Origin: Steroidobacteraceae bacterium
Lineage (GTDB): Bacteria; Pseudomonadota; Gammaproteobacteria; Steroidobacterales; Steroidobacteraceae
Assembly: GCA_016844605.1 (NCBI GenBank)
Contig: JAENJD010000012.1
Location: 1 to 34,848 of the forward strand
Length of the DNA: 34,848 bases
Direction: 5' to 3'
Shown: positions 1 through 34,848 of the stretch, piece by piece
How the letters are laid out: every line of letters starts with the position of its first letter
Position numbering within the stretch: the first letter of the stretch is position 1
The notes under the pieces: generated by a model
Seen by the model: only the letters and a program-made list of their open reading frames with translations
Told to the model about the DNA's origin: nothing
The model's database searches: none
Program-made: the position numbers and the translations under genes

Positions 1-540
1 TCCGTCGGCGCCCAGGTCCATGGAGGCTTCGATCCAGCTCTGCGGCAGGCGGCGCAGTCGCGCGATGACATTGTTGTGCACGATCACGATGCAGAAGGTT
101 GCATGGCCGGTGACGATGGTCCAGAAGCCCGGCTGTATGCCGGCGAACTTGAATGCCGACAGGAGCGCGATGCCAGTGATGATGCCGGGGAGCGCAATGG
201 GCAGCACAAACAGCAGCGTGATGGCTTCCCGCCCGCGGAATCGGCTGTGCGCCAGCGCAAATGCGGCGAGCGTCCCGAGCGCGAGCGCCATGCAGGTTGC
301 GACTGATGCGACCGAGAGCGACATCCGAAGCGCCGCCCAGATGTCCTCGCGAGCAAATGCGACCGAGAACCAGTGCAACGTCAGGCCCGGCGGCGGAAAC
401 TGGTAGGTGCGATCCTCGGTCGTGAATGCATAGAGCACGATCACCCAGACCGGCAGGTGCAGGAAAGCGAGGCCCGCGAACGCTGCCAGCTTCTGGCCGA
501 ACGATGCCGCATTCCAGTCACGAGCCTGCCTAGAGCGCAT
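1..540 (-). CDS. potC: PotC/YdcV-like ABC transporter permease (partial, 3' end outside window)
   Basis: This frame is open from an ATG at 538-540 to the window edge, giving the first 180 residues; it is missing from the ORF track because no stop is inside the window. The translation has hydrophobic segments near residues 18-38, 70-95 and 105-125. It also carries the ATPase-contacting EAA-type loop, read as [10 protein letters not shown], at the very edge. The family forms the second membrane subunit of polyamine-type importers in the inner membrane. Its start overlaps the potB stop by 11 bp (ATGCGCTCTAG), which implies translational coupling. The substrate cannot be read from the permease. 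The assignment rests on the EAA loop and its place after potA and potB. Confidence 0.9.
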
Positions 541-1441
541 TGAATGCCCCCAGGCGCTTCGCGAGCGAAAGATAGATGGCGATCAGGATGATCGGCACGA
601 CCGAGAAGGCCGCGGCGAGCGGAAGATTGCCTGCCGTACCCTGCTGCTGGTAGACCATCATGCCGATGAAATAGCCGGGCGCGCCGACCACACTCGGGAT
701 GATGTAGTCGCCGAGCGTCAGTGAAAATGTGAATACCGACCCGGCGGCGAGACCGGGCAGCGCGAGCGGCAGAATCACATTTCGAAAGGTCTGGCCGGGG
801 CGGGCGCCGAGGTCCGCCGATGCCTGCAGCAGCGACTGCGGTACGCGCTCGAGCGCCGCGGTCAGCGGCAGGATCATGAATGGCAGCCACATGTAGACAA
901 ACACGATGAACATGCCGAGATAGGAGGATGCAAGCGACGGTCCGCCGATGACCGGGGTCGCGAGTGCGGCATCGAGCGCAGGCAAAAGACCAAGTTGGTC
1001 CAGGAACCACGACAGGATGCCCTGCTTGGCGAGTACCAGCCGCCAGGCGTAGACCTTGACGAGATAACTGGTCCACATCGGTAGCATCACGCCGACATAG
1101 AAAAAGGCTTTCATGCGGGGCGAGGCGTAGCGCGCCATGTAATTGGCGATGGGAAAGGCGACGATGGCCGCGGTCACCGTAACCGCGGCTGCCATCGCAA
1201 GTGTGCGCAGGATGATGTCGACATTGGCCGGGTGGATGACAAGCTGGCGGTAGGTCTCGAGCGTCAGCTTTGGCACGATGCGGGCCGTGAATTCATCGAT
1301 CGCGTAGAAGCTCTGCATCAGGAGCGCGAGCAACGAGCCGAGATAGACCGTGCCGAGCCACAGCAATGGCGGCAGCAGCAACAGCGCCAGGTAATAACCG
1401 CGGCGGCCGTACAGGAATTTGGCGATTGCACGCACTGGCAA
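530..1441 (-). CDS. potB: PotB/YdcU-like ABC transporter permease
   Basis: This 303-residue inner-membrane permease has about six hydrophobic segments. Its EAA-type cytoplasmic loop ([20 protein letters not shown]) is near residues 205-225 and would dock with the PotA ATPase. The first ORF-track codon is TTG at 1441; an in-frame GTG lies two codons downstream, and neither has a strong ribosome-binding site, so the exact start is uncertain. It begins 8 nt after the potA stop and its own stop overlaps the potC start, so potA-potB-potC look translationally linked. By family it helps form the transmembrane channel of a polyamine-type importer. Known substrates of the wider family include putrescine, spermidine and related amines; the substrate here is not evident. 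Confidence 0.92.
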
Positions 1442-1449
1442 CCGCCGCT

Positions 1450-2469
1450 TCAGGTGTCCGCGAGCGGCACGAGGCTTTCGCGCGACCAGGCGAGCCGCAC
1501 GCGACAGCCGCGCGCGGTCGCAATTGGCGCCGCGCCTTCCGGGCGCACGGCGGCGAGTATCGGTCCCGCATCGGTGCGCACATGCCAGCGGCTGGTGGCG
1601 CCGTGGTAGTGGAGATCCTCCAGCACGCCCTCGCAGCTCAATGCGCCGGCAGGCACCGGCGCGCCGGCGGCGATGACCTCGATTGCTTCCGCACGAATTG
1701 CAAAGGCGCGTGCCGCCCCCGTGATGTGCTTCGCGAGCTCGCCATCGACCACATTGGCGCTACCGACGAAGCGCGCGACGAAAGCCGTGCGCGGGTGCAC
1801 GTACAGTTCACGTGGCGAATCCAGCTGTTCCATGCGTCCGTCGCGGAATACCGCGACCCGGTCCGCCATGCTGAGGGCCTCGCCCTGGTCATGCGTCACG
1901 TAGACGAATGTGATGCCGACCTGCTGCTGGATCGCCTTCAGCTCGATCTGCATTTCCTCGCGCAGCCGCAGGTCGAGCGCGCCGAGCGGCTCATCGAGCA
2001 GCAGCACTTTGGGCTTGTTGATCAGTGCGCGGGCGAGGGCAACACGCTGTTTCTGCCCACCGGACAGCTGCGCGGGCGAGCGGTCCGCCAGCTTTGCCAG
2101 CCGCACAAGCTCCAGCACTTCAAGCGCGAGGCGCTTGCGCTCCGGTTCGGCAACGCCGCGCACCTTCGGGCCGTAGGCCACGTTCTCCGCCACGCTCATG
2201 TGGGGGAAAAGGGCGTAATCCTGGAAGACCGTATTGACACTGCGATCGAAGGGCGGGATGGCGGTGACATCCTCGCCATCCAGCAGGATCTTCCCATGCG
2301 TCGGGCGATCGAATCCCGCGATGAGCCGCAGGCAGGTGGTCTTTCCGGAGCCGGACGGCCCGAGAAGCGCGAAGAATTCGCCCGGCGCAACGGATAGCGA
2401 GACGTCGTCCAGCGCGTGCACCGGGCCGAACAGCCGGCTGACGCCGGCCAACTCGATGGCCGGCGTCAT
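1450..2469 (-). CDS. potA: Polyamine-type ABC transporter ATP-binding protein (PotA/YdcT-like)
   Basis: This is a 339-residue ABC ATPase. Visible motifs are Walker A GPSGSGKTT (about 37-45), Q-loop VFQDYALFPH (81-90), signature LSGGQ (135-139) and Walker B VLLLDEP (155-161), followed by the H-loop in YVTHDQ and a TOBE-like C-terminal region. It would power uptake through PotB/PotC at the cytoplasmic face of the inner membrane. The ORF track extends to 2742, but that part is low-complexity and overlaps the potD coding region. I chose the ATG at 2467-2469, where homology to PotA begins (MTPAIELAGVSRLFG) and which lies 19 nt after the potD stop. Family membership is certain; the transported substrate is inferred from the operon. 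Confidence 0.95.
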   Translation of the reverse strand: MTPAIELAGVSRLFGPVHALDDVSLSVAPGEFFALLGPSGSGKTTCLRLIAGFDRPTHGKILLDGEDVTAIPPFDRSVNTVFQDYALFPHMSVAENVAYGPKVRGVAEPERKRLALEVLELVRLAKLADRSPAQLSGGQKQRVALARALINKPKVLLLDEPLGALDLRLREEMQIELKAIQQQVGITFVYVTHDQGEALSMADRVAVFRDGRMEQLDSPRELYVHPRTAFVARFVGSANVVDGELAKHITGAARAFAIRAEAIEVIAAGAPVPAGALSCEGVLEDLHYHGATSRWHVRTDAGPILAAVRPEGAAPIATARGCRVRLAWSRESLVPLADT

Positions 2470-2488
2470 GTTGGACGAGGGGCGCCGC

Positions 2489-3664
2489 TCAGCGGCCGCC
2501 CATGATTGCGACGTAGTCGGTGCTCCAGCGGCTGTAGGGCACGCATTCACCACCCGCGCAGGCCCCTTCCGGGGTGCGCCAGAACCAGATCTTCGAGAAG
2601 TTCTCGAAACCGTTCGTCGCGCAGCCGGTGTCGCCAAGCAGGGCATTGCCGGCGCAGGCCGCCGGCACCGCGGGCACCGAGCCAAACCATGCGGAAACGT
2701 CACCCTGTACTTTCGGGCTGATGGACCACTCCATCCATTCATAGGCGCAGTTCGGATGCGCAGCGGTCGCGCTCAGCATCGTCGTGTCGGCCCATCCCGT
2801 CGCGCCTTCGACGGGCACGGTGCTGGCGATCGGCTGGCTGTTGAATGCCAGCGTGTTGGCCTGGAATGGCCAGGAACCGGAGGCGACCACGCCTTCGTTG
2901 GTAAAGTCCTGGACCTGGACATTCGCGTCATGCCAGTAGCGGTGCACCAGCGGATGCTGCTTGCGCAGCACACCGAGCGCCGCGGCGTACTGTGCTTCGT
3001 TCAGCGCAAACGGGTCGGTGATGGCGAGATCAGGCTGCTTGGTCTTGAGGTAAAGCGCCGCGTCTGCAATATAGATAGCGCCGTCATAGGCCTGCACACG
3101 CCCCTTGTTCGATTTGCCGTCCGAATATTTCATCGGCTCGAAGACGACGGCCCAGGAGGTCGGCGCCTCCTTGAAGGCCTTGGTGTTGTACATCAGTACA
3201 TTCGGGCCCCATGTATACGGGACGCCGTAATGCTTGCCGTCCACGAAGTGCCAGGCGGCCTCGCGCAGGCGCTCGTCCACACTTGAGTAACTCGGTACGC
3301 GCGCCACGTCGATCGCCTGCACCGTGCCGCCGCGAATGAGTCGCAGCGAGGCGTCGCCCGAGGCCGTCACCAGGTCGTAGCCGCCCTGCGTCATCAGCGA
3401 GACCATCTCGTCCGACGTACCGGCGGTCTTTACATTGACTTTGCACGCGGTTTTCGCCTCGAATGGCTTGACCCAGTCGTAGGCCGCATCGGTGTCGCCG
3501 CGCTCGATGTAGCCCGGCCAGGCGATGATGTCGACCTGACCCTCGAGGACCGGGGCCGCAGGGGCCTCCGGTTCCTTCTTGCTCTGGCAGCCCACGAGGG
3601 CGATGACGATGCCGGCCGACAAGGCAGCCAGCCGTGACGAATGACGAGTGCGATTCGCGAACAT
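2489..3664 (-). CDS. Polyamine-type extracellular solute-binding lipoprotein (PotD family, YdcS-like)
   Basis: This 391-residue protein starts with a lipoprotein signal ending in the lipobox LVGC (Cys26), so it should be anchored in the periplasm as the substrate receptor of the adjacent PotABC-type importer. The mature region has the family pattern IIAWPGYIERG and GGYDLVTASGDASLRLI, which I recall as close to E. coli YdcS rather than to classical PotD. The C-terminal part contains several cysteines (in PAACAGN, TGCATNG, GACAGGEC) that could form disulfides. The start ATG (3662-3664) has a reasonable Shine-Dalgarno GGGAGA upstream. It is the first gene of potD-A-B-C and sits 100 nt downstream of the MalM-like gene on the same strand. 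Ligand identity is not determined. Confidence 0.9.
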   Translation of the reverse strand: MFANRTRHSSRLAALSAGIVIALVGCQSKKEPEAPAAPVLEGQVDIIAWPGYIERGDTDAAYDWVKPFEAKTACKVNVKTAGTSDEMVSLMTQGGYDLVTASGDASLRLIRGGTVQAIDVARVPSYSSVDERLREAAWHFVDGKHYGVPYTWGPNVLMYNTKAFKEAPTSWAVVFEPMKYSDGKSNKGRVQAYDGAIYIADAALYLKTKQPDLAITDPFALNEAQYAAALGVLRKQHPLVHRYWHDANVQVQDFTNEGVVASGSWPFQANTLAFNSQPIASTVPVEGATGWADTTMLSATAAHPNCAYEWMEWSISPKVQGDVSAWFGSVPAVPAACAGNALLGDTGCATNGFENFSKIWFWRTPEGACAGGECVPYSRWSTDYVAIMGGR

Positions 3665-3764
3665 GGCGGAGTCTCCCGGGGATTGTTCTGGTTATCCCGA
3701 GTTTATGCCTGTCCGATGCGAATTACACGAAGTCGGAGCAGCCCGACGCGACGACCCGGCCGTC

Positions 3765-4451
3765 CTAGGGAGTGTGGGCCGCTTCGGCTGCCGGCTGTTC
3801 CGGCGCGATGGTGATACGCAGCCTTCCATAGGGTGAAGCGGGCACAGCCGCGTCGCCGCGTCTTTCGAGCCATGCGAGAGCCGCGGGCGTCAGCAGGTCG
3901 CCTTCACGGCGCTCTGGCGCGGCGCCGAGCACCGCGGCCGGCGTGAAAACGATGAGGTAGCGGGCGTTCTCCATGGCGGGATCGACGGGCACGGTCAGGG
4001 CGAGGCCAGTTTCGCCACCCGGGGTCGCGAGCGCCGGCTCCAGGCGCAGATTGTCGAGACCCGACATGCGCAGGACGATGAATGTGTCGTCGAGCAATGC
4101 GATGACCGGATAGAAAACGCTCGTCTCGCCATTACGGCCGGGATCAAAATTGCTCTTCACGCGCAGGCGATACGGTGTCGAAGCCTTCGGTAATTCGAAG
4201 GCGGCGAATGGGCTCAAGCCGCTGTGGAATTCGAAGGCGGGACTCGCGCGACTCACGACTGCGTCCGTGAATCCGTGCGCCGGCAGCGGCAGAAACGAGA
4301 ACCCGGACGGATCGTCGCAGCAGGCTTTCGTTCTGGCGTAGAGCGCGAGACGCGCCTCGGGCTTCGCCGGGTAGGATTGCGTGGGCGCCGCCGCACAGCC
4401 GGCAAAGGCGGCCGCCATCACCAGCGACAGGAACTGCATTGACTCTTTCAT
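3765..4451 (-). CDS. MalM-family periplasmic lipoprotein
   Basis: The translation matches what I recall of the MalM (maltose-operon periplasmic protein) family: a short lipoprotein signal ending FAGC (Cys19 from the chosen start), the paired-cysteine segment KACCDDPSGFSFLPL, and an FELPKAS segment. The function of this family is unknown even in enterobacteria. Three in-frame ATGs exist (4469, 4451, 4439). I chose 4451 because it gives a lysine-containing n-region. The 4439 start has a GAAAGAG-like ribosome site but only a 15-residue pre-Cys signal. No maltose genes are nearby; it precedes potDABC on the same strand, so a joint transcript is possible. Its start lies only about 16 bp from that of the divergent flavoprotein gene. 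Confidence 0.75.
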   Translation of the reverse strand: MKESMQFLSLVMAAAFAGCAAAPTQSYPAKPEARLALYARTKACCDDPSGFSFLPLPAHGFTDAVVSRASPAFEFHSGLSPFAAFELPKASTPYRLRVKSNFDPGRNGETSVFYPVIALLDDTFIVLRMSGLDNLRLEPALATPGGETGLALTVPVDPAMENARYLIVFTPAAVLGAAPERREGDLLTPAALAWLERRGDAAVPASPYGRLRITIAPEQPAAEAAHTP

Positions 4452-4467
4452 CAGGGCAGAAGCTAGC

Positions 4468-5466
4468 ATGAATCCTGCATCCGCCGCGGTGATCGGCGCG
4501 GGGCTTGCCGGAATCGCCTGCGCGCAGCGCCTGTCCGATGCCGGCTGGCAACTGCGGGTATTTGAATCCCAGCGCGCACCCGGCGGGCGGATCGCGACGC
4601 GCCGCTTCGAGGCCGCGGCCTTTGATCATGGCGCGCAGTATTTCAGCGTGCGCGAACCGTCATTCCGCAAGGCAATCGAAAAAGCAGGATTGGCCGGGGC
4701 CGCCGAGCGTTGGCGGCCTCGCTGGCTCAGCGGCGATCAGGAACACGGTGAGCTGTGGGTCGGCTCTCCGGGCATGAATGCGCTGCCCCGATTCCTGGCG
4801 CAGGGGCTGGACATTGAATACGGCGCGCGCATCACGCGTCTCGAACGCAAGCAGGGTAGCTGGACATTGATTGACGATCGCGGCGCGGGGCATCCGGATT
4901 TCGGATTTGTGGTGCTGGCACTGCCGGCGCCGGAAGCGGCGGCGCTCGCGGCTTCACATACACCGCTCGCGGAGCGCGTGCGAGCCGTGACGATGGCGCC
5001 CTGCTGGGTGGCCATGGTCGCGTTCGCGGGCCCGGTCGGGGACGTGCCGGACGCCGGCTTCACGAATGACGTAGTGCTGCCCTGGTTTGCGCGCAATGGC
5101 TCGAAGCCGGGACGCGATACCCCGGATGCATGGGTGTTGCATGCCTCGGCCGAATACTCACGCCGCGAATTCGATGCGCCGTCCGCGCGTGTCCAGAAGA
5201 CCCTGCTGACACGCTTTTCGGGGCAACTCGGGCGAACGCTGCCCGCGATCCTGCTGTCTGACACCCATCGTTGGCGCCATGCACGGGTCGAGTCGCCGCT
5301 TGGCGAGCCGTACCTGCTCGATCGGACAGCCAACATCGCGTTCTGCGGCGACTGGTGCCTGGATGCAAGGGCCGAGGCGGCCTACCTGTCCGGGCAAACC
5401 GTCGGCATCGCGATTTCACAGACGCGACATTCGGACCCGTCCGGTAAGATGCGCGACAGTCGATGA
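4468..5466 (+). CDS. Renalase-like FAD-dependent oxidoreductase
   Basis: This is a 332-residue flavoprotein. The N-terminal FAD-binding Rossmann motif is GAGLAGIACAQRL (from residue 10), followed by FESQRAPGGRIATRR and HGAQYFSVR. The C-terminal flavin-contact segment is IAFCGDWCLDARAEAAYLSG. This architecture and length fit bacterial renalase-like proteins. Characterised members oxidise non-productive isomers of reduced nicotinamide (2- or 6-dihydro-NAD(P)) to NAD(P)+; whether this one does is inference. The ORF-track start at 4381 would overlap the MalM-like gene; the ATG at 4468 begins immediately before the FAD motif. Its stop overlaps the start of the oligopeptidase gene (ATGA), so it heads a coupled four-gene unit. 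A generic amine-oxidase-like activity is the alternative. Confidence 0.82.
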   Translation: MNPASAAVIGAGLAGIACAQRLSDAGWQLRVFESQRAPGGRIATRRFEAAAFDHGAQYFSVREPSFRKAIEKAGLAGAAERWRPRWLSGDQEHGELWVGSPGMNALPRFLAQGLDIEYGARITRLERKQGSWTLIDDRGAGHPDFGFVVLALPAPEAAALAASHTPLAERVRAVTMAPCWVAMVAFAGPVGDVPDAGFTNDVVLPWFARNGSKPGRDTPDAWVLHASAEYSRREFDAPSARVQKTLLTRFSGQLGRTLPAILLSDTHRWRHARVESPLGEPYLLDRTANIAFCGDWCLDARAEAAYLSGQTVGIAISQTRHSDPSGKMRDSR

Positions 5467-7628
5467 GCAGCCGGCGCAATTCATGGGTATTTGTCGCTTC
5501 CCTGGCAATCCTGCTGGGGGCATGCGCCGCGGGCGCGCCGGCCAAGACGGAGTCCGAGAGCATGGCTATGCCTTCGCCGGTGCCGCCGATCGCCGCAGTA
5601 CGGCCATACGAGGTCGTGTCACCGAACGGCACGCGGGTGGACGAGTACTACTGGCTGCGTGACGACACACGCACCAGCAAGGAAGTACTCGCCTATCTCG
5701 ATGCCGAGAACGCCTACAAGGCGTCCATGACCGCGCACGCCAAGGCTCTCGAAGACCGTGTTTACGACGAGACGATCGCGCGAATAAAGCAGGACGATTC
5801 CAGCGCTCCGTATCGCAAGCGCGGCTATTGGTACTACACGCGCTTCGAGACCGGTAAGGAATATCCGGTCTACGCGCGCCAGGCAGGCAATCTCGAGGCC
5901 GCCGAGCAGTTGATGCTGAACGCCAACCTGCTCGCTGAAGGTCACGAGTATTACCAGATCGGCTCAATCGCGGTTGCGCCCGATGACCGCCTCGTCGCTT
6001 ATGTCGAGGACATCGTCGGCCGGCGCCAGTACCGGCTGCGGGTCAAGAACCTCGAGACCGGTGAAACGCTGCCGGACGTCATCGAGAACATCGATCCGGT
6101 GCTCGCATGGACCGCGGACAGCGCAAGCGTCCTGTACGTGGAAAAGCACCCGGAAACGCTGCTGGGATATCGCGTGCGCCGCCACGTGCTGGGCACCGAT
6201 CCTGCCGGCGATGCGCTCATCTATGAGCAGGACGACGACAGTTTCTACACGGAAGTCAAGAAGTCCAAGGACGAGCGTTACGTGCTGATTTTCGCCCAGA
6301 GCACGGTATCGACCGAGGTGCGTTATGCGGATGCCGCAGATCCAGCGCTGAATTTCCGCGTGTTCCTGCCCCGCGAGCGCGATCATGAATACCAGGTGGA
6401 GCATCTCGAAGGCCGCTGGATCATCCGCAGCAACTGGCAGGCGTCGAATTTCCGGCTGCTGGAAGCGAAAGTCGGCGAGGAAGGCGATCGCGCGAACTGG
6501 CACGAGCTCGTCGCCCACCGTGACGACGCGTTCATCCATGGCTTCGACGTGTTCCATGATTTTCTCGCGATCGAGGAGCGCTCCGGGAGCTTGCGCAAGA
6601 TCCGCATCCGGCCCTGGGACGGCAGCGCGGATTTCTTCATCGCGGCGGATGAGGCTGCCTACACGACCGCGCTCGGGCAGAACGCCGAGATCGACACGCA
6701 CATCGTGCGTTACGCCTACAGCTCGCTGACGACGCCGGACAGCGTCTATGACTACGATATCCAGACTGGCGAGAAGCAGCTGATGAAGCGCGACCCGGTG
6801 CTGGGGGATTTCGACACCGCCAATTACCGCACAGAATTGCGGTGGGCGACGGCGCGCGACGGCGCCAAGGTGCCTGTGTCGCTGGTCTATCGCGTGGGAT
6901 TCAAGCGCGACGGCCACGCGCCGCTCCTGCAGTACGGCTATGGTTCCTACGGCTACTCGATGGATCCGGAATTCTCCATCGCGCGCCTGTCGTTGCTGGA
7001 CCGCGGCTTCGTCTTTGCCATCGCACACATACGCGGCGGCCAGGAATTGGGGCGCCGCTGGTATGACCAGGGCCGCCTGCTCAACAAAATCAATACATTC
7101 ACGGACTTCATCGACGTGACGCGCTTTCTGGTGCAGGAAGGCTATGCGGACCCGAAGCGCGTGTCCGCCATGGGCGGCAGCGCCGGGGGCCTGCTGATGG
7201 GCGCCGTCGCGAACATGGCGCCGGGTGACTATCGGGCAATCGTCGCGCAGGTGCCCTTCGTCGACGTCGTGACGACGATGCTGGACGAAAGCATCCCGCT
7301 GACGGCCAATGAGTTCGACGAATGGGGCAATCCGAAGGACAAGGCATCCTACGACCATATGCTGTCGTACTCGCCCTATGACAATGTCGCGCACCAGGAC
7401 TACCCGGCGATACTCGTGACGACCGGGTTTTGGGACAGCCAGGTGCAGTATTACGAGCCGGCCAAGTGGGTTGCACGCCTGCGGGCGCGCAAGACCGGCA
7501 CGAATCCGCTGCTGTTCCGCATGACGATGGAAGCCGGTCACGGCGGCAAGTCGGGCCGCTTCCAGCGCTACCGCGAGAGAGCCGAGGAATACACGTTCAT
7601 CCTCGACCAGTCCGGCATCACGGAGTAG
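5463..7628 (+). CDS. ptrB: Oligopeptidase B-type serine peptidase, lipoprotein signal (S9A family)
   Basis: This is a 721-residue prolyl-oligopeptidase-family enzyme. It has an N-terminal beta-propeller region beginning with the family motif VDEYYWLRDD, then an alpha/beta-hydrolase domain. The likely catalytic triad is Ser573 in GGSAGG, Asp658 in FWDSQV and His693 in EAGHGGKSGR. Oligopeptidase B cleaves short peptides after basic residues. Unlike the cytosolic E. coli enzyme, this one begins with a lipoprotein signal ending LLGAC (Cys21), which predicts a periplasmic membrane-anchored enzyme. It starts inside the stop of the renalase-like gene (ATGA) and is followed 3 nt later by the VOC gene. 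The call is strong on motifs; S1-site acidic residues that set basic specificity were not verified. Confidence 0.92.
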   Translation: MSSRRNSWVFVASLAILLGACAAGAPAKTESESMAMPSPVPPIAAVRPYEVVSPNGTRVDEYYWLRDDTRTSKEVLAYLDAENAYKASMTAHAKALEDRVYDETIARIKQDDSSAPYRKRGYWYYTRFETGKEYPVYARQAGNLEAAEQLMLNANLLAEGHEYYQIGSIAVAPDDRLVAYVEDIVGRRQYRLRVKNLETGETLPDVIENIDPVLAWTADSASVLYVEKHPETLLGYRVRRHVLGTDPAGDALIYEQDDDSFYTEVKKSKDERYVLIFAQSTVSTEVRYADAADPALNFRVFLPRERDHEYQVEHLEGRWIIRSNWQASNFRLLEAKVGEEGDRANWHELVAHRDDAFIHGFDVFHDFLAIEERSGSLRKIRIRPWDGSADFFIAADEAAYTTALGQNAEIDTHIVRYAYSSLTTPDSVYDYDIQTGEKQLMKRDPVLGDFDTANYRTELRWATARDGAKVPVSLVYRVGFKRDGHAPLLQYGYGSYGYSMDPEFSIARLSLLDRGFVFAIAHIRGGQELGRRWYDQGRLLNKINTFTDFIDVTRFLVQEGYADPKRVSAMGGSAGGLLMGAVANMAPGDYRAIVAQVPFVDVVTTMLDESIPLTANEFDEWGNPKDKASYDHMLSYSPYDNVAHQDYPAILVTTGFWDSQVQYYEPAKWVARLRARKTGTNPLLFRMTMEAGHGGKSGRFQRYRERAEEYTFILDQSGITE

Positions 7629-7631
7629 GCA

Positions 7632-8012
7632 GTGAATCTGTCGCGCATCGAGCAGGTCGCGATCCCGGTCCGCGACCTTGCGCGCGCGACCGCCTTCTAC
7701 CGCGAGTTGCTCGGCATGAAACTCCTGTTCGAAGTCCCTCCGCAGCTCGCGTTCTTCGACTGCGACGGGGTCCGGCTCGCGCTATCGATTGCTTCAGACC
7801 CGATGTATGAGCCGCCAGGCTCGATCGTCTACTACCGCGTCGCTGACATCGACATGGCACATGCCGAACTCGAGCGGCGGGGCGTGGAATTCCTCCGTGG
7901 CCCGCACCTGGTCGCGCGCCTTGACGCCATCGAGGTCTGGATGGCGTTTTTCGAGGACACTGAGGGCAACACGCTCGCGATCACCAGCGAACGGCCGGTC
8001 GCGCGCACATGA
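7632..8012 (+). CDS. VOC/glyoxalase-family protein
   Basis: This 126-residue single-domain protein has the vicinal-oxygen-chelate fold pattern: IEQVAIPVRDLARATAFYRELLGMKLLFE at the N-terminus and VWMAFFEDTEGNTLAI at the C-terminus. These are the halves that pair into a metal site in glyoxalases and dioxygenases. The first His is replaced (QVAIPV rather than the usual HxxIxV), while the Glu in the C-terminal DTEGN is retained, so metal binding may be altered or absent. It starts with GTG 3 nt after the oligopeptidase stop and ends overlapping the transporter start (ATGA at 8009). The substrate is unknown; binding or isomerase roles are also possible. Confidence 0.85.
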   Translation: MNLSRIEQVAIPVRDLARATAFYRELLGMKLLFEVPPQLAFFDCDGVRLALSIASDPMYEPPGSIVYYRVADIDMAHAELERRGVEFLRGPHLVARLDAIEVWMAFFEDTEGNTLAITSERPVART

Positions 8013-9301
8013 GCGCAGAGCCGCGCGCGGCAACGCTGCTCGGGCGGATCGTCAATGTACGGCCTGCCGAAACCGCTGGTCTGATTGCGGCATTCGCCTT
8101 CAACTTCCTGGTGTTCACTGCTTACTACATCCTCCGTCCACTGCGCGACAGCATGGGCGTGACCGGTGGCGTGCACGCGCTCGACGACCTGTTCTGGTTC
8201 ACCTTTCTCGGCATGTTGCTCGCCGTTCCGTTGTTCGGCTGGATCAGCGGAAGGTATCTGCGCTCGATGTTCCTGCCGTGGACCTACGTGTTCTTCATCA
8301 TCAACCTGCTGGCGTTCTGGGCCGTGTTCACCGCCCTCGAGGACGATACCTGGCCGGCGCGCGTGTTCTTCGTCTGGCTGAGCGTGTTCAATCTTTTCGT
8401 GGTGTCGGTGTTCTGGAGCTTCATGGCCGACCTGTTCAACAAGGAACAGGCGGGGCGCATGTTCGCCTTCATTGCCGGGGGTGCCAGCACGGGCGCGGTC
8501 ATCGGGTCCGGTATCACCGCGTTCTTCGCCGAGGCGGTGGGCGACGTCAACCTGCTGCTGATTTCCGCAGCGATGCTGGCGGGCACGCTCCTTCTGATGC
8601 GCTACCTGCTGCGCTGGAGCGCGCGCCGCGCAGATGATGGTGATCGCATCGTGGAGAGCCCGATCGGTGGCAATCCCTTCGCCGGCATCACGCTGGTGCT
8701 GCGCTCGCGCTACCTGGCCGGCATCGCATTGTTCGTATTCCTGATGGCGGCGGTGACGACCTTCCTGTACCTGCAGCAGGCCGCGCTGCTGGAAATCCAT
8801 TTCCCTGACGGTTCGGAGCGCACGGCATTTCTCGGCAAGATCGACTTCACCGTGAATCTGATCGCGCTGGTGTTGCAGCTGTTTGCGATCGGCCGGCTGA
8901 CGGCGCGTCTCGGCGTAACGACGATGCTGATCGCCGTGCCGGTGATCGTCGCGGCCGGTTTCCTGCTGATCGCCGCCTCGCCGACGCTCGCGACGCTGGT
9001 CGCCGTGTATGTCGTGCGGCGTGTCGGACAGTACGCCGTGACGCGTCCGAGCCTGCATATCCTCTACACGACGGTGGATCGCGCGTCGAAGTACAAGGCG
9101 AAGAACTTCAACGACACGGTGGTCTATCGCGGCAGCGACGCTGTGGTCGCCTCATTCCACGAGGCTGTCGTCAAGATGCTGTCGCTGGGGCTGGCCGGCA
9201 TCGCCTGGCTGGGCGCGGGTGTCGCGGTCGTCTGGGCGGTTATCGCGATCTTCCTGGGCCGCGCGCACGAACGCACGGTTCCGGTCAAGCCGGCGGCGTG
9301 A
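8009..9301 (+). CDS. NTT/Npt-type (ATP/ADP translocase-like) MFS transporter
   Basis: This is a 430-residue integral membrane protein with about twelve hydrophobic segments. The N-terminal FNFLVFTAYYILRPLRDSMG is characteristic of the nucleotide transporter (TLC/NTT) superfamily, as is the YFVR-like C-terminal region VVRRVGQYAVTRPSLHILYT. NTT proteins are best known from obligate intracellular bacteria and plastids, where they exchange ATP/ADP or import nucleotides and NAD. Related proteins also occur in free-living proteobacteria, with unknown substrates. The start overlaps the VOC stop by 4 bp. It ends only 1 nt before the stop of the convergent TonB-domain gene. The transported compound cannot be inferred from sequence alone; a role in nucleotide or NAD exchange would fit the renalase-like neighbour. 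Confidence 0.8.
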   Translation: MSAEPRAATLLGRIVNVRPAETAGLIAAFAFNFLVFTAYYILRPLRDSMGVTGGVHALDDLFWFTFLGMLLAVPLFGWISGRYLRSMFLPWTYVFFIINLLAFWAVFTALEDDTWPARVFFVWLSVFNLFVVSVFWSFMADLFNKEQAGRMFAFIAGGASTGAVIGSGITAFFAEAVGDVNLLLISAAMLAGTLLLMRYLLRWSARRADDGDRIVESPIGGNPFAGITLVLRSRYLAGIALFVFLMAAVTTFLYLQQAALLEIHFPDGSERTAFLGKIDFTVNLIALVLQLFAIGRLTARLGVTTMLIAVPVIVAAGFLLIAASPTLATLVAVYVVRRVGQYAVTRPSLHILYTTVDRASKYKAKNFNDTVVYRGSDAVVASFHEAVVKMLSLGLAGIAWLGAGVAVVWAVIAIFLGRAHERTVPVKPAA

Positions 9302-11326
9302 TCAATCCTTGAGTTGGAACCGGACGCGTGCAGCGACGCGCTGATCGACGACGATGCCATCGACCACGCGCGGTTCGTAGCGCCAGCGCACCACGGATTC
9401 GAGCGCCGCGCGATCGAAGACACCCATCGGTTCGGACCCGCGGACGGTCGCGTCGCGCGTGCTGCCGTCGCGGGCGACAGTGAATTCGATGTCCACCCAG
9501 CCGGTGGTGCCCCGCTCGAGCGCCCTTGACGGGTATTCGGGCGCCACGAAATGGGTGCGGTGCATTTCATTCTCCGGCAGCACGGCCGGTGCCACGGGCT
9601 TCGGTGGTGAAACGGCTACGCGCGCCCTTGCGATCTCGGTGGCGGCAGCGGCGACTTCGGTGGCCGGCGCGCCGGCGTCATTGGCCGCTTTCAGAAGCGC
9701 TTCGGCGCCGCTTGAATTGCCGGTCGCCGCCAGGCGGCGTGCTTCCGCGAGCGCTTTGCCCGCCAGCAGCGCGCTGGTCTCCGCCAGTCCCTCGTATGCG
9801 GGATCCGAGGCTCGCAGCAAGTCGAGGTAATGACGGGCGGAATCGGCAGCCGGCTCGATCAGGCGACCCTGGGCGATGCGCTGGTTCGCGAGCGTGAAGA
9901 GCCGCGCGCGGTCCTCGCGCACATTTCCAAGCCGCGCGACTTCGAGTTCGGAACGGAGTTCGGCCACTTCCGGGCGATCAACGTCGAGCTCGACGGCCTG
10001 ATGCACCCATTCACTGGCTTCGTCGAGGCGGCCCTCGCTGATCGCCTTGCGCGCATTGGTCTGCAGCAACGCGGCAAGCGCGGCGACGCCCCGTTGCACG
10101 CCGGGATCCGCCGGATCAATGCGCCGCGCCGAGAGGAGGTAGGCATGCGCGCTGTCAGTGCCGCCGACCAGTTGATTGCTGCGGATGCGCTCATTGGCGA
10201 GCAGCACCAGTCCCTGCACGCGGCTCGCGTCGCTGCGCGCAGACACCGGCGCAGGTGCGGGCGTGGGTGTCTGCGCGGATTTCGGAGCGTCTGTCGGGGC
10301 GGTAGCGATACCTGCGGGACGCAGCGGCTTGCCGGGAGTCGAAGAGCGCAGGAGTTCGCGCTCGAGCTGCGACGTGAAGAAATCGAGGCGCGGATGATCG
10401 GGCCGCGCTGCGCGTGCCGCATCCACGGCGCTCGCCAGGGCCGCAAGATCCTGGTCCATCAGGGCCTTCTCGGCCTGCGCCAGCAGTTCGTCCGCGACCC
10501 GGTCGATGCCGCGTTGCGCCACGCGATTGTCCGGGTCGCGCGCGAGCACTGCCCGGTAGAGTTCGAGCGCATTCTGTCCGGGCGGCTCGACGAGCTCGCC
10601 TCGCGAGAGTGCGAGGCCGGCGGAATCCAGCAGCTTCTGGACCGCGGATTCCCGGCTTGCGTCGGCGGACGTGGGTTGCCCGTCATTGGCCGGCACCATG
10701 TCGCCGGGCTTTGCCCAGGGCTTCCAGGTGGCGAGCAGCAGGATGATCAGGGCGAGTGGAATCAAGAGCAGGCTTCGGCGTAACCAGCTGCGCGTCCCCG
10801 CGCTGTCGAGCCTGATCGAAGGCATCGTAAGCGCCTTCAGCTTGGCGGAGGTTGCGCCGGTCCGCTGCACGGCGGCCGGCGTGTCGGCGCCCCTCTGCTG
10901 GCGGCGGAGCGTCGCCTCCACGAAGGTGCGGATCCGATCCGCCGAGGCCGGCTTGTGCAGGAAACGGAAAATGACGCCCTTGGAGACCAGCTCCGCGAGT
11001 TCGGCCTCGTCGTCGCGGCGGCCCGCCACGATGATCGCGAGGTCCGGGAACTGCTCATGAACCCTGGTGACGAGGTCGCGCGTATCCTGATCGGCGAGCG
11101 ACGAGTCGGCGAGCAGCACGGCATTGCCGGCCGCGACGATCAGGTCGGCCGCGTGGGCCGCATCGTCGGCGCGCCAGACGCGATGATTGTCGGCAAGTGA
11201 ATCGCGAAGCAGGTCGATGAGCACGGGATCCGCGGAAAGCACGACGACATTCGCGCCTGTGGATGGCAACGACGATGTCGCTCGCTCCCCATTCGGCTTT
11301 TCGACGTCGGTATAGTCGATGTACAC
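9302..11326 (-). CDS. Receiver-like domain / membrane / helical-repeat / TonB C-terminal chimera
   Basis: From the GTG at 11326 this gives 674 residues. Residues about 26-140 resemble a response-regulator receiver domain: beta1 ANVVVLSADP, putative phosphoacceptor Asp74 in VLLADSS and conserved Lys125 in FLHKP. The usual Thr/Ser after beta4 is Ala and the acidic pair is reduced, so it may be a partly degenerate receiver. A membrane segment follows (about 184-201, LLLIPLALIILLLATW). Next is a long alanine-rich helical region with TPR-like repeats, and a TonB C-terminal domain at the end (FVAPEYPSRALERGTTGWVDIEFTV to the C-terminus). The topology implied is a cytoplasmic sensor domain and periplasmic TonB. 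The ORF track extends upstream to 11524, but that part is low-complexity and unlike a domain. The start is uncertain. Confidence 0.85.
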   Translation of the reverse strand: MYIDYTDVEKPNGERATSSLPSTGANVVVLSADPVLIDLLRDSLADNHRVWRADDAAHAADLIVAAGNAVLLADSSLADQDTRDLVTRVHEQFPDLAIIVAGRRDDEAELAELVSKGVIFRFLHKPASADRIRTFVEATLRRQQRGADTPAAVQRTGATSAKLKALTMPSIRLDSAGTRSWLRRSLLLIPLALIILLLATWKPWAKPGDMVPANDGQPTSADASRESAVQKLLDSAGLALSRGELVEPPGQNALELYRAVLARDPDNRVAQRGIDRVADELLAQAEKALMDQDLAALASAVDAARAARPDHPRLDFFTSQLERELLRSSTPGKPLRPAGIATAPTDAPKSAQTPTPAPAPVSARSDASRVQGLVLLANERIRSNQLVGGTDSAHAYLLSARRIDPADPGVQRGVAALAALLQTNARKAISEGRLDEASEWVHQAVELDVDRPEVAELRSELEVARLGNVREDRARLFTLANQRIAQGRLIEPAADSARHYLDLLRASDPAYEGLAETSALLAGKALAEARRLAATGNSSGAEALLKAANDAGAPATEVAAAATEIARARVAVSPPKPVAPAVLPENEMHRTHFVAPEYPSRALERGTTGWVDIEFTVARDGSTRDATVRGSEPMGVFDRAALESVVRWRYEPRVVDGIVVDQRVAARVRFQLKD

Positions 11327-11657
11327 GGTACCCCGGACGTAACAAACCCGCGCAAAAACACCGCGACACGGGCCCGGAGGCCGGCGGCGTACTGGCTGCG
11401 ACAATCTTTGACAAAATCCGTCGTGGCGAACGAGACACAGGTCAAGTTTCCGCCCCTGGGCGCGTGACGCAGTTCGAAAAAACCCATCGCTTCCGGGACT
11501 TGCGGCAAAGGCCGGCCAGGGCACCCCCGAGGGGTTCCCAGGCGTTGCTTCAGTACCACAGCGGTTTCGTATTCTTCCGTTTTCACGGGATTATGTGAAT
11601 CTCGACAGCGGCTTGTGTGCCCCGTAAGGTGGGTCGGCTCGCGGGGGTGGGCGTCGC
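11327..11657. other. 331-bp intergenic region between divergent genes
   Basis: This gap separates the divergent TonB-chimera gene and the 157-residue unknown gene and must hold both promoters. I found no convincing -35/-10 pair, riboswitch consensus or small ORF with a ribosome-binding site. It contains an 18-bp inverted repeat (listed separately), a short C/G-rich hairpin (CACCCCCGAGGGG) and an A-tract GAAAAAACCC. A minus-strand ORF (11140-11586) enters it but is a shadow of the chimera gene. Confidence 0.6.
11582..11599. promoter_or_regulatory. Inverted repeat, possible operator upstream of the 157-residue gene
   Basis: The sequence TTCAC-N8-GTGAA is an exact inverted repeat of 5-bp arms, 58 bp upstream of the ATG at 11658. 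The spacing resembles a dimeric repressor or CRP-like site, but the arms are short and could arise by chance. No regulator is encoded next to it. Confidence 0.25.
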
Positions 11658-12131
11658 ATGCCGGTAGATCCGAGCATCAAGCATCAGATTGCGTTCGTAT
11701 CAAGTTTGCCGGCCGAGCATTACCACCAGCTCGAGGCGCTCCTGTTCTTCAATGAACGTCAGGACCGTGTCCGGCATGGCATCGTCACGGCCATCGACCG
11801 CTATGGGCCGCCGGAGATCGTCGTCGACGGAAATTCGTTGCGTGTACGCGTCGCCGGCCCGTCCGAGGCCCAATGCCTGTTCGCCATCGAGCGAGATGGC
11901 AAGGTTTCGCGCCCCGTGGGCGTGATCCTGTACGTGCGCGACAGCTTCGAGCGCATCACGGTGCTGCACCTGGTTGTCGCTGGCGCTTATGCCGCCGGCG
12001 GCCCGCGCGCCAAGTACAACCTGCTGCTGCGCCTGGTGCAGGCGGTCAAGCGGGTCGCACGCTGCACCTCCGGCATCCGCCATGTCGAGTTGCTCTACTC
12101 GCAGAACAGGCCGCGCGCCGCCTTCGCCTAG
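11658..12131 (+). CDS. Unknown conserved-looking protein, 157 residues
   Basis: I do not recognise the family. The protein has no signal peptide or membrane segment and looks like a soluble alpha/beta domain. The N-terminal half is SLPAEHYHQLEALLFFNERQ and the middle includes VGVILYVRDSFERITVLHLVV. The C-terminal half contains a helix LLLRLVQAVKRVARCTSGIRHVEL. The order of a strand with an arginine, ILHLVV and a long helix is reminiscent of acetyltransferase-like (GNAT) folds, but the acetyl-CoA loop is not recognisable, so no enzymatic function is claimed. The coding bias matches neighbours and the start lies shortly after a plausible upstream region. It precedes the SYLF gene by 64 nt, with a separate promoter candidate between them. 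Confidence 0.6.
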   Translation: MPVDPSIKHQIAFVSSLPAEHYHQLEALLFFNERQDRVRHGIVTAIDRYGPPEIVVDGNSLRVRVAGPSEAQCLFAIERDGKVSRPVGVILYVRDSFERITVLHLVVAGAYAAGGPRAKYNLLLRLVQAVKRVARCTSGIRHVELLYSQNRPRAAFA

Positions 12132-12155
12132 GCTTCCTCGGATTTGCTCCTGCGC

Positions 12156-12174
12156 GCGGTTATGATGTAACCGC
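12156..12174. promoter_or_regulatory. 19-bp palindrome overlapping a -10 box upstream of the SYLF gene
   Basis: GCGGTTA-TGATG-TAACCGC is a perfect inverted repeat with 7-bp arms and a 5-bp centre. It covers a good -10 candidate, TATGAT at 12161-12166, about 30 nt upstream of the ATG at 12196. No good -35 is visible 16-18 bp upstream, which would fit a regulated or activator-dependent promoter. The geometry is typical of a repressor operator blocking RNA polymerase. This is inference from sequence shape only. Confidence 0.45.
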
Positions 12175-12195
12175 ACCCCGACGCAGGAGACCCAC

Positions 12196-12741
12196 ATGCT
12201 CCGTATTTTCCGTCCGCTGCTCGCAGCAGCGCTGCTATTGCTGGCCGTTACACCTGCTGTAGCCGCCTCGCGAGAGGAGCTCGACGCCGCGGTCCGCGAA
12301 GCCGTCAACGAGCTGTACAAACATTCGAGCGCGGCGAAGGAACTGGCTGCCACGTCTGCCGGGATGCTGGTGTTCCCGAAGGTCATAAAGGGCGGGATCG
12401 GGATCGGCGGCGAGTACGGCGAGGGCGCGCTGCAGGTCGGCGGCAAGACCACCGCGTACTACAATATTGCCGCGGGGTCGATCGGATTTCAGCTGGGCGT
12501 GCAGCAGAAGAGCCAGGTGATCCTGTTCATGAATCAGCGCGAGCTCGACAAGTTCGGGAACAGCGAAGGTTGGAAGGCAGGCGTGGACGGCAGTGTCGCG
12601 CTTGCGACCCTCGGCGCCGGCGGGCAGATCGACACCGAGACATCCAAGAAACCGATCGTCGGTTTCATCTTTTCGAACAAGGGCCTGATGTACAACCTGA
12701 CGTTCGAAGGCTCGAAGATCACCAAGATCGACAAGGACTAG
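12196..12741 (+). CDS. SYLF/YSC84-domain secreted protein
   Basis: The 181-residue product has a Sec-type signal peptide (MLRIFRPLLAAALLLLAVTPAVAA). The mature part matches the SYLF (YSC84) domain: AKELAATSAGMLVFPKVIKGGIGIGGEYGEG, then YYNIAAGSIGFQLGVQQKSQVILFMN and the glycine-rich stretch GVDGSVALATLGAGG. In eukaryotes this domain binds phosphoinositides or actin; bacterial secreted members are thought to bind lipid, with no established role. The start has a strong ribosome site GCAGGAG 9 nt upstream. The stop TAG lies in a CTAG shared with the stop of the convergent DUF502 gene. The palindrome over its -10 box suggests specific regulation. Confidence 0.88.
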   Translation: MLRIFRPLLAAALLLLAVTPAVAASREELDAAVREAVNELYKHSSAAKELAATSAGMLVFPKVIKGGIGIGGEYGEGALQVGGKTTAYYNIAAGSIGFQLGVQQKSQVILFMNQRELDKFGNSEGWKAGVDGSVALATLGAGGQIDTETSKKPIVGFIFSNKGLMYNLTFEGSKITKIDKD

Positions 12742-13331
12742 TGTCCGGGTCCGCCGGAGAGTCCGCCGGTGATGACCAGGCGCATTGCAGATTCGACCGG
12801 TATCTCGAGCTGCGTGATTGCTGAACGCGGCAGGAGCGCGGTGTAGCCACCGATCTGGTAGCTCATCGGAAAATAGACTGCGACCAACGCGTCCTCGTGC
12901 TTCACGATACCGAGTTCTGCAGCATCGTCGCGCGTGACGAAACCGATGAGGCGCGCGTCGCCGAAGCGTGCAAGTACCACGCGCTTCAGGTCGCGGCGCT
13001 TGCCGTCCGCCGGCAACAGTTTTGTGAAATCGCGAATCGCGCCGTAGATCGTCTTGACGACGGGAATTCGGTCGAGAAATGCGTCCCAGGCCGCCAGCAT
13101 CCTCCGCACCAGCAGGGCATTCAGCAGGAAGCCTGCCGCAAGCAGCAGCAGGACGGCGGCGGCGATACCCATGCCCGGGCGGTAATACTCGTCGGGAACC
13201 ACGAGTGTGATGGCCTGCCGCAGCAGCGATTCGGTCGAACTCCCAAACCACCACAGCAGCCATAGCGTCAGGCCGATCGGCATCACGACTACGAGACCAC
13301 TTACGAGGGCGCTGCGAAGCTTGCGGAACAT
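12738..13331 (-). CDS. DUF502-family membrane protein
   Basis: The 197-residue product starts MFRKLRSALVSGLVVVMPIGLTLWLLWW. It has a second hydrophobic segment (IAAAVLLLLAAGFLLNALLV) and then the conserved DUF502 stretch FLDRIPVVKTIYGAIRDFTKLL, ending in a soluble domain containing YFPMSYQIGGYTALLP. DUF502 proteins are two-pass inner-membrane proteins of unknown function. I chose the ATG at 13331 because GGAG lies 7 nt upstream; the ATG two codons earlier (13337) abuts the GGAG and is less likely. The ORF track's longer 265-residue version runs antisense to the neighbouring start region and is not credible. It converges on the SYLF gene with a 4-bp stop overlap. Confidence 0.88.
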   Translation of the reverse strand: MFRKLRSALVSGLVVVMPIGLTLWLLWWFGSSTESLLRQAITLVVPDEYYRPGMGIAAAVLLLLAAGFLLNALLVRRMLAAWDAFLDRIPVVKTIYGAIRDFTKLLPADGKRRDLKRVVLARFGDARLIGFVTRDDAAELGIVKHEDALVAVYFPMSYQIGGYTALLPRSAITQLEIPVESAMRLVITGGLSGGPGH

Positions 13332-13401
13332 CGTCATCTCCGGGCGCGACCGGCTGCGCCAGGCCATTGAGGCGTGCATGATAACGGCCGGAGGACCCGA
13401 A

Positions 13402-13893
13402 ATGCGGCTGGCCGGTATCGTACTTGGCGCTTTCCTCGCTGCCGCTTCAGCGGCTGCGCAGCTCATCGATCGCGATGCGGTATTTGCGCGCGCGCGTGAG
13501 GTCGCGGTAGCGACGCTTCCGAATGTCGAGGTCACCGACCTTGCCCCGTTCCAGATCGCCTATGACCTGACATTGCTTGAAACCGGCAGCCCCGCCGGTG
13601 GATTCGAGGTGGCGCTGCTGCTCAGGTCCTCGCGCGAGGTCGTTCCTGTGCTGGATATCATCTCGGCCGCGCCCGATGCGGAAGCCGCTTCAAGGCTCGA
13701 AAGCCTGTTGGCGGGCGTCGAATTCGCGTACCACTACCGGACAGTACGGGTCCGGTTCGCGGAACAAGGCGAAGCCGCGCCGGCTGCCGAATTTTCCACC
13801 TTGCTGCTGAACCGCGACCCGGAACGCCCTGCTGAAGCGCTATCATCAGATAACAAGACCCATGAAGTTCCGATAGACAGGAGAAATCCATGA
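13402..13893 (+). CDS. Secreted protein of unknown function, 163 residues
   Basis: The protein starts with a clear Sec signal peptide (MRLAGIVLGAFLAAASAAAQ) and a strong ribosome site GGAGG 7 nt before the ATG at 13402. I chose this over the ORF-track start at 13207, which would overlap the divergent DUF502 gene. The mature part has no family I can name. It contains a hydrophobic strand pair (FEVALLLRSSREVVPVLDIISAAP) and an acidic linker, and no cysteines. Its stop overlaps the dodecin start by 4 bp (ATGA), implying coupled translation. It is a probable periplasmic protein; function is unknown. Confidence 0.65.
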   Translation: MRLAGIVLGAFLAAASAAAQLIDRDAVFARAREVAVATLPNVEVTDLAPFQIAYDLTLLETGSPAGGFEVALLLRSSREVVPVLDIISAAPDAEAASRLESLLAGVEFAYHYRTVRVRFAEQGEAAPAAEFSTLLLNRDPERPAEALSSDNKTHEVPIDRRNP

Positions 13894-14093
13894 CCGTCGC
13901 AAAAGTCAGTGAAATCAGCGCAACTTCGGACAAGAGCTTCGACGACGCCATGCGTCAGGGCCTCGCGCGGGCGAACAAGACGCTCAAGAACATCACCGGC
14001 GCCTGGATCGCCGACCAGGAAATCATGGTGGACAAGGGCAAGATCACCGGCTACCGCGTGCGCATGCGGATCACGTTCGTGCTGGAAGGTTGA
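13890..14093 (+). CDS. Dodecin-family flavin-binding protein
   Basis: This 67-residue protein matches dodecin over its whole length: VAKVSEISATSDKSFDDAMRQGLARANKTLKNITGAWIADQEIMVDKGKITGYRVRMRITFVLEG covers the beta-alpha-beta-beta fold, with the flavin-stacking Trp in GAWIADQE. Dodecins assemble into hollow dodecamers that store and buffer flavins, protecting cells from flavin photochemistry. The ribosome site AGGAG precedes the ATG. It is coupled by a 4-bp overlap to the upstream secreted protein gene and lies 4 nt before the rhodanese start. The FAD enzymes elsewhere in the window are not linked to it by sequence. Confidence 0.95.
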   Translation: MTVAKVSEISATSDKSFDDAMRQGLARANKTLKNITGAWIADQEIMVDKGKITGYRVRMRITFVLEG

Positions 14094-14097
14094 ACCG

Positions 14098-14499
14098 ATG
14101 CGGTTCCTGGTCCTGTTCGTCATCCTGGCGGCGGCGTTCGTGGGCGTCGCCTCGGCCGAAAATCCGTCGAGCATTGAGCCGCAGGCCCTGAGCGAGCGCA
14201 TGGAATCCGGCGACAAGGAGTTGCTGGTGCTTGATGTGCGCAGCGCCGCCGAGTTCGACGAGGGCCACATACCCGGGGCCATCAACGTCCCGCACGATGT
14301 GCTCGGCGAGCGGATCGCGGAACTCGGGCCGGCGGGCGAGCGCGATGTCGTCGTGTACTGCCGCAGCGGACGGCGCTCGGCAATCGCGCTCGAGGCCCTG
14401 AAGGGAGCCGGTTTCAGCCGGCTGTTCCACCTCGAAGGCGACTACCTGCGCTGGAGCGAGGAACACCGGCGGCTGATCAAGGATCCCGCGCAGCCCTGA
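14098..14499 (+). CDS. Periplasmic rhodanese-domain protein
   Basis: The 133-residue product has a Sec signal (MRFLVLFVILAAAFVGVASA) and a single rhodanese domain. The pattern is LLVLDVRSAAEFDEGHIPGAINVPHD, and the active-site loop VVYCRSGRR carries the catalytic Cys88. Rhodaneses transfer sulfane sulfur or bind sulfur and redox partners. A signal peptide places it in the periplasm, like the PspE/GlpE-type small rhodaneses. The ORF-track start upstream (13909) is in the dodecin region and is rejected; the ATG at 14098 is 4 nt after the dodecin stop. The sulfur acceptor is unknown. Confidence 0.9.
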   Translation: MRFLVLFVILAAAFVGVASAENPSSIEPQALSERMESGDKELLVLDVRSAAEFDEGHIPGAINVPHDVLGERIAELGPAGERDVVVYCRSGRRSAIALEALKGAGFSRLFHLEGDYLRWSEEHRRLIKDPAQP

Positions 14500-14515
14500 A
14501 GCGGCCCGGACCTCC

Positions 14516-14887
14516 ATGTTTTACTTCGCGCTCGCCGACGCGATCCTTATCCTGCACCTCGCATTCATCCTGTTCGTGGTGCTGGGCGGATTCCTGGTGC
14601 TATGGCGCCGATGGCTCATCAGGCTGCACCTGCCGGTTGTCGTCTGGGGCGTCCTGATCGAGTTCGCTGGCTGGATCTGTCCGCTCACGCCGCTCGAGAA
14701 CTGGCTGCGCATGCAGGGCGGCGACCGGGGATTCAGCGGCGGCTTCATCAACCATTACCTGGTGTCGCTGATCTATCCGGAAGGCCTGACTCGCGAACTG
14801 CAATGGCTTCTGGGCGCGCTGGTGCTCGCGATCAACGCGGGAATCTACTTCCGGGTTTGGCGCGCCAGGACGCGGTCCGGCGCCTAG
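14516..14887 (+). CDS. DUF2784-family membrane protein
   Basis: This 123-residue protein has about three hydrophobic segments and the typical DUF2784 text: LHLAFILFVVLGGFLVLWRR, then VVWGVLIEFAGWICPLTPLENWLR, and a C-terminal FINHYLVSLIYPEGLTRELQWLLG. The family has no known function. It follows the rhodanese by 16 nt on the same strand and ends in a CTAG shared with the convergent FakAB-like gene stop. The unusual abundance of Trp/Leu and conserved CPLTPLE motif support a real membrane protein. Confidence 0.88.
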   Translation: MFYFALADAILILHLAFILFVVLGGFLVLWRRWLIRLHLPVVVWGVLIEFAGWICPLTPLENWLRMQGGDRGFSGGFINHYLVSLIYPEGLTRELQWLLGALVLAINAGIYFRVWRARTRSGA

Positions 14888-16728
14888 CTTCCGGCGGCCG
14901 CGGTACCGGGCGGCGCGTCCAGTTCCTGCACCGCGACAACGATGCAGCCGGGTCCGCCGTGCACGCCGAGCGCCGTGCCAAGCGGAATGATTGGCAACAC
15001 GTCGGTATGAGCGAGATCCGTGACAAGGATGTCGCGCACCTGCGCTGCGCCTTCAGGGATATTGGCGTGCGAGATGCCGATGCGCCAGCGGCAGCCGGGA
15101 TCGAGCCGCCGCCGCAGGAAGCGGCCGAAGCGGCGGTAGGGATTCGCGCGGCCGAACAATACGCCGCCGATGCCGACGCTGCCGTCGGCATGCACGGCGA
15201 GAATCGGTGTCAATCGCAGCAGGTCCGCCAACGTCTTTACCCAGCGCGGCACACGGCCGCCGCGCACGGCGAATTCCAGCGTGACCAGGCAGCCCCAGGT
15301 GCGCGTCCTGCGCCGCGCGGCGATCGCGGCCTCGCGCACGGCGTCGGCGTCGCCACCCGCAGCCGCGACTTCCGCCGCGCGCATGGCAATCAGCCCCTGG
15401 CCGAGCGCTGCGGTCCCGGAATCGACGGTGACGATCCGTGCGTTGGTGCGCGCGCGGCCCGCGGCGGTCTCCGCGCTCTGGAATGTGCCGCTGACGCGTG
15501 CCGTCAGTCCGACATAGACGACGGCCTGGTAGTGCGAACCGAGGAACTCGAAGGCACGCCGGAAATCGCCCGGCGGCGGCAGCGAGGTCTTCGGATGCTG
15601 CGGATTGGTCGCGAGCTCGTGGAAAAACTGCTCGGGTGAAAGGCTGATCTTGTCGAGGTAACTGTGCGTGCCGAAGTGCACGCGTACCGGCACCATGTGG
15701 ATGTCGAGCGCTTCCATCACCGAGTCCGGCAGGTCGGCCGCAGAGTCGGTGACGATGGCGACCTGCCTGCGCGATTCGTGATGCGCCATTTCCTGCTGGC
15801 GCTGCATGTCGTCGGCTTTTTCCCGGCTGACCTCGCCAAAGCGGGCCGCGAGCTCGAACAGGCGCTGTGGTTCATTCAGGTGCAGGTGCAGCCGGACCTT
15901 GCGATGCGTGCCGGCGACGACCAGGCTCGCGCCGAGCGTCGAAGCCTGTTCGCGCAGCTTGCGCCGGTCGATGCCATCGCCGGTGATCATGCATTCCGTG
16001 CAGTAGCGGTACTCGAGATCCTCCTGCTGGCCGGCGGCGGACGTTTCGTCATGGATCAGTTCGATCGGCGTGTCGTCATCCTGCACCACGCCGGTATCGA
16101 GGTAACCGGACATGCCGGCGACCAGCTCGATGAAGCCCATCGCGCCTGCGTCGACGACATTGGCGCGGCGCAACGCCTCGAGCTGGTCGCGTGTCGCTTC
16201 GAGCGACGTCTGTGCGGTCGCGAGCGCAGTCCGGAACAGGGCGGGGAAATCGCGTACGCCGCGCCCCCGCACTTCGTGCGCAACCGCAGCGGCAAAATCC
16301 GTCAGCACGGTGAGAATCGTTCCCTCGCGCGGCTCCGCCAGTGATTCGCGCGCATAATTCGCGCCGCCGCTGACGGCATCCGCAAATCCTTCCACCGTCA
16401 GTTCGGCGAGATGACCGGCGCGATCGCCGAGGCCCAGCAGGAATTGCGCCAGGATCGCGCCCGAGTTGCCGCGTGCGCCGTCGAGTGCGGCGTCGGCGAC
16501 GCGCGTGAGTGTCCGCCCGGCATGTGCGTCCGGATTGCCGCGAAGCGTAGCGAGAACGGCCTGGAGCGTGAGCGCGAGATTGGTGCCCGTGTCGCCGTCC
16601 GGCACCGGGAACACGTTGATCTTGTTGATGACCTCTTCACGGGAGATCAGGCGATAGATGCCGGCGCGCAGCGCCGCGGACAGGTCCGTGCCGCTCAGGA
16701 CATGGGCGGGCAGCGCAACTGCAGTCAT
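14884..16728 (-). CDS. FakA-like (DhaL) and DegV/FakB-like fusion protein
   Basis: The 614-residue product joins two units that are separate proteins in Firmicutes. Residues about 12-205 are a DhaL/Dak2 nucleotide-binding domain with the metal-binding motif VFPVPDGDTGTN (39-50) and ARGNSGAILAQ (85-95). Residues about 240-315 match the FakA middle region (YRYCTECMI, then HLHLNEPQRL). Residues 322-605 are a DegV fatty-acid-binding domain starting VAIVTDSAADLPDSV, with a TSLPPPGDF segment and GTFQSAETAA. FakA phosphorylates fatty acids bound by FakB. The inferred role is a single-chain acyl-phosphate kinase; function here is not shown. It is cytosolic, and its stop is convergent with DUF2784. 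Confidence 0.9.
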   Translation of the reverse strand: MTAVALPAHVLSGTDLSAALRAGIYRLISREEVINKINVFPVPDGDTGTNLALTLQAVLATLRGNPDAHAGRTLTRVADAALDGARGNSGAILAQFLLGLGDRAGHLAELTVEGFADAVSGGANYARESLAEPREGTILTVLTDFAAAVAHEVRGRGVRDFPALFRTALATAQTSLEATRDQLEALRRANVVDAGAMGFIELVAGMSGYLDTGVVQDDDTPIELIHDETSAAGQQEDLEYRYCTECMITGDGIDRRKLREQASTLGASLVVAGTHRKVRLHLHLNEPQRLFELAARFGEVSREKADDMQRQQEMAHHESRRQVAIVTDSAADLPDSVMEALDIHMVPVRVHFGTHSYLDKISLSPEQFFHELATNPQHPKTSLPPPGDFRRAFEFLGSHYQAVVYVGLTARVSGTFQSAETAAGRARTNARIVTVDSGTAALGQGLIAMRAAEVAAAGGDADAVREAAIAARRRTRTWGCLVTLEFAVRGGRVPRWVKTLADLLRLTPILAVHADGSVGIGGVLFGRANPYRRFGRFLRRRLDPGCRWRIGISHANIPEGAAQVRDILVTDLAHTDVLPIIPLGTALGVHGGPGCIVVAVQELDAPPGTAAAGS

Positions 16729-16749
16729 GCCGTGAACGGTCTCTCGGGT

Positions 16750-17394
16750 CTACTGGCGGGGCAGCAGGAAGCGCCGGCCGTGGTAACTGAGCACGACACC
16801 TTCGCGGTTGATCTCCTCGACCGTCGGGCCTTCGGCCAGCACCCCGCCGCGCTGGTAGCGCCGGCCATTGATGAACACGACGCGCTTCGCCGGATCATCC
16901 GAATAGATATGCAGGTCGACCGCAAGCTCCGGCAGGCCGGCGCTCACCTGCGCCGGCAGGTCGCCGATGGGTGGCGGCATGTCGTCGCCGGGCCCCGGGG
17001 AATAGGTGACCGATGCGTCTGGCAACAATGTCGGATCCGGCGCGGGTGGCGGCAACGTCGCTTCCGGCATCACCTCTGGTTCGGTCACCCGTTCATCGAT
17101 GACCGGTGAATCCACGACCGGCGCCACTTCGGCTGTCGCTGGCGCCGGCACCGGCGCCGCCACAACGGGAGCCGTGGTCGAAGTCACGCCGACCGCCGGC
17201 AGCGCACCGCTCGTGTCACGCAGCAGGAAGAAAAGCAGCACGCCGACATTGACGACCAGCAGCAAGCCGATCGCAAACAAGGCCCGGGGAAGGCGGCGGT
17301 CGTCACGCGCAACGGGCAACTCTGCGATGCTGGGGCCGCTCTGGCGCTGGCGCTCGAGTTCGGACTTGCGCAATGCGTCGAGGATGAAACTCAT
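16750..17394 (-). CDS. gspB: GspB, type II secretion accessory protein
   Basis: The 214-residue protein starts MSFILDALRKSELERQRQSG, the hallmark N-terminus of GspB/ExeB. One transmembrane segment follows (about 38-58, LFAIGLLLVVNVGVLLFFLL), then a Pro/Ala/Thr-rich periplasmic linker and a small C-terminal domain ending GRRYQRGGVLAEG and YHGRRFLLP. GspA/ExeA and GspB/ExeB form an inner-membrane complex that helps the secretin insert through peptidoglycan. The start overlaps the exeA stop by 4 bp, giving coupled translation. No other gsp genes are in this window, so the pair is unlinked from the core apparatus here. The 22-nt gap to the FakAB-like gene start hints at co-transcription. Confidence 0.93.
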   Translation of the reverse strand: MSFILDALRKSELERQRQSGPSIAELPVARDDRRLPRALFAIGLLLVVNVGVLLFFLLRDTSGALPAVGVTSTTAPVVAAPVPAPATAEVAPVVDSPVIDERVTEPEVMPEATLPPPAPDPTLLPDASVTYSPGPGDDMPPPIGDLPAQVSAGLPELAVDLHIYSDDPAKRVVFINGRRYQRGGVLAEGPTVEEINREGVVLSYHGRRFLLPRQ

Positions 17395-19022
17395 GCGCCG
17401 GCCCGCGTTCCGGTGTCAGCGAGTCTCGGAGTCCCGGGCGCGCCGAGCGCTGCGTCGAGCACGAGCTGGGTCTGCACGCCCGCGATGCCGTCCACGGAGA
17501 GACGCCGGCTGCGCTGGAAGTCCTCGACCAGGCGCTCGAGTTCGGCGTCGAACACGTCGTGCGAAGGATCGGAGACCGGCAGCCCGCCGAGTTGTTCGAG
17601 GCCATGGCGCAGCCATCGCACGTCCTCGCCGCGCATGCCGGCGCGCAATGGCCGCAGTTCGCTCGCCTGCGGGCGCCACAGGACCAGGAATTCGCCGAAC
17701 CAGTAATCCGCGAGCTCCGCGATCGGCACCTCGACCTCGCTTGCGCCGATCAGGAGCCGCGCCTGTCCCCGCTCGAGCCCCGAAAGGACTACCTGACGTG
17801 AGGAGTTCACGTCGTCGACCAGCGACAGGATGGCGGGGCGATTGATCAGCTTGAGTTGCGCGAGCGACCCGCGTTGCCAGACGCAGGTCAGGCCCTGATT
17901 CGCGGCCTGGACGCAGCCGAGGCCGTTGCCGGGCTGGTATTCGCCACCCCACATCCTGAAGAGCGAGCCAAATGCGGAATCCATCGTCGTGCCGGCGGCA
18001 TCGAGCGCGAGCAGCGCGCCGAGTTCCGGGCGTGGAGCCGGTGCAGGTGGAGGTGGCGCGGCTGCGGGTGCGATTTGGGCAGCAGCTGATTGCGGGGCGG
18101 CCGGCGTGGAGTCTTTGGCAGGCATCGCGCGCCAGATGGCGACGGCGAGAAGCGCGGCGCCTGCCGCTGCACCTGTAATCGCCGCCCAGCGCAGCCAGGG
18201 CGCCAGCACCGGACGACCATAGACTTCGCTCGCTGCGCGCCGCACGAGACCACCGGTCACGCGATGCTCTTCGCGCGTATAGGCACCGAGCAGGGCGCGA
18301 TCGGCGATGACATTGATGATGCGCGGCACGCCGCGTGACAACCTATGGAGTTCGCCGAGCGCAGCTGACGAGAACACGTCGCGGGTCGCGCCGGCTACTC
18401 GCAACCGATGGCGGATGTAGGCGATGGTCTGGGTGCGCCTGAGTGCTTCCAGGTGATAGCGGCCTGTCACGCGCTGCGCGAGCTGGCGCAACTCCGGTTT
18501 CGCGAGCACGGCGCGCAGTTCCGGCTGGCCGATCAGGAGGATCTGCAGCAGCTTCTGCGTCGCGGTCTCGAGATTGGTGAGCAGCCGCACCTGCTCAAGC
18601 ACGTCGGCGGAGAGGTTCTGCGCCTCATCCACCATCAGCACGACGCGGCGGCTGCGGCCATGCGCGTCGAGCAGGAAATGCGTCAGCAGGTCCACCAGCG
18701 ACTTGACGCTGCCGGCGGCTGCGGACGGTACCTGCACATGCAATTCGTCGCAGATGCACTGCAGGAATTCCGCGGGTGTGACGCGTGGATTGAGGATCAG
18801 CGCGACATCGCAGTGCGGCGGGAGTTGCTGCAGCAGGCTGCGCAGCACGGTGGTCTTGCCCGTGCCCACCTCGCCGGTCAGCTGGATGAATCCGCCGGCC
18901 TCGGCGATGCCATAGGCAAGATGCGCGAGCGCCTCCGCGTGCCGCTCACTGAGATAGAGGTAGCGGGGGTCGGGCGTGATCGCGAATGGCTTTTCGGTTA
19001 GACCAAAAAAGCTTGTGTACAT
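17391..19022 (-). CDS. gspA: ExeA/GspA AAA+ ATPase with peptidoglycan-binding tail
   Basis: The 543-residue protein starts MYTSFFGLTEKPFAITPDP, typical of ExeA. It has an AAA+ ATPase domain (Walker A GEVGTGKTT 50-58; Walker B VVLMVDEAQ 127-135). A membrane segment lies near 277-297 and a Pro/Ala-rich linker near 305-335. A C39-peptidase-like domain follows, with no Cys at its expected nucleophile position (TMDSAFGSLFRMWGG), and then a C-terminal peptidoglycan-binding domain (MRGEDVRWLRHGLEQLGG ... VDGIAGVQTQLVLDAAL). By family it works with GspB to remodel or bind peptidoglycan for secretin assembly. It lacks an obvious ribosome site before the ATG at 19020-19022. It overlaps gspB by 4 bp. 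Confidence 0.93.
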   Translation of the reverse strand: MYTSFFGLTEKPFAITPDPRYLYLSERHAEALAHLAYGIAEAGGFIQLTGEVGTGKTTVLRSLLQQLPPHCDVALILNPRVTPAEFLQCICDELHVQVPSAAAGSVKSLVDLLTHFLLDAHGRSRRVVLMVDEAQNLSADVLEQVRLLTNLETATQKLLQILLIGQPELRAVLAKPELRQLAQRVTGRYHLEALRRTQTIAYIRHRLRVAGATRDVFSSAALGELHRLSRGVPRIINVIADRALLGAYTREEHRVTGGLVRRAASEVYGRPVLAPWLRWAAITGAAAGAALLAVAIWRAMPAKDSTPAAPQSAAAQIAPAAAPPPPAPAPRPELGALLALDAAGTTMDSAFGSLFRMWGGEYQPGNGLGCVQAANQGLTCVWQRGSLAQLKLINRPAILSLVDDVNSSRQVVLSGLERGQARLLIGASEVEVPIAELADYWFGEFLVLWRPQASELRPLRAGMRGEDVRWLRHGLEQLGGLPVSDPSHDVFDAELERLVEDFQRSRRLSVDGIAGVQTQLVLDAALGAPGTPRLADTGTRAGA

Positions 19023-19112
19023 AGGGACTTACGAGTCCGGTCGGGCCTCCGACGGGGGACCATGATGCCTGCAGGCCGGGTGTAGCGCAAAGCCGCCTGC
19101 ACGAGGCTGGGG

Positions 19113-19141
19113 GCCTTGCCTGGGCACTGCCGTGGCAAGGC
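19113..19141. terminator. Hairpin in the exeA-dinB gap, possible dinB terminator
   Basis: GCCTTGCC-N13-GGCAAGGC is an exact 8-bp inverted repeat lying about 26 nt past the dinB stop on the minus strand. There is no T-tract after it, so it may be a Rho-dependent end or merely structural. It also lies upstream of exeA. Confidence 0.3.
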
Positions 19142-19166
19142 GCCTGCCTGTGGTTTGCGGCACTGC

Positions 19167-20324
19167 CTAGTCACTACCGCGCTTGACCGCTTCAGTGCCG
19201 TACTTGCCGCGGATGCGATCGAGCGCCTCGTCCAGTTTTCCGGACTCGTCGCTCTCGCGGGTCGTGAAGAGATCGAGCTGCTGCGCGGGCGCCAGGTCGC
19301 TGACGCCGACGCCGAGCAGGCGCACGGCGGCGCGCGGTTGCTCTTCGAGCCAGCGGTCGAGCAGTTCGGTTGCCACTTGCACGACCAGGCGCGTCTCCTG
19401 GGTTGGCGGGCTGAAACTCCTCTGGCGCGTATAGGTCTCGAAATCGCGCCGGCGGACCTTGATGCTGATCATGCCGGCCTTGAACTGCCGTGAACGCAGG
19501 CGTTCGGCCGTGCGATCGGCCAGGTGGGCCAGCCGTTGCCGCAGTTCCTCATGATCTTTGATATCGACGTCGAAGGTTTCCTCGGAGCTGATCTGTTTCT
19601 CGGGAGCATCGGAAACCACCGGGCGATCGTCAATGCCAGACGCGCGTTCGCGCATCTCGCGCGTCTCGCGCCGGAACAACGGCCACAGCACGGATTCCGG
19701 TGCGCGGCGCAACTGCCCGAGCGTGTGGATTCCCTGTTGCTCGAGTCGCGCCGCTGTCTTTGCGCCGATGCCGTGCAGCCGTCGCACCGGCATCGGGTCG
19801 AGTATCGTCGTGACTTCCCCCGGCCGGATCACCGCGAGTCCGTCGGGCTTGTTCATTTCCGACGCCAGTTTCGCGAGCAGCTTGTTGTGCGAGACGCCGA
19901 CCGAGGCCGTGAGCCCGCTGCGGACGCGGATGCGGCTCTTGATTTCGCGTGCCATCGCCTCGGCGCTGCCGAACAATCCGATGCTGCCGGTCACATCGAG
20001 AAACGCCTCGTCCAGCGACAGGCCTTCGACGAGGTCGGTGAATTCGCCGAAGATCTCGAATACCTGCTCCGAGACCGCGCGATAGCGCTTCATGCGCGGA
20101 CGCAGGACGATCGCGTGCGGGCAGCGTTTCAGCGCCTCGCGCATGGGCATTGCCGAATGCACGCCGAATCGGCGCACTTCGTAGCTCGCCGCGGCAACGA
20201 CACCGCGCCCGCCGGTGCCGCCGACGATGACAGGCTGGCCTGCGAGTTCCGGGTTGTCGAACTGCTCGACCGACGCGTAGAAAGCGTCCATGTCCACGTG
20301 CAGGATCGCGCGATGATCGCTCAT
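19167..20324 (-). CDS. dinB: DNA polymerase IV (DinB)
   Basis: The 385-residue Y-family translesion polymerase begins MSDHRAILHVDMDAFYASVEQ. It has palm motifs HVDMDAFYA and GLSLDEAFLDVTG (catalytic acids), the helix-hairpin-helix LHGIGAKTAARLEQQGI and a little-finger domain. Near the C-terminus QLDLF matches the beta-clamp-binding consensus. It copies past damaged bases and is error-prone. The ORF-track extension to 20822 is antisense-like text; the ATG at 20322-20324 overlaps the stop of the upstream DUF3667 gene (ATGA), so dinB is expected to be co-translated with it. I saw no SOS (LexA) box immediately upstream, as that region is coding. Confidence 0.96.
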   Translation of the reverse strand: MSDHRAILHVDMDAFYASVEQFDNPELAGQPVIVGGTGGRGVVAAASYEVRRFGVHSAMPMREALKRCPHAIVLRPRMKRYRAVSEQVFEIFGEFTDLVEGLSLDEAFLDVTGSIGLFGSAEAMAREIKSRIRVRSGLTASVGVSHNKLLAKLASEMNKPDGLAVIRPGEVTTILDPMPVRRLHGIGAKTAARLEQQGIHTLGQLRRAPESVLWPLFRRETREMRERASGIDDRPVVSDAPEKQISSEETFDVDIKDHEELRQRLAHLADRTAERLRSRQFKAGMISIKVRRRDFETYTRQRSFSPPTQETRLVVQVATELLDRWLEEQPRAAVRLLGVGVSDLAPAQQLDLFTTRESDESGKLDEALDRIRGKYGTEAVKRGSD

Positions 20325-21637
20325 GCGAGCGCAAGCGCGGTGTAGACGAAGCCCGCGAGCATGGTTATGCCGAGCAGGATGAAATAAATCGTTCCCAGGG
20401 CTGTGAACTTCAGCAGAGTCCTGAGCCGGCTCTCGCCATAGACGACGCGCATCGAGCGGAACACGTAATACGGCAGATAGGCGTACAGGATGAAGGTGAG
20501 AAAGCCGAAAAAACCAAACAGCGGCAGTTCGATCGTCGACAGCGCGATCGTCACGGCCGTTGTTGCGAGCAACAGGTAGATGAAAGCGTGGCTGTGAAGA
20601 AACAACACCAGGTGCTCGGCATAAAGCCGGCGGGGTCGTCGCCAATAGAAGAGCAGCGCCACCGCCGCCATCAGCGGCAGGAAAAGGAACATCAGCCTGG
20701 GCGCCGTGGCCACGAAATGCTCGAAGAGACGCACACCCCCGTCGGCCGCGGCACTTCTGCACGCCCGGCTCAGCGGTTCGCTGACCGTACCGATCAGCGG
20801 CAGCGACAAATTGATATCGCAATCCTTGCGCCCGGACTTCGGCAGGTTCTCTGCCAGCGCGGGATCAACACCGGCTTTCGCCAGCTCTTCGCGGATATCC
20901 TTGCCCAATTCGGCTGATACCTCATCGGGCGGAGCGCCGGGCGCATTCTCCGGTGGCTTGATGGTGACCGGTGCGGTGACTGCCTGGTCATCGTCATCGA
21001 TGTGCACCAGATCCTTGTCCGGCAGCAGCGCCGAAAGCGCGAAAAACAGGATGCTGACGACGAGGTAGAGCCGGAATGGCGGCAGGTAGCTCTGGTGCCG
21101 ACCCGCGATGAATTCCCGCGTGAGTTCGCCGGGTTTCAGTATCAGCAGTTTGAGCGTCTGCCAGGCGCGGCTGTCGAGGTGCAGCAGGGAGTGCGTGACA
21201 TCGCCCGCCACTTCGCGCATGGACAGCACGTGCACATCGGCGTTCTGGCCGCAGGCGCGGCAGTATTTCCCGATGATCGGCGTCCCACAGTTGAGGCAGC
21301 GCGCAGGCTCCAGCGCCGCCGGAACGATGTCCTCGCGCGGCTTGAAGACGCGCCGCTCGCATTGCACGCGTCCGCTGAAGCGCTGCAGAGTCTCGGTGCG
21401 GATCCGCGTCGCGCTGTTCTCGAGGTAATGGTCAAGGGCGGCCAGACTCTCGACCCGGTACTGGACGCGCCGGCGCTGGCGCTCGCCCGACGGCGTTTCG
21501 GTCGACTGGATGCTCGCGCCCAGGAAGCCGGCACAGGCCAGCACGTCGCGGACGTGACCCGGCAGCCACGCGTCGTAGTCCGCGACGATGTCCGGGTCGA
21601 GTTGGCACTCGACTTCGTATATGACGTTGGATGACAA
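20321..21637 (-). CDS. DUF4286 / zinc-ribbon / DUF3667-type membrane protein
   Basis: The 438-residue product has an N-terminal DUF4286-like dimeric alpha/beta-barrel domain (VIYEVECQLDPDIVADYDAWLPGHV, residues 5-100). A zinc ribbon CLNCGTPIIGKYCRACGQ (114-131) and a DUF3667-like region with several hydrophobic segments follow (SYLPPFRLYLVVSILFFALSALL, then later LMFLFLPLMAAVALLFYW and two more). The only in-frame start is TTG at 21637, 2-3 codons before the domain, with no strong ribosome site. It follows the 221-residue gene by 37 nt and overlaps dinB by 4 bp. Both component families have unknown function. The joining of a soluble N-terminal domain with the zinc-ribbon membrane domain is notable. 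Confidence 0.82.
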   Translation of the reverse strand: MSSNVIYEVECQLDPDIVADYDAWLPGHVRDVLACAGFLGASIQSTETPSGERQRRRVQYRVESLAALDHYLENSATRIRTETLQRFSGRVQCERRVFKPREDIVPAALEPARCLNCGTPIIGKYCRACGQNADVHVLSMREVAGDVTHSLLHLDSRAWQTLKLLILKPGELTREFIAGRHQSYLPPFRLYLVVSILFFALSALLPDKDLVHIDDDDQAVTAPVTIKPPENAPGAPPDEVSAELGKDIREELAKAGVDPALAENLPKSGRKDCDINLSLPLIGTVSEPLSRACRSAAADGGVRLFEHFVATAPRLMFLFLPLMAAVALLFYWRRPRRLYAEHLVLFLHSHAFIYLLLATTAVTIALSTIELPLFGFFGFLTFILYAYLPYYVFRSMRVVYGESRLRTLLKFTALGTIYFILLGITMLAGFVYTALALA

Positions 21638-21674
21638 GCTGCGGCTCGTTTCGAGCGACAGCGCAGATCTTAGC

Positions 21675-22340
21675 TCAGCACACCTGCAGGCGCTCGATAT
21701 GCCTGAGTTTCCCGAAGTCCGTCAATCGGTAGAACCGCCTCAGGTCGGCCTGCCAGCTTCCATCCCCGGACCGGCATAACGCCCTCAGCCGCGGTTCCAG
21801 CTTCGCGCAGAATCGTGCCGCATAGCGGCTGGAGCGCCGGTAAAGCGATTCGCGGCCGGCGGCAAGCCGGGGGTCGACGCGCGCGCGCTGGAACAGCAGC
21901 GAATGCAGTTCGGCAGGAAAGCGATGCGGGTCGCGCCGGTGAAGCAACAGGAAGCTCGCGACGTACTTGTCGATCTCGGCCTGCAGCTCGAGGGTCAGCA
22001 GCGACACCTGACGGTCGTGCTCCGCATGATGGGCGACGCAGAGAAAATGGCTGACACCCTCGAGTGCCGTCCAGAAGTCGGCGACATTGCCCTGGTGCAG
22101 TCCTTCATTGGGGTCGTGCACCTGCAACCGATCGAGCATCTCGTGGTCGAGGAACAGCGACATGCAGAGCTCGTCATCGACGGTCGTGACGAAGAGTTGC
22201 TCGTCGCCCGGCGCGTCCTGGCAGGAGCCAGGCAGCGCCTGCCGGTCCGTGACAAGGAAGTCCGCGACGCGGCAGTCGACGCGGAGATCGTAGATCCCGG
22301 TCAGCAACAGCTCGAGTCGCTCAAGTGCTGCGACACCCAT
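21675..22340 (-). CDS. Unknown protein, 221 residues (partner of the upstream gene)
   Basis: I do not recognise this family. The protein lacks a signal peptide or membrane segment and is rich in Arg, Leu, His and Asp, with helical text (LQAEIDKYVASFLLLHRRDPHRFPAELHSLLF). A cluster FLCVAHHAEHDRQVSLLTLELQ carries three histidines and acidic residues that could bind metal. The ATG (22338-22340) lies 1 nt after the TGA of the upstream gene, so the two are translated together. A four-gene minus-strand run with DUF3667 and dinB is likely one transcript. Coding bias matches neighbours. No function is assigned. Confidence 0.7.
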   Translation of the reverse strand: MGVAALERLELLLTGIYDLRVDCRVADFLVTDRQALPGSCQDAPGDEQLFVTTVDDELCMSLFLDHEMLDRLQVHDPNEGLHQGNVADFWTALEGVSHFLCVAHHAEHDRQVSLLTLELQAEIDKYVASFLLLHRRDPHRFPAELHSLLFQRARVDPRLAAGRESLYRRSSRYAARFCAKLEPRLRALCRSGDGSWQADLRRFYRLTDFGKLRHIERLQVC

Positions 22341-22341
22341 G

Positions 22342-22959
22342 TCAGTGCGCGATCGCGCCGGAAGAATGCGGCTGTATGCCGAGGCGCATCAACAGGCGGT
22401 GGGCACGCCGGCTGCCGGTCTTGTGCCAGAGTTCATAGAGGCGCAGCACGTCGCGCTGGGAGCGTGTGACCGCGCTCTCGCTGATATCATTCAGCGCATC
22501 GACGAGCGGCTGGAACTTGTCCTCGAGTTCGGCGAAGACGGTCGCGAGCGCGCGCCTTGGGCCGCGCTGCGGCGTCTGCGCGAGCGCTCCATAGGCACGA
22601 CCGCCCATGGCGATGTGGTAGTCGATGTCCACGAGGCGGCGCGGAAATCCATTCGCGAGGAATCCGGAGACGAACAGTGCGACGTCGCCGAGGCGCTGGA
22701 GCGTGCGAAAACGGCGTTCGTCATCCCGGGTCTCGAGGGCTTCCGCAAGCAGCAGTGCGAGCGGCTTCAGGCGCGCGCCATCGGGGCCTGGTTCGAAGAG
22801 CACCTCAGTGCGGGCGAACATGGCGAGCATGTTCACGACGTAGTGTTCGGTGTGATCCTTGACCCGCAGGCGCTGCTGCTCGAGCGCGGTCGAGAGCGCC
22901 TCGCGAAAGAATTCGCGAACGTCGGAGACCGTCAGGAGCCCGGCATCGCTGGGAGGCAT
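22342..22959 (-). CDS. Unknown protein, 205 residues (first gene of dinB-containing run)
   Basis: I cannot name the family. The protein looks soluble and mostly helical, with VSDVREFFREALSTALEQQ at the start. The later conserved-looking text VALFVSGFLANGFPRRLVDIDYHIAMGGRAYGAL resembles other proteobacterial unknowns in style. No signal peptide, no membrane segment, one GG turn in IAMGGRAYGA. It overlaps no other gene; its stop is 1 nt from the start of the 221-residue gene, so they are likely a functional pair. The 143-nt gap upstream of it (22960-23102) ends at fadE and must hold its promoter, but I see no confident -35/-10. Confidence 0.7.
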   Translation of the reverse strand: MPPSDAGLLTVSDVREFFREALSTALEQQRLRVKDHTEHYVVNMLAMFARTEVLFEPGPDGARLKPLALLLAEALETRDDERRFRTLQRLGDVALFVSGFLANGFPRRLVDIDYHIAMGGRAYGALAQTPQRGPRRALATVFAELEDKFQPLVDALNDISESAVTRSQRDVLRLYELWHKTGSRRAHRLLMRLGIQPHSSGAIAH

Positions 22960-23102
22960 CGCTTACCCCGTATCGACAGGGCCAGTTGTACCCTGATTAC
23001 GGGATAATTCTGCAGAGCGCGTCGCAGCTTGTCGTGGCAGTCAATGCTGCCGAGTGCTCACGAGGGCGGTAATTGTGATCGGGTACCCGGTCGCGCAGAA
23101 GC

Positions 23103-25583
23103 TCAGGCCACCCGCGTGCTGCCGCCGTCGAGCTGGATCTCGTAGGTCGACCCGGCGACGAGCTCGCGCGGATCGAAATCATCCACATTGATGATGTCCA
23201 TGACCTTGCGGTCGTACTCGCGCAGTTGCGCAGCCTCGGCCTCGCTGATGATGCCGGCGGCCTGTGCCTCGCGGATCTGGCCCGGCAGGTCGAGTGCCGT
23301 CACGCGGCCGGTCTTGACGCCCTCGACGCGGATCCGCTTCTCGATCGGTTCCGCCGCGATCGCGAATTCCATCGCCTGCTGCACGAGGCCAAGATGATTG
23401 GTCGGCTCGAGCGTGCGGTAAATGTACTGGCATAGCCGCTCGCGCGCTTCGCCGGGGTTCATCACCAGTTCCGAAATCCGCGGATTCAGCCGGTCACTCG
23501 GTGCCGAATAGGTCAGGCCGCGCGGGAAGATCAGGACCCGCATCAGTGTGGCGAGCCAGCGCACCGGGAAATTGCGCAGGAAGCTGTGCAGCTGCTCCTG
23601 GGCCTGGTACAGCAACTGGCGGCAGGCGTATTCGACCAGCGGCAGGTCGGCCTCCGGTCGGCCCTGGTTCTCGTAATGCTTCAGCACCATCGACGCCAGG
23701 TACATCGAGGACAGCACGTCGCCAAGCCGTGCGGACAGGGTCTCCTTCTTCTTCAGGTAGCCGCCAAGCGACAGCATCGCGACATCGGTCGCGAACGCAA
23801 ATGAAGCGCTGAAGCGGTTGATGTGCTCGTAGTAGCGAGTCGTCGGACCCTTGATGGGCGACTTGACGATGCGCGACAGCGTGATCGCACCGAAGAACGA
23901 GCGCACGGCATTCGAAATCGTGAAGCCGATATGGCCGAAGAGCGCGCTGTCGAAGTCGCGCACGCCGCGCGCATGATCCGGATCCTTCGCGGCATTCATC
24001 TCCTTCAGCACCCAGGGATGACAGCGCACGGCCCCCTGTCCGAAGATGATGAGACTGCGTGTCAGGATATTGGCGCCCTCGACGGTGATGCTGACCGGCA
24101 CGGCCTGGTAGCCGCGGCCAAGGTAGTTCTTCGGGCCGAGCATGATGCCCTTGCCGCCCTGCACGTCCATCGCGTCGTTTGCGATCATCCGTCCGAATTC
24201 GGTGATGTGATACTTCAGGATGCCAGCCGGCACGGAGGGTTTTTCGCCGCCATCGATCGCGCCGGTCGTCACCGAACGCGCCGCATCCATGATGTAGGTG
24301 CGCGCCGCCATGCGGGCGATCACTGCCTCGACGCCCTCGAAGCGCCCGATCGGCATGTTGAACTGCCGCCGGATGCGGGCATAGGCGCCGGTCGAGTACA
24401 CGGCGCCCTTGGCGCCGCCGGTCGCGATCGAGGGCAGCGAAATGCAGCGCCCGACCGAAAGCTGCTCGACCAGCATGCGCCAGCCCTGTCCGGCCATCTT
24501 CGTGCCGCCGATGACGGCATCGAGCGGCACGAATACGTCGCGGCCAAGGATCGGCCCGTTCTGGAACGGATTGTTGAGCGACAAATGCCGCCGGCCGATC
24601 GTGATGCCCGGCGTGTTGCGCGGAACCAGTGCCACCGTGATTCCATAATCCGTCCCAACGCCGCCCAGCAGTTTTTCGGGATCGAACAGGCGGAACGCGA
24701 GCCCGATAATCGTCGCGATCGGCGCGAGCGTGATGTAACGCTTGGAGAAATTGAGCCGGATACCAGTGATCTCGCGGCCCTGGTAAAAGCCCTTGCAGAC
24801 GATGCCGGTATCAGGGAGTGAACCCGCATCGGAACCCACGCGTGGGCCGGTCAGGCCGAAGCAGGGAATCTCGTCGCCTCGCGCGAGCCGTGGCAGGAAA
24901 TGGTTCTTCTGTTCCTCGCTGCCGTAATGCAGCAGGAGTTCCGCCGGACCGAGCGAATTCGGGACGACGATTGTTGAAGCAGCCGTGGCGGAACGGCTCG
25001 CGATCTTCACGACCACGCAGGAATGCGCGTAGGCCGAGAATTCCAGCCCGCCGAACTTCTTCGGGATGATCATCGCCCAGAAGCCCTTCTTCTTGATGAA
25101 GTCGAAGACTTCGGGCGGCAGGTCGGCGCGTCGGTGGGTGATGTCCCAGTCGTCGATCATCCGGCAGAGTTCGTCGCAGGGCCCGTCGATGAACGCCTGT
25201 TCCTCGGCCGTCAGCACCGGCGCCTTCGCGGAGAGCAGCTTGTTCCAGTCAGGCCCGCCGGTGAACAACTCGCCGTCCCACCAGACGGTGCCGGCCTCGA
25301 GCGCCTCCCGCTCGGTCGTGGACATCGACGGCAACATGCGCTTGTACACGCGCAGGAACCGGCGCGAGATCAATGAGCGCCGCAACGGGCGGATGTTCAG
25401 CAGCAGTTGCGGCGTGAAGAGTGCCCACAGTACGGCTTTCCACCAGATCGGCCCGGCGCCGAAAATCGTGTAGCCGACGAGCAGCACGCCGAGCACGATG
25501 GTCGCCTTCACGAAGCCCGCGCGCTGGTAGGCGAGCCACAGCACCAGGCTGACGAACAACAGCAACCAGAGGGCTGACACCAT
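23103..25583 (-). CDS. fadE: Long-chain acyl-CoA dehydrogenase, FadE type
   Basis: This ~826-residue protein matches the length and text of E. coli FadE (about 814 residues). It has two to three N-terminal hydrophobic segments, the segment KRMLPSMSTTEREALEAGTVWWDGELF, and the acyl-CoA dehydrogenase core (CFGLTGPRVGSDAG, GGTKMAGQGWRMLVEQLSVGR, then GGKGIMLGP). A C-terminal DUF1974-type domain is also present. It catalyses the first FAD-dependent step of fatty acid beta-oxidation, at the inner membrane. The ORF track starts at GTG 25586, but the ribosome site AAGGAGG lies 4 nt before the ATG at 25583, which I prefer. It stands alone, with no fadL or fadD beside it. Regulation is not readable; no FadR-like site was found. 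Confidence 0.95.
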   Translation of the reverse strand: MVSALWLLLFVSLVLWLAYQRAGFVKATIVLGVLLVGYTIFGAGPIWWKAVLWALFTPQLLLNIRPLRRSLISRRFLRVYKRMLPSMSTTEREALEAGTVWWDGELFTGGPDWNKLLSAKAPVLTAEEQAFIDGPCDELCRMIDDWDITHRRADLPPEVFDFIKKKGFWAMIIPKKFGGLEFSAYAHSCVVVKIASRSATAASTIVVPNSLGPAELLLHYGSEEQKNHFLPRLARGDEIPCFGLTGPRVGSDAGSLPDTGIVCKGFYQGREITGIRLNFSKRYITLAPIATIIGLAFRLFDPEKLLGGVGTDYGITVALVPRNTPGITIGRRHLSLNNPFQNGPILGRDVFVPLDAVIGGTKMAGQGWRMLVEQLSVGRCISLPSIATGGAKGAVYSTGAYARIRRQFNMPIGRFEGVEAVIARMAARTYIMDAARSVTTGAIDGGEKPSVPAGILKYHITEFGRMIANDAMDVQGGKGIMLGPKNYLGRGYQAVPVSITVEGANILTRSLIIFGQGAVRCHPWVLKEMNAAKDPDHARGVRDFDSALFGHIGFTISNAVRSFFGAITLSRIVKSPIKGPTTRYYEHINRFSASFAFATDVAMLSLGGYLKKKETLSARLGDVLSSMYLASMVLKHYENQGRPEADLPLVEYACRQLLYQAQEQLHSFLRNFPVRWLATLMRVLIFPRGLTYSAPSDRLNPRISELVMNPGEARERLCQYIYRTLEPTNHLGLVQQAMEFAIAAEPIEKRIRVEGVKTGRVTALDLPGQIREAQAAGIISEAEAAQLREYDRKVMDIINVDDFDPRELVAGSTYEIQLDGGSTRVA

Positions 25584-25670
25584 CACGCCTCCTTATACAA
25601 CGATCAGGATGGGATGCGGGATTAGGGCATGCACCCTAGGTCGCAGGCCGTATTTCAGGTAGTTTGCAGT

Positions 25671-25702
25671 GCAAAAAAGAAGCCGGCGCGATCGCCGGCT
25701 TC
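25671..25702 (-). terminator. Rho-independent terminator of the 153-residue periplasmic protein gene
   Basis: A perfect 10-bp stem (GAAGCCGGCG / CGCCGGCTTC) with a 4-nt loop CGAT is flanked by an A6 tract on the plus strand, which reads as a T6 tract after the stem on the minus strand. It begins about 25 nt after the stop at 25728. The layout is a textbook intrinsic terminator that isolates this gene from fadE downstream. Confidence 0.9.
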
Positions 25703-25727
25703 CATGGTTGTCGGCTGAATTACCGGC

Positions 25728-26189
25728 TTACGAAGCAGGCTTCAACATCACCTCGCGGACATATTCCGTGCCGAGGTAGGTGCGCATCTCCAGCCGCGGA
25801 CTCGCAAGCTCCCGCTGCTTGTCGTTGTCACCGGTCGCCCAGTGCTTGGCTGAAATCGCCTCGAACTTGTCGTCGTCGCCCTTGTTGTAGTCGAGCGCCT
25901 TGCCGTAGCTCGAGTAGAGCGTGCAGAACAGCACGTCGTAATCGTTGGGATCGCTAGGCGCCTTGACGAACGTCTTGAAGTCGAGGATCAGGCCCTGTTT
26001 CTTCGCTTCGGCATTGATCGGCTCCGAATGAGCGCGAATCCACTTGATATAGGTGTCGTACATGCCGGGAGTGGTCCGGTACGAACTGCATTGCCAGACC
26101 GGGCCCTCGTTCCAGTGTTCCTGCGCCTGCGAGATCGCAGGAGTCAAAAGCGCGCACGCGGCCAGGAGGCCGAAAATTCTCGATTTCAT
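25728..26189 (-). CDS. Small secreted protein of unknown function, 153 residues
   Basis: It begins with a Sec signal peptide (MKSRIFGLLAACALLTPAISQAQ) and has a ribosome site GAGGGA before the ATG. The mature protein contains two cysteines (WQCSSY, LFCTLY) that might form a disulfide. Text such as GMYDTYIKWIRAHSEPINAEAKK and DYDVLFCTLYSSYGKALDY recalls dimeric alpha/beta-barrel (ABM-like) proteins, but I cannot name a family. It lies 65 nt after the gamma-glutamyltransferase-like stop on the same strand and ends at a strong intrinsic terminator, so it may be the last cistron of mdh-ggt or have its own promoter. Confidence 0.7.
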   Translation of the reverse strand: MKSRIFGLLAACALLTPAISQAQEHWNEGPVWQCSSYRTTPGMYDTYIKWIRAHSEPINAEAKKQGLILDFKTFVKAPSDPNDYDVLFCTLYSSYGKALDYNKGDDDKFEAISAKHWATGDNDKQRELASPRLEMRTYLGTEYVREVMLKPAS

Positions 26190-26215
26190 GGATTTCCCTC
26201 AGTACTTGTTTTGAG

Positions 26216-26232
26216 CCTGCCGATGCGGCAGG
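26216..26232. other. Small hairpin between ggt-like gene and 153-residue gene
   Basis: CCTGCCG-ATG-CGGCAGG is a 7-bp stem with a 3-nt loop in the 65-nt gap. No T-tract follows on the minus strand, so terminator activity is doubtful; it may instead attenuate or protect mRNA between the two cistrons. Confidence 0.3.
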
Positions 26233-26254
26233 TGTGAGCGCCATCTTACGCCTA

Positions 26255-28126
26255 TTACCAGGCGATGCCGTAGTCCTCGCCGTGATTGCTGGACCCGCCC
26301 CACAGCGTGCCGTGCTCCTGGTCGAGCTGGATCGCGTTGATCGGCCCCGAGGTGCGCGAACCGAATTCGGGCTTGTAACCGCGAGCGCGCAATTCGCGCC
26401 GCACCCAGTCCGGTATCGAGTTGTTCAGCAGGATTCGGCCCGGGAAGATCTGGTGCTGGTCGAAGGAGTCGTGCATCTGCCAGCTGATGAAATTCGGCGC
26501 CTCGGCCGCCTGCTGCGGAGTCATGCCGAATTCGACGACATTCAGGAAGAACTGCAGCAGGTTCTGGTCCTGCGTATCGCCGCCCTGCACGGCGAATGCC
26601 AGCCACGGCTTGCCGTCCCTGAAGGCGAGCGACGGCGTCAGCGTCGCGCGCGGCCGCTTGCCGGGCTCCGGCAGGTTGAACGGATTTTCAGCCGGGTCCA
26701 GCACGAAAGCCTGCATGCGCTGACTCATGCCGATGCCGGTCTTGCCGGCGATGACGGCCGGCAGCCAGCCGCCGCTCGGTGTCATCGAGACGATCCAGCC
26801 CTCCTTGTCGGCGGCAACAACGCTGGTCGTGCCGCGATAGAAGGAACCGGTGTCGGGATCGGTCGCAGCGGCGAAACTCGAGGCGTCAAAGACATTCGCG
26901 ACCGCGGCGGGCTGCGGCGACGCCTTCAGCCAGGGGTTTGTCTCGCCCTGGTACGGATAGGGATCGCCCGGCCCGACCGCCGGATCGTTGACATCGGCGT
27001 TGACGAGCGCCGCGCGCGCCTTCGCGTATTCCTTCGACAGCAAACCCTTGATCGGTTCCTCGGGCGGAAAATAAGGATCGCCGTAGTAGAAGTCGCGATC
27101 CGCGAAGGCGAGATTCATCGCCTGGTAGATCGTGTGGATGTAGCGCGCGCTGTTGTAGCCCATCGCCTTGAGATCGAAGTTCTCGAGGATGTTGAGCGTC
27201 TGCAGCATCACCGGGCCCTGCACCCAGCGGTCGAGCTTGTAGACGTCGATGCCGCGGTAATTCGTGTGCACCGGCTCCTCGAATTCGACACGCCAGTTGG
27301 CGAGGTCGTTCTTTGTTATCAGGCCGCCCTGTTCCTGCACGCCGCGTACAAACTCGTCCGCGATGTCGCCGCGGTAAAAGCGTTCATAGGCGGCCATGAT
27401 CGCTTCCTTGCGCGACTTCCCCGCGGCCAGTGCCTTGGCCTCAGCCTCGACCAGCTTGCGCAATGTCGCCGCGAGATCCGGCTGGCGGAACATCTCGCCC
27501 GCCTGCGGCGCCTCGCGCGCCGAGCCCAGGTGCGGCAGCATCACGGCCTTTGAATAAGGCCACTGCTTGATCTTCTCTTTCTCGAGCTCGACGCGATCGG
27601 CGGTCTCGGCTTCGATCGGATAGCCGTCGGCGAGCGTGATTGCGGGTGCCAGCACCTGGGCGAGCGACAGACGGCCATACTCGGCGAGCATCATGAGCAG
27701 AGCCCCCGGGGTTCCCGGCGTCACCGCGGCGAGCGGGCCTTCCTCGGGCGGATACTTGAAGTCCTTCTTGCGGAAGAAATCGACGGTTGCGCCGGTCGGC
27801 GCAACACCCAGGCCATTGATTGCGATGATGCGGCCGGTTCCGGGGTTGTAGATCAGGGCCTGCGTCTCACCGCCCCAGGACAGCACGTCCCACATCGTCG
27901 CAGTCGCGGCGAGCATCGCGCAGGCGGAATCCACGGCATTTCCGCCGCGCTCGAACATGCTGGCGCCCGCGGTCGCGGCAAGCGGCTTGCCGGTGATCGC
28001 CATCCAGTGCGATCCGTGCAAGGGTGGCTTCTGCGTTTTTTCCTGCGCTACCGCGCTCACCGACAGCAGGCCGATCGAAAGGAGGCCCACGGCGGTGATC
28101 GATACGGCGTTTTTCAGGTGGATCAT
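26255..28126 (-). CDS. Gamma-glutamyltransferase-family Ntn-hydrolase, divergent
   Basis: The 623-residue preproprotein has a Sec signal (about residues 1-28) and GGT text such as AATAGASMFERGGNAVDSACAMLAATA and PSGGWLPAVIAGKTGIGMSQRM. The autoprocessing site is GTTSVVAADKEGW, so Thr433 should become the N-terminal nucleophile of the small subunit. E. coli GGT has TTHYSV here; this protein has TTSVVA. The later motif is AVQGGDTQDQNLLQF rather than the classical GSPGG, so the gamma-glutamyl specificity may differ. The family cleaves or transfers amide-linked acyl groups in the periplasm. It starts 3 nt after the mdh stop, consistent with an operon. Substrate is unknown. Confidence 0.88.
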   Translation of the reverse strand: MIHLKNAVSITAVGLLSIGLLSVSAVAQEKTQKPPLHGSHWMAITGKPLAATAGASMFERGGNAVDSACAMLAATATMWDVLSWGGETQALIYNPGTGRIIAINGLGVAPTGATVDFFRKKDFKYPPEEGPLAAVTPGTPGALLMMLAEYGRLSLAQVLAPAITLADGYPIEAETADRVELEKEKIKQWPYSKAVMLPHLGSAREAPQAGEMFRQPDLAATLRKLVEAEAKALAAGKSRKEAIMAAYERFYRGDIADEFVRGVQEQGGLITKNDLANWRVEFEEPVHTNYRGIDVYKLDRWVQGPVMLQTLNILENFDLKAMGYNSARYIHTIYQAMNLAFADRDFYYGDPYFPPEEPIKGLLSKEYAKARAALVNADVNDPAVGPGDPYPYQGETNPWLKASPQPAAVANVFDASSFAAATDPDTGSFYRGTTSVVAADKEGWIVSMTPSGGWLPAVIAGKTGIGMSQRMQAFVLDPAENPFNLPEPGKRPRATLTPSLAFRDGKPWLAFAVQGGDTQDQNLLQFFLNVVEFGMTPQQAAEAPNFISWQMHDSFDQHQIFPGRILLNNSIPDWVRRELRARGYKPEFGSRTSGPINAIQLDQEHGTLWGGSSNHGEDYGIAW

Positions 28127-28129
28127 CGC

Positions 28130-29116
28130 TTACCTTGCGGAGAGCAATTCCTGCACGCCCTCGCGTTCCTCGAGCAGCTCCTTGTGCGTCGCATCCATGC
28201 GGCCGCGGCTGAACTCGTCGACCGCAAGGCCCTGCACGATCGCGTAGCGGCCACCCTTGCAGGTTACCGGGTACGAATACATCACGCCCTCCGGTATGCC
28301 GTAGCTGCCGTCGGCGGGGATCGCCATGCTGACCCAGTCAGCGGCCGTCGTGCCGAGCGACCAGTCGCGCATGTGATCGATGGCGGCCGATGCCGCGGAA
28401 GCCGCCGACGAAGCGCCGCGCGCCTTGATGATCGCGGCGCCGCGCTGCTGGATGATCGGGATGAACTGCTCGCGGTACCACTGCTGGTCCACCAGCGCGC
28501 GGGCGGGCTTGCCGGTCACCGTGCAGTGGCTGATGTCGGGGTACTGCGTCGCGCTGTGATTGCCCCAGACGATCATGCGGCGGATCGCCGTCGTCTGCGT
28601 TCCGGTCTTCTCGGCGAGCTGGGCAAGGGAGCGATTGTGATCGAGGCGCATCATCGCGGTGAAGTTCTGCCGCTCGATGTCGGGCGCGTTCGATGCCGCG
28701 ATCAGGGCGTTGGTATTCGCGGGATTGCCGACGACCAGCACGTGAATGTCGCGGCTTGCGGCTTCATTGATGGCCTTGCCCTGCGCCGAGAAGATCTGCG
28801 CATTCGCAAGCAGCAGGTCCTTGCGCTCCATCCCGGGCCCGCGCGGCCGCGCGCCGACCAGCATCGCGTAGTCGCAGTCGCGAAATGCGGCACGGACATC
28901 ATCCGTCGCGATCAGGCGATTGAGTGTCGGGAAGGCGCAGTCGGACAACTCCATGACGACACCGCCGAGCGCTGGCAGCGCGGGCGTGATCTCGAGCAGG
29001 TTCAGGTTGACCGGCTGGTCCGTGCCGAGCATCTGCCCGGAGGCCACCCGAAAGGCGAGCGCATAGCCAATGTGGCCCGCTGCTCCGGTGATGGTGACGG
29101 TAACGGACTTCTTCAT
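28130..29116 (-). CDS. mdh: Malate dehydrogenase
   Basis: The 328-residue enzyme has the NAD-binding motif [14 protein letters not shown], the acidic strand [10 protein letters not shown], the substrate-binding loop [15 protein letters not shown] with its two arginines, [11 protein letters not shown], and the catalytic histidine in [11 protein letters not shown]. It converts malate and oxaloacetate in the TCA cycle, and is of the cytosolic-like NAD-dependent type rather than the lactate-like type. The ATG has GGAG 6 nt upstream. A -10 candidate TACAAT lies 46-52 nt upstream. It is followed within 3 nt by the GGT-family gene, an unusual partnership. Confidence 0.96.
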
Positions 29117-29162
29117 CCAGAACTCCGCGCAGGGGCTGGTACGGCAGCCAGAATGGGCCGTG

Positions 29163-29168
29163 ATTGTA
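29163..29168 (-). promoter_or_regulatory. Candidate -10 box for mdh
   Basis: On the minus strand the sequence TACAAT sits 46 nt before the mdh ATG, giving a 5' leader of roughly 40 nt. The -35 region 17 bp upstream is weak. Called from consensus only. Confidence 0.4.
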
Positions 29169-29236
29169 GCAGTGATCCTGCGGACTTCCGGCAGGGCATG
29201 ACCATCGATCGGTATCCGCGGGCTGGCGCTCTGCGC

Positions 29237-30142
29237 TCAGGACGCTTGGCCCAGGATCGCCCGCCAGCGCGCCTTGGCCGCCGCCTTCACTCGCCGGATA
29301 TTGCCGCGGACCAGTGCCTCGGCCTTGTTGTCGCCATAGCGGCCCTTTTGCACGTGGCGGATGCGGTGCACGCCGGGCACTTCGAGTGGCGTTCCCAGTG
29401 TTTGCAGCAGCCAGCGCAAGGTACGGTCCTCGAAGGTCTTCGCCCAGCGCGTGACCGGGCGCTGAAACACGGACACCTGATCGCAATAGCCGCAGGCGCG
29501 CGCGATATCTCCATGGACGATCTGGTAAGCGCCGGTCGCCTGGGGAACCGCGAGCAGCGAGAACTCGCTCGTGTCGATGTCGACGACGCGCGGCCGGTCG
29601 CGCTCAGCCACAAGCAGTTCATCGGTCTCCGTCAGCATCGCGGTCACGCGCTCCTCGCGCGGATAAGCAAGCCTGTCAGTGCGGCCCTGCAGTTGATCTG
29701 CCAGCGTGTCCAGGCATCCGCGGTGAAAAATGATGTCGCAGTCGGTGAACCACACCCAGTCCGCCTTCGTGCTGCGGGCGATCAGATTTCGCCCGATCGA
29801 TCGCCGGAAGAGCCGGCCCGGCTCGATCGCCTGCCAGTTCCAGGTCACATTGGCCACCTGGATGGCACCGAAGAAATCGAGCATGGCCCGGGTGCGCAGG
29901 TCTTCCGGGGCATAAAACACGGTCATCCGGACCGTCGTGCGCGTCGGCGGGAAATTGACGATCGAGCTCAGTTGATAGGCGAGCAGGTGGCCGTACTGCC
30001 AGCAATGGCTGACGATTTCGATCGCGAGCCTGCCTCTGCGGGGGGTGATCGTGGCGGGATCAGGCAGTGAAAGCCACCAGCTGGCCGGCAGGAAACCGCT
30101 GGCGGCCACGCGGATGAACAGGTCCTCAATCGTGTTGCGCAC
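29237..30142 (-). CDS. Glycosyltransferase-like protein
   Basis: From the GTG at 30142 this gives 301 residues; a TTG at 30148 is also possible. The segment STKADWVWFTDCDIIFHRGCLDTLAD holds a DxD-type motif (DCD, residues 134-136) preceded by a hydrophobic strand, typical of GT-A fold sugar transferases. TVFYAPEDLRTRAMLDFFGA upstream also fits that fold. The ORF-track start at 30205 runs into the LicD-like gene. It begins about 8 nt after the LicD-like stop, so co-translation is expected. It is cytosolic with a basic C-terminus (RRVKAAAKARWR). Donor and acceptor are unknown; surface-glycan work is inferred from the neighbours. Confidence 0.7.
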   Translation of the reverse strand: MRNTIEDLFIRVAASGFLPASWWLSLPDPATITPRRGRLAIEIVSHCWQYGHLLAYQLSSIVNFPPTRTTVRMTVFYAPEDLRTRAMLDFFGAIQVANVTWNWQAIEPGRLFRRSIGRNLIARSTKADWVWFTDCDIIFHRGCLDTLADQLQGRTDRLAYPREERVTAMLTETDELLVAERDRPRVVDIDTSEFSLLAVPQATGAYQIVHGDIARACGYCDQVSVFQRPVTRWAKTFEDRTLRWLLQTLGTPLEVPGVHRIRHVQKGRYGDNKAEALVRGNIRRVKAAAKARWRAILGQAS

Positions 30143-30150
30143 AGACAAGC

Positions 30151-30739
30151 TCAGACCCTGCGGCGTTCGCCGCTCCAGGGATAGCGATCCACGGTTGCCG
30201 CGCAATCGCGCCAGTAAACGTAGTTCGAGTCGGGGGTTCGCCAGTCGCCGTAAAGGGCGGCCAGGCAGGCGTCGGCATTGTCGGGCTTCAACCAGCGGCG
30301 CCCGTAGAGCTCGAACTCATCCAGGCCGTGAACCGGAATCTCGTTGATGATTTCGAGGCGCGGTTCGCGGCTGTGGTGGTAGTACCAGCGCAGACGGTCA
30401 CCGCGCTGTTCGAACATGAAGAATTCGAATTTGAATCCCTCGCGACGCACCGCCCACTTGGTGGAGCCTGCAGGGGCTGAAACCTTTCTTTATTAGTTCG
30501 CCGAGCGCATCCATGAAGGCCGGAAGTTCGCGCTCGTGAAAACCGAAATCGGCGTCCCGGTCCCAGGGAATGGGGCCGCCGTCCCGCATGCATCCGAGCA
30601 GCAGGCCCATGACCATCCAGTAGTTGCGGTGAAAGCCGGTCCCGGCGAGGACGTCAAACAGGTGGACGAGACCGCGCGCGCGACGTTCCGGCAACGGTCC
30701 CCACCTGAATTCCGCGATGGCTTCCTTCAACTTGCGCAC
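30151..30739 (-). pseudogene. LicD/fukutin-like phosphotransferase, one-base frameshift
   Basis: Two overlapping frames together encode one LicD-like protein. The first (open from upstream of 30739 to about 30398) has the family core WMVMGLLLGCMRDGG, then IPWDRDADFGFHE, the metal-binding nucleotidyltransferase-type motif. The second (to the stop at 30151) continues with the likely C-terminus (KWAVRREGFKFEFFMFEQRG). The frames switch between about 30450 and 30495. Removing one C from the CCCC run would give the continuous text GFSPAGSTKWAVRREG. Whether this is a true mutation, sequencing error or recoding is not resolvable. LicD proteins add phosphocholine or similar groups to glycans. Start uncertain; GTG at 30739 is used. 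Confidence 0.7.
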
Positions 30740-30802
30740 GGCGGGGGAGTGTAGCCGATGCGCTGCGCCGGCGCGGCAGGTGAATTGCCGGGCGGTGCTG
30801 CC

Positions 30803-30808
30803 TATACT
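30803..30808 (+). promoter_or_regulatory. -10 box for the 228-residue methyltransferase gene
   Basis: TATACT lies 8 nt before the ATG at 30817, with no ribosome-binding site between. The expected transcription start is at or within 2 nt of the ATG, which would make a leaderless mRNA. The -35 region is weak. Confidence 0.45.
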
Positions 30809-30816
30809 CGACGGCC

Positions 30817-31503
30817 ATGACACAGGCGGAATCCCCGTCGAACGATGCGGTCACTGCGGCTCGGTTGAAGGACGATCTGCGCCGGGAGTCGGCGTCCTTC
30901 CGCAAGAAATCCGCCCGGCACCGGCTGCGGACTCGCGACGCGATTTATTGCGCGTTCTCGACGCCGCGCTTCTCGGTCGCCAGGGACGAAGCTCAGCGGG
31001 ATGCAGGACGGCGATTGCAGCGCTTCGGCATCCTGCAAGATCAGGTCCGCGGCAAGCGCATCCTCGATCTTGGCTGCAACAACGGAGCCATGCTGTTCCA
31101 GTTGTCGAACTACGGGCCGGCTCGTAGTCTCGGCATCGAGTACGATCCTGAGAAAGTGCTGCTCGCGCGGCGCATCGCCGAGTTTGCCGCCATCGGGCTA
31201 CTCGAGTTCCGGGTCGGAGATCTCGACCAGATGCAGGCGGCAGACGTGGGCGGGCCGTTCGACATCGTGTTGTGCCTGGCAATCGAGGCGCACGTGAAGG
31301 ATCCCGCGCACCTTTATGAGTTGCTGGCTGGCGTCACCCGGGGCCGCCTCTACTTCGAAGCGAACAGCTCGACGCGCCCGGACGATGTCCGCGCGAAGCT
31401 GCAGCAGGTCGGGTTCTCGGAGATCGTGCATCTCGGTGTCTGTGACGATGACGTCGTCCCCAGAAACAACCGCAGACCGCTGTTGTCGGCTGTCATATCC
31501 TGA
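30817..31503 (+). CDS. SAM-dependent methyltransferase
   Basis: The 228-residue protein has the class I methyltransferase motif I ILDLGCNNGAM (82-92), the acidic motif II region SLGIEYDPEKVLLAR, and the later motif FDIVLCLAIEAHV. A helical N-terminal extension of about 75 residues precedes the fold. It transfers a methyl group from SAM to an unknown acceptor; the neighbouring glycosyltransferase and LicD-like genes suggest a sugar or glycolipid. It is transcribed divergently from the LicD-like gene with 77 nt between starts and converges with the next methyltransferase-like gene (32-nt gap). Confidence 0.88.
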   Translation: MTQAESPSNDAVTAARLKDDLRRESASFRKKSARHRLRTRDAIYCAFSTPRFSVARDEAQRDAGRRLQRFGILQDQVRGKRILDLGCNNGAMLFQLSNYGPARSLGIEYDPEKVLLARRIAEFAAIGLLEFRVGDLDQMQAADVGGPFDIVLCLAIEAHVKDPAHLYELLAGVTRGRLYFEANSSTRPDDVRAKLQQVGFSEIVHLGVCDDDVVPRNNRRPLLSAVIS

Positions 31504-31535
31504 GCTTTGGCAGACCTCGTTGCGCGCGGTCCTGC

Positions 31536-32195
31536 TTACCGCGTGCTCGTGAAGTCAAAGAGATAGATCTTCCGGCGGCGCCGGCCAAAACGCGGCACTT
31601 CGACGGTTTCCACAGGTTCCCGGCCACCGGCCCAGCGCAGGACCACCTGGTCGTCGATGCCCGAGTGGGAAGGATTGGATCGGCTGCGCCAACGGTACGG
31701 CAGGCTCAGCAGGGCGTATCTTGCGACGCGCGGCAACTCGGCAAATGCCTCGAGCTGCCGGTTGCCGAGATGTTCCCAGACCTGCAGCGCCACAACGAGA
31801 TCGTAAGCCTGGTCGGCGATCGGCCAGGGCACGACGGTCGCGTCGTGCAGGAAGGTGGGACGGAAGTCCGCCTTGTAGTCGAGCCGGTCGCTGATGGGGA
31901 AGAGCGGTATGTACGAGGTACCGATCTCAAGTACCCGGCGTGGCGACAGACGCTTTGCGATGGAAATGGCCTCGCGATAATAATTCCAGCGCCGCTTGAG
32001 ATACGGCCAGCGCGCGCGCGCGCTCATGAAATCGGGATGCGTGATGGCCGGGAGCGCGCGCTCCTGATCGATAGGTTGCAGCTGGAAACCGGGCCGGATG
32101 CGATGGACGACCTCAATGCGGCGACGCAATCGGGCCAACGGGCCGCCGTCCGGGCCAATGAACTCCACCTGCGCATTCTGATCGCCCGAGGCCAC
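31536..32195 (-). CDS. Methyltransferase-like protein
   Basis: The 219-residue product has a Rossmann-like core RRVLEIGTSYIPLFPISDRLDYKADF (motif I), then DATVVPWPIADQAYDLVVALQVWEHL, the typical post-strand 4 segment of SAM methyltransferases. The start is GTG at 32195 with ribosome site AGAGGA. The motif I glycine pattern is degenerate (EIGTSYIP), so catalytic competence is uncertain. It ends with a basic-rich tail (FGRRRRKIYLFDF). It converges with the other methyltransferase gene and has its own promoter candidate (TATAAT). Confidence 0.72.
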   Translation of the reverse strand: MASGDQNAQVEFIGPDGGPLARLRRRIEVVHRIRPGFQLQPIDQERALPAITHPDFMSARARWPYLKRRWNYYREAISIAKRLSPRRVLEIGTSYIPLFPISDRLDYKADFRPTFLHDATVVPWPIADQAYDLVVALQVWEHLGNRQLEAFAELPRVARYALLSLPYRWRSRSNPSHSGIDDQVVLRWAGGREPVETVEVPRFGRRRRKIYLFDFTSTR

Positions 32196-32231
32196 GAGTC
32201 CTCTCAGCAGCTTTCCGGTGCTGCGACCTTA

Positions 32232-32237
32232 ATTATA
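32232..32237 (-). promoter_or_regulatory. Consensus -10 box for the 219-residue methyltransferase-like gene
   Basis: On the minus strand TATAAT appears 36 nt before the GTG at 32195 within the 77-nt gap. The -35 17 bp upstream is weak (CTGCCC). A GCCCG/CGGGC hairpin just upstream may end MFS transcription. Confidence 0.5.
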
Positions 32238-32272
32238 GCGCCCGGTCTCAGCGGGCAGGGATGGCAGGCGCA

Positions 32273-33532
32273 CTACTGGCCGTGCGTGATGGCCTCGTGA
32301 TGCCGCCGGCCCGCAATCCGCCACAGCATCAACGCAAAGACAAAGCCAAGCGCGCTCGAGATGAAGAAGTACAGCATCATCGGCTGGTAGCCCGCCGGAT
32401 TCAGCGCGCTCGCGCCGTAGTTGTCGTTCAGCCAGCCCGCCAACATATTCGCGCCGGCCATGCCGGCGTTCTGTACGACCCACATCAGGCCGAGCGCCGT
32501 GCCGAGACGCGACTCCGGAATGAGCTTGGCCGTCAACGGCCACATCACGGCGGGTACCAGCGAGAAACTCACGCCGATCAGCACAGTCCCGATCCACAGC
32601 GATCCATGCGTGAACGCCATGACCGCGATCGAGATGGGCAGGAGCAGCGCGCCGAACGCGAGCATCGGCGCATAGCGGCCGGTGCGATCGCACAGCCAGC
32701 CGAATGCGGGCGTCGCGAACAGTGCCGCGAGGAAGACCCAGGCGTTGATCGCCCCGGCCGCCGCAAGGTCGAGACCATGCGCGTGCTGGAAGTACTTGAT
32801 CGAAAATGTGCTGCGAAACGCGAAGATCACTGAATACCAGAGCACGCACAGCACGAGCAGGTACCAATAGGCCGGGCCGAAGCTCAATACGCCGCGCAGC
32901 GAGATGCGTTTTGAAGCCGGCGTTGCATTCGGGTCCGCGTGGCCGCGCTTGTGGTCCAGCCACCAGTAGGCGGCAGCCCCGGCCACCGAAATTGCCGCGA
33001 GCACGGTCGCAATGATCATCGGCGGTTGCCAGCCCCCTGCGTAGGCATCGGCAAACCACGTCGGCGACATATCGGCGGAGAATGCTCCCGCCCGGCCGAT
33101 GGCAATACTCGCGCTCACTGCGAATGCAAGGTTCCGGCCGGAAAAATACTTCACGACTGCCGCCAGGGTCGCGATGTTGAAGGTCTCGGCGCCGATGCCG
33201 AACAGCAACCGGCCGGCGGCCATGCCGGTGAAGTCGGGACTGAATGCGGTGAGTGCCGTGCCTGCAAGGCAAATGACGGCGGTCCAGAACATCATGCGGG
33301 CCGCCCCGTAGCGATCGACGAACATGCCGCCGACCAGCAACAAGACGATATTCGGCAGGCTGTAGATGGCATTCAGCATGCCGATCTGCGAATCGCTGAA
33401 GCTTCGCTGCCGCTGCAGCAGGTCGGCGACCGGGCCTATCGAGTCGTAGACGTAGAAGTTGCCGTAATTCGCCAGTGAAACGAGAGCCAGCACCAGCCAG
33501 GCGACGCGCCAGCTCCGGGTATCGTCAGTCAT
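32273..33532 (-). CDS. MFS transporter
   Basis: About 419 residues from the ATG at 33532 (a GTG at 33538 is the ORF-track start). The protein has twelve hydrophobic segments and the MFS loop signature GGMFVDRYGAARMMFWTAV between helices 2 and 3, with AGRLLFGIGAETFNIA. A second-half loop FGWLCDRTGRYAPMLAFGALL also matches. It is a single-component inner-membrane transporter. The organisation resembles animal MFSD1-like and bacterial sugar/organic acid carriers, but the substrate is unknown. It lies 24 nt after the anti-sigma-like stop and could share the sigma-factor transcript. Confidence 0.88.
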   Translation of the reverse strand: MTDDTRSWRVAWLVLALVSLANYGNFYVYDSIGPVADLLQRQRSFSDSQIGMLNAIYSLPNIVLLLVGGMFVDRYGAARMMFWTAVICLAGTALTAFSPDFTGMAAGRLLFGIGAETFNIATLAAVVKYFSGRNLAFAVSASIAIGRAGAFSADMSPTWFADAYAGGWQPPMIIATVLAAISVAGAAAYWWLDHKRGHADPNATPASKRISLRGVLSFGPAYWYLLVLCVLWYSVIFAFRSTFSIKYFQHAHGLDLAAAGAINAWVFLAALFATPAFGWLCDRTGRYAPMLAFGALLLPISIAVMAFTHGSLWIGTVLIGVSFSLVPAVMWPLTAKLIPESRLGTALGLMWVVQNAGMAGANMLAGWLNDNYGASALNPAGYQPMMLYFFISSALGFVFALMLWRIAGRRHHEAITHGQ

Positions 33533-33555
33533 GTCCACCGCTTGCCGCGGTGCGC

Positions 33556-34248
33556 TCAGGGATTCGGTTGTTGGTGGCTTTCAAGCCAGCCCGGATATTT
33601 TGATTTGAAGCGGGCAAGTTCCGCGTCTGCTTCCTTGATACGACCTGTTGCCCGCAATGCCTCAATGTCAGCGTACCATTCTTCGGGTGTGCGCGACTCT
33701 GCGCGCGATTCCTCCGCCTTCAACATGCCGAGCGCAAGCGCGGATTCCGCTTCGGCTTGCCCCCGCGCGGGCGCCGGTGCTGCCGTGGCCGCTGCATCGG
33801 CCGGGGATCCCGCGAGCTCCGGAGCGGCGGGCGCGTGACGCGACTCCGGAGTTGGCAAGTCCAATGACGGCGGCGGCGCCAGGTTGGCTGCGGGTTTTGC
33901 CGATTCCTCCTGCCGTTGCGCGGGGAGTTCCATTGCTGCGGCGGGCGCAGCTTCATCGGTCGCGATGGGCGCTGGCGCCGAAAGCACGTCGGATTCGGTC
34001 ATGGGCGCCGGCGCGCGGCTGTCCGCCAGTTGCCACTGCACGATCAGGACCGCAAGCAGGACACTCGCTGCGAGCGATGCCGGCAGCCACCAGCGCCCGA
34101 TGTGCGGCGCGAGCGCGTGCGGCGCGAGCGCGCGGCGCGCGTCGGCGAGAATGCGCCGGTCGATGTCCTGTGTGGGCGCGCCGGATTCTGCATCCAGCAG
34201 CCTGCGCCAAGGCTTGCGATCGAATGGTTCGTCGTTTCCCGGATTCAT
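33556..34248 (-). CDS. Probable anti-sigma factor, membrane-anchored
   Basis: The 230-residue protein has a short N-terminal cytoplasmic part (about 1-50), one membrane segment near 53-72 (WWLPASLAASVLLAVLIVQW), then a long Ala/Pro-rich periplasmic region ending in a TPR-like helical pair (TPEEWYADIEALRATGRIKEADAELARFKSKYPGW). It starts 4 nt after the stop of the ECF sigma gene, the usual place for its anti-sigma partner. No HxxxCxxC zinc motif is visible, so it is not a ZAS-type anti-sigma factor. The role is inferred from gene order and topology. Confidence 0.65.
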   Translation of the reverse strand: MNPGNDEPFDRKPWRRLLDAESGAPTQDIDRRILADARRALAPHALAPHIGRWWLPASLAASVLLAVLIVQWQLADSRAPAPMTESDVLSAPAPIATDEAAPAAAMELPAQRQEESAKPAANLAPPPSLDLPTPESRHAPAAPELAGSPADAAATAAPAPARGQAEAESALALGMLKAEESRAESRTPEEWYADIEALRATGRIKEADAELARFKSKYPGWLESHQQPNP

Positions 34249-34252
34249 GTTT

Positions 34253-34822
34253 TCAGTCCACCGGCGCGTCGTTGCCGAGCGCCTCCTTCAATCGCGCGAC
34301 CGCATAGCGCAGCCGGCTCTTCGCGGTTTCCGCGCCGGTGCCAGTCTGTTCCGCGATCTCAGCCACCGACAGGCCGCCCTCGACATATAGAAGGAACGCA
34401 ACGCGCTGTTCCTCCGGCAGGCGGGCGAGCGCGAGCTTCAGTCGCCCGCGCGCTTCGCCGGCGACGGCGATTGCGAACGGGCCGCTGGCAGGTGCGTCCG
34501 CTGCTGCCGTGATCGCGTCGTCATCCGTCGTCTCATGCGCCGCGCGCCGCCCGCTCTTTCGCCAATGATCCATGCAGCAGTTGTGCGCGATCCGGTAGAG
34601 CCAAGTCGTGAAGCGCGCCGTGGGCCGGTAACGCTCGCGACTGCCGATCACGCGCGACCAGCATTCCTGGAATACATCGTCCGTCGCTCCGGCATCGCGC
34701 ACCAGGCGCCGGATGAATCGCCACAGGCCTGCGCGGTTGCGTTCGTAGAGTTCTTCGAATGCACGCGCATCGCCCGCGGCGTAACGCAGCATCAGTTGCG
34801 CGTCGGCATCCAGCTCCTCCAT
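34253..34822 (-). CDS. ECF-type RNA polymerase sigma factor
   Basis: The 189-residue protein has sigma region 2 (residues about 11-90: DARAFEELYERNRAGLWRFIRRL, then DDVFQECWSRVI and FTTWLYRIAHNCCMDHWRK) and region 4 (about 125-180: LARLPEEQRVAFLLYVEGGLSVAEIAEQTGTGAETAKSRLRYAVARLKEAL) with its helix-turn-helix. This is the two-domain ECF layout. I chose the ATG at 34822; a GTG at 34831 is the ORF-track start. It likely heads a sigma/anti-sigma unit, perhaps with the MFS gene. Target promoters cannot be read from this window; autoregulation is common in the family but its promoter is outside the sequence. Confidence 0.93.
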   Translation of the reverse strand: MEELDADAQLMLRYAAGDARAFEELYERNRAGLWRFIRRLVRDAGATDDVFQECWSRVIGSRERYRPTARFTTWLYRIAHNCCMDHWRKSGRRAAHETTDDDAITAAADAPASGPFAIAVAGEARGRLKLALARLPEEQRVAFLLYVEGGLSVAEIAEQTGTGAETAKSRLRYAVARLKEALGNDAPVD

Positions 34823-34848
34823 CGCCGGCACTCTACGCCGGATGGCTC

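Follow-up and report, generated by a model that had tools for sequence, protein, structure and literature searches.

The gliding machinery of Myxococcus xanthus includes two proteins, GltG (PglI) and GltJ (AgmX), that likewise combine a single transmembrane (TM) segment, a helical periplasmic part and a TonB C-terminal domain (TonB_C) (PMC3169522, PMC5349195). Both are linked to the AglRQS motor and to Glt proteins, with GltG binding AglR, and no linkage to CheA, CheY or CheX is described there. GltG also carries a cytosolic signalling domain (FHA). Other proteins, such as FrzS, PleD (in its second domain) and CmrT, contain pseudo-receivers, which keep the receiver fold without its catalytic residues; those of FrzS and PleD act by protein-protein contacts and are precedents for docking (PMC12632262). 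Two further systems are relevant here: the TonB energy transducer of E. coli and P. aeruginosa, and the chemosensory modules in which an Hpt and HATPase kinase (CheA), a competent CheY and the phosphatase CheX are encoded in one operon.

Here we analysed a stretch of 34,848 nucleotides (the window) from a Steroidobacteraceae bacterium, in which one coding sequence on the minus strand (9302..11326; 674 aa, GTG start) joins a receiver-like domain to a TonB_C across the membrane. The domain order matches that of GltG, with a pseudo-receiver in place of FHA, and no Glt or Agl genes were found among the fusion-gene neighbours that we scanned. In contrast to FrzS, PleD and CmrT, the output part is a trans-envelope TonB_C protein and not a coiled coil, a cyclase or a DNA-binding domain. 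The original prediction assumed that TonB normally senses nothing in the cytoplasm, to which GltG, with its cytosolic FHA, TM segment and TonB_C, is a contrary precedent (PMC3169522). Our searches of the open-access literature turned up no earlier account of a protein in which a receiver is fused to TonB_C, and the protein family is so far without a name.

Architecture and conservation of the fusion protein

The N-terminal domain (residues 25-140; 10907..11254, minus strand) matched Pfam Response_reg at residues 33-136 with an E-value of 6.7e-5 and 23.5 bits, which is under the gathering score of 30.2 bits. By using an AlphaFold (AF2) model built from 22 relatives, we recovered the complete (beta-alpha)5 order of a receiver at residues 26-148 with a pLDDT of about 95, and Foldseek matched this part to the PDB receivers 3jte, 2jk1 and 3hv2 (target TM-score about 0.8, E about 1e-5). 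The predicted receiver-like domain was thus borne out by structure, with a profile match below threshold.

We then looked at the catalytic positions, among which the original prediction had noted a conserved Asp74 (codon 11105-11107, minus strand) and Lys125 (codon 10952-10954, minus strand) and a missing Thr/Ser. These three points stood, but the loss is not confined to Thr/Ser: the acidic pair is also gone, the five positions (DD, D, T/S, K) of a phosphorylatable receiver being occupied in the window protein by Ser, Ala, Asp74, Ala101 or Gly102 (depending on the alignment) and Lys125. Among 64 family receivers, the first acidic position (DD1) was acidic in none and Thr/Ser was found in one, with Asp kept in 58 and Lys in 50. 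Bourret et al. (2025; PMC12632262) define a pseudo-receiver as a receiver homologue in which one or more of the five residues are missing. Judged by sequence, the fusion receiver is a pseudo-receiver under this definition throughout the family, as had been guessed, since the acidic pair and Thr are missing in essentially all members. The receiver is under purifying selection as measured by codon substitution, and no other domain of the chain is as constrained in genus comparisons (dN/dS of 0.10 and 0.19 in two comparisons, versus 0.15 and 0.26 for TonB_C). Such strong constraint is unlike the behaviour of a dead remnant.

The remainder of the chain also agreed with the predicted layout. One hydrophobic helix near residues 183-201 (10724..10780, minus strand), seen by hydrophobicity and in the family alignment, forms the single TM segment and contains no His. 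It is preceded by the basic motif SWLRRS, so that under the positive-inside rule the N terminus is probably cytoplasmic. Three helical units follow on the minus strand, at residues 215-332 (10331..10684), 363-469 (9920..10240) and 470-586 (9569..9919), which are internal repeats of one another with pairwise E-values from 1e-10 (units 2 and 3) to 1e-4. Unit 2 scored 17.7 bits against TPR_19, below the cut-off of 25, and Foldseek returned only generic TPR matches for the periplasmic part (E of at least 3e-3); with the model, which shows a helix at the membrane segment, two helix blocks and then the TonB domain, this makes the region TPR-like, as proposed. At the C terminus, residues 595-672 (9311..9544, minus strand) matched PF03544 with 62.2 bits (E 6.6e-17) against a cut-off of 24.6 and TIGR01352 with an E-value of 7.2e-14. 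By structure, the closest TonB C-terminal domain was 6i97_D, from the FoxA:TonB complex (TM-score 0.89, 32% identity), followed by 2gsk and 1u07. Because the two ends of the model match solved receivers and solved TonB C-terminal domains, both halves are genuine and the receiver-TonB_C fusion is real. As a side observation, a 439-aa open frame elsewhere in the same genome holds three tandem TonB_C matches (G000:C93:4652-5425; L003, L005 and L006).

A start codon downstream of the receiver would have removed the receiver from the protein. Conservation and dN/dS cover both the receiver and the start region, and contradict this. Orthologues are present in five of the six same-genus genomes, the whole chain evolves with a dN/dS of 0.2-0.3 in genus comparisons of codon substitution, and a V/I-I-D-Y-[TSA]-[DN]-V peptide marks the assigned start in relatives within the genus. 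It is even kept in G004, the genome that has lost the gene body and retains only the start peptide (as VNIDYTDI) and a piece of TonB_C, which argues against a true start further downstream. This remnant (L179; G004:C7, 7457-7731) is a natural loss within the genus, so at least one lineage can do without the fusion gene.

The receiver match below the Pfam cut-off, the eroded gene in G004 and one in-frame stop in the gene of G001 would fit a functionless, decaying fusion or an assembly artefact. Against this, a single open frame with both domains was found in 28 of 59 related genomes and at 50 further loci of a named genome collection, and the whole-chain dN/dS is as low as given above. We therefore consider decay or artefact exceedingly improbable, and for the family as a whole it is refuted by conservation. 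Most of these loci belong to Steroidobacterales, the named hosts including Steroidobacter agaridevorans, Povalibacter uvarum and Peristeroidobacter agariperforans; Lysobacteraceae and Acidobacteriaceae are the labels of one locus each, possibly through mis-binning. As our search patterns favoured relatives with an RFLHKP motif, the true spread may be wider.

Operons of relatives and surroundings of the window gene

A survey of gene neighbourhoods showed that the fusion recurs across genomes, repeatedly beside kinases, which supports a role in signalling. First, in CheA-type operons a membrane kinase with Hpt and HATPase_c domains (CheA-like) is followed by CheY, CheX and the fusion, although the fusion precedes the kinase in some paralogues. 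Such an operon resembles known CheA-CheY-CheX modules and differs from them in that its next gene encodes an envelope fusion protein. CheX was called in 12 loci and lies directly upstream of the fusion in nine, with gaps of -13 to 71 bp. Second, in 21 loci the fusion is directly followed by a receiver-like/Ser-Thr kinase (REC-STK), and in 13 of them the two genes overlap by 4 bp, an arrangement typical of translational coupling. Third, in four loci the family is split, a histidine kinase preceding a receiver-pseudo-receiver protein and a TM-TPR-TonB_C protein. The split-form regulator combines a receiver and a pseudo-receiver like PleD, and its second domain is the one matched by the pseudo-receiver profile. 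Catalytic residues are intact in the operon-encoded CheY proteins and, in the split locus L072, in the receiver that comes first.

Of the 57 genomes searched, 18 carry a single CheX each; in 14 of those it is encoded on the same contig as a family match and no more than 5 kb from it (positions compared by hand; for G019, G012 and G011 only a C-terminal piece is matched). The probability of this by chance is about 1e-17 in a rough binomial estimate, which treats related loci as independent events; the operon counts likewise come from related loci. Moreover, the kinase type tracks the family tree, with five changes compared to a mean of 28 after shuffling. Without a signalling link, it is hard to see why one protein family should be accompanied by three different kinase modules. 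A further fusion paralogue (L040, L044) lies near three genes for glycogen/maltodextrin-type enzymes, named by eye, in several genera.

The same operons would fit a signal running in the opposite direction, in which the TPR-like region and TonB_C sense the state of the outer membrane, the peptidoglycan or a receptor, and the pseudo-receiver titrates CheY or tunes the kinase. Pseudo-receivers have indeed been proposed to modulate partner pairs of kinase and regulator (PMC12632262). However, the CheA-like kinase of one operon (L039) appears from its sequence to own a membrane-flanked N-terminal sensor region, and no gene for a transcriptional output is linked, so we regard this direction as rather unlikely.

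The REC-STK operons also bear on another explanation. They are often preceded by gspA and gspB; in many of them a gspB relative is the gene immediately before the fusion, and in eight a gap of 126-325 bp separates the two. In the window, gspB (T2SSB; 16750..17394, minus strand) is on the same strand as the fusion gene and about 5 kb upstream, next to gspA (AAA, PG_binding_1 and C39-like; 17391..19022, minus strand). GspB anchors the secretin to the inner membrane and the cell wall (PMC9239104), and the genome has four secretin-domain genes, hence the fusion might be an assembly factor for a secretin or a type II secretion system that works with GspA and GspB under kinase control. We find this improbable, as gspAB does not lie near relatives of the CheA and split types, and gaps of 126-325 bp are no proof of one transcript.

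The clade of the family tree into which the window copy falls has no linked kinase, and consistent with this we found neither a kinase nor CheX among the neighbour genes scanned beside this copy, so that a phosphorelay input to it would be hypothetical. No CheX was found in the seven genomes of the genus searched either, several of which are incomplete. Two candidate partners in the window genome were rejected: a REC-STK on contig C88, considered as a relocated operon partner, turned out to be orthologous to another STK, which is unlinked, and for a CheA-like kinase acting in trans the only match is the HATPase region of a ChpA-like protein. Contig C106 (G000:C106, L181) carries a Pil-Chp-like cluster with two CheY-like genes, a CheW-like gene, an MCP-like gene and a 1150-aa ChpA-like kinase (names given by eye), and its CheY proteins are a possible source of a partner for the window copy.

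The fusion gene has a conserved divergent neighbour, c1 (11658..12131, plus strand; 157 aa, no Pfam match). It also adjoins the CheA>CheY>CheX>fusion operon of Steroidobacter and Povalibacter, again divergently, and in total at least ten loci show this divergent arrangement with either the fusion gene or its CheA operon. In the window, the stretch that separates c1 from the fusion gene holds a non-coding element (11404..11449, minus strand; single copy in the genome) around GACCTGTGTCTCGTTCGCCACGACGGATTTTGTCAAAGA that is conserved across the genus and relatives and kept in G004 despite the loss of the fusion gene. The element probably serves to regulate c1, or c1 and the fusion gene alike.

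Likeness to TonB and energy transduction

With the TonB energy transducer, the fusion shares the TonB_C fold, its sequence signature and a single inner-membrane anchor. It differs by the absence of a TM His, of exbBD linkage and of a Pro-rich linker, and by the addition of a cytoplasmic domain and a TPR-like rod. It had been predicted that the fusion adjusts energy transduction to outer-membrane receptors; the following observations went against this claim. First, the Ser16/His20-type motif for coupling to ExbBD is missing from the family: no TM His was found in any member with a clear TM segment (the long members L055 and L056 were scored at a wrong segment in this count and have no His in the alignment), whereas both TonBs of the exbBD operon of the same genome carry it. 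These two are tandem paralogues beside exbB and exbD (G000:C82:36086-37869; L001 and L004), and their C-terminal domains have paired cysteines. Second, residues 196-240 showed, by eye, no obvious Pro-flanked alternating hydrophobic strand of the kind that forms the D-box motif (PMC10907165). For the weight placed on Ser16/His20 and the D-box we rely on that paper and on the work of Larsen and Postle (2001) to which it refers. Third, no exbB is present on the contig of the window, the five ExbB-family genes of the genome all being elsewhere, and no exbBD linkage was seen for any family member. Since the family has no TM His and a helical-repeat instead of a Pro-rich spacer, its membership among the energy transducers fails on the features tested.

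The fusion could nonetheless be a true TonB, doing ExbBD-driven work on TonB-dependent transporters (TBDTs) that is switched by the cytoplasmic domain. Its TonB_C is canonical, its best matches are receptor-bound TonB structures, and the genome encodes 15 TBDT plugs and five ExbB/TolQ/MotA-family proteins. The canonical C-terminal domain might bind TonB boxes, and a model so near to TBDT-bound TonB suggests that a transport role could exist. Set against a His that is absent from the family and present in both ExbBD-operon TonBs, no evident D-box-like strand after the TM segment and no linked exbBD, such a regulated transducer seems doubtful to us.

A proposed signal-controlled envelope tether

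The best explanation for our data, to which we give an even chance of being right, is that the fusion acts as a signal-controlled envelope tether that makes no use of the ExbBD motor; topology, docking, signal direction and the outer-membrane partner are all inferred here. GltG and GltJ already show a layout of this kind. The protein would be a one-pass inner-membrane link between the cell interior and the envelope, whose cytoplasmic pseudo-receiver would serve as a docking module for a partner and not as a phosphorylation site. In relatives this partner would most likely be the adjacent phosphorylatable CheY, the CheA-like kinase or the receiver-like/Ser-Thr kinase. The TPR-like rod would span the periplasm and TonB_C would grip a partner in the outer membrane or the cell wall, so that binding of the inside partner would change whether the tether contacts the outer membrane, or at which place it does so. 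In the window genome, where the linked kinase is missing, the partner would have to act in trans. Counting against the tether are the absence of a kinase or CheX linked to the window gene, the orthology of the genome's REC-STK to an unlinked STK and the loss of the gene in G004.

How cells inform an outer membrane without energy of its own about their internal state is a standing question. The recurrent placement of fusion relatives next to signalling kinases suggests that the protein is a means by which internal signals reach the envelope. Tentatively, and as a possibility that we hold below even, a complete CheA-CheY-CheX (or Ser/Thr kinase) pathway would have a TonB-like trans-envelope protein as its direct output and would control the outer membrane post-translationally, with the pseudo-receiver of the window genus wired to a partner encoded elsewhere. 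On this reading, the direct output would differ both from flagellar motors and from gene regulators. The fusion also offers a natural case for how pseudo-receivers are used, a mechanism called a mystery in a 2025 review (PMC12632262), and implies that not all proteins annotated as "energy transducer TonB" may be energy transducers. A phosphorylation pathway whose operon recurs across genomes and closes with a TonB_C protein would represent a direct and testable route to the outer membrane.
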